Shown here: one piece after another, positions 1 to 64,000 of the stretch
Layout: the number at the start of each line of letters is the position of its first letter
How positions within the stretch are numbered: position 1 is the stretch's first letter
Assembly (NCBI GenBank): GCA_937924775.1
Contig: CALDUT010000007.1
Coordinates: forward strand, 1-64,000
Reading direction: 5' to 3'
Source of the DNA: an uncultured Gemmata sp.
GTDB taxonomy: Bacteria; Planctomycetota; Planctomycetia; Gemmatales; Gemmataceae
Length of the DNA stretch: 64,000 bases
Translations under genes and position numbers: made by a program
The notes under the pieces: generated by a model
Database searches by the model: none
Told to the model about the DNA's origin: nothing
The model's input: the letters and a program-made list of their open reading frames with translations, nothing else

Positions 1-646
1 CGCCGGGGTTGGTCGCGACGCGAAGGATACGCTCGAGAATGGCTTCGGGCATCTGGCAGGGGTGGCCGGTACGCTCACGGAAAGTGCCACACACACGCGG
101 CACATGCCAGGTATCATCGAAGGGGGTGAAGTGGTCGGGGCTGTCCTGGGGGCGCAATATCCAGGTGTCGTCCGGGAGCTTGCCCTTGGGATTGGCCCGG
201 GCGTCGGCGTAGGTGGTCTGCCGAGCACTGGGCACACGCACGGCGTCGGCATTGAAGGTATAGCACTGGGGATCGCGGACGTAATAGAGAATGTGGGTGT
301 GGCTGCGGTTAAACTTTTTGGTGCAGGCCACACCGAAGGTGTAGTGCCAGATGATCCAATTGCGGAGTGTCAGGCCGAGGGCATCGAGGCGGATCTTGTG
401 TTCGGCCACAAATTCATCGCCGATGGCCAGGAAGAACGATCCGGTAGGCTTGAGGACCCGGGCACAGGCGGACAGCCAGGTCTGGGCCCAGGCTAAATAG
501 TCGTCGCGGGGGCGGCGGTCGTTGTAGAGGTCGTAGGAGTAGCCGATGTTGAAGGGCGGGTCGGCAAAGACCAGGTCGAACGACGCCGGGGGCCAATCGG
601 CCAACACCGCCACACAATCCCCGACAATGACTTCATTCCAACGCAT
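1..646 (-). CDS. Site-specific DNA methyltransferase (partial, C-terminus off the window)
   Basis: The minus-strand reading frame is open from an ATG at 646 to the window edge (215 codons). The protein starts MRWNEVIVGDC and has the catalytic motif DPPFNIGY near residue 29. A helix-rich YLAWAQTWL segment and VLKPTGSFFLAIGDE follow. This order, with the DPPY-type motif before the SAM-binding FxGxG part, is that of beta-class N6-adenine or N4-cytosine amino-methyltransferases. The FxGxG part should follow just outside the window, since the visible end (RILRVATNPG) is the usual lead-in to it. It would methylate DNA in the cytoplasm. No partner restriction gene is visible, so it may be an orphan regulatory or epigenetic enzyme. 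An AGGA lies about 8 nt upstream of the start. Family is confident, target base and sequence unknown. Confidence 0.88.
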   Translation of the reverse strand, partial: MRWNEVIVGDCVAVLADWPPASFDLVFADPPFNIGYSYDLYNDRRPRDDYLAWAQTWLSACARVLKPTGSFFLAIGDEFVAEHKIRLDALGLTLRNWIIWHYTFGVACTKKFNRSHTHILYYVRDPQCYTFNADAVRVPSARQTTYADARANPKGKLPDDTWILRPQDSPDHFTPFDDTWHVPRVCGTFRERTGHPCQMPEAILERILRVATNPG

Positions 647-957
647 ACCGGGATCCTTTTCCCAGGTCCGATTGTTCAGGCTTTTCTGTAAAGTTGCAAG
701 AAACGCTAAAAACGCGTCAGGAAAATGTAGTAATTTTGCGGGAATGCAGCAGGTTTTGAGATGCGATTATAGGGATTAGGGAAATTGGAAGAATTGCCGG
801 GATTGGGATGGCTGGACTGATGGGTGGCCGCGGCGGCCCTCGCGCTTCCGCGGCGACTGGTGAATGTGGCAAAGTTGGCCCGCTCAGCGCTGGACGGGGC
901 GCTGGTCGCACGGTTCAGCGGCCCGCGGAACCCGACGCAGCGTGGGGCAGCAGCCGA
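647..957. other. Intergenic region upstream of the methyltransferase
   Basis: About 310 bases between the methyltransferase start and the stop of the next minus-strand gene. Positions 690-800 are noticeably AT-richer than the flanking genes, as expected for a promoter of the leftward methyltransferase. No clear -35/-10 pair, RNA gene or repeat is visible. Short reading frames here look like chance frames. Confidence 0.4.
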
Positions 958-1629
958 TTACTTGGCAATGTCACAGACGAGGGTGGCGTAGTTGCGAATC
1001 TCCTCGTACTTTTTGCCTGCGTGTTCACCCTTTTTCGCTTCGATGAGTTTCGTGTACACGGCATAGCGGCCTGCGCCTTGCACCGGCGGCGTGTAGCCGT
1101 CTTTATCGGTTTTGAGGGCTTTCTTTTCGCCGCTGGGCAAAAGGACGGTGGTTTCCGCTTCAGGTAGGGGTTGACCCTGAGCCAACACACGGAAGCGGAC
1201 CTGGCCGCTGCTGCCGTCCGCGACCACTTCGAGCGGGTGTTGGCCGCCGATGGGCTGGGCAAAGGCCTTCCCAATCACCGCTTTGGGGAAGTACACGAGC
1301 TTGAAAGGCGGGGCATCGCCTTTTTGGAGGACCCCATAATCCGTGGTGCCAAAGACGATCCGATCCCCGGCGCCGGGCAGATTGATGACATAAAACGAAG
1401 TGTCTTTTTTCCAATCCAGTGGCGTGTCTTTCCCCGTCGCCACCGCGCGGAGAGTCAGTTTCGTGTTGGCGATTTTCTCAATGTTGACATTGTCATCAGG
1501 ATCGAGGGTATCGCTGAAAACCACTTTGGCCGATTCGCCCTTCTCGTCGGGCACGATGAAGGGGAAATGGGCCTGGGCTACAGTGACCGTCAGCAGGCCG
1601 ACCGTCAGCACACCAACCAACCGGTACAT
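958..1629 (-). CDS. DUF4198-like secreted protein
   Basis: 223 residues. The ATG at 1629 is chosen because a strong GAGGAGG sits about 7 nt upstream and the protein then opens directly with a signal peptide (MYRLVGVLTVGLL...VAQA, cleavage before HFPFIV). The mature part resembles the DUF4198 family (nickel-transport-associated or carboxypeptidase-regulatory-like beta sandwiches): an early PFIVPD segment, a central LVYFPKAVIGKAF and a C-terminal KTDKDGYTPP beta-hairpin. It probably lies in the periplasm or at the cell surface. The substrate is unknown and a nickel role is not supported by the neighbours. A longer frame to 1752 exists but adds an unlikely Arg-rich leader. Confidence 0.75.
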   Translation of the reverse strand: MYRLVGVLTVGLLTVTVAQAHFPFIVPDEKGESAKVVFSDTLDPDDNVNIEKIANTKLTLRAVATGKDTPLDWKKDTSFYVINLPGAGDRIVFGTTDYGVLQKGDAPPFKLVYFPKAVIGKAFAQPIGGQHPLEVVADGSSGQVRFRVLAQGQPLPEAETTVLLPSGEKKALKTDKDGYTPPVQGAGRYAVYTKLIEAKKGEHAGKKYEEIRNYATLVCDIAK

Positions 1630-1744
1630 AGGATGCCTCCTCGGTGATCTCCGGCGGATGAATTGCCGGCTAGGATGTTGTAGCAGGTCGCGGACGAACA
1701 AAAGTGGACAAATGATTGCTGATGTGCCACGGTCGACTTGGGAG

Positions 1745-2905
1745 CTACTCATCGGTTCGAATCAAAAGATCGGGAATATCTGTGGTGACACCGCGCACGG
1801 TGATCCGCTTGAACGGCCACTCCAGCGGTGGGGTGACTGGGACGCAGCCGGTGTCGGTGACCAGCAGGGTATCGACCGACGCCGCAGCGCCCAGGCGCGG
1901 TTGCCACAGAATCGCCTGACCGGCGCTGAAGGGTTCGTCGCGGCCGGCCCGGCGGAGTTCCTCGGCAGGGAATCGCCCCGCGCCATAGCCGGGTTGACTC
2001 ATGCGACCATCGAATTCCAGCGGCGTGTTGGCTAGCAGAAGCGACGCGACATCGGCCACGGAGGCGATGGTGGCCCCCGGTTCGGTGTAGGAGCGATACA
2101 CGGCGGCCAGTTTCACCGCGGCGTCGTGAGCCATACGGAAGTCGTCGGGCGGGGGGCCGAAGCACACCGTGCGTGAGGCTGTCACGAACAGTCCTTCCCA
2201 TTCCCCGGTTGCCTGGACAACGCACGAGCGGCTCACCGTAGCGGTCGAGAAGCCAGTGCGGCGGAATTTCACCGCGCGATCGTCGGCCGTGACACTCAAG
2301 ACCGCGGGGTGAATGCCGTGATGGAGGAGGCGATGACCGAGTTGACCGGCGATTTCCTCTTCGGTCTCCCCTCGGCGCAAGGTCCGCGCCGTTGCTTCGA
2401 CCGCGTGGGCCACCCACCGACCGAGCTCGCAGTAACGCTGCTGTTCGTAGGGCGTCAGCACGCGCACAAAGGGGCGCAGGCGGTCGTTGATGAGAGAGAG
2501 ATTGGGAAACGGCCGGTCGGCGGCCACCGTGCGACCCGCGGTGATATTGGCCAGCAACTCCGACCGGCCACCGTACCACGCCCATTCCTTCAGTTGGAAA
2601 CCGAGTTGGTCGATTTCCTCATCGAAGAACCGCTGCGTGTCGATGTTGGAGCACAGTAGCCAGCGTTGCCGGCCATTGGTGAAGATACCAGGGCGTTCGG
2701 AATCGGCGATCAGTCCGCGGACCGTCAGGCCCGCGGTGAACCACGCGACATGCGCGGGCATAAGAAGCAGGGCCGCTTCGCAGTTCATCACCGCGAGTAC
2801 GTCGGCCACTTGCTGTTGTTTGCTGTCGATATCGGCCCGGCGGGCCGCGATCGAATCGGCGTGCGCCATAGGAAAGCAGAGTCCGGGGGAGAGCAGCCGG
2901 TTCAT
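1745..2905 (-). CDS. M24 (pita-bread fold) peptidase-like protein, probable non-metal variant
   Basis: 386 residues. The start ATG at 2905 overlaps the stop of the upstream gene (ATGA), indicating translational coupling. The length and the two-lobed layout (substrate lobe to about residue 150, then a catalytic lobe) match the M24 Xaa-Pro aminopeptidase/creatinase superfamily. Metal-dependent members carry two Asp in a DxGxxxxGYxxDxTRT motif. Here the equivalent stretch near residues 231-246 reads QATGEWEGLFVTASRT, so both Asp are gone, and the expected HGxG-type His is also not obvious (GYGAG instead). It may therefore be a creatinase-like metal-free hydrolase or a binding protein. Cytoplasmic; no signal peptide. 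The role beside the secreted dehydrogenase is unknown. Confidence 0.72.
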   Translation of the reverse strand: MNRLLSPGLCFPMAHADSIAARRADIDSKQQQVADVLAVMNCEAALLLMPAHVAWFTAGLTVRGLIADSERPGIFTNGRQRWLLCSNIDTQRFFDEEIDQLGFQLKEWAWYGGRSELLANITAGRTVAADRPFPNLSLINDRLRPFVRVLTPYEQQRYCELGRWVAHAVEATARTLRRGETEEEIAGQLGHRLLHHGIHPAVLSVTADDRAVKFRRTGFSTATVSRSCVVQATGEWEGLFVTASRTVCFGPPPDDFRMAHDAAVKLAAVYRSYTEPGATIASVADVASLLLANTPLEFDGRMSQPGYGAGRFPAEELRRAGRDEPFSAGQAILWQPRLGAAASVDTLLVTDTGCVPVTPPLEWPFKRITVRGVTTDIPDLLIRTDE

Positions 2906-5900
2906 TTCTTCAGACTGCGGCACCATTCGGTCAGTAACTCCACGCCGGCGTGATCGACGCGATAGGTGGAGAGGGGGGGCATCTGACCGCTATTGGGTCC
3001 GCGCACACTCAGGCGATGCAGCAACACACTCCGCGCAGGGTCGCCGGGGGCGATGAGCCGGGCCGCGGGTCGATCGAACGTTTGGTGGACCGGTTTTTCG
3101 TCGATCAGGCGCATCTTCTCCCACGGTGTGGTGTAGTGCAGTTGCATTGGGGCATTGCCGCCCCCGGCTTCGACATGACAACTGGCACAATTGCTATGCA
3201 AGTAAGCTTTGACGCGCCGGTCGAGCGGCTGGCTGGGGTCGAAGGGGTTGGGCAGTTTCGGCAGTTGCTCAGGTGATCGGGGCAACAGCGGGCTGGGCTG
3301 GGCCGTCCGCTGCTGGGGTTGTTGCTGTTCGGCGGCGTCGGCCGCCGGAGCGACTTCGCGGGCCCAATCGACCGTCAGCAGGCCCAGATGTTCGAGGACC
3401 CGCAGTTGGTTGTCGGTGCGGCCGTTGGGGTAGGTGTGGTCTTTGTTCATTTGCATTTCGCACAGCCCCAGAACGAAGTTGGCAGCGCGGCTGTGGCAGA
3501 CCATGCATTCTGCCCGGCTGGGGTAGTGCCACAGTTGTTCGCGCACGCCGGTGGCAGTGCGGAGGGTGAAGGCGACATCGGCTCCGGGGGCATCGACGAG
3601 GGTGGCATCAGTCCCCTCGGGGTTCCAGCGGTAAGAATAACCGTACCATTCCCCGCCCTGTTTGGTGAGGAAGCGGGTTTCGATCCAGCGGCGGCTGGCC
3701 GGGTCGCCTTCCGTCATTTCCAGGGCAAAGCTTTTGATGATGACGGTCTTATCCGGGAAGTTCCAGCCGTTGTGCCGCGTGTATCCAATGGTGCCATCCG
3801 GGATGGCGATAAAGCGTTCTTTGTGGGCGCCATCCGACCAGAAGGGAGCGTTCACCGAATACGGAATGACGCCGGGTTTCATCCGGTGGTCTTGGACTGA
3901 ATCGAAAAGCCCGCTGGCGCTGAGCGTTCGCGGGAAGGTGGTGTCGGCCTTGGTGGTGTTGGGGGTGAGGGTGAAGAAACCGCCATCCCCAGCCGGCCCA
4001 TGATGGCAGATGAGCAATTCTCCCGCAGGATCGAAGGCGAAACCAGTGATCTTCAGGGAGGTGATCGCCAACTTTTTGTGCCATTCGATCTGGGTCCCGT
4101 CGTGCTTGACGGCCCAGATGTGCCCGGTGCTGTAATCGCCGTAGATGTAAGCCCCCCGCAACTCGGGGTATTTCTGGCCGCGATACACCACGCCTCCGGT
4201 GAGGGAACGGGCTTCGGAGTGATGGTGTTCCACGGTGGGTTTGGCAAAGGGTTTGGGGCCGGCGGGGCGGTTGAGATGGAACGGGTGGCTGCCTTCCATC
4301 ACACTCCAGCCGTAGTTAGCGCCCTTTTGGACCAGATAGGCCTGTTCCCAGAGGTCTTGGCCGTTCTGCCCCACCCACAGTTGCCGAGATTCGGCATCGA
4401 AGGTGATCCGCCAGGGGTTGCGGAGGCCCATCGCCCACGTTTCCGGGGCAAATCCTGGTTGGCCGACAAACGGATTGTCTTTGGGGATACCGTAGGCTTT
4501 CCCCTCGGCGGGATGATCCACGTCGATGCGGAGGACTTTCGCTAACAGCAGGTCGGTGCGTTGCCCAGTGAGGTTGGTATCGGAGTCCGACGTTCCATCG
4601 CCGCTGGTGACGTACATCAGCCCCGCGTCGTCGAAGCAGATGGCGCAGCCGTTGTGCCCGTCTGACTCCCACGAGAGGATTTCCTTTTCGCTGTGGGGGT
4701 CGATGGTGTACGGCGGCCGGGTGGTCATGGTGTAGCGGCTGATGATGCTCCGTTTGTGTTGGGCCTTGGGCGGCCGGCCGTTCCAACCGATGTAGACGTA
4801 GCCGTTGTCTTTCCAGCGGGGATGAAAGGCGATGTCGTAGGCGGTGCCGCCGTGGGGCGTCTCGAGCAGGCGCACAGCGTCGCGGGCAGTGGTTTTCGCA
4901 CCGAAGGGGAAGCGCCAGATCGTGGTCGGGCCGTAGGGGCGGGGTTGCGTGACCACGAGCATCTCCTGGGTTCCCGGAATGCGAACCGTACAAATGGGAT
5001 ACTCGGGCCGGTAACCCTCCAGTACCCGGGTGGCGACAAACGGCCGGGGCGGATCGGGGAAACCCACCACCGTGCTGGTGGTCAGCGGTTCGCGTTTCTC
5101 AAGACCGAAGGGTTTGGCCGTTTTCGCATCCGGGCCGGCGAAGATCAGGGTCGCGTAGTCTTCGGTTTGATGGAAGAAGGGAGGAATCTTCTTTTGGGTA
5201 ATCGGGGCGATGCAGGAGATTTCCGCGTCCTTCCAGCGGTGGTTGTAATCGAAGCGGCAGAGGTTGAATTTCCATTTCTCCCCGGGCTGGGGGCGGCCGC
5301 CGGTACGGCGGAAATCCGTCCACGGGATGCGCCCCTCCACACTCCAGCCGCGGTCGAGGTCGTTGCGCTGGTTGAGTGTACCGCGGAGCTTCACTTGGGA
5401 TTCCATACGGAATTTCCCCACCCGGGCTTGTTGCTCCATGGTGGCGAAATCGTAACGGGGGTAGAACGCATCGAAGCGGGTGTTGGCCGCGGACACTTGG
5501 AACTCGTAGTAGCCGGTTTTTTCCGCATCGGGGCGCAAGAAGAGTTCAAAAACATCGTTCTTCCACAAAGCCCCGTCGTGTTCGGGGATGTCCGCGAACA
5601 GATCCGAGTCCTCCATCTCGGCATGGAAGTAGAGGTACTCGCGATCCCACAGCAGCCGGGCGGTGCTCGTGGTGCGGGCCCGACGGGCCTGGTTGCCTAA
5701 CCACGGAAGGTAAAAGCTTGTGATCGCAGGAGCGTGCTGCCATGCCGGTTCATCCGCGACCCCATCGAGGGTGATGGGCGAATCGGTCCAGGCGCAGACA
5801 AACTCGGTGGGCGGGGCGGCTTTCAGAGGAGGAGGAATGGGATGGTCCGGTGGCGACTGGCGTTCGCCCCACGCCGTGACAAAATGCGCTGAAACCACCA

Positions 5901-5931
5901 GAAGCGTGATTGCAATACTGCGGCGTAGCAT
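2902..5931 (-). CDS. Secreted CBM9-like / glucose-sorbosone dehydrogenase-like / cytochrome c protein
   Basis: 1009 residues with an N-terminal signal peptide (MLRRSIAITLLVVSAHFVTAWG). Domains in order: a CBM9-like beta sandwich (about 45-260; PITLDGVADEPAW, NDVFELFLRPD); a six-bladed PQQ sugar-dehydrogenase-like propeller (about 290-650; GMRNPW-like GLRNPWRITFD, GANYGWSVMEG, GGVVYRG, YIYGDYSTG); and a C-terminal cytochrome region with CMVCH at 809-813 and CASCH at 915-919, where QMPP near 984 offers a possible Met ligand. It would oxidise a sugar or polyol outside the cytoplasm and pass electrons to its own haems. The mix is typical of large planctomycete cytochrome proteins. Substrate is unknown. 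The M24 gene is translationally coupled downstream. Confidence 0.83.
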   Translation of the reverse strand: MLRRSIAITLLVVSAHFVTAWGERQSPPDHPIPPPLKAAPPTEFVCAWTDSPITLDGVADEPAWQHAPAITSFYLPWLGNQARRARTTSTARLLWDREYLYFHAEMEDSDLFADIPEHDGALWKNDVFELFLRPDAEKTGYYEFQVSAANTRFDAFYPRYDFATMEQQARVGKFRMESQVKLRGTLNQRNDLDRGWSVEGRIPWTDFRRTGGRPQPGEKWKFNLCRFDYNHRWKDAEISCIAPITQKKIPPFFHQTEDYATLIFAGPDAKTAKPFGLEKREPLTTSTVVGFPDPPRPFVATRVLEGYRPEYPICTVRIPGTQEMLVVTQPRPYGPTTIWRFPFGAKTTARDAVRLLETPHGGTAYDIAFHPRWKDNGYVYIGWNGRPPKAQHKRSIISRYTMTTRPPYTIDPHSEKEILSWESDGHNGCAICFDDAGLMYVTSGDGTSDSDTNLTGQRTDLLLAKVLRIDVDHPAEGKAYGIPKDNPFVGQPGFAPETWAMGLRNPWRITFDAESRQLWVGQNGQDLWEQAYLVQKGANYGWSVMEGSHPFHLNRPAGPKPFAKPTVEHHHSEARSLTGGVVYRGQKYPELRGAYIYGDYSTGHIWAVKHDGTQIEWHKKLAITSLKITGFAFDPAGELLICHHGPAGDGGFFTLTPNTTKADTTFPRTLSASGLFDSVQDHRMKPGVIPYSVNAPFWSDGAHKERFIAIPDGTIGYTRHNGWNFPDKTVIIKSFALEMTEGDPASRRWIETRFLTKQGGEWYGYSYRWNPEGTDATLVDAPGADVAFTLRTATGVREQLWHYPSRAECMVCHSRAANFVLGLCEMQMNKDHTYPNGRTDNQLRVLEHLGLLTVDWAREVAPAADAAEQQQPQQRTAQPSPLLPRSPEQLPKLPNPFDPSQPLDRRVKAYLHSNCASCHVEAGGGNAPMQLHYTTPWEKMRLIDEKPVHQTFDRPAARLIAPGDPARSVLLHRLSVRGPNSGQMPPLSTYRVDHAGVELLTEWCRSLKK

Positions 5932-6184
5932 GGACCCACCCGAAGAAGCGCCAGAAACCGAATGCGCTTATGGTAACCGCGTAACCGCTGTCATGGCAAC
6001 CGGTTCTGCCGGGTTGGGTGTGCAAGGCCGCGGCCCGGCAGGGGCCCCACCGCTGGAGGGAAGCTCCCGGGTGTGTCTGCGGCCGCTGCATGGCTTTCAC
6101 CGGGGGACGAATCGGGGAATTCCCAAACCCCTCCGACGGGCCGACACGACCCACACGATAACCGGGCAGCCGCAATACTACGCT

Positions 6185-8632
6185 TCAACCGACATAGACA
6201 CTGGTGGTCAGCCCGGGCCACGGATGGAACCACTGCACCACCGACGGATCGTTGGACCGAAGCGCCGGCGGTGCGAACCGAGCGACCAGGCCGTTATTGG
6301 GCGTCGCGGGGGTGGCGAGGATGTCGGTGCGGCCATCGCCATCGGCATCGACGGCGGCCACGCGCAAGCCCGTCGGGCTGGCCCAGGTGTACATGCTAGT
6401 AATGCTGATGTCGCCCCAACCAGCGGCCAGGCCATAGCCACTGACAACCCGTAAGTGGGCAAGTCCGCTTTGCGGAGCCGCGATGATATCGGCGTAACCA
6501 TCGCCATCAATATCCCCCACAGCGATACTCAGACCGTTGCGCATCGAGGGATCGAAGATGTAGAAATCGTTGGCCAGGCGTTGCGGGCCCCAGCCCCAAG
6601 TCAATGCCCGGCCATCGAAGATGGCGATGTGGGGACCGGCACCGAATCCTGGCGCGGTCACCAGATCAGCGTAACCATCGCGGTTGATGTCGCCCAGGGC
6701 CACGCGCACCCCACCGACAAAACCGGGTTGGTAGGCATAGAAACTCGCCAATTCTGCCAAGTTCCGGCCACTGAACACTTTCACATGCGGCGACAGGCCC
6801 AAATCGGCCCCTACGGCAATATCGGGAATGCCGTCGCCGTCCATATCCCCGGCATCTACCCACAGCCCGCCTTGATAGCCGGGGAAGGGTTCCCAATCGG
6901 CGATCAGAGCCGCGGTGACACCATCCCAGATGCGCACCCGTGCCGTGATGCCGGCCCCAGTGGCGGTGATCAGATCGGCCACACCATCTCGGGTGATGTC
7001 GGCCCGGGCAATACGCACACCACCGCGATAGCCATCGCCAAACGGCACCACCCGTATGGCCAGGCTGCCATCGGGGCGGTAGACGGAAACCGTCGATGGC
7101 AACACGCCCGCGTCGTTGGCCACGGCCCAACCGGCGGGGCTGGTGCTGCGCTGGCTGCCTGCGGGGTGCAGCGGGGATGCCAACGGCGGAGCGACCACCG
7201 GGGCGGAAGAACTCGGCGGCGGCCCGGCCGGCCGGGCCGATGGCGGGGTGGCCGAACGCGGCGGGCCCAGCAAGCCGTAAGGAGTATTCAGATTCACCAC
7301 ACTGAAGTCGGTCCGCGTGGGGTTGCGATTGGCATCAACACTACTCACCGCTTCCAAGCCGGCGAAGGTGATCTGACCACGGTAGCTGGCTGCCACAGGG
7401 TAGAACAATTGATTCCGCACCGGGTCGTTCTGCCGATAAATCGTTTGCAACGACCAGCTATTGCCGTGGAGCGTGGCCAGGCGGATTTGCCCCGCGAATT
7501 GGTTGGCGAAGCTGACCGGCAGATGCTCCGCGGCTTCATCCGAAAAGACGATATTGGGTCGGCCGGCGGAATCGAAGAACAACTGCGGGGCAAACCCGGT
7601 GAAACGTGGCCCATCTCCGGCCACATAGCGATCGGGGGTACTGGCCACCACGCTGCGTCGCCACGACCCATTCACCAGCGTATGGTACAACAGCTGCGAG
7701 CTTTGCGGCGAACCGGTGTTGAAGCGATCCACATAATAGCTGGCAATCGCCACCTGCCCGGTAGGAGAAACGGCCACACTGGCTCCCAACCCGGCATCCG
7801 CGGTGCCATCGTGGGGGGCCATCACCACTTGCGACGCCCAGCGACCACCGCGGTTGGTGGCGTACATCAGCGTGCTTTGGACCGTGGAGAATGCCCCGGC
7901 GATGTAGAACTGCGGCGTGTAGGTGACGTGGGCCCACCCTTGGGCATCCACGGCTAGTGAGAGGAAACGCGGGGCCCACCGGCCACCGAGGAACCACACG
8001 TCCTGGCTCAGATCCGCGGTTGCCGCGATGCGGGCAAACTGCCAGTGTCCGCTAGTGTTGGTGGCGTAATGCAAAAAGCCGGTGCCGAAGTTCCCAACCC
8101 CGGTGGCCAGCGCATTCGTTTCGGTGAAGATGAAGTGGATCGTGTTATTGGGCCCGGCTGCGGCCACCAGGTTATTCGGCCCCCATTGGCTCATCCAAGG
8201 GGGGGTGATGGTTTCGATCCACTGCCAGCCAGCGGCGGTGCGGGCGTAGTGCTGGATGAGCGTTTGATGCCGGCCCTGGCTGCTGTTCCACTGTTTTTCG
8301 AGGAACAGCGCATGCGGCGTACCATCGGTGGTGAAGACCAATTGTGCCGTCTGCGCGGCCTTCTGGACGTCGTCGCGGCTGTGGTATTGGCCGGCGGTGT
8401 AGCTGCGGGCGGTCGCCACGGCCGATTCGTGCCAACTGCCGGTCACCCGCGCGCGGTACACGAGGGTCTCACCATTCCAAAGGAGCTGACCGAGTTCCCC
8501 GGTGGGGCTGTATTGTGTCCAATTGAATTCGCCCGCCGGGATCATCGAACCGGCAGGGGTGAGGCGATCTTCGAGTTGTTCCACCACCCAGGGTTTCACG
8601 CTCAGCGCCGGCCGGTGCGCGCGACGACTCAT
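6185..8632 (-). CDS. FG-GAP repeat surface protein with planctomycete LEDRLTPA export motif
   Basis: 815 residues from the ATG at 8632, preceded by AGGTG; an upstream start at 8707 adds 25 residues without support. The N-terminus holds VVEQLEDRLTPAG, a motif repeatedly seen at the start of exported Gemmata-type proteins and thought to act in export or anchoring. Residues about 40-480 are beta-rich with repeated APHDGTAD/YYVDRF-like segments. After a Pro/Ser-rich linker (about 490-540) come several FG-GAP/VCBS-type calcium-binding repeats (GDMDGDGIPD, GDINRDGYAD, GDIDGDGYAD, VDADGDGRTD) forming an integrin-alpha-like propeller. Probably cell-surface adhesion or matrix; the ligand is unknown. 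Confidence 0.8.
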   Translation of the reverse strand: MSRRAHRPALSVKPWVVEQLEDRLTPAGSMIPAGEFNWTQYSPTGELGQLLWNGETLVYRARVTGSWHESAVATARSYTAGQYHSRDDVQKAAQTAQLVFTTDGTPHALFLEKQWNSSQGRHQTLIQHYARTAAGWQWIETITPPWMSQWGPNNLVAAAGPNNTIHFIFTETNALATGVGNFGTGFLHYATNTSGHWQFARIAATADLSQDVWFLGGRWAPRFLSLAVDAQGWAHVTYTPQFYIAGAFSTVQSTLMYATNRGGRWASQVVMAPHDGTADAGLGASVAVSPTGQVAIASYYVDRFNTGSPQSSQLLYHTLVNGSWRRSVVASTPDRYVAGDGPRFTGFAPQLFFDSAGRPNIVFSDEAAEHLPVSFANQFAGQIRLATLHGNSWSLQTIYRQNDPVRNQLFYPVAASYRGQITFAGLEAVSSVDANRNPTRTDFSVVNLNTPYGLLGPPRSATPPSARPAGPPPSSSAPVVAPPLASPLHPAGSQRSTSPAGWAVANDAGVLPSTVSVYRPDGSLAIRVVPFGDGYRGGVRIARADITRDGVADLITATGAGITARVRIWDGVTAALIADWEPFPGYQGGLWVDAGDMDGDGIPDIAVGADLGLSPHVKVFSGRNLAELASFYAYQPGFVGGVRVALGDINRDGYADLVTAPGFGAGPHIAIFDGRALTWGWGPQRLANDFYIFDPSMRNGLSIAVGDIDGDGYADIIAAPQSGLAHLRVVSGYGLAAGWGDISITSMYTWASPTGLRVAAVDADGDGRTDILATPATPNNGLVARFAPPALRSNDPSVVQWFHPWPGLTTSVYVG

Positions 8633-9028
8633 CAGACACCTGATCGTTACAAGAGCCTTCGCCGATGGCATCCGCGTGCCGGCAAGAACCCAGAAAACCC
8701 GCGACACGACCGGTACGCGGGTTGACGACGGCGACGGGTTCCTTGTCGAGCGTGGCCGATGCGACCAGCGGTTGGGTTCTGGAGGGGGTCCCGAACGTGG
8801 ACCCGTTACTAACGTTTGCCCGGATCCGCGTCAAGCTTCCTCCGCAGATTCTGGAGGCCATCAACGGCATTGGCCGTGAGGCTACCCCAGGAACAATATC
8901 CGGTCTTCGCCATCTTTTCGTGCAGTCCACGCCGCCATCCCACCGATCGCTACCGGCGGCCCGCACCTGGAAAATCGCCTAAATTACCCCCGCTACCGGA
9001 TGAGTGCAACCGCAACTAAGATAACCGC
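8633..9028. other. Intergenic region between divergent genes
   Basis: About 395 bases between the FG-GAP gene (leftward) and the ABC exporter ATPase (rightward). It must hold both promoters. Small frames of 60-105 codons run through it on both strands, but none has a convincing start signal or recognisable product. No clear promoter, hairpin with a T-run, or RNA gene was seen. Confidence 0.35.
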
Positions 9029-10093
9029 ATGCACCCCCCGGCGATTCGCACCCACCGACTGACCCGCACCTATCGCCAACCGCGTTCGCGACGTTGGCCG
9101 TGGTCGCCCCCAGCCCCCCCGGGCGGTGCGGCCGACCGAGAATTTGTCGCTCTCAACGACGTTTCGCTGGAAGTCCAACCCGGCGAGTTATTCGGGCTGT
9201 TGGGCCCCAATGGCGCGGGCAAAACCACACTCATCAAAATCCTCACCACCCTCCTGGCCCCCACCTCCGGTACGGCCGAGGTGGATGGTTTGGATGTGGT
9301 GCAGCACGCCGCGGCGATCCGTCCGCGGATCAACATGGTGTCCGGCGGCGAGTCCAGCGGCTATGGGATTCTGAACGTTCGCGAAAACCTATGGTTGTTC
9401 GCCCGCATCTACGGCGTACCTACCCCGGTGGCGTACGAACGCATGGAACGTATGCTGGCGGTTGTGGGATTGACCGACCAGGCCACCAGCCGCATCAGCT
9501 ACCTGTCCACCGGGCAACGGCAGAAAATGAACTTCTGCCGCGGTTTCATCACCGATCCAAAGATTCTCTTTCTCGATGAACCCACCTTGGGCCTGGATGT
9601 CACCAGCGCCCGAGCCATTCGGGCATTCTTGCGGCAATGGATGAAGGAGAAACCCGAACGCACCCTGTTGCTGACCACCCACTACATGGCCGAAGCCGAA
9701 GAACTGTGCGACCGCGTGGCGATCATCGACCACGGCCGGGTGTTGGCCTGCGATACCCCCGCCAACCTCAAGCGGCAAGTGCAGAAATACCCACTCTACG
9801 AACTGCAACTGGCCCCCGGTACCAACGGCTGGCAGAGCCTCAGCCAATTGCCCGGCGTCCACCAAACGGCCGCGACCACCACCCCCACCACGGTGGAACT
9901 GAAGGTCGCTTTAACCCAGGAATCGGTGATTGCGGCCGTGGTGCAAGCGCTGGTCGCCACCGGCTGCCACATTCTGACGCTCAAGAAAGTCGAACCCACG
10001 CTGGAAGACGTTTTCATCGAACTGGTCGGGCACAGTTTGCAGGACGACGCTTCCGCCAACACTCCCGCACGGCCTGCGTTGGGAGAGCAGTGA
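9029..10093 (+). CDS. ABC transporter ATP-binding protein (ABC-2 exporter)
   Basis: 354 residues. All ABC ATPase motifs are present: Walker A GPNGAGKTT, signature LSTGQRQK, Walker B ILFLDEPTLGLD and a switch His in LLTTHYMAEAEEL. The ATPase domain is followed by a C-terminal stretch of about 90 residues (PGTNGWQSLSQL...TLKKVEPTLEDVFIELVG) as in DrrA/CcmA-type ATPases that pair with ABC-2 permeases. It powers export by the permease encoded immediately downstream, whose ATG overlaps this stop by one base (TGATG). N-terminal residues 10-35 are Arg/Pro-rich and unusual. The cargo (lipid, polysaccharide or drug) cannot be told from sequence. Confidence 0.92.
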   Translation: MHPPAIRTHRLTRTYRQPRSRRWPWSPPAPPGGAADREFVALNDVSLEVQPGELFGLLGPNGAGKTTLIKILTTLLAPTSGTAEVDGLDVVQHAAAIRPRINMVSGGESSGYGILNVRENLWLFARIYGVPTPVAYERMERMLAVVGLTDQATSRISYLSTGQRQKMNFCRGFITDPKILFLDEPTLGLDVTSARAIRAFLRQWMKEKPERTLLLTTHYMAEAEELCDRVAIIDHGRVLACDTPANLKRQVQKYPLYELQLAPGTNGWQSLSQLPGVHQTAATTTPTTVELKVALTQESVIAAVVQALVATGCHILTLKKVEPTLEDVFIELVGHSLQDDASANTPARPALGEQ

Positions 10094-10902
10094 TGACGGC
10101 CACGCTCCGGTTGTTTCTGGCCGCTGCCATGGCGCGGACCTATCCGCGGGTGGCGTGGCTGTTTCGCAGTAACTCCTGGATGATTCAAGAGACGGTTCTT
10201 CCCGTCCTGGCCGTCGCGGCGTTTGCCTATGCCTACCGGGCCATGAACGCCCCGCCGGCGTATACCGGCTTTCTGGTGCTGGGAGCCGCCATGACCACCT
10301 TTTGGCTCAACGTCCTGTGGGGCATGGGGGCCCAACTGTATTGGGAACGGGACAACGGCAATCTGGAACTGTATGTGATGTCGCCGGCCCCGCTGATGGC
10401 CATTCTCACCGGCATGGCCCTGGGCGGAATGACCACCACCCTGGTGCGGGCCACCGCGATCACGCTGGCCGGTGTCTGGTTGTTCGAAGTACCGATCCAG
10501 CCGTCGAGCTGGGGGTTGTTGGGGTTGGGTTTCGTCCTCACCTTGGCCGCGTTGTATGGCTTGGGCATGCTGTTGGCCTCGCTTTTTCTCATGTGGGGCC
10601 GCGGGGCGTGGCATTGGGTGAGCCTGCTGCAAGAGCCGGTGTATCTGCTCAGTGGCACGAACTTTCCGATCACGGTCTTTCCGCGGCTGCTGGCTCTGGT
10701 GGCCAGTGTGATTCCCTTGACGTTGGGCATGGATGCGATGCGGCAGGTCCTCTTCCGCACACCGGGGGTGTTGGCGGTCGGCATCGAGTTGAGCGTCCTG
10801 GCGCTGTTGGCGGTGGTCTTTTTCGTGGTGGCTCGGTGGGCGTTGCGCTATTTGGAACGGCGAGCCCGCGAAGAAGGCAGGCTCAGTGTCCGCTGGCAGT
10901 GA
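10093..10902 (+). CDS. ABC-2 type transporter permease
   Basis: 269 residues, starting at the ATG that shares one base with the upstream TGA stop. About six hydrophobic segments are visible (e.g. ETVLPVLAVAAFAYAY, LLGLGFVLTLAALYGLGMLLASL, LSVLALLAVVFFVVARW) with a WERDNGNLELYVMSP loop typical of ABC-2 permeases, in which a charged element lies between membrane segments 2 and 3. It forms the membrane channel for the ATPase of the preceding gene. The C-terminus is basic and cytoplasmic. The reading frame continues upstream inside the ATPase gene, but only as a shadow. Confidence 0.88.
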   Translation: MTATLRLFLAAAMARTYPRVAWLFRSNSWMIQETVLPVLAVAAFAYAYRAMNAPPAYTGFLVLGAAMTTFWLNVLWGMGAQLYWERDNGNLELYVMSPAPLMAILTGMALGGMTTTLVRATAITLAGVWLFEVPIQPSSWGLLGLGFVLTLAALYGLGMLLASLFLMWGRGAWHWVSLLQEPVYLLSGTNFPITVFPRLLALVASVIPLTLGMDAMRQVLFRTPGVLAVGIELSVLALLAVVFFVVARWALRYLERRAREEGRLSVRWQ

Positions 10903-11093
10903 ACGGGGCCACAGAACGTTCGGACCAGCAGAAGTTTCTGGGCGCAGGACCAAGCCGCCGTCGCTGCGGGCCGCGTCGTCGTTCCAACCGGGCCAGACCC
11001 GTGCGTGGAGCTGGGGGGGACCACTGCCGCCGGTGCTTCAGGCTGCTAACATGTCCGCATTGTGGGAAAGTCGCTTTTGTTCGAAGGGTTGTC

Positions 11094-13625
11094 ATGCGTG
11101 TTCCGTTGTCGTGGTTGAAAGAGTATGTCGATGTACCGGCGGACCCCGGGGCGCTGGTCGAACGGCTGACGATCGCCGGTCTGGAAGCGGCCGCCGTCAA
11201 AGTCTATGGTCTGCCAGTGCCGCCCACCTTACGGGTCAAACCCGACGACGCCGGCATCATCTGGGATCGCGATAAACTTCTCGTGGCCCAGGTTCTGGAA
11301 ATCACCAAACATCCGGATGCTGAAAAACTCAAGCTCGTCCAACTCGATTACGGACAGAAGCAACCCAAGCAAGTCGTGACCGGGGCCGAGAATATCGCGC
11401 CGGGCCAAAGCGGCATGAAAGTGGTGCTGGGGTTGTGCGGGTCGCGCTACTTCTTCACCGGCAAGGATGGCCAGAAAACCATCCTGACGCTGGAACCGCG
11501 AAAGCTCCGCGGCATCGAAAACGATGCCATGTGCATGTCCGAGTTCGAGCTGGGTATCGCCGACGACAGCGACGGCATCATCCTGCTCGACGACAACGAC
11601 GGCGAACCCGGTACACCCATTCAAGATATTCTCGGCGAAATTGTCGTGGAATTCGACATTCTGCCGAATATGGCCCGCTGCCTGTCGATGCTCGGCATGG
11701 CCCAGGAAGTCGCCGCCCTCACCGGGGGCCAGGTCCGCCGGCCAGACCCGACGCTGCCTTCGGCCCCCGCCGCGGTCGATGGCCTGGTGCAAGTGGTGAT
11801 CGACAACGCCCAGCTCTGCCGCCGCTATGCCGCCATGGTCATTCGCAACGTCACGGTGCGGCCCGCGCCGCGGTGGATGCGCTCGCGCTTGCACTACGCC
11901 GGTATGCGGCCGATCAACAATATCGTCGACATCACCAACTATGTGATGCTCGAATACGGCCAACCGCTCCACGCCTTCGATTACGACATCCTCCGCCAAC
12001 GGGCCGGCGGGAAAGCCCCCACGATCATTGTTCGACCGGCCCAACCCGGGGAGAAGCTCCGCACGCTCGACGGTCAGGAGCGTGAACTGTCCCCGGAGAA
12101 CCTCGTGATTGCTGATACCGCCGGACCGATCGCCCTGGCCGGGGTGATGGGCGGAGCCGAAACCGAAGTCACAGCGGCCACCCGCAACGTCCTGCTGGAG
12201 AGTGCCTGCTTCGATGTCGTCAGCATTCGCAAAACCGCCCGCCAGTTCAACCTTTTCAGCGAAGCGAGTAGCCGCTTCAGCCGCGGTGTTCATCCTGAAC
12301 TGGTGGCGCCGGCCGCCCAACGGGCCGCCCAACTGCTGCACCTTCATGCCGGCGGCGAAGTGCTACGCGGCCTGGTCGAGGCGTACCCCGCTCCCCTGCC
12401 CCCTCAGGTGATCGACCTGACGGCTGCGGAAATCCGCCGGGTCCTTGGTTTCCACATTCCCGGACCCGAGGTGGTCCGTGTTCTGCAGGCGTTGCAGTTC
12501 CAGGTGGAACCGGCGGGTAACGACCGCTGGACCGTGACCACCCCGCCAACCCGGCTCGACATTCAGGCCGGAGCCGCTGATCTGATCGAAGAACTCGCCC
12601 GCGTCTACGGCTACGATCAACTGCCCGAGCGGTTGCTGCCGTTCGAACTACCTCCGCCCATGGGGAATCGGTCGCTGGAACTCGAAGAACGTATCCGCGA
12701 TCGGTTGGCCGATCTGGGCTTGCAGGAAGCGATCACCTATTCGCTCACCGCGGTCGAGGCCCAGCGGTGGCTGACACCGACCGTCGGGGATGGCGAATTC
12801 GTCACCCTCGTCAACCCGGTGTCGCCAGAACGCGCGGTGATGCGTCGGTCGTTGTTGCCCGGGTTGCTCCAAGTGGTCCACCATAACCTGGACCACACCG
12901 ACAGTGTCGCGATGTTCGAACTGGGCTTTGTCTATCTGCCGCAAGCCCACGAACTGCTGCCAGCGGAACCCCGTTGCCTGGCGCTGGCCCTCTGCGGGCG
13001 GCGGACCCCCCCGGCGTGGGACGATCCGCCGGGGGTTCCCCCCCCGGCTTACGATTTCTACGACCTCAAAGGCCTTGTCGAAGCTCTCACCTGCGATTTG
13101 CACCTGGCCGAAGTGGCGTTCGCCCCAGAGCGCCGCGTGCCGTGGCTGCACCCGATGCGAGCGGCCACACTGATGCTGGCCGGGCAGCCCGTCGGCCATC
13201 TGGGGGAACTGCACCCCCAAGTCGCGGAAGCCTTCGGCCTGGCGGAACGCGCCGTGATGGTTGCGGAATTCGACCTCGAAGCTCTCGTGGCGGCCGTCCC
13301 GATCCGCTACAGTTACCGGCCGTTCAGCCCCTTCCCCCCGGCCAAACGCGACATCGCCGTGGTGGTTCCTGAAACGATCACCGCCGAACAGGTGCTGGCG
13401 GAAATCCGCGCCGCCGGCGGCGAGCTGCTCACCGAGGCGACCCTCTTCGACGTTTACCGCGGCTCCGGCTTGCCCCAAGGTACGAAAAGCCTTGCCTTTG
13501 CGCTGACCTACCAATCGCACAAGGGCACCCTGAGCGATAAAGAAATCGCCAAAGCCCAGGAGAAGATCGAAGGCCGCTTGCGCCATGTTCTCAAAGCCCT
13601 GATCCGCGGTAAAGACGGGGTGTAA
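11094..13625 (+). CDS. pheT: Phenylalanine--tRNA ligase beta subunit
   Basis: 843 residues, close to the usual 790-850 of bacterial PheT. The ATG at 11094 has GAAGGG about 9 nt upstream and gives the family N-terminus MRVPLSWLKEYVD. Domains in order: EMAP-like tRNA-binding domain (about 55-175; VLEITKHPDAEKL), B3/B4 editing domain with HAFDYD and GVMGGAETEV (about 260-400), B5 domain (about 410-490), the catalytic-core-like module, and the C-terminal anticodon-binding FDX-ACB domain (FPPAKRDIAVVV ... LAFALTYQSHKGTLSDKE). It pairs with the alpha subunit PheS to charge tRNA-Phe. pheS is not next to it here, which is unusual because pheST are often adjacent. Confidence 0.96.
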   Translation: MRVPLSWLKEYVDVPADPGALVERLTIAGLEAAAVKVYGLPVPPTLRVKPDDAGIIWDRDKLLVAQVLEITKHPDAEKLKLVQLDYGQKQPKQVVTGAENIAPGQSGMKVVLGLCGSRYFFTGKDGQKTILTLEPRKLRGIENDAMCMSEFELGIADDSDGIILLDDNDGEPGTPIQDILGEIVVEFDILPNMARCLSMLGMAQEVAALTGGQVRRPDPTLPSAPAAVDGLVQVVIDNAQLCRRYAAMVIRNVTVRPAPRWMRSRLHYAGMRPINNIVDITNYVMLEYGQPLHAFDYDILRQRAGGKAPTIIVRPAQPGEKLRTLDGQERELSPENLVIADTAGPIALAGVMGGAETEVTAATRNVLLESACFDVVSIRKTARQFNLFSEASSRFSRGVHPELVAPAAQRAAQLLHLHAGGEVLRGLVEAYPAPLPPQVIDLTAAEIRRVLGFHIPGPEVVRVLQALQFQVEPAGNDRWTVTTPPTRLDIQAGAADLIEELARVYGYDQLPERLLPFELPPPMGNRSLELEERIRDRLADLGLQEAITYSLTAVEAQRWLTPTVGDGEFVTLVNPVSPERAVMRRSLLPGLLQVVHHNLDHTDSVAMFELGFVYLPQAHELLPAEPRCLALALCGRRTPPAWDDPPGVPPPAYDFYDLKGLVEALTCDLHLAEVAFAPERRVPWLHPMRAATLMLAGQPVGHLGELHPQVAEAFGLAERAVMVAEFDLEALVAAVPIRYSYRPFSPFPPAKRDIAVVVPETITAEQVLAEIRAAGGELLTEATLFDVYRGSGLPQGTKSLAFALTYQSHKGTLSDKEIAKAQEKIEGRLRHVLKALIRGKDGV

Positions 13626-14010
13626 CCCGATCAGCGGCCCGGGCCGAAGCCTCCGCGAGCGTGCTAGCCCTAGGGGCAGCGATCGCTCCCTGGTGCGACC
13701 AGGTGCGTAACGGGGCTGGGACGAAAAATTCGCCCCCGTGAGGAAGATTGCGATCCTGCGCGCTCGTGGCGGCTCGGCCGTTTGCCGCTGTGATGGTTCG
13801 TAAGTTATTATCTGGTAAGCGTTTGTGGATTTTTTATCCATGGTTTTCCCCGCGCATGGCCGGTCCCAAAAAATCGCTATTTTGGGCTTAACAGGAAAAA
13901 TCTTCGCTGCGATGGTGCGAACAATAAAGTAGTGATGGCGGCAGGAGCCCGGTGTTCGGGACAGCCGAACCGCCCTGGACTTTAGCCCTCTCACACCGAG
14001 GTATTGCGCT
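13626..14010. other. Intergenic region between pheT and the coiled-coil gene
   Basis: 385 bases. It contains a small inverted repeat CCTGGT-GCG-ACCAGG (13689-13703) without a T-run, a candidate promoter (13782-13811, listed separately) and an A/T-rich stretch with TTTGTGGATTTTTTATCCA around 13820-13842. No coding frame is convincing. The 5-prime leader of the downstream gene would be about 190 nt. Confidence 0.4.
13782..13811 (+). promoter_or_regulatory. Candidate sigma-70-type promoter for the coiled-coil gene
   Basis: TTGCCG at 13782-13787 (4 of 6 to TTGACA), an 18-base spacer, then TATTAT at 13806-13811 (5 of 6 to TATAAT). It lies in an AT-rich patch about 200 bases before the ATG at 14011. 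Found by eye; not tested. Confidence 0.3.
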
Positions 14011-14820
14011 ATGTTCAAGAAGATGGTCATTTTGGCCGTGATTGGGTTTGTGGGCGTCACAGTGCTGGCCGGAACCAAGATCGGCTCGTACATCCGCTCC
14101 GAATTCCAGGAAGCTCGCAAACGGGCCGAAGACAACATCCCGCCGGAAAAAGAAATCCTCCGGCTACGCAACGAAATCAAACTGCTCGACAAAGACATCC
14201 TTAAAATCGTCGAGCTGTTGGCCAAAGAACGCGTCGAAGTTCAGCAGCTCGAAGCCCAAGTCCAGGACTTGGCCCAACGCCAGGAGAAGGACAAAGCTCT
14301 GCTGACCACCCGGGCTGAGGCGATCAAGAAGGCGACGGAGTTTGTCACTTTCGGCAACCGCAAGGTCCGTATCCACGAGGCCAAGATCGAACTGCAAGAG
14401 GGTGTCAACCGTTACACCGCGGCCCAAAAAGCCCTCCATGCTATGGAACAAACCCTGGCGCAGCGGATCAAGAACCGCGACCTGCTCGAAAAGCAACTGG
14501 AAACCCTCAAAGACCAAAAAGAAGCTCTCAAGGTCGCCGTCGACGGGATGGAAGCCGAACTCAACGCCCTCAAGTTGCAGCAAATGGAAAGCAAGTACCA
14601 GACCGACGACACGCGCCTGGCCAAGATCAAGGAAGACCTCAAGAAGCTGCAAACCCGCGTCGATGTCGAACGCGAAAAACTCAAACTGATGCCCAAAGCG
14701 CTCGAAGCGCCTCCGGCATCCGACGTCAGCGGCAAGAGCGTGGAGGAAATCATCGCCCCGCTCACCGGGTCTGCGAAGCCGGGCCAACGCTCCCGCGATG
14801 ACAACGACGACAACGACTAA
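14011..14820 (+). CDS. Membrane-anchored coiled-coil protein of unknown function
   Basis: 269 residues. An N-terminal hydrophobic helix (MVILAVIGFVGVTVLAG, about residues 5-22) anchors a very long predicted coiled coil (about 45-225) rich in Lys, Glu, Leu and Gln with heptad spacing (e.g. EILRLRNEIKLLDKDILKI, LLEKQLETLKDQKEALK). The acidic tail ends SRDDNDDND. A GAGG lies about 10 nt before the start. No enzyme motif is visible. It could be a periplasm-spanning or cytoplasmic scaffold, and orientation cannot be decided. The next gene is an M50 membrane protease on the same strand, but a hairpin and 290 bases separate them, so joint transcription is uncertain. Confidence 0.75.
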   Translation: MFKKMVILAVIGFVGVTVLAGTKIGSYIRSEFQEARKRAEDNIPPEKEILRLRNEIKLLDKDILKIVELLAKERVEVQQLEAQVQDLAQRQEKDKALLTTRAEAIKKATEFVTFGNRKVRIHEAKIELQEGVNRYTAAQKALHAMEQTLAQRIKNRDLLEKQLETLKDQKEALKVAVDGMEAELNALKLQQMESKYQTDDTRLAKIKEDLKKLQTRVDVEREKLKLMPKALEAPPASDVSGKSVEEIIAPLTGSAKPGQRSRDDNDDND

Positions 14821-14847
14821 CCCCTCACCCACCCACCGACCCTCACT

Positions 14848-14870
14848 CACCCCGGTGATGAACCGGGGTG
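14848..14870 (+). terminator. GC-rich hairpin after the coiled-coil gene
   Basis: CACCCCGG (14848-14855), a 7-base loop, and CCGGGGTG (14863-14870) form a perfect 8-base-pair stem 27 bases after the stop at 14820. No T-run follows, so it is at best a terminator of the T-poor kind common in high-GC genomes. Confidence 0.35.
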
Positions 14871-15110
14871 CTCGCGCTGAGGCGTTCCTCTCGATCAACG
14901 CTCAGATCGGTTGCCCTCGTTGCTCCTGTTGGCTGGCTGTTCCAAGGGCAGTCAGCTATGCTTGGAGAAGTCCATCGGCAGGGCGTTTTGTTCCTCCGGT
15001 TTTCGGCTGCTCCCCCCATGGCAGGGGGTGTGGTCCGATCTACAATCGATAGCATCGACAGTCGATTGCGGACTGGTGATTCCCGGAAACTGCGCGCAGG
15101 AGGTCGAACG

Positions 15111-15893
15111 GTGTTAGTTGAACCCGAACGAACCGCTTATGATCTCCGGTTTCGCCTGCTGGGGTTTCCGATTCGGATTCACCCATTGTTCTGGCTGGGT
15201 GCAGCCCTGTTGGGCGCTTTCACGCTCAATATGGGCTTCCAATATCTGCTCATCTGGATGGCGGTGGTCTTGGTTTCGCTTCTGGTGCATGAACTGGGCC
15301 ATGCGGTGATGTTCCGCTGGTTCGGCACCAATGCGGCCATCGTGCTGTATGTGTTCGGTGGGCTGGCGATTCCTCAGGCGTTTGTGGCCGGTCGCTGGCG
15401 GCGGATCCTCATTTCGCTCGCGGGGCCCCTGGCCGGCTTTCTATTGTGTGCAGGCGTGTATGTGTCGAACCGTCAATTCCATTGGGCGTCGAATCCGGAG
15501 GGATTTCTCACCGGGGGCCGCGAAGTCGGCTTCTTCTATCTGGCGTTATTGTGGGTGAACTTGTACTGGGGCATTCTCAATCTGCTGCCGGTGTTCCCCC
15601 TGGATGGCGGGCAGGTGTCCCGGGAGCTGTGCGGCCTCGTGTGGGGGCCGCGGGGCACCCGCATCGCACTGCAAATTTCCCTGGCCGTCGCGGTGGCGCT
15701 GGTGGCGTATTCGTTACTGTGCGTCCTGACGGCCAACGGGCCTGCGCTGGCAGTGGTACCGTGGTGGCTGCCCCGGGGAACCATCTTCACCGCGATTCTC
15801 TTCGGCCTACTGGCGTACACCAGCTACCAACTGCTGCAACAACTCCGCTGGACCGATTCGTCCTGGGACGACCGGGTTCCCTGGGAACGCTGA
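15111..15893 (+). CDS. Site-2-protease-like M50 zinc metalloprotease
   Basis: 260 residues. The GTG at 15111 is chosen because a perfect AGGAGG lies 7 bases upstream; the frame stays open further upstream without a comparable signal. Zinc motif HELGH at 60-64 and the second motif NLLPVFPLDGG at about 157-167, with the third ligand Asp before GG, are both intact. Five or six membrane segments surround them, as in the compact SpoIVFB/S2P-like intramembrane proteases without a PDZ domain. It would cut membrane-anchored substrates such as anti-sigma factors. No substrate is evident nearby. Confidence 0.9.
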   Translation: MLVEPERTAYDLRFRLLGFPIRIHPLFWLGAALLGAFTLNMGFQYLLIWMAVVLVSLLVHELGHAVMFRWFGTNAAIVLYVFGGLAIPQAFVAGRWRRILISLAGPLAGFLLCAGVYVSNRQFHWASNPEGFLTGGREVGFFYLALLWVNLYWGILNLLPVFPLDGGQVSRELCGLVWGPRGTRIALQISLAVAVALVAYSLLCVLTANGPALAVVPWWLPRGTIFTAILFGLLAYTSYQLLQQLRWTDSSWDDRVPWER

Positions 15894-16124
15894 AATCCCC
15901 CCCCGCGCCGCCGCCACGATCCACCAACCGACCGACGCGAACCTCGTCTCCACCGCGACCACCAGGACACGGCATTCGCGTTCCCAACGACTGCTAAGCC
16001 AGGGAATGCGTTCTCTGACAAGCACGCCAGGTCGTTCCCAAGCCGCGACCGCCGGGGCCGGGAATGCGTTGGCCTCAAGAAACGATGGGTTGTCCCACAC
16101 ACGCCGCAAGCGGCAAGAGCGTGA

Positions 16125-16982
16125 TCAGCATGCTACCGGCGGGGAGGCTGACCCATCATCGCCCGCCATCGGCGGTTTGCTGGAATCCGGCCTTTCAGCC
16201 GATCCGTGGTCAGGACCTTCCTGAAAACCCGACGCCGCCGCCCCTGACACGGCCAGCTCCGGCGGGCACGGCTGTGCCTCGGGCATCGGCCGCACCGGCG
16301 ACGCGGGGAAGGGGCCGGTCCGCAGATCGGTCGGCGGCGGATACCGCATCGCCCAATACACATGCCGACCAGGAATGGTCATATCGCTGACAATCAACAA
16401 CCGGGTATCGGCCGCGGTGGGCGGTGTATCGCCGATGGGATGATCCCCGCCCCACAAGTACACTTCCGCACCAGGTCGGGCCGCCTCTTGGGCCACCAAG
16501 TGCTGCCGACGCCAGAACTCGCGTTCGGCTCGCTGATCGTCGTCGGCGGTCCACTGCCTTTCGGCCTCCGGCGGCGGCTCGGGGGGCGCGGGCAGTCCCG
16601 GCGTGGCTGGGCGGAAAGACCGGCGGAGTTGTTCCACTTCAAGGCGGGTGGTGTCGCGGCGGCGGTCGCTGAGGTACTTCGCCAGAAGCGTCGCCGCGGG
16701 CAGTGCCGTTTCGGCGTTGTGCAAGTGCTGACGCAAGGTGTGGATCAGTTCCGCTTCGGCTTCCTGTTCCACCTCACGCCGGGCCGCCGCCATGGCCGCT
16801 TCGTAACAGGGATCGTGCCGCACGGCGGTGCGCAAGGCCGCCTCGTCCCACGCGAGGGCCGTGGCAATGGCCGACCAGGACTGCCCCCGGGCGCGGCGAT
16901 CGGCCACTTCGGCCACCAAAGCCGCAGGCAAGGTGAACGCCGCTTGCGGAGGGCGGGAATCTTCGCGGATTCGGGAAACCAT
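16125..16982 (-). CDS. HTH-like protein resembling phage terminase small-subunit type proteins; function unknown
   Basis: 285 residues from the ATG at 16982, with GAGGTG about 7 nt upstream. Residues about 15-60 (ALVAEVADRRARGQSWSAIATALAWDEAALRTAV) look like a helix-turn-helix of the sort that opens small terminase subunits and related phage or planctomycete DNA-binding proteins. A Glu/Arg-rich helical stretch follows (REVEQEAEAELIHTLRQHL). The second half is Pro-rich and low in complexity and ends in a Ser/Pro tail. No other phage gene is in the window. Real gene likely; function unknown. Confidence 0.6.
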   Translation of the reverse strand: MVSRIREDSRPPQAAFTLPAALVAEVADRRARGQSWSAIATALAWDEAALRTAVRHDPCYEAAMAAARREVEQEAEAELIHTLRQHLHNAETALPAATLLAKYLSDRRRDTTRLEVEQLRRSFRPATPGLPAPPEPPPEAERQWTADDDQRAEREFWRRQHLVAQEAARPGAEVYLWGGDHPIGDTPPTAADTRLLIVSDMTIPGRHVYWAMRYPPPTDLRTGPFPASPVRPMPEAQPCPPELAVSGAAASGFQEGPDHGSAERPDSSKPPMAGDDGSASPPVAC

Positions 16983-17189
16983 AATGCACCTCAAGCGAAG
17001 ACATCATATGAAATCCTGTATACTGTACTATTGTTCGCAATGATTCGTGGATTGTCAACTGCCGCGGGAAAATTTTTGGAAAGTTGGGTCCCTGTCGCCG
17101 GACAACTCGCCATTTGTGTGCCAAAGGAAGAACAAGACGTCCAGGGTGCGTTCTTGTCGCCCCTAACTTTTTCAGGTGGGGGATGAATC

Positions 17190-17381
17190 ATGAAGCGGTT
17201 GATCGGGTGGATACTGACGCTGGCCGGCGGGGCCGCGACGCTCTGGGGCGGCTTCGCCCTTTTGACGGGGGAATCCCAACGCCGGCTGTTGCTGGCTCCG
17301 GATGTTTCGGTGGATGCCCTCACCGGGGGGCTGTTGGGGGTCGCCGTGCTGACGGTGGGTCTGTTATGGGTGCGCGATTGA
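17190..17381 (+). CDS. Small two-helix membrane protein
   Basis: 63 residues (MKRLIGWILTLAGGAATLWG...). Two hydrophobic segments (about 4-26 and 44-60) flank a short polar loop GESQRRLLLAPDVS. A GGGGGAT lies about 7 nt upstream, so it is probably translated. It stands alone, 125 bases before the phosphoglycerate mutase gene on the same strand. No family recognised. Confidence 0.6.
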   Translation: MKRLIGWILTLAGGAATLWGGFALLTGESQRRLLLAPDVSVDALTGGLLGVAVLTVGLLWVRD

Positions 17382-17506
17382 GGATAGAACCGCCGGCCCT
17401 GGGTCAGGGTTTGGCCCGCTAGCCCCGAGGGTGGCGTTGGGCGTGGTGAGCGATTCCAGCGTCGCGGTCGCAGACATCCGCCGGCGTCGGGTGTACAATC
17501 GCCGGT

Positions 17507-18721
17507 ATGAAGTACGCTATCGTCATTCCGGATGGCTGCGCGGATGAACCGGTCGCGCAATTGGGAAACCAGACGCCTCTGCAAGCGGCGCGAGTTCCGA
17601 ATATGGATCGGATCGCGCAGGCGGGGGTTGTGGGGCTGGCCAACAATGTGCCCACACCGTTGACGCCGGCATCGGACGTGGCGACGCTGTCGCTGTTCGG
17701 CTACAACCCGCTCGAATGCTACACGGGGCGTGCGCCGTTGGAAGCTGCGGCCATGGGCGTGCATCTGGGCCCCAACGATTGGGCCATTCGCTGCAACCTT
17801 GTGTACGCCCCGGATGGCCATATGCGCGACTTCACCGCCGGGCACATTTCCAGTGCCGAAGCCGCGGAGCTGATGCGTGCTTTGCAGAAGGAATTGGGGG
17901 GTCAGGAAGTGGCGTGGGGCACGCTGGAATTCCACGCCGGGGTCCAGTATCGGCATTTGCTCATCTGGCGTGGCCGCACGGCCGCGTCGCCCTTCGAAGG
18001 GACGAAAACGCAACCGCCGCACGATATTCCTGATCGGCCGCTGGCCGATTATCCGCCGCAGGGGCCGGCGGCGGATCTGTTGGTGGCCCTCATGGAGGCC
18101 AGCCGGCCGATTCTCGCGGCCCACCCGGTCAACGCGCAGCGGATCGCCGCGGGGAAAAAACCAGCGACGCAAATCTGGCTGTGGGGGCAGGGGCAAGCCC
18201 CGCGATTGCAACCCTTCAGCGAACGTTACGGCCCACGGGGGGCGATCATCTCCGCGGTCGATCTGGTCCGTGGCGTGGGGGCACTTCTGGGCTGGCACCG
18301 CATCGATGTGCCGGGGGCTACCGGCTACCTCGACACTAATTACGCCAACAAGGGGAAATACGCCGTTGAGGCGCTGGGGGCGTTCGATCTGGTGTGCGTC
18401 CATATTGAAGCCCCCGACGAGGCCTCGCACGAAGGCCGGGCCGACGAGAAAGTGAAAGCCCTCGAACGCATCGATGAACACATCGTCGGCCCCCTGCTCG
18501 ACGCCCTGCCCCGCTACGGCGATTACCGGATTCTTGTAGAACCCGATCATCGGACCACGCTGGCCACGCGGGCGCACGCCTTCGGCCCGGTGCCCTTCGC
18601 CACCTGTGGCACCGGCATCACCCCTCACGGTGCCACCCGCTACGATGAACCTACCGCCGGCCGCCTCGGCCTGCAGTTCGACCCCGGCTGGCGCCTCATG
18701 CCGTGGTGGCTGGGCCGCTAA
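17507..18721 (+). CDS. apgM: Cofactor-independent phosphoglycerate mutase, archaeal ApgM type
   Basis: 404 residues, the usual length of the ApgM family. The N-terminal metal motif is IVIPDGCADEPV, and the phospho-acceptor Ser region is TPASDVATLSLFGYNP followed by YTGRAPLEA, all diagnostic of this alkaline-phosphatase superfamily branch. C-terminal metal ligands are seen in HIEAPDEASHEG and EPDHRT...RAHAFGPVPF. It interconverts 3- and 2-phosphoglycerate in glycolysis, using Mn or similar metals. Some relatives are annotated as homoserine-kinase-like, which cannot be excluded without context. pgi lies elsewhere in the window, not in an operon with it. Confidence 0.9.
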   Translation: MKYAIVIPDGCADEPVAQLGNQTPLQAARVPNMDRIAQAGVVGLANNVPTPLTPASDVATLSLFGYNPLECYTGRAPLEAAAMGVHLGPNDWAIRCNLVYAPDGHMRDFTAGHISSAEAAELMRALQKELGGQEVAWGTLEFHAGVQYRHLLIWRGRTAASPFEGTKTQPPHDIPDRPLADYPPQGPAADLLVALMEASRPILAAHPVNAQRIAAGKKPATQIWLWGQGQAPRLQPFSERYGPRGAIISAVDLVRGVGALLGWHRIDVPGATGYLDTNYANKGKYAVEALGAFDLVCVHIEAPDEASHEGRADEKVKALERIDEHIVGPLLDALPRYGDYRILVEPDHRTTLATRAHAFGPVPFATCGTGITPHGATRYDEPTAGRLGLQFDPGWRLMPWWLGR

Positions 18722-18759
18722 CCCCCTCGCGTCCCGCCCCCCCCAACCCGGAGTTGCTT

Positions 18760-19629
18760 ATGAACCGCTTCCTTCTCAGCGCCGTCGGCTTGCTTGTGCT
18801 GATTGCCGCCCCGCGGAGCTGGTCGCAAGACGAGCCGAAGAACGACACCCCCCAAGCCAAGGCGCTTACCGTTCGCTGGTACGGGCAATCATTTTTCCAG
18901 GTGGAAACGGCCAAAGGCTACAAATTCGCCTTCGATCCGCACGGGATCGAGGCCTTCGGCCGGGCCCGCGTCAAGGCCGACTTCGTCCTGGTCAGCCACA
19001 CACACGACGATCATTCGCTCATCGAAATGATCGATGTCGGCGAAGACCCCAAAACCAAAGAGTTCAAAGTCATTCCGGCGTCCGATGTCTACCGCGGGGT
19101 GGTCGAAGTGCGGCCCGGGAAGCAGCAATGGAAAAGCATCAACGAACGCCGCGGCGAAATCCGCATCCGCAACGTCGCTACCTACCACGACCCCGTCAAC
19201 GGCTTGCAACGGGGCAAAAACAGCGTCTTCATTGTGGAAGTCGATGGTCTGGTCATCTGCCATTTGGGCGATCTGGGGCACGAACTGACCGACGAACAAA
19301 TCCGCGCCATCGGCAAAGTGGATATTCTCATGGTGCCTGTCGGCGGTATCTACACGCTCAACGGCGAACAGGCCGTCAAAGTAGTGCAACAACTCCAGCC
19401 GCGGTTGTATGTGCTGCCAATGCACTACGGCGTGCCGAATTTCGACGACCTGGCCGGCCCCGAAGAATTCCTGGACGGTTTTCCCAAAGACCAAATCGAC
19501 AAACGGCTGGCCACCAACGAACTGGTCGTTCCGCTGGATCGGAAAGCGGAGAAATTCCAAGTGGTCCTGCTCGGCTGGCGCAAGCTCGAAGAACCAAAAC
19601 CCCCTGTGCCGAACGAACCCAAGAAGTGA
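18760..19629 (+). CDS. Secreted metallo-beta-lactamase-fold hydrolase (UlaG-like)
   Basis: 289 residues from the ATG at 18760, preceded by GGAG at about -8; it begins with a signal peptide (MNRFLLSAVGLLVLIAAPRSWS). The metal motif HTHDDH is at residues 80-85. Further ligands are likely His in VATYHDPVNG, Asp in CHLGDLGH and His in VLPMHYGVP. The opening VRWYGQSFFQVET and FAFDPHG match the Lactamase_B_2/UlaG-like branch. It acts outside the cytoplasm; the substrate is unknown. It follows apgM by 38 bases on the same strand and may be cotranscribed. Confidence 0.85.
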   Translation: MNRFLLSAVGLLVLIAAPRSWSQDEPKNDTPQAKALTVRWYGQSFFQVETAKGYKFAFDPHGIEAFGRARVKADFVLVSHTHDDHSLIEMIDVGEDPKTKEFKVIPASDVYRGVVEVRPGKQQWKSINERRGEIRIRNVATYHDPVNGLQRGKNSVFIVEVDGLVICHLGDLGHELTDEQIRAIGKVDILMVPVGGIYTLNGEQAVKVVQQLQPRLYVLPMHYGVPNFDDLAGPEEFLDGFPKDQIDKRLATNELVVPLDRKAEKFQVVLLGWRKLEEPKPPVPNEPKK

Positions 19630-19764
19630 CCGCGGCCCGCGCCTCGACGCGGGGCGGAAAGGCCGCGGGGCCGGGCCCTGGTGAACCGATTTTGGCGTCT
19701 GCTGAGTTTTTCACGCCTCGCCTGATAACCGGCCTGGGCCTGTGTCCGTCCGCGAGGGCCAGAA

Positions 19765-21219
19765 ATGCCCCGCGATTGGCTTTCTCATGAATTTCGCACT
19801 AGGCTTGCGTGCCCGTTTGTCCGGGACATCGGACGCCCGCGAGCGCACGCAATGATCGGCCGTGTTTTTCTGGGACGCTACGAAACCAAACGACTGCTGG
19901 GCGAAGGCGGCATGGGCAAGGTGTATCTGGCCCGCCAGCTCGACATGGCCCGCGATGTGGTCGTGAAGGTGATGCATGAACAAATCGCCGCCGATCCGAA
20001 ATTCCGCGAACGCTTCCAACGCGAAACGCTTCTGATGGCCCGCTTCCGCCATCCGGGGGCCGTCACGCTCTACGATGCCAGCCTCGACGATCCGTTGGGG
20101 CCGTGCATCGTCATGGAGTATGTCAAGGGGGTTAATCTCGAATCGCTTCTGGCCAAAAACCGGCGGATGAGTGCGCCGCGGGTCAATCGCATCATTGGCG
20201 AATTGTGTGAAGTGCTGCAAGCCGCCCACGATGAAGGCATCATTCACCGCGATCTGAAACCGGCCAACCTGATGATCATCGACCCGGATACCCCCCGGGA
20301 ACGCATCAAGGTGATGGACTTCGGCCTGGCCAAACTCATCGAGGGCGAAACGCCGACGCGGAAGGTCACGGATACCAACGTCGATTTCGCGGTGGGCACG
20401 CCGGGCTATATCTGCCCCGAGCAAGTCCGCGGCGAGGAAATGGACCATCGCGGCGATCTGTACTCGGTGGGCGTGATGATGTACGAGCTGCTCACCGGCC
20501 GGTTGCCCTTCCACGGGGCCACCAGTATGGACGTACTGCTGGCCCACGCCACCGATACGCCACCGTCGTTTGCCGAATTGGGGCTGAGCGGCTGGATTCC
20601 CCGAGAAATCGAAGAATTGGTGTTCGACACACTGGCCAAAGACCCGGCCGATCGGCCCCAGTCGGCTCGGGAACTGGCTGAACGCTTTGACAACGCCCTG
20701 CACCGGGCCCAGGCCCGGGCCGAAGCGCGGGCCTCCCATCCGGGCCTGCGCCCGCCACCGGGTTTGTCGCATGCGGAGGGCTCGGCCCCGGCCCTGGCGT
20801 CGACCGCCGCCCTGCAGACGCAAGTGACCTCGATTCGCGAACAGGCCGCCCTGCCGTTCCATATGGAAGCGTGGATGCCCGAGCAAATCGCCATCATGAA
20901 ATTGCGCGGATTTGTTCACGATGCGGGCGGCGAGGTGGTCGAATCGCTGCCGGGACTGATCAAAGTTCGCCTCGGGGGCCGGAAAACGCCCACCGCCGGC
21001 GGCCCGCTGTCGTGGTTGGGCTTACGGCGCTCGTCGTCGCTGATCGATGTCGAGTTGCATCTGCACCATCTCGACCCGGCCAAGGAGAATCATCTGACGG
21101 TGCATGTGCTGTTCCGCCCCTCGCATCCATCACTTCTGACCGATGCGAGCTGGCGCCAACGGTGTACCGATGTCTTTGTGGAATTGCGGGCTTATCTGAT
21201 GGGCCGCGCCGCCGAATGA
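19765..21219 (+). CDS. Serine/threonine protein kinase with a novel C-terminal domain
   Basis: 484 residues. The start at 19765 has GAGGG about 7 nt upstream, but an ATG at 19852 (MIGRVFLGRYETKRL) fits family N-termini better, so the first 29 residues are doubtful. The Hanks-type kinase domain is complete: glycine loop GEGGMG (46-51), Lys68, HRDLKPAN (161-168), DFG (185-187), GTPGYICPEQ and DLYSVGVMMYELLTG. After a Pro/Ala linker (about 315-365) a C-terminal domain of about 115 residues (MPEQIAIMKLRGFVHDAGGEV...) has no transmembrane helix and no recognised family. Cytoplasmic signalling kinase; target unknown. Confidence 0.9.
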   Translation: MPRDWLSHEFRTRLACPFVRDIGRPRAHAMIGRVFLGRYETKRLLGEGGMGKVYLARQLDMARDVVVKVMHEQIAADPKFRERFQRETLLMARFRHPGAVTLYDASLDDPLGPCIVMEYVKGVNLESLLAKNRRMSAPRVNRIIGELCEVLQAAHDEGIIHRDLKPANLMIIDPDTPRERIKVMDFGLAKLIEGETPTRKVTDTNVDFAVGTPGYICPEQVRGEEMDHRGDLYSVGVMMYELLTGRLPFHGATSMDVLLAHATDTPPSFAELGLSGWIPREIEELVFDTLAKDPADRPQSARELAERFDNALHRAQARAEARASHPGLRPPPGLSHAEGSAPALASTAALQTQVTSIREQAALPFHMEAWMPEQIAIMKLRGFVHDAGGEVVESLPGLIKVRLGGRKTPTAGGPLSWLGLRRSSSLIDVELHLHHLDPAKENHLTVHVLFRPSHPSLLTDASWRQRCTDVFVELRAYLMGRAAE

Positions 21220-21368
21220 ATCTGGTCAACTCACCCAGCCACCAGGGGCTTGTCCTGCCGTGTTGGTCGTTACGATTTTCCTCTGGCAGCGAAGGGTTCG
21301 CCTCGCTATGAGCCGGATGCCACAGGAAATATTCATGGGGCATGGGTTCTGGAAAGCAAGGAGGCCGT

Positions 21369-22748
21369 ATGCGCTGCCGATTCGTCTGGGGGGTGGGTTG
21401 GCTCGCCTTGGGGGCCAGCACCGCGTGGGGGCAATTCGCGGTCGATCGCAACCTGCCGGGTTTGCCCAGCTCGCCGCCGCCGCGGAGTACGCCGGCGCCC
21501 GCGGGGATGCCCCATTACACGCCGCTTTACTCCGCGCCGGCACCTGCTATGCCGGCTTCCCCGCGCGGCACCTCGGCCGAGCGCCCGCAAGTCACGGCCG
21601 CCCCACTGGCGAAGCTTCCGGCGGTGATGGGCGACGACCTCGAGATCCCCACGGCCTTGCCCAAGGATCACCCGTGGTTGTTGAAGCCCGAACACGGCCC
21701 GTACTTCATTCTGGTGAAAAGCTACGTTCGCCCGGCGGAAGGATCGCTGGCGGCCAAAGAAGCCGCCGAACGCGGCGAAAAAGGGCTTTCCGCCCGGGAA
21801 CTGGCGGAGATGCTGGCCAGCGAAATTCGCGAAACCCATCGTGTTCAGGCGTTTCTCTACGAGTACATCTCCGAAGAACAGAAAGCCGAGATCCGTGCCT
21901 ATCTGGCCGCTAAACGCAAGGCGGAAACCGAATACATCGCCCAAGTGGAGGCCCTCAAACAGAAGGCCCTGGCCCAGGGTCTGATCTTCGATGTCCCCGA
22001 TAACAAACTGCGGATGCGCATGCACGATCGCCGCGATCAGATTGGCGTTCTTGTCGGGGGGTTCCAAAGTGAGGCCGATGCCCGCAAGGCCCTGGCCATT
22101 CTCAAGAAGTGGCCACCGCCCAAAAACGAAGTGCTGATGGATAAAGGGATCATCCTCAGCGGTGGCAACGGCCCGCCGGCCCGCGAAGCGGCCTACATCA
22201 ACCCCTATGCCAACGCCTTCGTCGTCGCCAATCCGACGATCACCCAACAGCGGCCCGCCGCACAACCCCAGGGCTTGGATCCGTTCATCGTCAAACTCAA
22301 TGAAGACAACCCCTACAGCTTGCTCAAAGCGACCAAGAAGTGGACGCTGTGCGTCAAAACCTTCCACGCCCCGGTGGAACTCGTCAGCGCCAATTCCGAT
22401 ACCAGCCTGATGAAAAAATTCAGCCTCACCAAAGGCCGGGATTACCTGATCGCCAGCGCTGAGCAGGCCGAAGCGATGGCTAAGGCGATTCGCGAACTGC
22501 GGGGACCCAGCGTCGGCGGCCAGCCGGGGCAGCCGCTCAACCTCGAAGCCTTTGTGCTGCACACCCGCAATTCCAGCATCGTCACGGTGGGGCAATTCGA
22601 CAGCCCAGACGATCCGGAATTGCTCAGCGTCAAGCAGCTTCTGGCGAGTATGAAAATCAACGTCACCAAGGATGCCCACGGGCTGCAACCGGTGGCCGAT
22701 GCCCCGTCGCTATTCGAGAAACTATTGCCGATGCCGATTCCGAAATGA
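21369..22748 (+). CDS. Secreted protein with a duplicated SPOR-like unit
   Basis: 459 residues from the ATG at 21369, with AAGGAGG about 5 nt upstream; signal peptide MRCRFVWGVGWLALGASTAWG. The body appears to contain two similar halves. Each has a beta strand ending in VKSYV / VKTFH and, later, a (V)GGFQSEADARKAL / VGQFDSPDDPELL segment followed by a helix. These resemble the beta-alpha pattern of SPOR peptidoglycan-binding domains, but this is inference. A helical, charged insert (about 140-200; EEQKAEIRAYLAAKRKAETE) sits in the first half. Likely periplasmic. It stands 149 bases after the kinase on the same strand. Confidence 0.7.
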   Translation: MRCRFVWGVGWLALGASTAWGQFAVDRNLPGLPSSPPPRSTPAPAGMPHYTPLYSAPAPAMPASPRGTSAERPQVTAAPLAKLPAVMGDDLEIPTALPKDHPWLLKPEHGPYFILVKSYVRPAEGSLAAKEAAERGEKGLSARELAEMLASEIRETHRVQAFLYEYISEEQKAEIRAYLAAKRKAETEYIAQVEALKQKALAQGLIFDVPDNKLRMRMHDRRDQIGVLVGGFQSEADARKALAILKKWPPPKNEVLMDKGIILSGGNGPPAREAAYINPYANAFVVANPTITQQRPAAQPQGLDPFIVKLNEDNPYSLLKATKKWTLCVKTFHAPVELVSANSDTSLMKKFSLTKGRDYLIASAEQAEAMAKAIRELRGPSVGGQPGQPLNLEAFVLHTRNSSIVTVGQFDSPDDPELLSVKQLLASMKINVTKDAHGLQPVADAPSLFEKLLPMPIPK

Positions 22749-22963
22749 GGACGGGGTGCCCGGAAATCGTGAGACCGCAGACCTGTTACCCCCCTGCTGT
22801 GGCCCCACCGGGGGGAACTGTACGGGTGCGTCTGGAGACGCTGGTTGAAAAGTCGCGGGAAAATGCGGCCCCGCGGGGGGCCACCATTGACTGTTGAGCC
22901 GGGCCCACGCAGCCCAGCGCTTTTCCGCCTAACGGGGGAGAAAATCCCCGCTCCCCGGCTTCC

Positions 22964-23233
22964 CTACGCGGGCCGATTGACGCGGTACAAAAAGGCGAGG
23001 ATGGCCGCGACGGCCCGGTATACTTCCGGCGGAATCTCCTGATCGATCTTCAACCGGCTCAGCACTTGCACCAAATTGGCGTCTTCCCGAACCGGCACAG
23101 CGTTGTTGCGCGCCAGCGCCAGAATCTGTTCGGCCAGGCGACCCTGACCTTTGGCGACCACCACCGGGGCCGCGTCGCGGGCCGGATCGTAACGCAACGC
23201 CACCGCCCGCTTACGTGCTGCATGCTCGGCCAC
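22964..23233 (-). CDS. FlhB C-terminal-domain-like flagellar protein (FhlB type)
   Basis: 89 residues, GTG start at 23233 with GGAGGGAAGG upstream. The whole protein matches the cytoplasmic domain of FlhB after the autocleavage site: AVALRYDPARDAAPVVVAKGQG, LAEQILALARNNAVPV, IPPEVYRAVAAILAFLYRV. It lacks the membrane part and the NPTH motif. Such stand-alone FlhB-C proteins occur next to fliK in several phyla and can partly replace or modulate the substrate-specificity switch. It follows fliK on the same strand after 237 bases and is clearly a paralogue of the full FlhB encoded at 35708-36787. Confidence 0.88.
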   Translation of the reverse strand: MAEHAARKRAVALRYDPARDAAPVVVAKGQGRLAEQILALARNNAVPVREDANLVQVLSRLKIDQEIPPEVYRAVAAILAFLYRVNRPA

Positions 23234-23470
23234 GCTCCCCCCTTCCCTCCAACCTCACCACCACCCCGGTGTTGAACCGCGGATGCCTCTGGCGGTACTG
23301 GGAAAAATTCAACCTCCTTCGCACCGGACCCCCGAGCCGCCCGCCGCGGCGTCAGGCCAGGGCGCGAAAATTCACGCTGGGCCGAAATCCCCCGGTGCGG
23401 ACACCTGGGCTGCCTGCCGCGCGACAGACCCCCGCTTCGATCGCGTCAGCCCCCATCGCGGGGCGAACGC

Positions 23471-25147
23471 TCAGACGCGGACATCCACAACCGTTACCGA
23501 TTCGGGCCGACCGGCCTGCATTGCCGCGGCTTGCTTCCGCTGCCGGTCGGGTAGCTCGCTGGCGGCACGGACATCCAGCAGCACTTCGGCAAACCCTTCC
23601 GCGGCCAATTCCGCGTGCAATTCCGGCACCGCGGCAGCCACCCGCTGACGCACCGCGGCCGAATCGAGATAGATCGTCGCCCGGAATTGGTCGCCGGAAA
23701 GTCTTGCGTCGATCCACGTTTCGCCCAATTCTTGCAGCGGCACATGCATCAAGAGGCGGAAGCGGCCGCTCCGCTCCCCCTCGGGGGTTCCGGGGCGATA
23801 CTCCGGTTCTAACGCCAGCCGCAATGTCCGCCACACACCGTTATCCGGAAACGGCACTTGTACCATATACGGCAGATGGCCGCTTTGCGCCACCACATTG
23901 AAAGCCTGTTGCGCTTCGATCCCGGTCAAAACCGCTTGCGCCGCCTGAACCAGCGTGGGCCGCGCCGCAGAGCCGAACTCCTGCACCGTTTGCAACAACC
24001 GCAGCAAATCGGCCTTGAGGTCGGCTTCAACACCACGGGCCGTGTGAGCCTGAGCCGGCTCTGGCGGCGGCGTTCCTGGAGACGGTCTCTCCCCGGGGGC
24101 TTTCGCAGAAACCCCTTCCGCCGTTGGCGTTGGGGGGTCCGCCTTCAACGACGCAACATTCGATTCTTCAACAACTTGTGCCAATTTGGCTTCGTAAAGA
24201 AGCCCGCTGTTCACCACCCAGCGGTGAATTTCGTTCGCCTGCAACGGTCGTGGATCGGCCGGAAGTAGCCCCTGGAGCGTTCGACCCACGCTCGCGACGG
24301 CTTGCTGCACCGGCACCGGCGGGTCCGAGGAAGGGGAAGACGACGTAAGGGCTTGATTTATTTCGATTTGCAGTGCCGAAACGCTTTCGGCCACCGGCTG
24401 CGCGAGGGTTCGTAGAACCGCGGTGGCCACCTGCTGGGGCAATTGCGGTGTTTCCGCCGGCGGCTGGAGCCTCAGCCCTTGTGGGGTGCGTTCCACCTGC
24501 AGCACATACCGCGCGCCCGGCTGTAGCGCCACCGCAGACCGGACCACGGCTTCTTGCCCTTCGATCTGCACGCGGAATTGACCCTCCGCTTCGCGGTTCA
24601 GAACGTCCACCACCACCGGTCGGGACAGCGACGCGCCAAGGGGGCCCGAACTCGGCGCTGGCTGCCGTGACGCCGCGGTCGCAGGGGCGTCGGCCCCCGT
24701 CCCGGCGAGGCTTTCTGGGGAATGGGAAGTGCCCGGCGTTGAGACGCTGGCAGCGGTCGTCGTGACCCCGGGGCCGGCTCCGCTAACGAGGCCCTCCGGG
24801 ATCCGCGGCGTGAATGTGGTCGCGGCGGCGTTCGGGGGGGGGGACGACCCGGCCGCCAGCGGTGCGGGGGGCGACAATTCCAGCGTCGGCACCGCGGACC
24901 GGGCCGCTGGCGGCGGCACGCGGACCAAAACCACCGCGCCCGGGGCCAACGCATACGGGGGACGAACCGTCAGGGCGGTTCCGTGGACCGTCAGGATCGT
25001 GCCCCGGGGCGAAACCGCGGTCACCGTCGCTTCCAGCAGTTCCCCGATGGGCAATTGGTGCAGCGGCCCGGCCACCACACGGGCGATCACACCGCCGCCG
25101 GTCGGCACGGTCGCCAGATGGACGCCATTGGCCCAAGGTACTTGCAT
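23471..25147 (-). CDS. fliK: Flagellar hook-length control protein FliK
   Basis: 558 residues. The middle is long, Pro/Ala/Thr-rich and low in complexity, as expected of a molecular ruler. The C-terminal domain (about 420-530) has the FliK/Flg_hook pattern: PFPDNGVWRTLRLALEPE, RLLMHVPLQELGETWIDARLSGDQFRATIYLD, then a helical pair ending AAEGFAEVLLDVRA. It measures the hook and triggers the FlhB switch. It is divergent from flgB with 119 bases between the starts, and the FlhB-like small gene lies downstream. No clear ribosome site before the ATG. Assignment rests on the C-terminus plus flagellar context. Confidence 0.82.
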   Translation of the reverse strand: MQVPWANGVHLATVPTGGGVIARVVAGPLHQLPIGELLEATVTAVSPRGTILTVHGTALTVRPPYALAPGAVVLVRVPPPAARSAVPTLELSPPAPLAAGSSPPPNAAATTFTPRIPEGLVSGAGPGVTTTAASVSTPGTSHSPESLAGTGADAPATAASRQPAPSSGPLGASLSRPVVVDVLNREAEGQFRVQIEGQEAVVRSAVALQPGARYVLQVERTPQGLRLQPPAETPQLPQQVATAVLRTLAQPVAESVSALQIEINQALTSSSPSSDPPVPVQQAVASVGRTLQGLLPADPRPLQANEIHRWVVNSGLLYEAKLAQVVEESNVASLKADPPTPTAEGVSAKAPGERPSPGTPPPEPAQAHTARGVEADLKADLLRLLQTVQEFGSAARPTLVQAAQAVLTGIEAQQAFNVVAQSGHLPYMVQVPFPDNGVWRTLRLALEPEYRPGTPEGERSGRFRLLMHVPLQELGETWIDARLSGDQFRATIYLDSAAVRQRVAAAVPELHAELAAEGFAEVLLDVRAASELPDRQRKQAAAMQAGRPESVTVVDVRV

Positions 25148-25195
25148 AGCACAACTTTAGCCCATTTCTCCCCAATCGCGAAAAATTCTGAGAAA

Positions 25196-25205
25196 TTCCC
25201 GGGAA
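25196..25205. promoter_or_regulatory. Palindrome in the fliK/flgB divergent promoter region
   Basis: TTCCCGGGAA is a perfect 10-base palindrome midway between the two divergent flagellar starts. It could be an operator, but it may be chance in GC-rich DNA. Confidence 0.2.
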
Positions 25206-25266
25206 ACTGGCGCCATTCCTACAACCGATTCAAGTTTCCCACACCGACATTCCGATACCGGCTACC

Positions 25267-25623
25267 ATGGAACCCACGATTCCCGGATTAACACTCTTAG
25301 CTCCACTATTGGACGCGGCCACCCTGCGGCACCGCGTGATTGCCCAAAATGTGGCTAACGTCAACACCCCGGGCTACCGGCGGCGGGCGGTCGAGTTCGA
25401 AGCCGACCTGGCCAAAGCTCTGGCCACGCCCGACCCCCACGCGGTGCAGCGTGTCAAGCCGCGCGTGGTGATCGCCGACGGCCCCGAGCGGGTCGATGGT
25501 AATACCGTGGACATTGACCAGGAAATGAACAGCCTCAGCAAAAACGCTCTGATTTATCAGGCCGCGGCCCAGATCATCGCCAGCCGGATCGCCGCGCTGC
25601 GGGCCGCCGTGGCTGGACGCTAA
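25267..25623 (+). CDS. flgB: Flagellar basal-body rod protein FlgB
   Basis: 118 residues, slightly short for the family (about 130). The N-terminal rod signature reads LDAATLRHRVIAQNVANVNTPGYRRR, and the C-terminal EMNSLSKNALIYQAAAQIIASRI is the second half of the coiled-coil rod fold. It forms the proximal rod with FlgC and FliE and is exported through the flagellar gate. It is the first gene of the rightward flagellar run; the promoter should lie in the 119 bases shared with fliK. Confidence 0.95.
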   Translation: MEPTIPGLTLLAPLLDAATLRHRVIAQNVANVNTPGYRRRAVEFEADLAKALATPDPHAVQRVKPRVVIADGPERVDGNTVDIDQEMNSLSKNALIYQAAAQIIASRIAALRAAVAGR

Positions 25624-25690
25624 CGCCTTGCGGCCGGGGGAACCAACCCCCGTTAGAAGAAACTGCATACCAGAATCGGGAGTTGCGACC

Positions 25691-26125
25691 ATGCCCTTTC
25701 CAGATGTTCTGGGAGCCGGGGCCATCAGTGCCTCGGGGATGTCGGCCGAACGGCTGCGGATGGAGGTGATCGCCAATAACATCGCCAACGCCCACTCCAC
25801 CCGCTCGGCCAACGGCGGCCCCTACCGGCGGCAAGATGTGGTTTTTGCAGAGGTTCTGGACGATTCACGGGCGTTGCACGGCCTGCCGGCCTTCCGCGGC
25901 GTGCAAGCCGTGGAGGTGGTGGAAGACCCCAGCGAACTGCCGCGGGTCTACCAGCCCGGCCATCCTGATGCCGACGCCGAAGGCTTCGTGTCCATGCCCA
26001 ATGTGCAGCTTCCTATTGAAATGGTGAACCTGCTGACCGCGGCCCGGGCCTATGAAGCCAATTTGCGGGCGTCGCAAACCTTCCGCCAAATGAATGAACA
26101 AGCACTCGTTCTGTTGCGAGGGTAA
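25691..26125 (+). CDS. flgC: Flagellar basal-body rod protein FlgC
   Basis: 144 residues from the ATG at 25691, preceded by GGGAG. It has the rod signature SASGMSAERLRMEVIANNIANAHST and the C-terminal NVQLPIEMVNLLTAARAYEANLRASQTF, both typical of FlgC. Proximal rod subunit. Length is normal. It lies 67 bases after flgB and is followed by fliE after only 3 bases. Confidence 0.96.
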   Translation: MPFPDVLGAGAISASGMSAERLRMEVIANNIANAHSTRSANGGPYRRQDVVFAEVLDDSRALHGLPAFRGVQAVEVVEDPSELPRVYQPGHPDADAEGFVSMPNVQLPIEMVNLLTAARAYEANLRASQTFRQMNEQALVLLRG

Positions 26126-26128
26126 ACT

Positions 26129-26449
26129 ATGCCCCTGGATTCTCTGGCCCCGCTACCGCCCTTAGCGCCCTTAGCGCCCCTGGCCCCGTTAGCCCCAACA
26201 GCGCTGCGGGAAACTCCTCTGGCCGCTGCCAGCGGCTTTGCCACCGTCCTCAACGGCCTGCTCGATACCAACCGGCAGGCCCATGCCGCGGCCGATGCCG
26301 CGGTAGCCGCACTGGCCACCGGGGAAGCCCACGACTTGCACACCGTGGCCTTGGCCGTGGCGCAAGCCGATTTGTCGTTCCGCGTGATTCTCGAACTGCG
26401 GAACCGGCTCTCCGATGCCTTCCAGGAAGTGACGCGGATGCAGATTTGA
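26129..26449 (+). CDS. fliE: Flagellar hook-basal body complex protein FliE
   Basis: 106 residues. The C-terminal half (GFATVLNGLLDTNRQAHAAAD...GEAHDLHTVALAVAQADLSFRVILELRNRLSDAFQEVTRMQI) matches FliE, the adaptor between the MS ring and the rod. The N-terminus carries an unusual PLAP tandem repeat (about residues 7-22) produced by a short repeat in the DNA at 26150-26200, which may vary by slippage. Start is 3 bases after the flgC stop. Confidence 0.93.
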   Translation: MPLDSLAPLPPLAPLAPLAPLAPTALRETPLAAASGFATVLNGLLDTNRQAHAAADAAVAALATGEAHDLHTVALAVAQADLSFRVILELRNRLSDAFQEVTRMQI

Positions 26450-26569
26450 GGGCCCGCTGTCAGTGGTTCTGCGCTCCAGGGACCGTAGCCTGACCCGCAA
26501 AGCCGCGGCGGTCCGGGGAGGGTAGCGACCGCGGCCCCGGCCGTCGAGCCGACGACCAAGGATCAAGCC

Positions 26570-28084
26570 ATGGAAACGCTGCGTCGTCTGTGGGCCCAAG
26601 CCCGCGAGTACTGGGCCGGTCTGGGGTTGGCCCGTCGGGTGCTGGTGGCGACCGCCGCCGTAGCTCTGGTGGCCGCGTTGGGAGTGGTGGCGTATCTGTC
26701 GAGCAGCCCCTATGTGGCCGTGTACCGCGATCTGGCCCCCGACGAAGCCGGGGCCATGCGAACCACCCTCAGCGCGCAGAATATCCCGGTGAAACTGTCG
26801 CCCGATGGCAGCGCGGTGCTAGTACCCCAAGAACGGTTGGCGGAAGCCCGCGTGGCCCTGGCCAGCGCCGGGCTACCCACCCGCGGTGGCAAAGGCTACG
26901 AACTGTTCGACGAAACCTCCCTCATGACCACCCCCTTTGTGCAAAGCGTCAATTATCAACGGGCGTTGCAAGCCGAATTGGCCCGCTCCATCATGCAGTT
27001 AGAACCGGTCCAATCGGCGCGGGTGCTGATTGCCAAACCCGAACAAACCTACTTTGTTCGCGGGGAAAAGCCGCCAACAGCCAGTGTGGTCATTAAACTG
27101 AAACCGGGGGCGGTGATGAGCCGGGCGACAGCCACAAGCATTGTTTCGCTGGTGGCCCGCAGTGTGGAAGGGCTGCGGCCCGAGAATGTCACAGTGGTCG
27201 ATTCCAACGGCCGCTTGCTGTCCGACCCCAACGCCGCCGACCGGGACAACCTGCCCACCCCCCAGTTGGAATTCCGCCGTGAACTGGAAGAATATCTGGC
27301 CAACAAGGCCCAGCAGATGCTGACGCAGCACCTCGGCCCCGGGCGGGCCGTGGTGCAGGTCAGTGCCGATATTAACTTCCAGCGTATCAAGGAGATGCAA
27401 CGAACCTACGCCCCCGAGGGACGCGTGGCGAAAACCGAACGGCAGATGTCGTCGAAAACCACCGGGGCAGCGGCGCGAGGGGTGGCGGGCGCCGCCAGCA
27501 ACATCACCCGCGCCGGGGGCACGACCGCAACCGCCGGCGGCGGCAGCCTGACGTCGCAGGAAGAAACCATCCAGACCGATTACGCCCTCTCGGAAACTGT
27601 CCGAGAATTGGAAGATCGGATGGCTGCGGTGACACGCCTGACGATCGCGGCCCTGGTCGATCTGAGTTCCCCCGAGGGTCAAACGGTCATTAGTGCGACC
27701 GATGCTGAAGAAATCATCAAACAAGCCGTCGGGTTCCGCTCGGGCCGCGATGAGGTGAAACTGACCAATGTCAAGCTCACCGGCCCGTTGGGGCCGACCG
27801 AACCCGATGAGACGCTCACGCAACTGCAACAGATTCAGCTGTATGTGGAACTGGCCCGCAACCTCAGTTTGGCGCTGGCCAGCTTCCTGGTGGTGCTGAT
27901 TGTCGCATTGCTGGCGTTTCGTCGCCGACGCGTGCCGGAAGATCTGGCAGAGCAAGTAGTTGCGCCGACAACGCCGGAACAGCGGCGTCGCGAGGAACTG
28001 AACCGGTTGATCGAAATGGCCCGGACCGATCCCGACCGGGTGGCCGCAATCTTCCGGTCGCTGTTGGGAACAACGGCCAGCTAA
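26570..28084 (+). CDS. fliF: Flagellar MS-ring protein FliF
   Basis: 504 residues, in the family range (500-570). It has an N-terminal membrane helix (RVLVATAAVALVAALGVVAYL, about 25-45), the ring-building motif repeats with RDLAPDEAG, GLPTRGGKGYELFDE, LARSIMQLEPVQSARVLIAKPE and ENVTVVDSNGRLLS, and a Gly/Thr-rich periplasmic linker (about 300-330; GVAGAASNITRAGG). The second membrane helix is near 440-462 (LSLALASFLVVLIVALLAF), with a C-terminal FliG-binding tail. An AAGGA lies about 7 nt upstream of the ATG. It builds the membrane ring that carries the export gate. Confidence 0.96.
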   Translation: METLRRLWAQAREYWAGLGLARRVLVATAAVALVAALGVVAYLSSSPYVAVYRDLAPDEAGAMRTTLSAQNIPVKLSPDGSAVLVPQERLAEARVALASAGLPTRGGKGYELFDETSLMTTPFVQSVNYQRALQAELARSIMQLEPVQSARVLIAKPEQTYFVRGEKPPTASVVIKLKPGAVMSRATATSIVSLVARSVEGLRPENVTVVDSNGRLLSDPNAADRDNLPTPQLEFRRELEEYLANKAQQMLTQHLGPGRAVVQVSADINFQRIKEMQRTYAPEGRVAKTERQMSSKTTGAAARGVAGAASNITRAGGTTATAGGGSLTSQEETIQTDYALSETVRELEDRMAAVTRLTIAALVDLSSPEGQTVISATDAEEIIKQAVGFRSGRDEVKLTNVKLTGPLGPTEPDETLTQLQQIQLYVELARNLSLALASFLVVLIVALLAFRRRRVPEDLAEQVVAPTTPEQRRREELNRLIEMARTDPDRVAAIFRSLLGTTAS

Positions 28085-28105
28085 TCGGATGCCGACGGAG
28101 TGCGG

Positions 28106-29062
28106 ATGGCCGAAGCCCCGAGTGTGGATATCGTCGTTCTGCTGCTACGCCTGATGCCGGCGGAGGTCGCCGAGACGATCCTATCGCGCTTGGGCGAAGC
28201 GGAAGCGGCCCGCCTGCGGGCCCGCCTGGCCGAACCGTCGGCCACACCACCGCCGGCCCGGGAAATCGACGCGGCCCTGGCCCAATTCTTCGACCTGCAA
28301 CGGATTCTCGAACGCCCGCCGCCCGCCGCCGTCCCAACAACGGCCCCGCCACCTCCCGCCCCGCCCGAACCCCCTCCGCCACCTCCGCCACCGGCTGAGA
28401 TCCTCCGGACCCTCGCCCCCGACATTGTCGCCCGGGCCTTGGACGGCGAACAACCCGGCACTGTCGCCATTGTGCTGGGCACCCTCGATCCGAGCGTCGC
28501 CGGCAAGGTTCTGCAACGGATGCCGCTGGAATTCCGGGCCGAAGTCACGCTGCGGATGGCCAAACCCACCAGCCGCAGCCCGCACATGATCGACCAGTTG
28601 CTGCACGCGGTCGCCGACAAAGCCCGCCGCCTGACCGAATTGCCCAAAGAACCCAACCCCGACGAACTGATCGAAAAACTGGCCGATATGATCCGAGCTT
28701 TACCCCGGGCCGAACGCCTGCCGGTCATCAAACAGATCGAAGCCGCCGACCCGGTTCTGGCCACCAAAATTCTCGAGAAACTCTACCGGATCGAAGATTT
28801 GCTGCGGATTCCCGATCGGCAGATGCAAGTGCTGTTGGGCAAACTCGATGTCAAGACGTTAGCGACGGCTCTCAAAGGAGTTACGGCCGAAATTATGGAC
28901 AAAGTGACGCGGAACATGTCCAGCCGCTCTCGCGATGTTCTGCGTGATGAAAGCGAGCTATTGGGCACCGTTGCGGCGTCGCGGATCCGCGACGCCCAGG
29001 CCAAAGTGATCGCCGCGGTCCGCAAGGCCGAAGAAGATGGGGAAGTGACACCCGAAGATTAA
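28106..29062 (+). CDS. fliG: Flagellar motor switch protein FliG
   Basis: 318 residues from the ATG at 28106, GGAG 5 bases upstream; a GTG at 28100 is the alternative. FliG-N is short (to about 65) and joined by a linker of almost pure proline (about 72-98) to FliG-M and FliG-C. In FliG-M the usual EHPQTIA is EQPGTVA. In FliG-C the IEDLLRIPDRQMQVLLGKLD, LATALKGV and NMSSRSRDVL segments are clear, including the charged torque helix. It forms the rotor C ring against FliF and touches the stator. FliM and FliN are not in the window. Confidence 0.95.
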   Translation: MAEAPSVDIVVLLLRLMPAEVAETILSRLGEAEAARLRARLAEPSATPPPAREIDAALAQFFDLQRILERPPPAAVPTTAPPPPAPPEPPPPPPPPAEILRTLAPDIVARALDGEQPGTVAIVLGTLDPSVAGKVLQRMPLEFRAEVTLRMAKPTSRSPHMIDQLLHAVADKARRLTELPKEPNPDELIEKLADMIRALPRAERLPVIKQIEAADPVLATKILEKLYRIEDLLRIPDRQMQVLLGKLDVKTLATALKGVTAEIMDKVTRNMSSRSRDVLRDESELLGTVAASRIRDAQAKVIAAVRKAEEDGEVTPED

Positions 29063-29380
29063 CCCCGCCACCGGAAAACCGGCATATTCCGCCAGGTTGG
29101 CCCCGCCCGACGGGTTCCGCAGGCCGCGGCAGATAGGAGCGATTCAGGCCCTAGCAAAAAACTCGTCGCGGCTTACAAAAACCCGCAAGAATCTTGCAAA
29201 AAATTCCGACACCCGCTCGCGGCCGCTCGCCTGCGGCCTGAATTTAAGCCATCTTTCGATGCCCGCGCTTCCCACCAGCGGCTCTTGCGGTTTTCCCGGC
29301 TGATGGCTATGAGCCTGCCGCCGGTGGGGGATCTTTGCGGTGGAAACGCGAAGATGCTTCGCCTTCGCGGGGACGCTGTT
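29063..29380. other. Intergenic region before fliH
   Basis: 318 bases, the longest gap inside the flagellar run. Positions 29150-29210 are A/T-rich and hold a 13-base palindrome GCAAGA-A-TCTTGC (29185-29197). A weak promoter-like pair TTGCGG (29285-29290), 17 bases, TATGAG (29308-29313) lies 67 bases before the fliH ATG. An upstream in-frame ATG at 29285 exists but lacks a ribosome site. This gap may hold an internal promoter. Confidence 0.35.
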
Positions 29381-30049
29381 ATGGGAACGTCTGTCGCCCC
29401 CGTCGTTACGCGTATTCGATTCCCTGCTCCGCTGCGGCAGGTCCGCTGGATCAGCTCGCTGCCGGCGGCGACCGCAACCACAACACGGGGCGAAGCCCCG
29501 GTGCCGCCGCCGGTTGCGCCCCCGCCGCCCCACCGCCCCGCCGAACCCCCCGAGGCCTCCGCCACCGAAACGGCGACGCCCGAAGACACCGAACAGTCGG
29601 CGGTCGATCGCCACTACATCGAAACCGCCTTGCAACAGATACAGACCGCGCTTCGCCAACTGCGGGAAGAACAAAATACCCGCATCGAACAATGGCAGCG
29701 TGCGGCCATCGAACTGGCCACCACGATGGCGACCCGCCTGGTCCATGAGCGCATCACCGCCAACGACTTCCCCATCGACGCCAAAATCCGCGACATGATC
29801 GCGCAACTGACCGACGATGTGCCGGTGGTGGTGCGCTTGAATCCGGCCGATTGGGAACTTCTGCAAAGCCGCTTGCAACACCCGGGTAACGATGACCTCC
29901 TCCGCGGCCCCGACGCCCCCCGCTTCGTGGCCGATCCCACCCTCGATCGCGGTGAGTGCCACCTCGAAGGCCGGGAATCGATGCTGCTGTCTCAGATCAC
30001 CCGGGAACTCCAGGACATCCGCGACGAATTGTTACGGAGTTTGAAGTAA
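29381..30049 (+). CDS. fliH: Flagellar assembly protein FliH
   Basis: 222 residues from the ATG at 29381, with GGGGA about 9 nt upstream. A Pro/Ala-rich N-terminus (to about 75) is followed by a coiled coil (YIETALQQIQTALRQLREEQNTRIEQW) and a C-terminal FliH/V-ATPase E-like domain (ATRLVHERI...DVPVVVRLNPADWELLQSRL...VADPTLDRGECHLEGRES). It is the peripheral stalk that regulates and positions the ATPase FliI at the export gate. The stop overlaps the fliI start by one base (TAATG). Confidence 0.9.
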   Translation: MGTSVAPVVTRIRFPAPLRQVRWISSLPAATATTTRGEAPVPPPVAPPPPHRPAEPPEASATETATPEDTEQSAVDRHYIETALQQIQTALRQLREEQNTRIEQWQRAAIELATTMATRLVHERITANDFPIDAKIRDMIAQLTDDVPVVVRLNPADWELLQSRLQHPGNDDLLRGPDAPRFVADPTLDRGECHLEGRESMLLSQITRELQDIRDELLRSLK

Positions 30050-31368
30050 TGCTGGGTTTGGATTTATCGGCGATGAGCCGCAGTATCACACAAACGCCGC
30101 TGTATAGCATCGGCGGTCGGCTCCGCAGCGTCACCGGGATCATGACCTCGGCGATCCCGGCCGCCGTGGGCGACCACTGCTACATTCTCCCGCAACGGGG
30201 CGAACCGGTTCTGGCGGAAGTCATCGGCTTTGAACGCGACATCGCCTACATGTTGCCGTTCGACCCGCCCGATGACCTCCGCCCCGGCATGCCCGTGATG
30301 CGCAAAGGCAAAGGCTCCACCATTCCTGTGGGCGGGAATCTGCTGGGCCGCGTCATCGATGGCTTAGGCCGCCCCCTGGACAACCGCGGCCCGATCACCG
30401 GCTGCCAGATGAAGTCGGTGCATGGTACGGCCCCCCCGGCCCTGGAACGCCAGCCGATCCGCCAGCCGTTTGTCACCGGCATTCGCGCCATCGACGCGGT
30501 GCTGACCTGCGGCCGCGGCCAGCGGATTGGCATTTTCGCCGGCTCCGGGGTGGGGAAAAGCACGCTGTTGGGGGAAATTGCCAAAGGTTCGCAAGCGGAT
30601 GTGAATGTGATCGCCCTCATCGGTGAACGCGGCCGAGAGGTCAAGCCCTTCCTCGACGACGTTCTGGGCGAAGAAGGCATGAAACGCTCGATTGTCGTCG
30701 TCGCCACCTGCGAACAAACACCGCTGATGCGCGTCCGGGCGGCTCAGGCCGCCATCGCCATCGCCGATTTCTTCCGCGAACGCGGCGGTAACGTCCTGTT
30801 TGTGATTGATAGCCTCACACGGCTGGCCTTGGCCCAGCGGGAATTGGGCCTGTTGCGGGGGGAGCCGCCCAGTAGCCGCGGCTACACCCCCAGCGTCTTC
30901 ACCACCCTCGCCAACACCGTGGAACGGCTCGGCAATGCCGCTGTGGGGGGGATCACCGCGCTTCTGACCGTGTTGGTCGATGGCGGCGATCTGGACGAAC
31001 CCATTGCCGACTACGTGCGTGGCCTGGTCGATGGACACATTGTGCTGGAGCGCAAACTCGCCGAACGCGGCTTCTACCCGGCGATCGATGTGGCCCGCAG
31101 CATCAGCCGGGTGGCCACCGACGTGGTGGATAAAACGCACGCCCACGCTGCCCGCAAATTGCGTGCCATTCTGGCCACCTTCGCCGAAATCCAAGATTTG
31201 CTCCGCATCGGGGCCTACGTCCGCGGCTCCAATCCCCCGATCGATAAAGCTATCGAACTGATGCCGCGGGTCGAAAAATTCCTCAAACAAGATATTGGCG
31301 AACGTTCCACGTTCGAACAGACCCGCGCCGGGCTGTTCCAACTGGCCGAAGAATGGAAGTTCGCATGA
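30049..31368 (+). CDS. fliI: Flagellum-specific ATPase FliI
   Basis: 439 residues, normal length. Walker A AGSGVGKST at 164-172, ALIGERGREVKPFLDD, Walker B VLFVIDSLTRLA and the substrate-ring signature PSSRGYTPSVFTTLANTVERLG are all present. It has the F1-beta-like fold, forms a hexamer with FliH and FliJ and powers loading of export substrates. ATG at 30049 overlaps the fliH stop. The C-terminal chaperone-docking region ends ERSTFEQTRAGLFQLAEEWKFA. Confidence 0.97.
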   Translation: MLGLDLSAMSRSITQTPLYSIGGRLRSVTGIMTSAIPAAVGDHCYILPQRGEPVLAEVIGFERDIAYMLPFDPPDDLRPGMPVMRKGKGSTIPVGGNLLGRVIDGLGRPLDNRGPITGCQMKSVHGTAPPALERQPIRQPFVTGIRAIDAVLTCGRGQRIGIFAGSGVGKSTLLGEIAKGSQADVNVIALIGERGREVKPFLDDVLGEEGMKRSIVVVATCEQTPLMRVRAAQAAIAIADFFRERGGNVLFVIDSLTRLALAQRELGLLRGEPPSSRGYTPSVFTTLANTVERLGNAAVGGITALLTVLVDGGDLDEPIADYVRGLVDGHIVLERKLAERGFYPAIDVARSISRVATDVVDKTHAHAARKLRAILATFAEIQDLLRIGAYVRGSNPPIDKAIELMPRVEKFLKQDIGERSTFEQTRAGLFQLAEEWKFA

Positions 31369-31508
31369 GCCGACCCCCGCCGGGCCGGGGCAACTGCATC
31401 GCCCGGCCCGCAGCGGCTTTCGCCAACTTCCGCGGTCGCCGGGGACGGTTTGGCTTGACGCGGCCGCCGCCTTCGGCCATAAGCCCTACACCTTCGTGGG
31501 AGACGACG

Positions 31509-32003
31509 GTGAAACGATTTGAATTCTCACTCGATCGCTTGCTGCGCGTCAAACGACAGTTGGAACGCTTGGCCGAATGGGAACAGCAGCGAGCCCTGCA
31601 AGCCGTGGAACAGGCCCGGGCTACAGTCGAAAGCCTCCGGGCCCAACTGGCTCGCATCGCGGATCAGTTCAACCGCGCCATCGGCCGCACCATGACCCCG
31701 CAGCAGTGGGTGTCCGCCGCCGACATGGCCGAACGCCTCGGCCACGCCCTGCGGACCGCCGAACAGGAATTGACCAGCGCCGAACAGCGGTTGCTGACCG
31801 CCGCCCAGGAACGAGCCCAACTAGCCACTGAGGTCGAGGCTATCGCCACCCTCCGCCGCCAGCAGTGGGAACAATGGCGCCGTGAAGCGCAAAAGGCCGA
31901 TCAGGAACAGCTCGACGAGGTCGGGCTGCGCTTGTGGCAGAGCCGCCCCGACGAGGAAACGCCCCGGACCACCCCCCGGTGGGCCACCGGAGCCGTGGCC
32001 TAG
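31509..32003 (+). CDS. fliJ: Flagellar export protein FliJ
   Basis: 164 residues from a GTG at 31509 with GGGAG about 7 nt upstream; this gives the canonical opening KRFEFSLDRLLRVKRQLERLAEWEQQ and the family length. An alternative ATG at 31365 overlaps the fliI stop (ATGA) but adds 48 residues of Pro/Arg-rich sequence unlike FliJ. The rest is a long antiparallel coiled coil rich in Gln, Glu and Ala. FliJ is the central stalk of the FliI ring and contacts FlhA. Confidence 0.87.
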   Translation: MKRFEFSLDRLLRVKRQLERLAEWEQQRALQAVEQARATVESLRAQLARIADQFNRAIGRTMTPQQWVSAADMAERLGHALRTAEQELTSAEQRLLTAAQERAQLATEVEAIATLRRQQWEQWRREAQKADQEQLDEVGLRLWQSRPDEETPRTTPRWATGAVA

Positions 32004-32102
32004 ACACCCCTGAGCGGCTGAGGGACAATGGGGGCCAGCGCCAGCCAATGGCCTGGCTCCCCCGTGGTGTTTTCCGCGACCATCGACAGCCCCGCGTCCG
32101 AC

Positions 32103-32816
32103 ATGAAAAACTTCCTGATCCTCGGACTATTGGCGATGTTCCTCTTCTCGGTCTCCGCCGCGCTGTCGCTGTGGCTCCAACAAGCCAAGCAACAACAAGA
32201 TGCGGCCGAGAAAGAGAAAGACAAGGAGAAAACGCCCCCCTCCGACAAAGACAAACCCGCCCTCGACAAAAACGGCCAACCCAAAGAAATGACGGCACCC
32301 AAACCGCCCCCAGCGTCCAAAGACACGCCGGCTTCGCCCCTGAGCGAAGCCGATCTCAAACGCCTGCGCGACACCGAAGCCAAGCTCGAACGCCGCGCCG
32401 CCCAAATCGAATTGGTCATCCGCGACATCCAAACGCAACGCGAACGCAACGAATTTCTCCTGCAGCAGGTGATGGCCGAGTTGAAAAACCTCCCCGCCGA
32501 GACGAGTAAACTCGACGCCCTGCTCAAAGACCTCAACAGTCGCACAGTGGAATACAACGCCCTCGAAGACGCCAACATCACCAAACTGGCAACCATGTAT
32601 GAAGCCATGGCCCCCGAAGCCGCGGCCCCCATCCTCAAAGAAATGAGCGAAAAGGGCCGTATGGACACTGCCGCCAAAATTCTCGCGAAAATGAAAGAAC
32701 GCAATTCCGCCCGTATTCTTGAGGCTCTCGAACCCTCGTTGAGTTCCCAACTGATCGAACGCATGTTGCGTCTCCGCTCGGCCAGTGCCCCCTCCGCCCC
32801 GGGCAAATCGCCCTGA
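32103..32816 (+). CDS. MotE-like flagellar protein (MgtE-N-like domain)
   Basis: 237 residues. One N-terminal membrane helix (LILGLLAMFLFSVSAALSLWL), then a Lys/Pro-rich charged linker (about 27-75) and a coiled coil. The C-terminal helical domain (NITKLATMYEAMAPEAAAPILKEM...DTAAKILAKMKERNSARILEAL) resembles the MgtE intracellular N domain. This is the layout of MotE/YlxF-type proteins found beside fliJ in many phyla, where they chaperone or link the stator. It is in the right place between fliJ and fliO. Confidence 0.82.
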   Translation: MKNFLILGLLAMFLFSVSAALSLWLQQAKQQQDAAEKEKDKEKTPPSDKDKPALDKNGQPKEMTAPKPPPASKDTPASPLSEADLKRLRDTEAKLERRAAQIELVIRDIQTQRERNEFLLQQVMAELKNLPAETSKLDALLKDLNSRTVEYNALEDANITKLATMYEAMAPEAAAPILKEMSEKGRMDTAAKILAKMKERNSARILEALEPSLSSQLIERMLRLRSASAPSAPGKSP

Positions 32817-32855
32817 CGCGAAAGCGGCCGCAGCCTCCACCCCCGGCAGTATTCA

Positions 32856-32871
32856 TGTGAAAAACTTCACA
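32856..32871. promoter_or_regulatory. CRP/FNR-like operator before fliO
   Basis: TGTGA-AAAACT-TCACA matches the Escherichia coli CRP core TGTGA-N6-TCACA exactly and is in an A/T-rich patch, 117 bases before the fliO ATG and 39 bases after the motE stop. It can also be drawn as a 6-base-pair hairpin. Single occurrence, by eye; no CRP-family gene is in the window. Confidence 0.35.
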
Positions 32872-32988
32872 AAGTGTTTCCCGCGGCGACTGCACGCGGG
32901 AGGGGAGGAGCCCTCCAGGCCGGCCCCCGGCGACCCAGAACGATCCTGTGACGACCCGCGTAAACCATCCCGTCCACGGATAGGCCCC

Positions 32989-33681
32989 ATGACTGCCCCA
33001 GCGTTTCCCCCGAACCGGCGCCCGCAAGTGTCTTCCGCGTGGATCGGTGCCGGGCTGGTGATTGCCGCGATCGGGTTTGCCCTGCCGATGGTGGCCACCG
33101 ATCCGCAGCTGTGGTCCACGCCCACCCAGGAAGCCCCCTCCGCCTCGGGGGGGGGCCCACCCATCGCGGCCTCATCCCCACCGCGGGGGCCGACCTTATC
33201 GCCCGCCGCGGGTAAAACGCCGCTGCAGCCCATCAACCCACCTGCAGCCACTGGTATCGTCGCGTCCCTGGTGAAGTTCGGGATCGGATTGGTGGTGGTC
33301 TGCGGGCTGGGCATCTTCGTGGCCCGCTGGGTGCGGGCGAAGTCGCTACCGGCGAGGGGGGAAAGCCCCCTGACGGTGGTCGCCTCCCTGGACGTGGGCC
33401 TCAGTGTGCTGCATCTGGTGTGTGCTGGGGAACGCCGGTTGCTCGTCGGCACCGACGCGACGGGTGTGAAAACCCTGCTCGAATTGCCGGGGGCGGCACC
33501 GGAGCCGCTCCTTGCGCTGCCGGCGGCGGCCGCGCTCGAAGGGCCTTCCGCCGGACCTGGGGCAACCCCTCGCCCCGGGACTGCTCAGGCTTCTGCGTCC
33601 TCTGCCGCGTCCGGCCGCGATGAAATTGTGCAGCTTGTCCTACGCCTGGCCGACCGGACCCGGCCGCCGGCCTCGGCATGA
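32989..33681 (+). CDS. fliO: Flagellar biosynthetic protein FliO
   Basis: 230 residues. A first hydrophobic segment (IGAGLVIAAIGFALPMV) and a Pro/Ser-rich periplasmic stretch precede the main membrane helix (VKFGIGLVVVCGLGIFVARWV, about 90-115). The cytoplasmic FliO domain follows: ESPLTVVASLDVGLSVLHLVCAGERRLLVGTDATGVKTLLEL. FliO is a scaffold for assembly of the FliP ring. The low-complexity Ala/Gly/Pro tail is typical of the family. Called partly from position before fliP. Confidence 0.86.
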   Translation: MTAPAFPPNRRPQVSSAWIGAGLVIAAIGFALPMVATDPQLWSTPTQEAPSASGGGPPIAASSPPRGPTLSPAAGKTPLQPINPPAATGIVASLVKFGIGLVVVCGLGIFVARWVRAKSLPARGESPLTVVASLDVGLSVLHLVCAGERRLLVGTDATGVKTLLELPGAAPEPLLALPAAAALEGPSAGPGATPRPGTAQASASSAASGRDEIVQLVLRLADRTRPPASA

Positions 33682-33852
33682 GGTTGGCCCCGCGTTGCGC
33701 CGCTCCGGCTTGACGGGCCGTCCCTGGATGGGTAAGCCTTCGGCCGCTGCCGGTTGTTCTTTTCCGGTGGGCCGATGTCCCCGAGCCCCCGGTCCCACAG
33801 CCGCCAGAACGCCACCGACCGGCCGATTCCTTCCGGCTTGGAGACGCACCGC

Positions 33853-34527
33853 ATGGGCGACTTCCATCCGCTTTGGGGCCCCAACGGGCTCGAGCTTCAG
33901 AATCTATCGCCCCCGGTCCAACTCGCCTTGGCCCTGGGGCTCTCGGCCCTATTGCCCGCGGCCCTGCTGACTACCACCTGCTTCACCCGGGTCGTGATCG
34001 TCTTGGCCTTCGCCCGGCAAGCCCTGGCCACGCAGAATATCCCGCCCAATCTCGTTCTTACCGGTTTGGCGTTATTCCTCACCCTCTACATCATGCAGCC
34101 TACGTTGCAGGAAATCGACCAGGCTGCGTTGCAACCCTACTTGAACCAGCAGATCAGCGGACCGGAGGCGATTCACAAAGGGCTGGAAATCCACAAACGC
34201 TTCTTGCTCCGCCACACCCGCAAGAACGATCTGGCGCTGTTCATCCACTTGTCTGGCCAACGCACGATCGAAGAGCCGGAACAAACCCCGATTCTGACGG
34301 TGATCCCGGCCTTTGTCATCAGCGAGTTGAAGACCGCGTTCATCATGGGGTTCTGCCTGTATTTGCCCTTTTTGATGGTGGATTTGGTGGTTTCCAGCGT
34401 GTTGACCTCGATGGGCATGGTCATGATGCCCCCGGTGACGATTTCGGCTCCGTTCAAGATTCTGCTGTTTGTTCTGGCCGATGGTTGGCATTTGGTCAGC
34501 TATGCCGTGGCGGCCAGTTACACCTAG
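33853..34527 (+). CDS. fliP: Flagellar export gate protein FliP
   Basis: 224 residues from the ATG at 33853. FliP signatures are clear: CFTRVVIVLAFARQALATQNIPPNLVLTGLALFLT, the LRHTRKNDLALF loop, and ILTVIPAFVISELKTAFIMGFCLYLPFLMVDLVVSSVLTSMGMVMMPP. Four membrane segments. FliP pentamers with FliQ and FliR form the core channel. It is shorter than enterobacterial FliP and lacks an obvious cleavable signal peptide. Confidence 0.96.
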   Translation: MGDFHPLWGPNGLELQNLSPPVQLALALGLSALLPAALLTTTCFTRVVIVLAFARQALATQNIPPNLVLTGLALFLTLYIMQPTLQEIDQAALQPYLNQQISGPEAIHKGLEIHKRFLLRHTRKNDLALFIHLSGQRTIEEPEQTPILTVIPAFVISELKTAFIMGFCLYLPFLMVDLVVSSVLTSMGMVMMPPVTISAPFKILLFVLADGWHLVSYAVAASYT

Positions 34528-34616
34528 CCGCGGTGGCCGCCGGCGGTCCGGCGGTGGAGGGCGGACGAATCCGCCGTCGCGGTGGAAGTGCCAACGGCGG
34601 GCGTGGGAGGGTGGCG

Positions 34617-34886
34617 ATGACGATTGAATTGGTGATTCGCATGTCGCAGGAATTGTTTCTGGTGGCCCTGTTGGTGGCCTTGCCGGCGTTGGTGATGAGT
34701 CTGGCGGCGGGCCTTGTGGTCAGCATTTTTCAGACCGTCACGAGCATTCAGGATCAGACACTCAGTTACGTTCCGCGGATCATTCTGGTGGGTCTAACAC
34801 TGGTATTAACGTTTGGGATGTCGTTTCAGCAAGCGGTGGCATTCACGCAGCGGATGCTCGCCTACGCAGTGGAGGCCGGTTCATGA
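34617..34886 (+). CDS. fliQ: Flagellar export gate protein FliQ
   Basis: 89 residues, exactly the family length, with GGGAGG before the ATG at 34617. Two membrane hairpins: LFLVALLVALPALVMSLAAGLVVSIFQTVTSIQDQTLSYVP and IILVGLTLVLTFG. The FQTVTSIQDQTLSYVPR motif is diagnostic. Gate subunit wrapping around FliP/FliR. Its stop overlaps the fliR start (ATGA), indicating coupling. Confidence 0.96.
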   Translation: MTIELVIRMSQELFLVALLVALPALVMSLAAGLVVSIFQTVTSIQDQTLSYVPRIILVGLTLVLTFGMSFQQAVAFTQRMLAYAVEAGS

Positions 34887-35635
34887 GGCCGGAACTGGCG
34901 GTACTGGTGGGGTTGCTTCTGGCCCGCTTGGGGGCCTTTGTCGCGGTCATGCCCCTTTTGGGGGCCCGGACGCCGCGGCTGGTTCGCGTGGGGCTGGTGG
35001 TGGCGTTGGCCGGATTTTACCTCAGTTCGGCACCGCCGGCGCTGGCCGGAGCTTTGGGAAGCGACATCGAATCTGTCCGCTACGGGTTGGCGTTGATCCG
35101 CGAAGCCCTCCTTGGGGCGGCGATGGGTTTGGCGTTCAACCTGTTTTTACTGCCCGCCCGGGTGGCGGGGGAATTCGTCGCACAGCAGGTGGGTTTGAAC
35201 GTGGCCCCGCTGCCGGGCCCGACCGGCGATTCGGCCGCCGGCCCCCTGACCACGGCCCTGGAAACGGTGGCGGCTGTCGTGTTTCTCGCCGTCAACGGGC
35301 ATCATGTGGTGCTGGCGGCCCTGCATGCGTCCTTCGCCACCTTCCCGCTGGGGGGAACAATGGTTCCGCAGGCGGGGCCGATGGTCACCGGTGTGGCCAT
35401 CGCTTACGAACTGGGGGTGCTGCTCGCCGCGCCGCTGGCCACCTGCTTGTTTTTGCTGGCCATCACGCTGGCCATCATGGCGCGCACGGCCCCGCAGTTG
35501 AACATCTACTCGGTGGGTTTCACCTTGCAGGTGTTGGTGGTTCTTCTAGGCGGGTTGTTTCTGCTGCCGGAGATGGTGCGAACGATGACAGCCATCACCG
35601 GGCAGGTCAGCGAGCTACTGCCGGGCGTGCTGTGA
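34883..35635 (+). CDS. fliR: Flagellar export gate protein FliR
   Basis: 250 residues, usual length, start coupled to the fliQ stop. Six or so hydrophobic segments, with family features ARLGAFVAVMPLLGARTPRLVRVGL, EALLGAAMGLAFNLFLLPARVAGEFVAQQVGLN and RTAPQLNIYSVGF. One FliR joins five FliP and four FliQ in the gate. Plain, intact gene. Confidence 0.95.
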   Translation: MRPELAVLVGLLLARLGAFVAVMPLLGARTPRLVRVGLVVALAGFYLSSAPPALAGALGSDIESVRYGLALIREALLGAAMGLAFNLFLLPARVAGEFVAQQVGLNVAPLPGPTGDSAAGPLTTALETVAAVVFLAVNGHHVVLAALHASFATFPLGGTMVPQAGPMVTGVAIAYELGVLLAAPLATCLFLLAITLAIMARTAPQLNIYSVGFTLQVLVVLLGGLFLLPEMVRTMTAITGQVSELLPGVL

Positions 35636-35707
35636 CGCAATGGCCGGACGCAGGCCCGGGACCAACCGCACACGCATTGGTCGGGACCGACGCGGTGAGG
35701 GCGGCGG

Positions 35708-36787
35708 ATGGCCGAAGAAGTTGATCGTGAGTCAAAAACCGAAGAACCGACGCTACGTCGGCGCGAGGAGGCCCGCCGCCAGGGGCAGGTTCCCTTCAGT
35801 GCCGAGTTGGTGGGCAGCATGGTCCTGCTGGCCGGTGTCGTGGGGTTGATCGTCTTCGGAACAGGCCTTTGGCACGCGATGCTGGGGGTGGTGGTCCACG
35901 ATTGGCCGCGGCTGTTCCAGCCGCATTTTGGTATTGAGCAAGCCGTCGAATTGTTGAGCCGAACTCTGACGCGGCTGTTGGCCGCCTTGTTGCCGTTTCT
36001 GGGGGTGTTGTTGGCGGTGGGGGTGGCGGCGAGCGTGGCCCAGGTAGGGTTTCTCATCAACACCGAAAAACTGGCTCCCGATTTCGATAAACTCAATCCT
36101 GCCAAGGGTTTATCGCGATTGTTCTCGCTGGCTTCACTCGTCAAAGCCGGTCTGATGCTCCTGAAGGTGGCCGCGTTGGCGGGGGTGGCGTATCTGATTG
36201 TCGAAGGCCGGGCCGGGGTGTTGACATCGCTCAGCCAAGGGCCGCTGGCCTGGTCGGTGGCGGCCGCGTGGGCGATTGTCCTGCGCTTGGCGCTATTTCT
36301 GGCCGCGGCTATCGTGGGGGTAGCGATACTTGACTATATTTATCAACGTTATCAATTTGAACAGTCGTTGCGGATGACCAAAGAGGAAGTGAAACGCGAA
36401 CTGAAGGAGGAAGAGGGCGATCCCTTGGTGAAAGCCCGGCTGCGGCAGATCGCCCGCGAACGAACCCGGCGGAAGATGCTGGCCGCGGTTCCCCAAGCCA
36501 CGGTGGTGATCACCAACCCAAGCCACTATGCGGTCGCCCTGCGCTACACGCCCGCGACCGACGACGCCCCCGTGGTGGTGGCCCGCGGCCGCGGTTTGCT
36601 CGCCCTACGCATCACGGAACTGGCCCGCCAGCACGGGGTTTTCGTTGTCGAACAGCCCCCCTTGGCCCGGACCCTGTACCAGAGCGTCCAAGATGGCCAA
36701 CCGATTCCCCCAGCCCTGTTCCGGGCCGTCGCGGAAGTCCTGGCGCTGGTGTACCGATTGCGGGGTGTCGCGGTGGGCCCGGTGTAA
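35708..36787 (+). CDS. flhB: Flagellar export switch protein FlhB
   Basis: 359 residues with GAGGGCGG before the ATG. N-terminal KTEEPTLRRREEARRQGQVPFS is typical, followed by four membrane segments and a cytoplasmic helix (RMTKEEVKRELKEEEGDP). The autocleavage site reads NPSH at residues 270-273, where NPTH is usual; Ser may still allow cleavage after Asn, as the reaction uses Asn cyclisation. The C-terminal domain is homologous to the small gene at 22964-23233. It switches export from rod/hook to filament substrates on a FliK signal. Confidence 0.95.
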   Translation: MAEEVDRESKTEEPTLRRREEARRQGQVPFSAELVGSMVLLAGVVGLIVFGTGLWHAMLGVVVHDWPRLFQPHFGIEQAVELLSRTLTRLLAALLPFLGVLLAVGVAASVAQVGFLINTEKLAPDFDKLNPAKGLSRLFSLASLVKAGLMLLKVAALAGVAYLIVEGRAGVLTSLSQGPLAWSVAAAWAIVLRLALFLAAAIVGVAILDYIYQRYQFEQSLRMTKEEVKRELKEEEGDPLVKARLRQIARERTRRKMLAAVPQATVVITNPSHYAVALRYTPATDDAPVVVARGRGLLALRITELARQHGVFVVEQPPLARTLYQSVQDGQPIPPALFRAVAEVLALVYRLRGVAVGPV

Positions 36788-36922
36788 GGCGACAGCAGAA
36801 TTTTCTTGCTATCGTTGCAAAAATCTTGTGGCCGGGGTGAAAATCAGGCCGGGGCTAAGCTCCCCTCGCCTCGCCGCGGCGGATATGTTCTAAATCTCAG
36901 TGACGGACGCGAACGGAATCCG

Positions 36923-39052
36923 ATGGCAACCGACCCGCGGCTGAACCCGAATCGTGCCAACGCCCTGCTGTTAGCGCGGAGCGAGTTGCTGCTATCGGTG
37001 TCCCTGCTGGGGTTGCTTATCGTTTTTCTGGTTCCCCTGCCGACCCTGATTCTCGACCTGCTGCTGACGCTCAACATCGGCGCGACGATTCTGCTGCTTC
37101 TGATCACGCTCACCGTGCGGCAGCCTTTGGAATTTTCAACCTTCCCGTCGCTGCTGTTGCTGCTGACGCTGTACCGGCTGGCATTGAACGTGGCGACGAC
37201 ACGGCTGATTCTGCTCAACGCCAACGCCGGGGAGGTGGTGCAAGCCTTTGGGCAGTTCGTGGTGGGCGGGAATCTGGTCGTGGGGCTAGTGATTTTCCTG
37301 ATTTTGATCGTGATTCAGTTTGTTGTGATCACCAAAGGGGCGGCGCGGGTCAGCGAGGTGGCCGCCCGCTTCACTCTCGACTCGATGCCCGGCAAGCAAA
37401 TGGCCATTGACGCCGAAATGAACGCCGGGCTGATCGACGAACCCGAAGCGCGACGGCGGCGGCAGCAACTGATGCGCGAAAGCGAATTTTATGGCACCAT
37501 GGACGGGGCCAGCCGTTTCGTTCGCGGCGACGCCATCGCCGCCATCATCATCACCGCCATCAACCTCATCGGCGGCTTCATCATCGGCCTGACCAAAGGC
37601 CTGCCGCTAGCCGAGGCTATCCGCACCTATTCGGTGCTGACGGTGGGCGATGGACTGGTGACGCAGATTCCCGCCCTGATCACCGCCACCGCCAGCGGTA
37701 TTCTCGTGACGAAAGCGACCTCGGAGAGCAGCCTGGGCCAGGAAATTGGCAGCCAGTTTGATGCCGCGGCCGGCCCGCTGCGCCTGGGGGCGTTCATCAT
37801 GCTTGGGTTGGCCCTCATGCCCGGGCTGCCCACCCTGCCGTTTCTTGTCCTCGGCGGCCTGCTCCTGGTGCTGTCGCAGCGGCTGACCCCCGCCGTCCGC
37901 GAAACGCCCCAAGAAGCCGCGGCCGCCGCCGCAGCGCCCAAATCCCCGGTGGAAGCCTATTTGGAGGATTTCACCCTGGCCGATCGCATCAGCCTGGAAA
38001 TTGGTGCGGCCCTCATTCCGCTGGTCTCGACCCGGCAGGGGCCGGGATTGCTCGAACGCATCGGCGGCCTGCGTCGCGATCTGGCCCGGCAAAACGGCCT
38101 GTGGGTGCCGGCGGTGCGCGTTCGCGACAACATTCAACTGGAACCGCACACCTACCGGATTCTGATCGGGGGGCGCGAGGTGGCCCGTGGCACGGTCCGG
38201 CCCGACCACTGGCTGGCCATCGATCCCGGCGGTGTCGCCCGCATCACCCTGGCCGGCGAAGAGACCCAGGAACCCGCCTTCGGGCTGCCGGCCAGGTGGA
38301 TCGCTGAGGCCGACCGCAACCGGGCCGAAGCCGCCGGTTATACGGTGGTCGATGCGGCCAATGTCATTATCACGCATTTGGGCGAAGTCGTTCGCCGCCA
38401 CGCAGGCGAACTGCTCAGCCGCGACGACCTCAAAGCGATGATCGACAAAGTCCGCGAAACGTCCCCGGCGGTGGTCGATGATCTGATTCCCAACTTGCTC
38501 AGCCTCGGCACACTCCATCGCGTGCTGACGATCCTCCTCGATGAACGGGTGCCGATTTCCAACTTGCCGCGAATTCTGGAGAGCCTGGCCGTTTATGCCC
38601 CCACGATCAAAGACCCCGCCGAATTGGCTGAGAAGGTCCGTGTGGATATCGGCCGGGCCGTGGTCGATCGTTTCCGCGATGCCAGTGGCCGCATCCGGGC
38701 GATGGTTCTCGATCCGCGTCTGGAAGTCGAACTGCGCCGCTCGTTGCAGGGGAATCAACTGGTTCTCGACCCGGCCCGGCTCGAACAATTGACTCTCAAA
38801 CTCGCCGCCGAGTTACGCAAAGCCAACACCCGCGGTTACGAGGTCGCGCTACTGTGCGACTCCAGCTTACGCCGAGCCGTGCGGCAGGCGCTGGTACGTG
38901 CTTTGCCGGATTTGATGGTGGTGGCGTATCAGGAAATTCCCAATGATCTGCTGATGGAACCGGTGGCTGTGATCCGACCCGACGACCTGCTCAGTACCGG
39001 TCCATCCGCCGTGGGCGCGATGTTCGATCCCCCCGGCGAACGAAAAGCCTGA
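36923..39052 (+). CDS. flhA: Flagellar export gate protein FlhA
   Basis: 709 residues from the ATG at 36923 (MATDPRL); an upstream ATG at 36806 adds 39 unlikely residues. About eight membrane helices, the FHIPEP-region equivalent LTLYRLALNVATTRLIL, then MPGKQMAIDAEMNAGLID and FYGTMDGASRFVRGDAIA, which is the conserved cytoplasmic loop. The large C-terminal domain (from about 355) forms the nonameric docking ring for export chaperones. All landmarks intact. It ends the export-gate block and precedes fliA by 67 bases. Confidence 0.97.
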   Translation: MATDPRLNPNRANALLLARSELLLSVSLLGLLIVFLVPLPTLILDLLLTLNIGATILLLLITLTVRQPLEFSTFPSLLLLLTLYRLALNVATTRLILLNANAGEVVQAFGQFVVGGNLVVGLVIFLILIVIQFVVITKGAARVSEVAARFTLDSMPGKQMAIDAEMNAGLIDEPEARRRRQQLMRESEFYGTMDGASRFVRGDAIAAIIITAINLIGGFIIGLTKGLPLAEAIRTYSVLTVGDGLVTQIPALITATASGILVTKATSESSLGQEIGSQFDAAAGPLRLGAFIMLGLALMPGLPTLPFLVLGGLLLVLSQRLTPAVRETPQEAAAAAAAPKSPVEAYLEDFTLADRISLEIGAALIPLVSTRQGPGLLERIGGLRRDLARQNGLWVPAVRVRDNIQLEPHTYRILIGGREVARGTVRPDHWLAIDPGGVARITLAGEETQEPAFGLPARWIAEADRNRAEAAGYTVVDAANVIITHLGEVVRRHAGELLSRDDLKAMIDKVRETSPAVVDDLIPNLLSLGTLHRVLTILLDERVPISNLPRILESLAVYAPTIKDPAELAEKVRVDIGRAVVDRFRDASGRIRAMVLDPRLEVELRRSLQGNQLVLDPARLEQLTLKLAAELRKANTRGYEVALLCDSSLRRAVRQALVRALPDLMVVAYQEIPNDLLMEPVAVIRPDDLLSTGPSAVGAMFDPPGERKA

Positions 39053-39119
39053 CGCGGCCCCCGCGGGGGGGGGAACAACCGGGAGCTGACCCCGTACATT
39101 TGGCCCGAGTAGCAACACC

Positions 39120-39917
39120 ATGACTGGACCCAGCGGAACGGTGCAAGCCTATCAGCGGACCGCGGAGCAACAGCGCCGCGACGATCTGATTCTCCAACAT
39201 CTGCCGTTGGTGAAGCATGTCATCGGCCGGCTCCTCGGCGAACTGCCCGCCACGGTCGACGTGGAGAATCTCGAATCCGCCGGGGTCCTGGGCTTGGTCG
39301 AAGCGGCCAGCAAGTTCGACCCCAGTCGCAATGCCCAGTTCAAAACCTTCGCCTATCTGCGCATCCGCGGGGCGATTGTCGATGAATTGCGCCGCAATAG
39401 CCCCCTGCCGCAACAGGTTCTGAACCGCATTGCCCTTGTACGCAAAGCCTATCGCACCTTGCCGCACCCCATCACCGTGGCCGCTCTGGCCGCGGCCACG
39501 GGACTGAGCCAAGACGACGTCGTCGATACGCTGGCGGCCGAACGCTTCACCAAAACCGTTTCGTGGGAACAAGCCGCGGAACCCCACGGTCTCGAACCGG
39601 CCACCGCGGCCGCCGAACCCGGGGCTGATGCCGAACGCGACGAACTGCTGCAACAACTGACCGACGCCATCGAAAACCTGCCCGAAAAAGAACGGCTGGC
39701 TCTCACGCTCTATTACCGCGAAGACCTGCGCTTGCGTGAAATTGCCGAAGTGCTGCAACTGTCGGTGTCGCGGGTGTCACGCTTACTCAGCAAAGCTCTC
39801 TTCGAACTGGGGGAACAACTTCGAGACCGCCGACCACTGGCGTTACCCGCGCCTTGGCCCTCGTCGTCTCAGACGGAATTCCCGCGATCCCCGACCGAAG
39901 CTCCGTCACCATCATAA
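39120..39917 (+). CDS. fliA: Sigma factor of the FliA (sigma-28) family
   Basis: 265 residues. Region 2: LPLVKHVIGRLLGELPATVDVENLESAGVLGLVEAASKFDP and FKTFAYLRIRGAIVDELRR. Region 3: LPHPITVAALAAATGLSQDDV. Region 4 helix-turn-helix: LPEKERLALTLYYREDLRLREIAEVLQLSVSRVSRLLSKAL. This is the FliA/WhiG group that directs RNA polymerase to late flagellar promoters. A Pro/Ser tail follows. Position at the end of the flagellar run supports the call. No ribosome site is visible, so translation may depend on flhA. No anti-sigma FlgM is in the window. Confidence 0.93.
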   Translation: MTGPSGTVQAYQRTAEQQRRDDLILQHLPLVKHVIGRLLGELPATVDVENLESAGVLGLVEAASKFDPSRNAQFKTFAYLRIRGAIVDELRRNSPLPQQVLNRIALVRKAYRTLPHPITVAALAAATGLSQDDVVDTLAAERFTKTVSWEQAAEPHGLEPATAAAEPGADAERDELLQQLTDAIENLPEKERLALTLYYREDLRLREIAEVLQLSVSRVSRLLSKALFELGEQLRDRRPLALPAPWPSSSQTEFPRSPTEAPSPS

Positions 39918-40059
39918 CCGCTGGCGGGGCCACCCGGGCCAGATAGAACGGAACGTTCAACATGACCCGGCGCTGGGCACCGCCGCCACGTCTGGCTAGA
40001 ATGAAATCGCGGTGTTCTGCCGGGCGTCGCGCTGATCCGCTCATCGTCGGGGAGGTTCC

Positions 40060-40683
40060 ATGCTGCGGATCGTGTGTCTGTCGGATACCCACGGTTTTCA
40101 TGCGCGGACGCACGTTCCGCCAGGGGATGTGCTGATCCACGCCGGCGATTGCACCCGGCACGGAACCCTGCCCGATATTGACGATTTCAACGCTTGGCTG
40201 GGCACCCTGCCGCACCCACACAAAGTGGTGATCGCCGGCAACCACGACTTCGTCTTTCAGGATTCCCCCGCCGAAGCCCGGCAGCGGCTCACCCACGCCA
40301 TCTACCTCGAAGATGCCGCCTGCACACTCGCCGGGCTGACCATCTACGGCAGTCCGTGGACACCGACGTTTTACGATTGGGCGTTCATGCTTCCTGAAGA
40401 CCAACTCGCGGCCAAGTGGGGCGCCATCCCCTCGGGGCTGGATATCCTCATCACCCACGGGCCGCCGCGGGGCATTCTCGACCGCACCCACCGCGGCGAC
40501 GCGGCCGGCAGTGCCTCGCTCCTTGCCCGCGTGCGGGCCGTGAAACCGCGGCTGCACGTTTTCGGGCACATTCACGAAGCGGCTGGCCGAACCGAAAGCG
40601 ACGGCATCCTCTTTCTCAATGCCAGTACGCAGCTCGGCGATGGCCGGGGTGTGGAAATCCTTTGGCCCTGCGGTTCGGCTTGA
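40060..40683 (+). CDS. Metallophosphoesterase
   Basis: 207 residues, GGGGAGG before the ATG. Calcineurin-like motifs in order: SDTHG, HAGDCT, AGNHD, ILITHGPP and FGHIHE, giving the full two-metal site. Size and motif spacing match the small MPPED/YfcE-like phosphoesterases that act on cyclic nucleotides or phosphodiesters. Cytoplasmic, no signal peptide. It is on the flagellar strand, 142 bases after fliA, but no functional link is evident. Confidence 0.9.
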   Translation: MLRIVCLSDTHGFHARTHVPPGDVLIHAGDCTRHGTLPDIDDFNAWLGTLPHPHKVVIAGNHDFVFQDSPAEARQRLTHAIYLEDAACTLAGLTIYGSPWTPTFYDWAFMLPEDQLAAKWGAIPSGLDILITHGPPRGILDRTHRGDAAGSASLLARVRAVKPRLHVFGHIHEAAGRTESDGILFLNASTQLGDGRGVEILWPCGSA

Positions 40684-40753
40684 AATGGCGATTCATTCCG
40701 CGTCTAATTTTTCCCGTGAAACCCAGAACCGGCCCATCAGGGAGGATGCGCTG

Positions 40754-41584
40754 ATGGCGATCGAGGCCGTAGACCATCATGGAACAACAGTTCAGACGCC
40801 AGCCGAGGCGGCCTACGCCGCAAGGCCGCGTTTGCTGGCCTTGCGGGAAGACCTGCGACGAGCTGCCGCCCGGTGGTATTCGTCGCGTTGGCAGGAGCCA
40901 CCACTGTTCTTTTTCGATCCCAAGCGTCAGGCGGAGCTGCTCGCTGCCCGCGGCCCGGCCAGCCCATGGGCCGACCTCGAAGCCCGCATCGCTGCGGCGC
41001 TTCCCGAGCTGTTGCGCAGTGTCGCGGTGCGGCATTTGGCCCGTGCCCTCGATCTGCCAGCGGCCGCGCGGCCGTTGGCCGGGCATTGCCCCGCGGCCCG
41101 ACGACTGGCGGAATTACTCGCGGTACCCGATGATGAAGTCTTCCTCCTGCTCGACCCGCGCTGCCGTATCGGGATACGCTGGCTTGTGCGGGGAGCGGCC
41201 GACGTGGGGCAACTGATCGCCCGGTGGGCGGAGGACGTCACCCCCGACGTGCAACTGTACACACCCGCGGTTCTCCAGGCCGACGGTACGCTGCCGGTCG
41301 GCTTCCGGGGCTGCCGTTGGTGGCTGTGGCCAACGCAACCCCTGGCCGCGATTCCACGCCGCCACGGCCAGCGTGTGGTACTTGTCGGCCCGGCGGAAAT
41401 CCCTACTGCCACCGAATTCTCCCCGCGCTTCCCCGAATTGATGGTGGAATACACCGAGTTGGCTCGGTTGTCGCCCGTTCAGGTCGCGGACGAGCTGAAT
41501 CGCTTGGGTGGCCGAACGCTCCCACCCACCGCCCCACTGCCGGACGCAACGCCCATCCCAGAACACAGTAGAATGGCGGCATGA
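40754..41584 (+). CDS. Unknown protein coupled to an ImpE/TagJ-like gene
   Basis: 276 residues from the ATG at 40754, with GGAGG about 9 nt upstream. It is Ala/Arg/Leu-rich and helical, with a segment LAVPDDEVFLLLDPRCRIGIRWLVRGAADVGQLIARW and a beta-rich part (GCRWWLWPTQPLAAIPRRHGQRVVLVGPAEIP). No family recognised and no signal peptide or membrane helix. Its stop overlaps the ATG of the ImpE-like gene (ATGA), so the two products are probably made together and may interact. Confidence 0.72.
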   Translation: MAIEAVDHHGTTVQTPAEAAYAARPRLLALREDLRRAAARWYSSRWQEPPLFFFDPKRQAELLAARGPASPWADLEARIAAALPELLRSVAVRHLARALDLPAAARPLAGHCPAARRLAELLAVPDDEVFLLLDPRCRIGIRWLVRGAADVGQLIARWAEDVTPDVQLYTPAVLQADGTLPVGFRGCRWWLWPTQPLAAIPRRHGQRVVLVGPAEIPTATEFSPRFPELMVEYTELARLSPVQVADELNRLGGRTLPPTAPLPDATPIPEHSRMAA

Positions 41585-42399
41585 GGGTGGATGAACTTTT
41601 AGCGGAAGGCCGTCTCGCAGAAGCTCTGGACCAGCAACACGCTGCGGTCGCAGCCGACCCCACCCAGCCGCAGCTTCGCCGGCAACTCATCGAACTGCTC
41701 TTTTTCGCCGGTCGCTGGCGCGACATCCGCTATCAGCTCGTCCAACTCCCCGCCGACGCCTTCCCCGAGGGGGCCGACGAGGAACGCCGTTGGCATCGGC
41801 TTTTGCGGAGCGAGCGGCTCCGCAGTGTCGGGGGTCGGGATCCCACGATTCTTCCAGAACCCGCACCGCGACATGTCCTGCGCCGCCGGCAGGCGTGGAG
41901 ACGGCTGCGGCAGGCACGCCCAGAAGAGGCTCTGCACGCTATCGATGCCGCCGACGCCCACAGCCCCGGGTTGCACGGTGCCATTGACGGCTGCCCCTTT
42001 GACCAACTGCGGGATGCCGACGAACGCTTCGCTTCGATTCTCGAAGTGTTTCGCGGCGGGGAATATCTGTGGGTGCCGTGGGAAGCCCTCCGCAAGGTGA
42101 TCCTCGCCCCACCGACCCGTTGGCTCGACCAGCTGTACCGCCCCGCGACGCTGACACTCCGCGACGGCTCATGTCTGGAAGTCGATCTGCCGTTGGTGTA
42201 TCCGGCGTCGTACCGCGGCGAGGGCGTCTTTGCCCTGGGGCTGGAAACCGATTACCTCTGCCCCGACGGCGGGCCCACCCGCTGCGTGGGGGGCAAACGG
42301 CTGCTGGTGGGCGACGATGACGAGGTGCAACTGGCCGATTGCCGCTTCCTAGAAATCCACGAAGCCTCTCATACCCCGGGCCGGCGGCCCCTGCTGTGA
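41581..42399 (+). CDS. ImpE/TagJ-like type VI secretion accessory protein
   Basis: 272 residues, the usual ImpE length. The N-terminal tetratricopeptide-like helices (LLAEGRLAEALDQQHAAVAADP, RQLIELLFFAGRW) are followed by the ImpE domain: DADERFASILEVFRGGEYLWVPWEALRKV, PPTRWLDQLYRPATLTL, LGLETDYLC and a final KRLLVGDDDEVQLADCRFLEI. In T6SS loci TagJ binds the sheath protein TssB. Here no tss genes are seen within the window, so this is an isolated copy with one coupled unknown partner. Family fairly sure, role uncertain. Confidence 0.82.
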   Translation: MRVDELLAEGRLAEALDQQHAAVAADPTQPQLRRQLIELLFFAGRWRDIRYQLVQLPADAFPEGADEERRWHRLLRSERLRSVGGRDPTILPEPAPRHVLRRRQAWRRLRQARPEEALHAIDAADAHSPGLHGAIDGCPFDQLRDADERFASILEVFRGGEYLWVPWEALRKVILAPPTRWLDQLYRPATLTLRDGSCLEVDLPLVYPASYRGEGVFALGLETDYLCPDGGPTRCVGGKRLLVGDDDEVQLADCRFLEIHEASHTPGRRPLL

Positions 42400-42442
42400 G
42401 GGGCCGTCCGGGTCTTGGCGATGGCGTGCCGCGACCTTCGGT

Positions 42443-42823
42443 CTACCAGCGGCGGACCCAACCGGGGCTGATCCAGCGCGGATTCGGAGCAACCAACACC
42501 GGGTTGGGCGTTACGAACAGTGGATTCGATCGGACGAAGGTTTTGTTGTAGCCCACACCCAGGACGGGGTTGAAACCTACGGCCCGACCAAAACTATTGC
42601 CCCACATATCGGTGTACACCATCTGTTTTTGGACCGTGCCCCACGGCGCAACGTAGGTATTGATTGTCTTGGCACCACCCCACGTGGAGAGGTGCCGATT
42701 CGTCACCACCGCTCCGTAAGGCGTCACGCCCCCGGATTGCACGACCCACTGGGCCGACGCGATACTCCCCGAACCCAGGCTGATGAGGGCGGCCAGGATG
42801 GCCGCGAGCATGAAGCGTTTCAT
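42443..42823 (-). CDS. Small secreted protein of unknown function
   Basis: 126 residues with AGAGGAGG about 7 nt before the ATG and a clear signal peptide (MKRFMLAAILAALISLGSGSIASA, cleaved before QWVVQ). The mature part is rich in Val, Asn, Pro, Trp and Gly, with repeat-like FVTPNPVLVAPNPRW. It looks like a short beta-rich surface or wall protein. No family recognised. It lies between the ImpE-like gene (convergent) and lptD. Confidence 0.7.
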   Translation of the reverse strand: MKRFMLAAILAALISLGSGSIASAQWVVQSGGVTPYGAVVTNRHLSTWGGAKTINTYVAPWGTVQKQMVYTDMWGNSFGRAVGFNPVLGVGYNKTFVRSNPLFVTPNPVLVAPNPRWISPGWVRRW

Positions 42824-43038
42824 CGGCTGCCTCCTCTGCGGTTCCGGTTCTCCCCGCGCTGCCGCGGGTCATCCAGTTATACCTCGCTTGTGTACGCCGG
42901 CTTACAGAGTGTCCGTTGCCCGTTGCGCAGAGTCCGCGGGTTTCCCGGGCGTCGTCAGTGGGTGCTGGGGTGTGGGAATGACTCCAATCGGGGAGGGATG
43001 TCAGAGTGGCCCCCACGCGTCGTCGCGGGCCAAGGCTG

Positions 43039-45753
43039 TTACCGACGACCCAGAGCCGGGCCCGTCAGCGGAGCGACCGAGCGGCCGTAATTGGCGGCCA
43101 GATTGGGCACAATCAGGAACTGGAAGCCGAAGTTGTTGACGAACGCGGTGTAGGTGAACCCGAGCGTCACTGTCAGGTCGGTGCCGGTCCGCGTCAGTGA
43201 GAAGGAATTCGACAGAGCCGCTTGAATGCCAAAGTCGTAACTGGCCCCCATGCTGACGAAGTACCGCTGGCTGAGCTGGTACGCGACACTGGCCGTCACG
43301 GCCTTGCTGTTGAGCGGATCGGTTTGCCGGTAGCCGACAAAGAAATTCGTCCGGTCGGTTCGATTCAGATGAATGCCGGCGTTCCAATACCGGCTGCCGT
43401 TCTCGTAGGGCTCGAACCAGCCGTTGGCGACAATCGCTGTGCGGTCGCCGAGGTTCCAGAGCGTCGCGTATTCCAAAAAGGCCAACGGATTTCCGAAGTT
43501 GTCCCGGCTCGCTTCGGGGAAGTACGACGCCGACACATCCACGGTGAGGAAATCGACGGTGTGTTCCATGCCCGGATAGCCACGTTTGGTCTGGAAACGC
43601 TGGCGCAGATCGAGTTGCAGCACGTTGATATCGTCCACGGTATCGCTGCGGTTCTCCACCAGGCGGCGAATGGCGTACTGCTGGGGGTTGAATACGCTCA
43701 AGCCCGCGGCATTTCGTAACGCCAGCCCATCGGGCCCGGGCACCAGCAGCGATTGCAGCGGTGTGATGTACCGCCAGGATTGGTCGATCGCATCGTTCGT
43801 CAGCCGGTCGAGGTAGGGCAATTGCGTGTAGGGGACGTTCGATTGCAGGTAACGATAGTTCGCCCCGAGAATCGCTTTGTGATACAGCCCGCGGAGGTTG
43901 AGCAATTCGCTGTTGACGTCCTGGTAGAGGCGGGAGAACGGCAGGCTGGCCCGGGCGCCGCCACCGCCCACGATACGGCCGATTTCGTTGCCGTTGAGAT
44001 CGCGGGTGTATGCGGTCAGATCGAGAAGGCCGTAGGGGGTGAACTGGAGCGGCCCCAAGGGCAGCGGCACACTCAGTTCTTGCCAGAGGCCGAAGCGGCC
44101 GGTGTCGGTGCGTTGATCGGTGGACAACAGCGAATAGGGGTTGTATTCCGCTGGCCGCAGTTGCGCATAGGCCGCATGAGCCCGGGCGCTGTAGACGAAC
44201 CAATCGTCAAGAAACGTTTGACCAATGAGGTGGCCGTCGATCCGCGGCAGCCAATTGGTTTGCGGTTGCCACTGTTGCCCGACGCGCTGCTGGGCCAAGA
44301 GGGTGGCCCCGTAGGTGCGTCGCTGCCAGGCCAGATAAGCGAAGGTTTCCTGGTTGGGCCCAAGATCGAATTCATTCTTGTAATACTGTTCGAGGAAATT
44401 CTTGTCGCTGAGTAAACCGAGCTGGCCCTGGAAGTACAAGCCGTCGAGAACTTCTTGTTGGTGCCGCCACAGGGCCCGGCCGCGGGTGTTGGGCGGCATG
44501 GGGTCGATACCACGGGGGCCACCGAGCAGGTCAAAGCCGTTATCGACGATGCCGTAGAGGCGGATCAGGCCCTCGCCTAGCGGTGGATCGTTGGGGAATT
44601 CCCCAGGCACGCGGTAGAGGTAATCGGTGCCGGCAGCGGGGCCGCGTTTGGTCAGATAGTCGAGGTTCAAGCGCCACTTGTGATTGGGTGGCGGCCGCAG
44701 GGCCAACAGTTCGTAGATGTCCCAGGTGGTGCCGAATTGTGTGCCGAACTGCCGGTTGACGCCGAAATTGAAGCCTTCGAGCGGACCGAACGGGTCGGTG
44801 GCATCGAGGCGTAAGCGGGGCCAGTAGAAGATCGGTATCCCCGCCAGGCGCGTGACCACGTTCTCGCCGGTGACGATCTGTTCGAGGTACTCCACCGGTT
44901 CGCCGGTGCGGACATCGCGGAAGGGAATCCCGAAGATATTCCGCCGCACCACCTGCCGCTGGCTGAGGGTGAAGCGTTGGGAATCGAGCCGCAAGCCGGG
45001 GTCGCTGGGCAGTTTGCTGGCATTGGCCGACCCCTGGAGGATTTCCCAGTTTTCCAGATCGAGTCGGCGGACTTCCGCCCCGGTGATGTGCAAGGCATCG
45101 GGCACTTGCGGGATGGCCAGCTCCAGCGCGGCCTGGATCGCGATGGCTTTGTTGCTGTCGGTGTCGTAGTACACTTCTTGCGCGCGGAGGGTTTGTGTGA
45201 TCGGCTTGCCTTTGCCCACTTGCGTGGTGCGGATGATGACGTTGCCGGCCATGTACACTTCCACGGTGTTTTTCCCGTCGCCTTCGGTGATCAGCCCGTT
45301 GATGTCTGCACGACCGCCGGCGTTGCGAATCCACACCACGGCATGATCGGTGGCGAATTCCGTGCGTTCGGTGCCGTCGAGGCTGGCGATATTGAAGACC
45401 ACGCCACCGGTGATGAGCGACCGCTTGCTGCCATCAGGCAAGTCGGTGCCTTCGACATCCGGGGGGGGGCCGTAACGTGGGCCGTAGGTGATGATCCGCG
45501 CTTTGGTCTGAGGAACCGGAATCGCCGGGCCGGGGGGCAGGGCTATGTCGTCGGCGGGATCAGGCGGCGGGGGGGGCTGGTAGGCGGTGCGTGGCGGCAC
45601 TAGAGCCGGCGGCGGCATTTCCCCGTCGGTGGGCAGGGAAATTCCTCCCCATGGGTCGGATAGGTCCGTCACGCGACGCAGCGGTTGCGCGGTCGCCACC
45701 GACGTGGCCCCCAGCAGTGTCAGCCACGCAACCAGCTCGACCCAGGATGGCAC
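43039..45753 (-). CDS. lptD: LPS-assembly outer membrane protein LptD
   Basis: 904 residues from the GTG at 45753, chosen because GGGGAG lies just upstream and the protein then opens with a signal peptide (PSWVELVAWLTLLGATSVATA). An ATG at 45858 overlaps the upstream stop (ATGA) but adds 35 Arg-rich residues. After a Pro-rich segment comes an OstA/LptA-like jellyroll (about 110-280; GDGKNTVEVYMAGNVIIRT, YYDTDSNKAIAI), then a LptD barrel (PIFYWPRLRL, followed by many aromatic beta strands to the terminal GRR). It would insert lipopolysaccharide into the outer leaflet. LptE is not seen. Confidence 0.85.
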   Translation of the reverse strand: MPSWVELVAWLTLLGATSVATAQPLRRVTDLSDPWGGISLPTDGEMPPPALVPPRTAYQPPPPPDPADDIALPPGPAIPVPQTKARIITYGPRYGPPPDVEGTDLPDGSKRSLITGGVVFNIASLDGTERTEFATDHAVVWIRNAGGRADINGLITEGDGKNTVEVYMAGNVIIRTTQVGKGKPITQTLRAQEVYYDTDSNKAIAIQAALELAIPQVPDALHITGAEVRRLDLENWEILQGSANASKLPSDPGLRLDSQRFTLSQRQVVRRNIFGIPFRDVRTGEPVEYLEQIVTGENVVTRLAGIPIFYWPRLRLDATDPFGPLEGFNFGVNRQFGTQFGTTWDIYELLALRPPPNHKWRLNLDYLTKRGPAAGTDYLYRVPGEFPNDPPLGEGLIRLYGIVDNGFDLLGGPRGIDPMPPNTRGRALWRHQQEVLDGLYFQGQLGLLSDKNFLEQYYKNEFDLGPNQETFAYLAWQRRTYGATLLAQQRVGQQWQPQTNWLPRIDGHLIGQTFLDDWFVYSARAHAAYAQLRPAEYNPYSLLSTDQRTDTGRFGLWQELSVPLPLGPLQFTPYGLLDLTAYTRDLNGNEIGRIVGGGGARASLPFSRLYQDVNSELLNLRGLYHKAILGANYRYLQSNVPYTQLPYLDRLTNDAIDQSWRYITPLQSLLVPGPDGLALRNAAGLSVFNPQQYAIRRLVENRSDTVDDINVLQLDLRQRFQTKRGYPGMEHTVDFLTVDVSASYFPEASRDNFGNPLAFLEYATLWNLGDRTAIVANGWFEPYENGSRYWNAGIHLNRTDRTNFFVGYRQTDPLNSKAVTASVAYQLSQRYFVSMGASYDFGIQAALSNSFSLTRTGTDLTVTLGFTYTAFVNNFGFQFLIVPNLAANYGRSVAPLTGPALGRR

Positions 45754-45854
45754 CCGCCCGCTCCCCACGCGGCTTCTCCGGCTGTATGGTCCTCTGTTTA
45801 GAAGGCGTGGGACTATAGACAACCCGCCGGGCAAATCAAGCCGGACTGAGCGGC

Positions 45855-46238
45855 TCATTGCTCGGGGAATTGCTGGGGAGAAAAGCCGACGTCGAGGATG
45901 CTACAGCCGGTGACGACATGCAACCCCCAGCGGCGGGCTTCGGCCAGTACCGCGGGGGCATCGGCTCCGGGGTTGAACCACACCTCGGCCGGGGCGCGGG
46001 CCGCGATCGCCGGGATCAGGGCTAAGCCAATCGCTGGGGGCACATAGAGTGTAACGCGATCCAATGGGCCCGCCGGCACCTCCGTGACCGACGCATATGC
46101 CGGCAGGCCCTCCACTTCAGCCGCCTGGGGCGTGACCGGATAAACCGTGTAGCCGGCCGCGCGGTAGGCCCGAACGGCTTTGTTCCCGAACTTTCGGCGA
46201 TCGGTACTGGCCCCGATCACGGCCACGGTACGAGCCAT
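45855..46238 (-). CDS. CoA-binding domain protein (YccU family)
   Basis: 127 residues, the usual length for the YccU/CoA_binding_2 family. Rossmann features: TVAVIGASTDRRKFGNKAVRAYRAAGYTVYPV, then the second half AEVWFNPGADAPAVLAEARRWGLHVVTGCSI. It binds CoA or a related nucleotide in the cytoplasm; the exact role of the family is not known. It is immediately upstream of lptD on the same strand, with 101 bases to the chosen lptD start. Confidence 0.9.
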   Translation of the reverse strand: MARTVAVIGASTDRRKFGNKAVRAYRAAGYTVYPVTPQAAEVEGLPAYASVTEVPAGPLDRVTLYVPPAIGLALIPAIAARAPAEVWFNPGADAPAVLAEARRWGLHVVTGCSILDVGFSPQQFPEQ

Positions 46239-46394
46239 CGGTAGGCTACAACGAGAGAGGGAAAAACAAGCGGCGGGCTCAAACCAACTTTCATCCCCAC
46301 GACGCGGGGGCTGGCGGCGACAGAATGAGTGGGGTACCGACTCCGGACCTCACCGATCCAGGATGCGGATTCCTCGGCCTGCGAACCGGCGGCC

Positions 46395-46613
46395 TCAACT
46401 CCGGGGGTTCGTCTCGTCCGGCTTGGCGATCATCGTTGGTACCGGGGCTTTGATCCCGTGGATCGCTTCGTAGACTTCTTGCCGGTGCACCGGAACATCT
46501 TTGGGCGCTTCAATACCCAACCGGACCTTGTCGCCGCGGATTTCGACAATAGTGATAACAATGTCGTTGTTAATCACAATCGACTCATTTTTTTTTCTGG
46601 ACAGCACAAGCAT
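46395..46613 (-). CDS. csrA: Translational regulator CsrA
   Basis: 72 residues with the full CsrA sequence pattern: [37 protein letters not shown] then the RNA-binding HRQEVYEAI. The key Leu4, Arg6, Glu and Arg-44-type contact positions are kept. It dimerises and binds GGA motifs at ribosome sites, often repressing flagellin and biofilm genes. The flagellar locus lies 6.5 kb away, making motility a plausible target. The FliW antagonist is not in the window. A second, longer CsrA paralogue is encoded at 49744-50124. Confidence 0.96.
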
Positions 46614-47061
46614 TGGTGTCTATCTTTCTTGGCGTAAGTGCGAGCATGAGTCGGTCGTCAATGATACCGGCTCCCTAATACAGGCCGCGGATTCCATTCC
46701 GGCATGGCCTTTCCCTTGATGGTCCCGCGGCGATGAGCTGCTACAGCGTTCGTCCGCGGGGGTGTGCCATCCCCGCACACCCTGCGCCGCTTCTCATCAT
46801 TCCCCACTGTAAAACGGGGCAAGTTGCGCCGTCAAGGAGCATTCTGCCGAAGAATGCAGAATTTTTGAACTTTTTGATTGACGCGGCTTTTTTCATGGAG
46901 ATTGTGAGAAGATTGCGCTGGAGCGTGACCAAGTCGTGGACGATCCAAGCGAATCACGCAGGGGGACCGCCTCCCCAGCGGCCCAGAACATCGGCTCTGC
47001 CCGCAGCTCCGCCCTACCGACGTGCCGTTCTCAATGGGGTTTACTGCTAGGAATTCACCGA
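46614..47061. other. Intergenic region upstream of csrA
   Basis: 448 bases. The part at 46840-46920 is A/T-rich. On the minus strand TTGACG (46835-46830) followed after 16 bases by TTTACA (46813-46808) is a possible csrA promoter with a leader of about 190 nt. No small gene or RNA is convincing; the plus-strand frame at 46733-47050 has no supporting features. Confidence 0.35.
46808..46835 (-). promoter_or_regulatory. Candidate promoter of csrA
   Basis: Minus-strand TTGACG (5 of 6 to TTGACA) at 46835-46830, spacer 16, TTTACA (3 of 6 to TATAAT) at 46813-46808. The -10 is weak. Confidence 0.25.
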
Positions 47062-48540
47062 TTACGGCAGCGGTACGTTCTCCAGCACAAACGGGACTTC
47101 CACCACCCAGGATCGCGTACCCATCACCACCAGTTGAGCTGGCAAGCCGGCGTTCTTCGCGTAAACGAGGGAGAATGTTTGGACGTACCGCTCATCGTTA
47201 TTCACGGTATCGAGGAAGCGGTGGGTGAATTGGGCGGGAATTTCGCTCCCGGTGGCATCGTGGAGCCGCACGGTCGGCCCACTGCTGGTTGGTTGCGGCG
47301 CTTCCGGCCAAATTCCCCCCGGATTACGGCCGCGCCGGGCATTCTGCAGCCACGGCGGGGGATACGCCAACTCCAGCTGTAAGGCGTGGTGGTCGCCGCG
47401 GGTGTGGAAGGCTTGAATGTTCAGTTGCACGTCGCCGGGGCCTTCGAAACGGTGGCCCACAGAGCGGGTGGGTTCCTTCACCGTGATGAGGGGCTGATTC
47501 GCTGCGGTGATTTCGCCGACTACCGCGCCTTCCAGGCGTTGAAGACGCTTGGCGCGCGGGGTGTCGAGCTTCAGCGATAGCGGCACAATCCGCGGATTGG
47601 GCAGGGTGGCGATGGGAATGATATGCCCGGTGGCATCGATACGAACTCCCCTCCGGGCCAGAAACGCTCCCCTGCCACCGGCGAAGGCCACCACCTCGTG
47701 ACCGAAGGCCCACTCCTCGCTCCCCAGGCGACAGGTGCCGCTGCCCGAACGGCCGGCTTCATCGATCAGTTTGTGGATTTTCACTGTGGCGACACCCTGC
47801 CAGGGCACACCCGGTGCCGGTGTAATGTCGCAACAGAGAGTCACCTCACCCCCCAACTGGATGCGATGTCCGGGGAACGCTGGTGGCAGCACCAGCACGC
47901 GCACGGCGGTGCGGCGATCGCCCAGGGGCCGGGGCGAGTGGCCGTCGTCATCGACCAGCACCATCGGTACGTTGTGGGCCGTTGGTACGATGGGCGGCAG
48001 AGCGTAGTGCCGGTTGGTTTTGGGCATTTTGGGGAGCTCGACATCGGGGCAGAATTGCTCCTGCAAGCCGGCGGCCCGACAGAAGGCGTCGAGGGCTTCC
48101 CAGACGGGCAGTTCCCCCGTTCGGAGCGTCACGCGGCGGAAAGGATCGGCCACTTGGCGAGCGTCGAGCGTCAGAGGCAGGCCGCTGCGGTGGCGGAAGT
48201 CGTTGAAGGCGACCCCCAGTGGCACGTTCTGATAGTCGAGCGCCAGCCGCGGGGCGGTCAAACGCTCGGCACTGTCGGCAGCACGCTGGAGTTTCTGGAG
48301 AATGGCCGCGGCTCGCAAGCGAATTTCTGGATCGTCCGACTTCAGGGCCGTTCGCAACGGCACGATCGCCGCCGGTCCGGCATTCTCCAGGTCGGCCGTG
48401 GCTTTCTCCCGGGTGCGGAAATCCTCGGAACCCAGTTGTTGAATCAGTTGTTGCACCAGTGGGGTCGGCTCCGGTGGCTGGCCCACTGCGGCACCGAGCG
48501 TCAATCCCAAAAGTCCCACAGTGCTGAGCAGCTTCTTCAT
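47062..48540 (-). CDS. Secreted HEAT-repeat-containing planctomycete protein
   Basis: 492 residues from the ATG at 48540 (GGAGG about 8 nt upstream; signal peptide MKKLLSTVGLLGLTLGAAVG). Residues about 25-75 form one or two HEAT-like repeats (LGSEDFRTREKATADLENAGPAAIVPL, DDPEIRLRAAAILQKLQ), a frequent opening in planctomycete exported proteins. Then comes a helical STN-like part (ALDYQNVPLGVAFNDFRHRSGLPLTLDARQV) and a beta-rich remainder. Periplasmic or surface; function unknown. Confidence 0.75.
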   Translation of the reverse strand: MKKLLSTVGLLGLTLGAAVGQPPEPTPLVQQLIQQLGSEDFRTREKATADLENAGPAAIVPLRTALKSDDPEIRLRAAAILQKLQRAADSAERLTAPRLALDYQNVPLGVAFNDFRHRSGLPLTLDARQVADPFRRVTLRTGELPVWEALDAFCRAAGLQEQFCPDVELPKMPKTNRHYALPPIVPTAHNVPMVLVDDDGHSPRPLGDRRTAVRVLVLPPAFPGHRIQLGGEVTLCCDITPAPGVPWQGVATVKIHKLIDEAGRSGSGTCRLGSEEWAFGHEVVAFAGGRGAFLARRGVRIDATGHIIPIATLPNPRIVPLSLKLDTPRAKRLQRLEGAVVGEITAANQPLITVKEPTRSVGHRFEGPGDVQLNIQAFHTRGDHHALQLELAYPPPWLQNARRGRNPGGIWPEAPQPTSSGPTVRLHDATGSEIPAQFTHRFLDTVNNDERYVQTFSLVYAKNAGLPAQLVVMGTRSWVVEVPFVLENVPLP

Positions 48541-48767
48541 GATGGGCCTCCAGCGATGCCGGGAGAACGCTTCCATCCTAATGGCCGCGAAAACGCGGGG
48601 CCATATGCTGGAACGTTCGGGACATCCGGTTTGTGAGAATTAATTCCGCGAAAAAAGCCCAATCGCCACAGTCCGTTCGTTTGCTGCCGGCCGATAGCAT
48701 CGCGTCTCCAGTCGGGATGGCCAGCCTTTCCATTTTCTTGTGTCCACTTTCTTGTGCGGTGGGGCGG

Positions 48768-49511
48768 TCATTTCCCCGGGGCTTTGGCTTCGGCGATGTA
48801 TTTTTCGGGATGGGCGCGGAACTCGTCGCGGCAGCCAGAACAGCACACAGAGTACGTCTGGCCCTTGTAAACCACCGTCTGGGCGCCCCGGCCGCCGCTG
48901 ACGATACATTCGGGCCCTTGGGGTACTTAGGCGAAGGGTTCACCGTCTTGGGTGGCTCCCACTTGGTATTTTTTCGTGAAGGCTACCGTGGTATGGGCCG
49001 GCCGGTCTTCCAACCGGTACAGGTAGCGGTTGGGGTGGAGCAAGCTGAAGACGAGCCGTTGCTCTTCTGCCGTAGGGCCATCGGTCCGCGTCAGCGTCAG
49101 GACACGCAGTTTGGTGTCGTAGCTGCCGGTGAAGGTGGCCGTGGAGCGATCGGTACAGCTGAGGATAACAGGGAAGCGCGGGTCGGCGGCCGGACCCGCG
49201 GACATGAAGCGGAGGTCCCCGTGGGTGAAGTGCTTACTACCGGTGAAGCGGACGGGCAGCCACGCGTCGGCCTCCTGGAACTTCCATTCCCAGATGATTT
49301 TTTCTTTCCACGCTCCCGCGGTGCGTTCGTCCTTAGTGCCTTCGGGGGTTCCGCGGCCCTTCCACGAACCGATCAACCCCTGCAACGGTTGGAGTACTTC
49401 TTTGGCCGTCGTTGGCACAGATGAGCCTACGTGACACACCGGAATTGTATCAAAATTGAACATGGCCTGTTCAATTGTTGCACAGATCACCACAAGAACT
49501 GCGCGTCACAT
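48768..49511 (-). pseudogene. Broken gene for a DUF1579-like/YHS-domain secreted protein with in-frame stops
   Basis: Reading from a well-placed ATG (49511-49509, GGAGG 7 bases upstream) the frame meets TGA as codon 2, then runs open for 190-odd codons: a lipocalin/DUF1579-like part (LQPLQGLIGSWKGRGTPEGTKD, WKEKIIWEWKF, ...FTKKYQVGATQDGEPFA). TAA follows at 48929-48927. Without any frame change the sequence continues for 52 codons as a good YHS-type metal-binding domain (PECIVSGGRGAQTVVYKG, YSVCCSGCRDEF, HPEKYIAEA) ending with TGA at 48770-48768. Planctomycete relatives, as I recall them, carry both parts in one protein. The YHS part has no start codon of its own. The middle piece could still be made from GTG at 49493. 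Most likely a decaying gene; readthrough or base errors are alternatives. Confidence 0.68.
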
Positions 49512-49743
49512 GGTGCTACCTCCAGAGCCAATGCTGCTCTTATTACGACGCGGGCGCGGAGGGATTACAACTGGAATCTCCCAAAATCGAGAGGACTGTT
49601 TGGGCGGAGAAGGAGCGGAGGCGATGGGCTGGGGGGCAAAGGAGAGAACTACAATACATCCTTCCGCAGCGCTTCCTCTGCGGAAGGATGGAGTCATAAG
49701 ACCGGTGAACGGATAACCAACCGCCGCAGTGTTCGACCAACGC

Positions 49744-50124
49744 TCAGCGGGGTTTGCGGGGCAACCGCGTGGGGGCCGGTGGTGTCGCAGGGCGATGATG
49801 CGGAGCCGCCGCGGGGGGTTCGGTCGCGGCCACGCCGGCGTTGGGGCGAGCTGCGGCTTCTGGGCTGACCGGGTTGACCAGGAGGGCTGTATCGGGGCCG
49901 TGAACGACGGAAGTACTTTGAGAATCACATGTTGTGACGCCCAGAGCCGCGAGGACATCGGCCGATTGCTCGATGCGATCGTGAATTTCTTTCCGGTCGA
50001 TGCGAATTTCCGGCGGGGCCTCAATGCCTAGTTTGACACGACCGGGCCCGACACTGACGACAGTGATTTTGATATTATGGCCGATAATGACGGATTCGCT
50101 CGGACGACGGGTGAGTACCAGCAT
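49744..50124 (-). CDS. csrA: CsrA paralogue with a long disordered C-terminal tail
   Basis: 126 residues from the ATG at 50124, with AGGAGGGA about 6 nt upstream. Residues 1-60 are CsrA: MLVLTRRPSESVIIGHNIKITVVSVGPGRVKLGIEAPPEIRIDRKEIHDRI. The remaining 65 or so residues are Ala/Pro/Thr-rich and end in basic PTRLPRKPR, unlike ordinary CsrA (about 60-75 residues). Its own leader contains several GGA triplets, including one in the ribosome site, so autoregulation is possible. Second CsrA of this window. Confidence 0.9.
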   Translation of the reverse strand: MLVLTRRPSESVIIGHNIKITVVSVGPGRVKLGIEAPPEIRIDRKEIHDRIEQSADVLAALGVTTCDSQSTSVVHGPDTALLVNPVSPEAAARPNAGVAATEPPAAAPHHRPATPPAPTRLPRKPR

Positions 50125-50251
50125 GAGATGTCCCTCCTGGATGGTGCCGGGGAAAGTAGGAAGTGGCTCCCGCGGCGATCCTGTTATTGATGGATTGTAC
50201 AAGCATCCCGAACCGATCTTTCAGTTATTTTTCATTTTTCTTCAAGTTGGG

Positions 50252-50268
50252 CTTCGGAAAGTCCGAAG
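50252..50268 (-). promoter_or_regulatory. Stem-loop in the leader of the csrA paralogue
   Basis: CTTCGGA-loop of 3-TCCGAAG gives a perfect 7-base-pair stem about 130 nt before the start codon at 50124. It may be part of a regulatory leader; no T-run follows on the minus strand. Confidence 0.3.
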
Positions 50269-50441
50269 ACCGACCTGAATAGAACCGCGATCGGCTGTCG
50301 GTTACAACAACACTAAAATTTAGCAATTTTGGGGCCAAATTCCGTAAAGGCGTCAAAAATGACCATAGAGGCGAAAGAAACGCCAATAACAGCGCTTTTT
50401 AGCGCCGTCGGGGGGAATTTTCCGCAAACTTTGTTGTGAGC

Positions 50442-50468
50442 CTAATAGAGGCAAGTGTCGCGTGTCAA
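50442..50468 (-). promoter_or_regulatory. Candidate promoter of the csrA paralogue
   Basis: Minus-strand TTGACA (6 of 6) at 50468-50463, then TATTAG (4 of 6) at 50447-50442 after a short 15-base spacer. It would give a leader of roughly 310 nt. Confidence 0.3.
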
Positions 50469-50558
50469 GTCCGTTTTTTGCAATCCGCGGCGCGAGGGGG
50501 TGTGTCAGAATGTCCAGTCGATGGTAAGACCGCGAGGAGGCGTGCAAAGGTAGATGGT

Positions 50559-50596
50559 GGCGGCCGGGACGGCTCCAACACGTGGTTCCGGCCGCC
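50559..50596 (-). terminator. Inverted repeat after the thioredoxin-like gene
   Basis: GGCGGCCGG and CCGGCCGCC arms (9 base pairs) around a 20-base loop, starting 13 bases beyond the stop at 50610. No T-run follows, so termination is only suggested. Confidence 0.33.
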
Positions 50597-50609
50597 TCTG
50601 GAACGCTGG

Positions 50610-51164
50610 TCACTTCACAATCTTGGCCACATCCTTGACGATGGCGTCAATTGCCTTCTCGCTCAGTTGGCCTTTGGCGAAGCAGTGGTTGGCCTTCACA
50701 ATGCGATCGACATAGAGAATGACCGTCACATCCGCTTCGGGATTGAGGTTGTACTTAGCGGGGATCGGGTCTTCCTTGTCTTCGATGGCCAGGATGGTGG
50801 CTTTCAGGTTGGCTTTCTGGGCGGCGTCTTTCAACTGCGGGATGAGCTTTTCTTTATTGCCCATGAAGATGGCGAAGCTGTGCATTTCCGCTTTGGCGTT
50901 TTTGACGGTTTCGGCATCGATCGCCTGGATGAGTTTGTGAGTCATGGCGTCGTCGCCGCGGCGGGCGAAGATCATGACCACGGGGCTATCACCGGCTTTG
51001 CAGTACAGGCAGGCACATTGGCCAGCGTCTTCCCCCGTGACGTTGTAGGGGTGGAAGGCCCCGGGCACCTTATCCCCAGGTTGCGGGCCGGATTGGAGAT
51101 CGGCGGCCGCCGCTATGCCACCCAGACCCAGGGTCATCGTAATAACCCACAGTTGGCGAATCAT
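50610..51164 (-). CDS. Secreted thioredoxin-like-fold protein
   Basis: 184 residues from the ATG at 51164, with AGGAG about 9 nt upstream. Signal peptide MIRQLWVITMTLGLGGIAAA. The mature part opens GPQPGDKVPGAFHPYNVTGEDAGQCACLYCKAGDSPVVMIFAR, a redoxin-like beginning with Cys in a CACLYC cluster instead of a plain CxxC. It continues with alternating strands and helices (AEMHSFAIFMGN, KATILAIED, VTVILYVDRIVKANHCF). Planctomycete genomes carry several such proteins. Redox role likely, substrate unknown. Confidence 0.75.
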   Translation of the reverse strand: MIRQLWVITMTLGLGGIAAAADLQSGPQPGDKVPGAFHPYNVTGEDAGQCACLYCKAGDSPVVMIFARRGDDAMTHKLIQAIDAETVKNAKAEMHSFAIFMGNKEKLIPQLKDAAQKANLKATILAIEDKEDPIPAKYNLNPEADVTVILYVDRIVKANHCFAKGQLSEKAIDAIVKDVAKIVK

Positions 51165-51371
51165 CAGTGTCGTCTCCTGTGAAGAATCGAAAAACCGCCG
51201 GGAACACCCAACTACCATCCCGGCGATATATCGTCAGACGTTGGGGGGCGAGAGTTTATTCAGGCCCGACGTGGGCGTTGAGGGGAAGAACCGCCCTCTC
51301 CCGAGCCGTTCGCGGCCCGGGAGCTAGGCGGGGGGAGTTGGTCTTAGGAAGTTCCCCCTTGTGCCGCGGGC

Positions 51372-52241
51372 TTATTTCTTCTTTTCAGGCATAATCCACA
51401 GGTGCAGCATGTATTCGTCGCCATCGGCCCCAGTGACAACAATCGATTTGTCCGGCTTCCAATCGCCCATCACAAAGCGGTGCGAGACGATCCGTGTACC
51501 GGGTTTGAGTTGCTTTTCGAGGATCGGCCGTAGCAAGTTGTTGAATTCGTTCCCCATGTACAAGAAGATGACCGTCGCTTCGCTGTAGTCACGGTCTTTG
51601 AGGGCATCGCCGTGGATGATGGTGATCTGCTTATCTAAGCCAGCATTTTTGATGGCTTCCCGGGCTTCTTCGACTTTCTTTTCGTCCAATTCGATGCCGA
51701 CGGCTTTTTCAGCACCCTTTTTGACGGCGGCAATCAGCACGCGACCATCACCAGGGCCGGGTTCGTAGACGATATCGCCCTTTTTCACCCCCGCCAGCTT
51801 GATCATTTCTTCGACAATATCATCGGGCGTGGGCACCCAGCGAATCACGGCTTTGTCGGGGTTTTTCGGGTCTTCCTTGCTCAGATCGGCGATGATGTCG
51901 TCCCCGCCTTTGAATTCGATGGACTTGGTGCGGGTCATTTTGGTGTAATTGTTTGGCTCCCAGCGGACTTCGAAGGAATATTCGTAGAGCTTGCCGACTT
52001 CCAATTCAGGGGTGACGAATTCGCGCTCCTTGCCGGTCAGCTTGGTTTCTTTGCCTTCGATCAGCAGCAGGGCATCGTCTTGGGGGACAATGACTTTCAG
52101 CTTCGATTTGGCGAGTTTCTTGGCGGGGTCCTTCTTGTCTTTGCCAGGTTGAGCGCTGACCGACAGCGACGACAACCCCCCACTGACCATAAAGGCCAGA
52201 ACCAGCGCCGCAGCGCGGCTCGTGCGTACAGTAAACATCAT
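51372..52241 (-). CDS. Exported TIGR03000-like domain fused to a SAM-methyltransferase-like domain
   Basis: 289 residues from the ATG at 52241; the next codon is also ATG and sits at a better distance from GAGGTG, so either may be used. Signal peptide MFTVRTSRAAALVLAFMVSGGLSSLSVSA. First domain (about 45-115; LLIEGKETKLTGKEREFVTPEL, YEYSFEVRWE) matches the small planctomycete TIGR03000 type. The second domain (about 130-289) is a class I methyltransferase: EPGPGDGRVLIAAVKKGAEKAVGIELD, ITIIHGDALKD, TVIFLYMG. SAM is not expected outside the cytoplasm, so the location or activity is puzzling. Confidence 0.8.
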   Translation of the reverse strand: MMFTVRTSRAAALVLAFMVSGGLSSLSVSAQPGKDKKDPAKKLAKSKLKVIVPQDDALLLIEGKETKLTGKEREFVTPELEVGKLYEYSFEVRWEPNNYTKMTRTKSIEFKGGDDIIADLSKEDPKNPDKAVIRWVPTPDDIVEEMIKLAGVKKGDIVYEPGPGDGRVLIAAVKKGAEKAVGIELDEKKVEEAREAIKNAGLDKQITIIHGDALKDRDYSEATVIFLYMGNEFNNLLRPILEKQLKPGTRIVSHRFVMGDWKPDKSIVVTGADGDEYMLHLWIMPEKKK

Positions 52242-52567
52242 GGCACCTCGATAGGCAGCAAGCGGGAAAACATCCAGGGTGTGAAAAGAGCCTCTCCGAC
52301 ACCAAGTACGCACGCAACCCCCGATTGGCAATAGGGAACCGCGTGGAGCAGATCGCCGACGGGGTGGCCAGCACGGCCTCGTCGCACCCCGGAGGCCGTA
52401 GGTGGGAGCGTCAGCACCCCGGCACGGCAGTGCGCAGCGCGTATCGGCAGAGAGGCGGGGAAAACAGCTCCGCCGGGGCCGGCTCGCCTCCCAAGACGTG
52501 GCCAACCCCCCGGCGGGGTGTACAAAATATGAACAGGCCCCGGCGCGTGGGCGGGGGGCGGCACCGG
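52242..52567. other. Intergenic region between rpsA and the methyltransferase-like gene
   Basis: 326 bases between two leftward genes. High GC, without visible terminator T-run, RNA gene or convincing promoter. A longer frame of the downstream gene extends into it but lacks start signals. Confidence 0.3.
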
Positions 52568-54376
52568 TTACGATTCCTGGTTTTCGCTCCCGGGCAATTG
52601 GAAAAGCGGGCCGCTGGCCCCGGTACCGCCGCGGAGGGCTTCCTTCTTCGACTCGCGGGCCGCTTTGGTCGCTTCCATCGCCTTTTCGGCTTCCGGACCT
52701 TCAATCGGCATGTCCGGCACGTCGTCGGGGACCGTGGGATCGTCGATATTCCGCATCGACAGGCCGATTTTCCGCTCTTTGGTATCGACCCGCAGCACCT
52801 TCACATCGACCTCATCACCCACTTTCACCACTTCTTCGGGCGATTCGATCTTATCGTCGGAAAGCTCGGAGATGTGCAGCAGGCCCTCCAAACCTTCTTC
52901 CAATTCCACAAAAACGCCGAAGTTGGTGAGTTTGGTGACCTTGCCGCGAGTCTTCTGCCCAGGTTTGTACTTGTTCGGAATGTCGGTTTCCCACGGGTCA
53001 GGCCCCATCTGTTTGAGACCCAGAGCCACGCGCTTGCGCTCTTGATCAACCGCCAGCACGACACAGGTCAGTTTTTGGCCTTTCTGCACCATTTCCGAGG
53101 GGTTGGAGATCTTACGGACATGGCTCATGTCGGAAACATGCAGCAACCCGTCGATCCCTTCCTCGATTTCGATGAAGGCCCCGTAGTTGGTCAGGTTGCG
53201 AACCACACCGGTGATGATGGTCCCAGGGGGGTACTTCTTGGCCACATCCCCCCAGGGGTTGCTCTGGCACTGCTTCATGCCCAGCGAGATTTCCTTTTTT
53301 TCGTGGTTGATGTTGAGAACCTGAACTTCCACTTTGTCGCCGATTTGCACCAATTCCTTGGGATCGGCGATCCGTTTGACCCACGACATCTCAGAAATAT
53401 GCACCAGGCCTTCGATCCCCGGCTCGAGTTTGACGAAGGCCCCGTAGGGCATGATGTTGACCACTTCGCCGATATGCCGGCTGCCGATCGGGTAGCGCTC
53501 TTCGATGTTCTGCCAGGGGCTGGGCGTTTTGTGCTTCAGCGACAGTGCGATCTTTTCCTTCTCGCGGTCGATGTGGAGAATGTACACTTCCAATTCCTGG
53601 TCGATCTGCACCACATCGCGGGGGTTAGTGACCCGGTGCCAGCCCATGTCGGTGATGTGCAACAGGCCGTCGATACCGCCCAGATCGACGAACGCCCCGA
53701 ATTCGGCGATGTTCTTGACCACCCCTTTGCGAATCTGGCCCACTTCCAGTTCCGCCAGGAGCTTTTCCTTCTGAATGCGGCGACGGTCTTCGATCAGTTT
53801 CCGCCGACTGACAACAATATTCCGCCGCTGTTCATCAATTTTGAGAATGACACACTCGATGGTTTTGTCGATATATTCATCGATGCTCTGCGGGCGGCGA
53901 ATATCCACCTGGCTGGCCGGCAAAAAGACATTGACACCGATATTGACCAGCAAACCGCCTTTGATCTTCTTCAAGACCTTGCCGGTAACCACATCACCTT
54001 CTTTATGCTTCTCAAGAATGGCGTTCCATTCTTTTTGCCGCTTGGCTTTGCGGTAGGAGAGGGCGATGGTGCCGTCTTCGCTTTCCGCACTTTCCAATAG
54101 CACCTCGACGGTATCGCCCGGTTTGGGCAAGGGGGCATCGCTGCCTTCTTCTTTCCATTCGTCGAGTTTGATGATACCTTCGGATTTGAAGCCGATATCA
54201 ACGACGACATCGTCGCCGCGGATCTCCAGGACCTTACCGGTCACAATCTTGTTGGGTTCGTAGTCTTGCTCTTCAGTCTCGATCCACTTGTGGATTTCTT
54301 CTTGGAAGCGCGTGTCCAACTCGGGGATGTCGTCGTCGGGAGCGTCGAACTGGCGGAGGAGGTTACGATTGACCAT
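52568..54376 (-). CDS. rpsA: Ribosomal protein S1-like protein with six S1 domains
   Basis: 602 residues. Six S1 RNA-binding folds follow one another, e.g. GKVLEIRGDDVVVDIGFKSEG, GKVLKKIKGGLLVNIGV, GVVKNIAEFGAFVDLGGIDGLLHITDM, GEVVNIMPYGAFVKL, GVVRNLTNYGAFIEIEEGIDGLLH, GKVTKLTNFGVFVELEEGLEGLLHISEL, with a less conserved charged tail (about 545-602). It recruits mRNA to the 30S ribosome. The start ATG at 54376 has no Shine-Dalgarno sequence, as is also known for rpsA of other bacteria, which fits translational autoregulation. Divergent from the permease gene; 240 bases between. Confidence 0.94.
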   Translation of the reverse strand: MVNRNLLRQFDAPDDDIPELDTRFQEEIHKWIETEEQDYEPNKIVTGKVLEIRGDDVVVDIGFKSEGIIKLDEWKEEGSDAPLPKPGDTVEVLLESAESEDGTIALSYRKAKRQKEWNAILEKHKEGDVVTGKVLKKIKGGLLVNIGVNVFLPASQVDIRRPQSIDEYIDKTIECVILKIDEQRRNIVVSRRKLIEDRRRIQKEKLLAELEVGQIRKGVVKNIAEFGAFVDLGGIDGLLHITDMGWHRVTNPRDVVQIDQELEVYILHIDREKEKIALSLKHKTPSPWQNIEERYPIGSRHIGEVVNIMPYGAFVKLEPGIEGLVHISEMSWVKRIADPKELVQIGDKVEVQVLNINHEKKEISLGMKQCQSNPWGDVAKKYPPGTIITGVVRNLTNYGAFIEIEEGIDGLLHVSDMSHVRKISNPSEMVQKGQKLTCVVLAVDQERKRVALGLKQMGPDPWETDIPNKYKPGQKTRGKVTKLTNFGVFVELEEGLEGLLHISELSDDKIESPEEVVKVGDEVDVKVLRVDTKERKIGLSMRNIDDPTVPDDVPDMPIEGPEAEKAMEATKAARESKKEALRGGTGASGPLFQLPGSENQES

Positions 54377-54616
54377 AAGTAGAAGGAGGAAAGTACAGCC
54401 CCGACGATCCACGAAACAGGAGCGACGGGTGAGTGAAAAAGGGCCACGGTTCGCCTCCCGGCCGATTACCCTAATCCGCTTCCTCGGGAGGGAAGTTAGG
54501 GAATTGTACGAACTGGGCGGAATTTTCAACAAGGGGCTTTGGTGATTCCTCAGGCCGGCGGTGGCTCCCCGCATCGGGTTTCCCGTAAGCTCCCAACATC
54601 CAGGATGGCACGCGGT

Positions 54617-56218
54617 ATGAATCCGCTGGCGTTTGTTCGTTGGGCTCTGCACGGTTTGTGGCGGCAGAAAGTACGCACCGCGCTCACGGGGGTGGGGGTG
54701 GCCATAGGCACCTGCTCGCTGGCCTTCAGTTTCGCCCTGGGGCTGGGGCTGCGCGCCTTCATCGACACCGAATTCCAGGGCCGCGACGATTTCTGGCGGA
54801 TTCTGGTACGCGTCGATGATCCCCTGCCGGATGAAAGCCGCATTCCCGAAAACGATCGCGACAAAATCCGAGTCCGCGGCCAGATGTCCGCCGAGCGGCA
54901 AGCCCGGATTCGCGAAGCCCTCATCGAACGCTACACCGCCCAGCGGCTGGTCCGGCCGCCGACGCTACTGACCCCCCAACGCTGTGCAGCCATCGCCGCG
55001 CTGCCGGATGTGGCCGAAATCCGCACCTATCGCACCGGTGAAGGCCGCCTCTGGGCCGATACGGTGGAAACGCCCGCTACCGCCTTGACCATCAGCGGGC
55101 CCCTCGACGAGCTGGCCCCGCGGCTCATCGCCGGGCGGCTGCCCCGCTCCCCCGCAGCCGACGAACTGGTCGTCTCCGAATTCGTCGCCTATCAACTTGG
55201 CTTCCGCGACGATAGCGAGTTGGACAACATTCTCAGTCTGCGTGTCAAACTCGATGTCGGCGGAGTGAAGAACTCCCAACAACTGGCCCTCGCCCGCGCC
55301 CTGCTGGGCCACAAACCGCCCGAAGAACTGACCCGCGGCCAATGGCAAGTTCTGGAAAAACTCAATTTTCTGCTGCGACAAAAACTCGACCTCATCGAAC
55401 TCAGCGCCGCGGAGAAACACGAACTGCAAAAACTCCTCAACCAACCCGGGGATACCGACCACGAGCGGGCCGCCGACTCGGGCCGCATCGCCACCGGCTA
55501 CTACCGCATCTGCGGGGTGGTCCGCCTGGTGACCCGCGAAGAGCGGAAGAAACGCACCCCCCTCGACCCCTGGGAACTGGCCACCGCGCAGGCGTTCCTG
55601 CCCCCCGACAGCGGAGAAACCCTCTTCCGCCAACTGCCGTGGGTCCACGATAGCGGGTTTCTGTCCGCGGAGGTCCGCGTTCGCCCCGGGGGCGATCTGC
55701 CCGCGACCGTGCAAGCCATCGAAGACATGGGCTTTCGCACCTACTCGGCGGCCAAATGGTTCACCGCGGCCAAACGCGAAGTAGCTCTCATCGCCGCTGG
55801 CTTGAATCTGTTCGCCTTAATGGCCCTGTTTGTGGCCGGTGTCGGCATCACCAACACCTTGGTGACCAGTGTCCTGGAGCGGACCAAAGAAATCGGCATT
55901 CTGCGGGCCGTGGGGGCCACCCGGTCACAAATCGTCGCGTTGTTTTTGCTCGAAGGGGCGATCATTGGCCTGATCGGGGCCGTCGCGGGCCTGGCGCTGG
56001 CCCGTGGCTGCGCGGTGTGGGCCGATGATTGGGTCCGCAAGCTATTGGATGAACAGCTGGGCGAACGGGAAATGCTCACCACCACGATTTTCATCTTCCC
56101 GGCCTGGCTGTGGCTCGGGGCGCTGGTCTTTGCCGTGGGAGTGACTACGCTGGCGGCCCTTTATCCCGCACGCCGCGCCGCCCAGATTCACCCCATTGAA
56201 GCCCTTCGCTACAACTGA
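54617..56218 (+). CDS. FtsX/MacB-type ABC transporter permease
   Basis: 533 residues from the ATG at 54617 (MNPLAFVRWALHGLWRQK), the usual opening of the family; an ATG at 54605 is the alternative. First membrane helix at about 20-45 (ALTGVGVAIGTCSLAFSFALG), then a long extracytoplasmic domain (about 50-390), then three C-terminal helices (FALMALFVAGVGITNTLVTSVLERTKEIGILRAVGATRSQIVALFLLEGAIIGLIGAVAG, and the last before ARRAAQIHPIEALRYN). These match FtsX-domain permeases of lipoprotein or peptide exporters. The ATPase partner is not adjacent. Confidence 0.9.
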   Translation: MNPLAFVRWALHGLWRQKVRTALTGVGVAIGTCSLAFSFALGLGLRAFIDTEFQGRDDFWRILVRVDDPLPDESRIPENDRDKIRVRGQMSAERQARIREALIERYTAQRLVRPPTLLTPQRCAAIAALPDVAEIRTYRTGEGRLWADTVETPATALTISGPLDELAPRLIAGRLPRSPAADELVVSEFVAYQLGFRDDSELDNILSLRVKLDVGGVKNSQQLALARALLGHKPPEELTRGQWQVLEKLNFLLRQKLDLIELSAAEKHELQKLLNQPGDTDHERAADSGRIATGYYRICGVVRLVTREERKKRTPLDPWELATAQAFLPPDSGETLFRQLPWVHDSGFLSAEVRVRPGGDLPATVQAIEDMGFRTYSAAKWFTAAKREVALIAAGLNLFALMALFVAGVGITNTLVTSVLERTKEIGILRAVGATRSQIVALFLLEGAIIGLIGAVAGLALARGCAVWADDWVRKLLDEQLGEREMLTTTIFIFPAWLWLGALVFAVGVTTLAALYPARRAAQIHPIEALRYN

Positions 56219-56394
56219 CACGCGAGACGATGAGCGTTGAGACTGTAAAGTTGGTGACGGCCCCGGCCAGGAACCAGCGATTTTGCCACAAAGTCATTAT
56301 CTTCAAATACTTAGGGTATTTGGTCGACGGTTACAGAGAAGGGGCGGACCCCGGCCGCGGGGCCGCCAGGCCTCAGGATACAAACGAACAGAAA

Positions 56395-57531
56395 TCAGAG
56401 CTTCACATAAATCCCCTGCTTCTCCAAGAAACGCACGAACAGATAGCACAGCCCGATGCCGACGGCACAGCCGCAGAAGACATACCATACCGGGGCATCC
56501 CGCGGCACAAACGCTTTGACCGAACTAAAGACGACTTCATGAATCACATAACTGATCAAAGCATTGGAACCGAAGGTGCGGAACATCCCCACCCGCAGTC
56601 GGCCCACATCGCACGCGAACACAAACACCGCCAGCACCGCGAGGGCCACCCCCGCACCAAAGAGCGTGTATGTCAGGCTTGCGGAGCGTTGGCTCATGGT
56701 GAACAGATTGTTGGTAGGCGGTTTGGCGTCCACATGGGTCAGCGGTAACGGGGCCGCCGCCCCGCGGACGCGGAAGTGCCACCCGTCCATGTCTGCCGGG
56801 GCCAGATGCAGGCACGACAGGCCATAAGCCACCACCATCACCCCAACGCCCGCCCCCAGAAACCCGACACCCAACCGCCCCCGCGACGGGATCGCTTGGT
56901 ACACGTCATAGGCTAGCGTTCCGGCCAGCAGCGGGATCGACCAGCTAAGAAACCCCAGCGGTCCGCCATCGACCCCGTTGGGCGGGGTGTTCACCCACCG
57001 GTAGTTGAACACATACGACAACCCCAGATGCAAAACCCCCGAAGCGACCCCATACCCCAACCGCACGCCGGGCCGCGCCGCGATCACCGGTAACACCCAT
57101 ATCGACGCAACCGCAATGTGGGCCAGTGTTTGGAACAAATCCTGCTTCGCCCACCGCAGCAGCACCGCGTCGCGTTGGGCCAGATCGTCCCATCTCTCCC
57201 ACCGCGCCCCGACACCATAGACCGCAAACGCCACCAGCAGCAGCCCCCCATTTCGCCGCAACGCATGCCGGTAGGCTGCGTTCCACCCGGCCGACTGCAC
57301 ACGCTTCAGGAACGTCAGCCGGAAGGCAAAACCCACCGCAAAGAGAAACTGCGGCATGATGGTATCGGCATAGCTGCAATAGGTGTGATGGTGGGCCATC
57401 AGCGGCAGTGTGGCGCGGATCGCCAGAAACGAGCCGACAAAGTTCACCAACAGCATCCCAAAGACGGTATAACCGCGGAATTGATCGAGGGATACTAACC
57501 GCTTGGAGGCGGGGGCCGGGCTTGCACTCAC
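56395..57531 (-). CDS. HgsnAT/DUF5009-like membrane acyltransferase
   Basis: 378 residues from the GTG at 57531; the frame is open to a GTG at 57669, but that would leave only 31 bases to the divergent pgi. Opens [26 protein letters not shown] and [21 protein letters not shown], the hallmark of the heparan-alpha-glucosaminide N-acetyltransferase-like family, then about ten membrane helices ending [12 protein letters not shown]. It may acetylate a sugar on the outside of the membrane using cytoplasmic acetyl-CoA. Substrate unknown. Confidence 0.82.
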
Positions 57532-57700
57532 GGTGGTGTTCTCGCGGAAGTCGAAATCGGGGACAATTTTGCGAGTTTCTCGCGGAGTGGCAAGAAAACG
57601 ATGGCCCACCCGTAGGATTTGGCGTTCGGCGGCCAGAAAATCGTCGAAAATGTCGCCCCCCTTGGGCACAATAACGGCACCGCCTGTTGGGAGTCACGCT

Positions 57701-59344
57701 ATGACCGAACGCCCCCTGCTGACTCAGCGGCCCGCGTGGGCTGCGTTGCAAGCGCACTTCGCCCGCATCCAGAAGGTCCACCTCCGCGAGCTGTTCGCCG
57801 CCGACCCTGCCCGCGGTAGCCGCCTGACCGCAGAAGCCGTGGGGATTTACCTCGATTATTCCAAAAATCGCCTCACGGAGGAAACACTCCAGCTCCTGTT
57901 CGCCCTTGCCGATGCCTGCGACCTCCGGGGCCGCATCGACGCGATGTTCCGCGGCGAGAAAATCAACATCACCGAGAACCGCGCGGTGCTGCATACAGCC
58001 CTCCGCGCCCCACGCCACGCCACGATCCTGGTTGATGGCCACAACGTCGTGCCGGAGGTCCACACCGTTCTCGAAGCCATGAGGGCCTTCGTGGAACGAA
58101 TCCATACCCACCAGTGGAAAGGTTTCACCGGCAAACCGATTCGCAATATCGTCAATATCGGCATCGGCGGCTCGGACTTGGGCCCGGTCATGGCTCATGA
58201 GGCCTTGCGCTTTTATGCCCAGCGCGACTTGAACTTCCGATTCTTGTCGAATGTCGATGGCACCGACTTCGCCGAAACCGTCCGCGATCTGGACCCCGCA
58301 GAAACGCTGTTCATCGTTTGTTCAAAAACCTTCACCACGCTCGAAACGATGACCAATGCCGCCAGTGCCCGGCAGTGGTTGTTGGCGGCCTTGCGCGACC
58401 CCGCGAGCGTGGCCAGGCATTTTGTCGCCGTCAGTACCAACGCGGCCGAAGTGCGAAAGTTCGGGATCGACCCAGCCAATATGTTCGGCTTCTGGGATTG
58501 GGTCGGCGGTCGCTATTCGATGGATTCCGCCGTCGGGCTGGCCACCATGCTGGCCATCGGGCCGCAACATTTCCGCGACATGCTCGCTGGCTTCCACGCC
58601 ATGGACGAACACTTCCGTACCACACCCTTTCCCCAGAACCTACCAGTGCTGCTGGGCCTCATCGGCATCTGGTACGGCAATTTCTTCGGGGCGGAAACCG
58701 TCGCGGTCTTGCCCTATGATCAGTACCTCAAACGCTTTCCGGCGTATTTGCAGCAATTGACGATGGAAAGCAACGGCAAACGCGTCACCCTCGCCGGGGT
58801 GGAGGTCGATTACCAAACCGGCAGTATCTATTGGGGCGAACCGGGCACCAATGGCCAGCACAGCTTCTACCAACTCATCCATCAGGGGACGAAACTCATC
58901 CCCTGCGATTTCATCGCCTTCTGTCAATCGCTCAATCCGGTCGGGCGGCATCACGATCTACTGATGGCCAATGTGTTCGCCCAGGCCGAAGCGCTGGCGT
59001 TCGGCAAAACTGCAGACGAAGTCCGGGCCGAGGGGGTTCCCGAATGGCTGGTCCTGCACAAAACCTTCCCCGGCAACCGGCCCTCGAACTTGCTGCTTCT
59101 GGAAAAGCTGACCCCCTTCACCCTCGGTACGCTCGTGGCGCTGTACGAACACATCGTCTTCACCCAGGGGGTGATCTGGGACATTGATTCGTTCGACCAG
59201 TGGGGGGTCGAATTGGGGAAGGTTCTGGCATCGAAGATCGTGCCGGAGTTGGAAGCGGCCCACGAACCGGACCTTCAGCACGACAGCTCTACCAACACCC
59301 TCATTCGCCGCTACCGCCGCTTCACGAAGCCCCCCACGCCGTGA
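57701..59344 (+). CDS. pgi: Glucose-6-phosphate isomerase
   Basis: 547 residues, normal length, GGGAG about 9 nt before the ATG. PGI motifs: [86 protein letters not shown] with the catalytic Glu, and [12 protein letters not shown] near the end. It interconverts glucose-6-phosphate and fructose-6-phosphate in the cytoplasm. Divergent from the acyltransferase gene. Confidence 0.97.
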
Positions 59345-59642
59345 CGAGGGGTTCGCCGGATTGGGGAAAACGCCCTCATCCGCCCTGGTCGCCCAAGTCG
59401 CCCATCCCTTGGCGGTGGCCCAGCGACCAGCGACCGATCATCAGTACCGGCGGCCCTTCTGTACGCAGTCGCCGTGTTTCTGGACCGCGGCGGGCTTTTG
59501 GGGGAAAAGGGCACGCCCCGGTTGAGAGAGTGCCGGTTGGCGTCTGTCAGGGCCGCGGGGGTTCTTGCAGCAGTAGCTTCTCCCCCGCTGAGCCGGTGAA
59601 TCCCGGGGCGTCGGAGGGGTCGCGGCCGGCGGGGTATCGTGG

Positions 59643-60788
59643 CTAAGCCACATGTTCACCACAGGCCACTTTCCCCGTCGCCGGACAGTTTGGCGTATCG
59701 CGGGTGTGGTCGAGAACGTAACGTTGGAAGTAGTAAATCCGCTCTTCTCGTGTTCCGATGACCCCCCGGTGGGGACTTGCTTCCAGTCCGCGCTGCACCG
59801 CGGGGTACAGGCGGCCGTCTTCGCCAAAGACTTTCTTGGCCACATAGACCACCATCGGCCGCAAAACGCGATAGGTCGCCCACGCCAGCGGCCCCGCTTT
59901 CCGGCCACGCAAGGTAAACAGAATGCTGCGGTAACGGCAAGTCGTCGGCCCGGTGGGGAACACGCACATGACCAGCCGGTTCACATCCAGCGTACTGACC
60001 GTCAGGTGCGGGTGCCGGTTGTAGTGCCAGTATTCCCATGTGGGCTGTTCACCCAACAGCCGCACCATGTTCGCTTGCCGCCGGTTGACCCAATCGTTGG
60101 GCACGATCGTTTTGAAGGTGGTGAATTCGGCTTCGAGTTCGTGCCACGCGACCTTTTCCGGGGGCATGTCCTTGAAGGTTTTCGGGTGCACCATCGGAAT
60201 GTGGTACGATTCGAGGGAATTTTCCAGCACCACCTTCCAATTGCACGCGAAATCGGCTTCCCAGGTGGTCGCGTAGCGGTAAGCCCCGCCAAAATAAGGT
60301 TGCCAGCGGTCCCACAGCGGGCCCAACCACTCCCGGAGCGACGGCCCGGTGTCGCTGAGATTGACGAAGACCACCTCCCCGCAGGTTTCGAGGCGGAAGC
60401 ATTTCAGGCAAGAATTGTCGCGATCCCACGGACGGAAGGCCTTGGCATCAGGAATTTTGCCTGTGCGGCCATCCTTATTGAATTCCCAGCCGTGGTATTG
60501 GCAGCGGAGAGCCTCACTGTGACCCTGTGCTTGGTCAGTCAGACGGCTGTGCCGGTGCGGACAAACATTGAGAAATGCCCGCAGCTCCCCGCCAAAATTT
60601 CGCACCAGGATCGGGGTTTCGAGCAGATCGAAGGTGCGGAAATCGCCGGGCCGGGCCAGCTCGACAACGGTACACAGCGGATGCCAGGCCGGATAGAATA
60701 GCCGCTGCAACTCCCGCCGATACTGTTGGGGCGAGGTATAGTCGTCGGGCTGCAACAGATGCTCTAAGTGCTGCTGGTGCGTGAACAT
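59643..60788 (-). CDS. Rieske non-haem iron oxygenase, alpha subunit
   Basis: 381 residues from the ATG at 60788. Rieske cluster ligands: CPHRH (Cys76, His78) and CQYHGWEF (Cys96, His99). The mononuclear iron site is visible as ENSLESYHIPMVH, and LENSLESYH/NDWVNRRQ surroundings match the choline/carnitine-type ring-hydroxylating oxygenases (RHO alpha). It would hydroxylate or demethylate an unknown substrate using O2 and a separate reductase, which is not encoded nearby. Convergent with pgi. The ribosome site is weak. Confidence 0.9.
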   Translation of the reverse strand: MFTHQQHLEHLLQPDDYTSPQQYRRELQRLFYPAWHPLCTVVELARPGDFRTFDLLETPILVRNFGGELRAFLNVCPHRHSRLTDQAQGHSEALRCQYHGWEFNKDGRTGKIPDAKAFRPWDRDNSCLKCFRLETCGEVVFVNLSDTGPSLREWLGPLWDRWQPYFGGAYRYATTWEADFACNWKVVLENSLESYHIPMVHPKTFKDMPPEKVAWHELEAEFTTFKTIVPNDWVNRRQANMVRLLGEQPTWEYWHYNRHPHLTVSTLDVNRLVMCVFPTGPTTCRYRSILFTLRGRKAGPLAWATYRVLRPMVVYVAKKVFGEDGRLYPAVQRGLEASPHRGVIGTREERIYYFQRYVLDHTRDTPNCPATGKVACGEHVA

Positions 60789-61176
60789 GCAGCGTATCTT
60801 AGGAACCGTTGTCGTCGGGTACCAGTACCAGAGTGTTGCAGCCCGTCCGTGGACAGGACCGGCGATGACCCGCCCGACGTGGAAGATGATGACCCTCGCG
60901 GCGGACACTGGCCCGCCGCTACTCCACGCGCCAACCGGATATCTATATTTGTCTACTTTTGTAGAGGGGCGACGGTCAATTTTGGCTCATTCTTGTGAGG
61001 CTGGAAAATTATGAACATACGATAAGTATTCTTATATTCAATATCGCCATACACTTCGGCGCGATATTCTAACAATTGCCGACGTTCCACGTGGAACACT
61101 TTGCCAAAAGTAGACATCCTCCCGACGACCTGATGACGCCGGCTCGTTCGCCGTGTGGCTCGGACGCAGCCCCCTT
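60789..61176. other. A/T-rich intergenic region carrying a parS-like site
   Basis: 388 bases between two leftward genes. Positions 60940-61075 are strikingly A/T-rich for this genome (e.g. around 61000-61060). It contains the parS-like palindrome described separately. No DnaA-box cluster or coding frame was found; a promoter of the Rieske oxygenase should lie in its left part. Confidence 0.5.
61083..61098. other. parS-like ParB-binding site
   Basis: CGTTCCACGTGGAACA differs at only the first base from TGTTCCACGTGGAACA, a form of the parS site used by chromosomal ParB proteins in many phyla. The inner 14 bases (61084-61097) are a perfect palindrome with the CACGTG core. It is intergenic, next to an A/T-rich stretch. 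If functional it marks a chromosome-partition site, which in most bacteria lies near the replication origin. parA/parB are not in the window. Confidence 0.68.
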
Positions 61177-62034
61177 CTACTCCAAGGCGACGCCGGCATT
61201 CTGGGCGATGCGGAGGATGCGTTCCCGGGCCACGGTGGCGGCGGCATCTGGGTTTTCGTGGCAGGTGTACAGTTCGATCGTCACCCAGCCGCTGTAGCCG
61301 ATGTCTTGCAGAGCGGTCAGTGTCGCGGCAAAGTCGATCGCCCCCTCGCCGGGAATCAGGTGATGGTGAACGCGGGTGGCGGCGATGTCTTCCAAGTGGA
61401 CATGCCGGATCAGGTTCCCTAGGCGGCGAATCGTTTCCGGCGGTTCGTCCTGCACACAGTACGCATGCCCGATGTCGAAGTTGAGGCCCAAATACGGCGA
61501 CGAAATCTGCCTGGCGAATTCGAGGTACTGATCAGCCGTTTCGAGAAGCAACCCCGGCTCTGGTTCCACCAGGAGCAGCACTTGTTCTTTTTCTGCGTGT
61601 TCGACGACCGGCTTGAGCATCTCGACGAACAGTTTCAAACACTCCTTCCACGGCCGGCCTTCGAGCGGCCCACCCGGTTCGGTGGTGATGCACGGCGCTC
61701 CCAGTTCTTTGGCCAGTGTCAGGGCCCGTTTGGTGTGGTCGATGCGCACTTGTCGGTAGTGAACATCTGGTTCGATCCACGACGGGTGCCAATACTTCTG
61801 CCGGTGGTCGTTGACCGCGTGCATCATGAAGGCATTGATATTGGCGATGGCCAGGCGGTTGGCGGCAAGGGCGTCGCGGATGGCCTGCTTGTGTTCCGGC
61901 AGCAAATATGCCGGCCAGGCGTGCGGCACATCTGCCATGATCTCAACACCGCGATAGCCGATGCGGGCCAGGCGGCTGGCGGCCTCGGCGAAGCCATAGT
62001 TCAGGTAGGCGTTGGTGGAGAAAGCCAATTGCAT
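61177..62034 (-). CDS. Sugar phosphate isomerase/epimerase (TIM barrel, AP-endonuclease-2 family)
   Basis: 285 residues with AGGA about 9 nt before the ATG. The xylose-isomerase-like TIM barrel is seen in order: MQLAFSTNAYLNYGF, IGYRGVEIMADVPHAW, NINAFMMH, PCITTEPGG, VLLLVEPEPGLL, GLNFDIGHAYC, IRHVHLEDI, GWVTIELYTC. Metal ligands Glu, Asp, His and Glu of the family are present (VEPEPG, FDIGH, HVHLED, IELY). It acts on a sugar or inositol derivative in the cytoplasm. It follows an inositol-phosphate synthase gene by 71 bases on the same strand, suggesting a shared inositol-linked path. Confidence 0.87.
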   Translation of the reverse strand: MQLAFSTNAYLNYGFAEAASRLARIGYRGVEIMADVPHAWPAYLLPEHKQAIRDALAANRLAIANINAFMMHAVNDHRQKYWHPSWIEPDVHYRQVRIDHTKRALTLAKELGAPCITTEPGGPLEGRPWKECLKLFVEMLKPVVEHAEKEQVLLLVEPEPGLLLETADQYLEFARQISSPYLGLNFDIGHAYCVQDEPPETIRRLGNLIRHVHLEDIAATRVHHHLIPGEGAIDFAATLTALQDIGYSGWVTIELYTCHENPDAAATVARERILRIAQNAGVALE

Positions 62035-62105
62035 GAGAGAATCCTACCAGCGTTGGCCCAAGATTTCCCGATCGTCTGATGAAGGCGACCGTCGCAAACC
62101 GCGTC

Positions 62106-63308
62106 TCAGCCGCGAGCCTGGAGGTAGTCTTCCAACAAAGCGAACTGCCGGCTGAAGTCGTGTTCCATCACCCCGACAGGGCTTTTGAAGAAGCACGCCG
62201 TCTGCGGCATGGGGCCAGATTCCCCCCGCCGCTGGGCGAAGGCCGCCAACCGCACCAGATCGATGACCAACGGCGCGGCCAACAGCGAGTCGCAGCCTTG
62301 CCAGGTGAATTGCAGCACCATCTTCGTACCGAGGAAGCCTTCGAAGTGGATGTGATCCCATGCGGTTTTCCAGTCGTCAAGCGATTCGACAAATTCGATA
62401 CTCACCAGCGATTGCGGTTTGTAACCGAGGAGTGTGGCCAACAGGTTATCTTTGCTGCGGACCTTGCTGGCTTTGTTTTCAGGATCGTTGAGAACTTGCC
62501 CGTCGCGGTTGCCAAGGATGTTGTGCCCCACCCAACTGAGGACACGGAGGTTGCGTTTGGCGAACAGTGGGGCCAGGACGCTTTTGAGGAGCGTTTCGCC
62601 GGTTTTGAGGTCTTGCCCGGCGTGCGGCACGCGGCGTTGGCGGGCCAATTCGGCCAGTGCCGGTAGAGTCGCACCGGGGCTGGGCGTGAGGTTCACATAG
62701 GGAAAGCCGGCATCGAGAGCGGCGAAGGCGTAGAGGCTGCTGGTAGGCAGCGCCCGGGAGGCCCGCCGCTCCAGTGCGGGCATCAACCGGTCGAGTGATT
62801 GCTGTTCGTCCCCGATATCGAACGGGGGTTCGGTGGAAGCCGCATTCACCACAACGAGTTGATCGAGTTGGTGACTGTTTTGGAAGGCGCGCAGGTCTGT
62901 TTGAATGGCGTCGATGGCTTCGCGTGGGCAGCGGGCTTCGCGGACATCGGGTCGGTCGACCAGCGCGGTGATCGCGGCGTTGGGCTGATAAACCACACCG
63001 GGGCGGATGTTGGCGCTCCATTTTTCCAACTCGTCCGCGCAGGCCGACAGCAGCCGTTCGTTGAACACGTTGGCGCGGGCATGCAATTCACGCACCGCGG
63101 CCAGAAAGTGGCTTTGGCGGATGTCGTGCCCACCCAGAACAAAGGCGCGGGGTTCGTCGAAATCGGGGTGGGCCAGTCGCGGCAACGCGGTGACCAATCC
63201 CGTGGGTTCGGTCAGTCCGCGAGCCAGCGCCGCCAGCCCCAGCGCGGTGGTGCTTGCGACACCGCCGCATGCTCCGATCAACCAGATTCCGACGCGGCGT
63301 TCAGCCAT
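62106..63308 (-). CDS. Inositol-3-phosphate synthase family protein
   Basis: 400 residues from the ATG at 63308 (MAERRVGIWLIGACGG); an ATG at 63326 adds six residues. NAD-binding glycine loop GIWLIGACGGVAST at the N-terminus. Further family landmarks: VVYQPNAAITAL, VVVNAASTEPPFD, YVNLTPSPGATLPALAELA, the KTGETLLKSVLAPLFAKRNLRVLSWVGHNILGNRDG core, and DDWKTAWDHIHFEGFLGTKM. It makes inositol-3-phosphate from glucose-6-phosphate, so the nearby pgi shares its substrate. The product may serve a lipid, thiol or solute. Sequence is closer to the bacterial/archaeal branch; exact product not proven. Confidence 0.9.
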   Translation of the reverse strand: MAERRVGIWLIGACGGVASTTALGLAALARGLTEPTGLVTALPRLAHPDFDEPRAFVLGGHDIRQSHFLAAVRELHARANVFNERLLSACADELEKWSANIRPGVVYQPNAAITALVDRPDVREARCPREAIDAIQTDLRAFQNSHQLDQLVVVNAASTEPPFDIGDEQQSLDRLMPALERRASRALPTSSLYAFAALDAGFPYVNLTPSPGATLPALAELARQRRVPHAGQDLKTGETLLKSVLAPLFAKRNLRVLSWVGHNILGNRDGQVLNDPENKASKVRSKDNLLATLLGYKPQSLVSIEFVESLDDWKTAWDHIHFEGFLGTKMVLQFTWQGCDSLLAAPLVIDLVRLAAFAQRRGESGPMPQTACFFKSPVGVMEHDFSRQFALLEDYLQARG

Positions 63309-63440
63309 AATTCCAGTATCCGTCATGAGTTTGGGAAGGCCGTGGGGGTGGGTTACGGTTAATGTAACCGAATTGTTCGCCCGCGTCTTGCCATGCTTGA
63401 GAGAACCGGGGGGCCAACCGCGGCTGTGGCCAACTTTTGG

Positions 63441-64000
63441 TCAGACCATCAAACGGGTCCCGCCACCGGACCAATCGCTTTGGCCGGCACTCCCACTGCC
63501 AACAACTTGCGATGATCCCGGCGTGGCAGCCGACCGCACCAGTTCCCGGGCGGTTAACCAACCCACTATCCCCATGACCGGCACGGCCACTTGCACCACA
63601 ACCGGGAAATCGGCTCGCAGTTGTAGAGCCGTCAGAGGTGTCGAACTTCCTAAGGCCAGCCAGGCGAGCGTAAAAACGACAAGCCACGCCGGCCGCTGGG
63701 CCGGAAATTCTTCCCACAGCACCACCGCCGCCGCGACCAGTAGCGCCCACTCGTAGATGAGCGCATGCGGCGATGCCCACAGGGAAAGGAAAATCGCAAG
63801 GGGGAACATCGCGGCCACCGGCGCGCCGGTGCGCTGCTTCACCCACCACGCCCCGGCCAGTCCGGCCAGCGAACATGCCCCGGCCAGCGCGATCACCAAC
63901 GGGGCTTGATCGTCGGCCTGGTTTTCGTCGCCGGTGCGTGTCAGAAGCAATGCCCAGAATGCCCGCGGCGATTGCTTATTCCAAAACGGATCACCCCGGA
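63441..64000 (-). CDS. GT87/DUF2029-like membrane glycosyltransferase (partial, N-terminus off the window)
   Basis: The frame is open from the window edge to the stop at 63441 (186 codons visible). The visible start NPFWNKQSPRAFWALLL-like segment (here GDPFWNKQSPRAF) and the later FLSLWASPHALIYEWALLVAAAVVLW match the C-terminal part of GT87 polyprenyl-mannosyltransferase-like proteins, with about five membrane helices. It ends in a Ser/Gly-rich tail. It probably adds a sugar from a lipid carrier outside the membrane. No start is visible; a TTG at 63950 is only an internal codon. Confidence 0.72.
   Translation of the reverse strand, partial: RGDPFWNKQSPRAFWALLLTRTGDENQADDQAPLVIALAGACSLAGLAGAWWVKQRTGAPVAAMFPLAIFLSLWASPHALIYEWALLVAAAVVLWEEFPAQRPAWLVVFTLAWLALGSSTPLTALQLRADFPVVVQVAVPVMGIVGWLTARELVRSAATPGSSQVVGSGSAGQSDWSGGGTRLMV

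What the first reader, a model, noticed from the sequence alone, without database searches (positions are those of the whole stretch)
48768..49511. YHS-domain gene interrupted by two in-frame stops without frameshift
A perfect ribosome site and ATG are followed at once by TGA; the frame then codes a full DUF1579-like domain, hits TAA, and goes on in the same frame as an intact YHS-type Cys-rich domain. The sequence downstream of the TAA is still protein-like, so the stop is recent, programmed for readthrough, or a base error. The ATG-TGA pair could also be a start-stop regulatory element with translation from a downstream GTG.
Basis: partly seen in the sequence, partly recalled or inferred. 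Interest (0 to 1): 0.6.

Follow-up and report, generated by a model that had tools for sequence, protein, structure and literature searches.

The report
Recently broken two-domain planctomycete gene
A gene that its relatives carry as one intact two-part protein has picked up two stop codons in this bacterium and is most likely a young dead gene, which is an ordinary event in bacterial genomes.

Summary
The DNA observation is right. On the minus strand a GGAGG site and ATG (49511) are followed at once by TGA; the frame is then open to TAA (48929-48927) and runs on as a YHS domain to TGA (48768). The first part is not DUF1579 by Pfam; its predicted fold is a nitrobindin-like beta-barrel. The nearest relative found, G012 (Gemmata sp. 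SKYG68 MAG), has the gene in the same place as one intact chain, and so do the 29 best homologue loci; 0 of 80 loci of an overlapping second collection have an in-frame stop in the match. Of 115 ORF pairs compared with G012, only this one has a stop well inside the frame with constrained codons on both sides. dN/dS is 0.16 before and 0.09 after the TAA, so the frame was long under selection. Amino-acid changes are now in excess on this lineage (18:6 against 40:48 in four neighbours, p=0.012), though other tests are weaker. Best reading: a recently inactivated gene. Programmed readthrough and reinitiation are unlikely; base error is not excluded. Interest low.

The parts
49519..49523 (-). Shine-Dalgarno-like GGAGG, 7 bases before the ATG
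   Evidence: sequence
49509..49511 (-). ATG, aligned with the start codon taken for the intact orthologue in G012
49506..49508 (-). in-frame TGA as second codon (an Arg codon in G012)
48942..49409 (-). first part: predicted nitrobindin-like beta-barrel (residues 35-190 in the orthologue's numbering)
   Evidence: AlphaFold2 model of the G012 orthologue, mean pLDDT 89.8; Foldseek and VIA-align
48927..48929 (-). in-frame TAA in the linker between the two domains, at a position that varies among relatives
48795..48878 (-). YHS domain match (PF04945)
   Evidence: (E=1.1e-8)
48768..48770 (-). final stop TGA
49491..49493 (-). GTG, codon 7: nearest in-frame start after the TGA; no Shine-Dalgarno-like stretch before it by eye
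49461..49463 (-). ATG, codon 17: next in-frame ATG; only a short AGG before it
49539..49551 (-). GCGTCGTAATAAG leader element, identical in G012

Best explanation
This is a recently inactivated gene (a young pseudogene). Its ancestor coded one protein with a hydrophobic start peptide, a nitrobindin-like barrel, a short linker and a C-terminal YHS domain, as the relatives still do. In this lineage two nonsense changes arose. The TGA at codon 2 stops nearly every ribosome after one residue, and the TAA in the linker would cut off the YHS domain in any product begun further downstream. Shown: the intact relatives, the two stops, past selection on both sides of the TAA, an excess of amino-acid changes on this lineage. 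Inferred: that the stops are real in the living population, that no functional protein is made, which stop came first, and that the ancestral protein is exported or anchored in a membrane.
For: Syntenic orthologue intact in G012. The 29 best other loci carry both domains in one chain; 0 of 80 loci kept from a second, overlapping collection have an in-frame stop in the best match. Of 115 ORF pairs compared, this is the only one with a stop well inside the frame between stretches of constrained codons. Pairwise dN/dS with G012: 0.156 before, 0.093 after the TAA; 30 other syntenic pairs range from 0.024 to 0.354, one antisense frame gives 0.855. Codon model: omega 0.149 on this branch, 0.043 on G012, 0.054 elsewhere; omega=1 over the whole branch rejected (nominal p=0.028). 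Polarised amino-acid changes 18 (here) to 6 (G012), against 40 to 48 in four neighbours, Fisher p=0.012. At sites conserved in 90% of the others this copy departs at 7 of 51, other same-genus copies at 0 to 2. Simulated unconstrained change gives a mean of 1.3 stops at 0.05 and 2.5 at 0.1 changes per site, against a pairwise dS of 0.91. No GGAGG-like stretch at the in-frame starts after either stop (by eye). An intact paralogue (238-residue frame, 33% identity) lies at G000:C10:80173-80640 and might ease the loss.
Against: The frame has no frameshift and only two stops, so it was under selection until recently, or still is in part. Omega on this branch does not differ significantly from G012 (p=0.19); G012 and this copy together already differ from the rest (p=0.043). 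Other ways of polarising give weaker asymmetry (20:9 p=0.06; 16:6 p=0.05; 13:7 p=0.26; 7:2 p=0.18). Some distant intact copies depart from conserved sites as often as this one (up to 9). The TAA lies at the domain border, as a useful truncation would. No second strain of this species was found: the genus search gave G012, at 75% DNA identity, as the nearest of 18 others.
Confidence: 0.84

Rival explanations
1. Base or assembly error: the living bacterium has an intact gene and one or both stops are faults of a draft assembly or a mixed-strain consensus.
For: The genome is a 27-contig draft; the rest of the frame looks recently selected.
Against: Two separate faults, both stops, in one 744-base gene, while none of the other 114 ORF pairs shows a comparable stop (frameshifts were not tested there). 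The excess of amino-acid changes on this lineage is not explained by two faulty bases.
Confidence: 0.07
2. Gene remodelling: a shorter protein, the barrel alone, is made from an internal start (GTG 49493 or ATG 49463), perhaps by termination-reinitiation after ATG-TGA, and ends at the TAA.
For: The TAA falls in the linker and leaves the barrel whole. Termination-reinitiation at AUGUGA is shown in E. coli (PMC9841429, passages). The overlapping GTG frame here runs 12 codons to a TGA at 49473, 7 bases before the in-frame ATG 49463.
Against: No GGAGG-like stretch at the internal starts (only AGG before ATG 49463); the start peptide would be lost; no relative examined shows this form. The codons after the TAA look no less constrained than those before it, so the YHS part was not discarded long ago. 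Conserved barrel residues (A39, F43, P104, L115) are also changed.
Confidence: 0.06
3. Programmed readthrough of TGA and TAA yields the full protein under some condition.
For: The frame and its constraint run through both stops.
Against: Both sites are sense codons in the nearest relative and no stop is conserved in any relative examined. Two readthrough events, one at codon 2 and one at a TAA, would be needed; no Rfam family reaches its gathering score in 46000-51500.
Confidence: 0.02

Closest known systems
Intact orthologue in Gemmata sp. SKYG68 (G012:C3:7842-8591)
   Same: same neighbourhood, same two domains, 76% protein identity over the frame
   Different: no stops; one 249-residue chain
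Young bacterial pseudogenes with nonsense changes (general kind; review PMC11078800 seen as a search listing only)
   Same: few disabling changes, former selection still visible, intact copies in relatives
   Different: nothing that sets it apart in kind
AUGUGA termination-reinitiation sites (E. coli reporters; GUGUGA of narQ; PMC9841429, passages read)
   Same: AUGUGA after a strong Shine-Dalgarno sequence
   Different: here the overlapping GTG frame codes only 12 residues and is not the domain frame; not present in G012
Nitrobindin / THAP4-like heme-binding barrel (PDB 2a13, 3ia8, 2fr2)
   Same: fold of the first part, Z 14.2-15.2, rmsd 3.6-4.0, 141-143 residues aligned
   Different: 14-18% identity, no Pfam match above cut-off, fused to YHS; no His among the invariant or nearly invariant columns

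Membership tests
pseudogene | disabling changes in a frame that is intact in relatives | tested here: met
pseudogene | relaxed selection on the broken lineage | tested here: inconclusive
   excess of changes p=0.012, but branch omega difference p=0.19 and weaker asymmetry
pseudogene | no functional product | not testable with these tools
   needs ribosome profiling or proteomics
YHS domain (PF04945) | profile match above the curated cut-off | tested here: met
   35.4 bits against 30.3
   0 families at E<=1 for the window's part; not listed for 8 orthologues
nitrobindin / THAP4 heme-binding barrel | beta-barrel fold | tested here: met
   Foldseek E 2.7e-7; 2a13 Z 15.2, rmsd 3.6, 141 aligned; the model is of the G012 orthologue
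nitrobindin / THAP4 heme-binding barrel | heme-binding histidine | tested here: inconclusive
   no His among invariant or nearly invariant columns of 42 sequences; ligand position not mapped
programmed stop-codon readthrough | stop conserved among relatives with the frame kept beyond it | tested here: not met
AUGUGA start-stop reinitiation | the overlapping GTG opens the main frame | tested here: not met
   GTG frame ends after 12 codons

The most novel reading that the evidence does not exclude
A fused barrel-YHS protein with a hydrophobic start peptide is being remodelled in this lineage into a cytosolic single-domain barrel. ATG-TGA acts as a one-codon leader that feeds reinitiation at an internal start, and a TAA placed at the domain border releases the barrel, with rare readthrough giving the fusion.
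Probability: 0.05. Interest if true: 0.45.

Novelty: new member of a known kind. Interest (0 to 1): 0.12.

Why it matters
Mainly for annotation: a gene caller may report a 188-residue protein from GTG 49493 (the ORF listed) and miss that it is a broken two-domain gene. If the remodelling reading were true, it would show a domain fusion being undone by stop codons alone. The intact family (nitrobindin-like barrel fused to YHS, in the planctomycete loci fetched here) may deserve study in its own right; the papers listed by three searches (1, 0 and 6 of 10 listed) do not describe it in title or opening abstract.

Tried and rejected
DUF1579 membership: no Pfam support. A second relative with a stop at the same place: G020:C216, flagged with one TAA, has its contig end there, and what remains runs unbroken through the end of the barrel and the YHS part. 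In one search, 63 of 80 passed my strict motif; the other 17 were printed and show the YHS part in a looser form. One search kept 80 of 110 relatives; the 30 weaker ones were not seen. That collection overlaps with the genomes and may leave out records very near the window's genome.

Flagged stops (10 of 115 ORF pairs, at least 55% identity and 60% coverage, stops at least 10 codons from the alignment ends; some pairs are antisense frames; frameshifts not tested) were checked: besides this gene, five lie in the first 9-34 codons of the alignment with no clear constraint before them (short stretches, noisy), two vanish on realignment, one (C10 stretch 50680, codon 19) lies in the overlap with the preceding ORF and does show constraint before it, one frame has more amino-acid than silent change on both sides. 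The reverse comparison flagged 5 of 114 pairs in G012; these were not followed up. First codon-model script failed numerically and was replaced (10 of 30 sequences; first 35 codons left out, the TAA masked, columns with fewer than 6 sequences dropped). The relative-rate control could use only 4 neighbours, those with outgroup copies in the stretches fetched. Rfam: no match at gathering score in 46000-51500. The YHS part was not folded alone, so says little about it. Literature searches; only PMC9841429 was opened (passages), all others seen as listings.

Full report
Observation. GGAGG (49523-49519) and ATG (49511) are followed by TGA; the frame is then open to TAA at 48929-48927 and continues, without frameshift, through a YHS domain to TGA at 48768. 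Pfam finds YHS in the last part (E=1.1e-8) and nothing in the first. The label DUF1579 is not supported.

What it is. The first part matches 50 of 59 genomes searched, own genome included. The nearest is G012 (74% identity). Its contig has the same length (35794) as a contig of Gemmata sp. SKYG68, which codes a protein 100% identical to the G012 one. There the gene, in the same order of genes over window 22963-57125, is one intact chain of 249 residues. The 29 best-scoring other loci carry both domains in one frame. In a second collection that overlaps the first, 0 of 80 kept loci have an in-frame stop within the best match; one of them is probably split by a frame change. AlphaFold2 on the G012 protein with 42 sequences (mean pLDDT 89.8) gives a beta-barrel at residues 35-190 whose best solved matches are nitrobindins and the spirocyclases OlmO and OssO. 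The TAA falls in the linker between barrel and YHS.

Is the genome full of such cases? Not in the part examined. I compared stretches of three G012 contigs (C3, C43, first 60 kb of C7) with stretches of three G000 contigs: 115 ORF pairs, 10 flagged for a stop inside the alignment. On inspection only the gene in question has constrained codons on both sides of a stop well inside the frame; one other has 19 constrained codons before its stop, in an overlap with the preceding ORF. Frameshifts were not tested.

When did it break? Pairwise dN/dS with G012 is 0.156 before the TAA and 0.093 after it, with a pairwise dS of 0.91 over the whole gene. So both parts were selected for most of the time since the split from G012. 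A codon model on 10 sequences gives omega 0.149 on this branch against 0.043 (G012) and 0.054 (others). Omega=1 over the branch is rejected (nominal p=0.028; before the TAA alone p=0.044; after it alone, 54 codons, p=0.18), but this branch and G012 do not differ significantly (p=0.19). Polarised amino-acid changes are 18 here to 6 in G012, against 40 to 48 in four neighbours (Fisher p=0.012). At 52 sites conserved in at least 90% of 28 other sequences this copy departs 8 times and G012 twice, one of them shared; left out one at a time, the 15 other same-genus copies depart 0 to 2 times, while some distant intact copies depart up to 9 times. Other polarisation rules point the same way with p from 0.05 to 0.26. 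A simulation of unconstrained change gives a mean of 1.3 stops at 0.05 and 2.5 at 0.1 changes per site. Set against half the pairwise dS, that suggests loss in the last tenth to fifth of the branch; this age is an inference.

Could it still work? The YHS part has no start before its first Cys; the first in-frame GTG after the TAA is at 48875, inside the domain. For the barrel, in-frame starts exist at GTG 49493 and ATG 49463, without a GGAGG-like stretch (only AGG before the ATG), and a product from there would lack the start peptide. Termination-reinitiation at AUGUGA is shown in E. coli (PMC9841429, passages read), but there the overlapping GTG opens the main frame; here it runs 12 codons to a TGA. 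A chain of reinitiation from there to ATG 49463 is conceivable and untested.

Verdict. A young pseudogene of a fused nitrobindin-like/YHS protein is the best account (0.84). Base error (0.07), remodelling to a shorter protein (0.06) and programmed readthrough (0.02) remain open. The finding is a correct observation of an ordinary event.

Noticed in passing
49657-49690: A 34-base hairpin (13-pair stem, 8-base loop) downstream of a CsrA-like gene is identical in G012 while the flanks have diverged widely; its 32-base core pattern occurs at one place in each of the two genomes searched. Possibly the terminator of that gene (terminator-like), though the tail is weak; the loop holds AGGAAG.
   Followed up: partly
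46395-46613 and 49744-50202: Two CsrA-like genes about 3 kb apart, the second with a long tail (ORFs; the name is recalled from the sequence, no family search was run).
   Followed up: no
L121:966-1606 (G029:C1386): A related barrel-YHS gene split by a frame change in another draft genome; lesion or assembly fault not decided.
   Followed up: partly
32989-33666: Lowest protein identity to G012 among the syntenic pairs (51%, dN/dS 0.34).
   Followed up: no
49539-49551: Leader element GCGTCGTAATAAG identical in G012; a similar GCGTCGTCATTCCGGAGAACC stretch turned up before the gene in four other loci (L006, L007, L008, L009), perhaps a shared promoter.
   Followed up: partly
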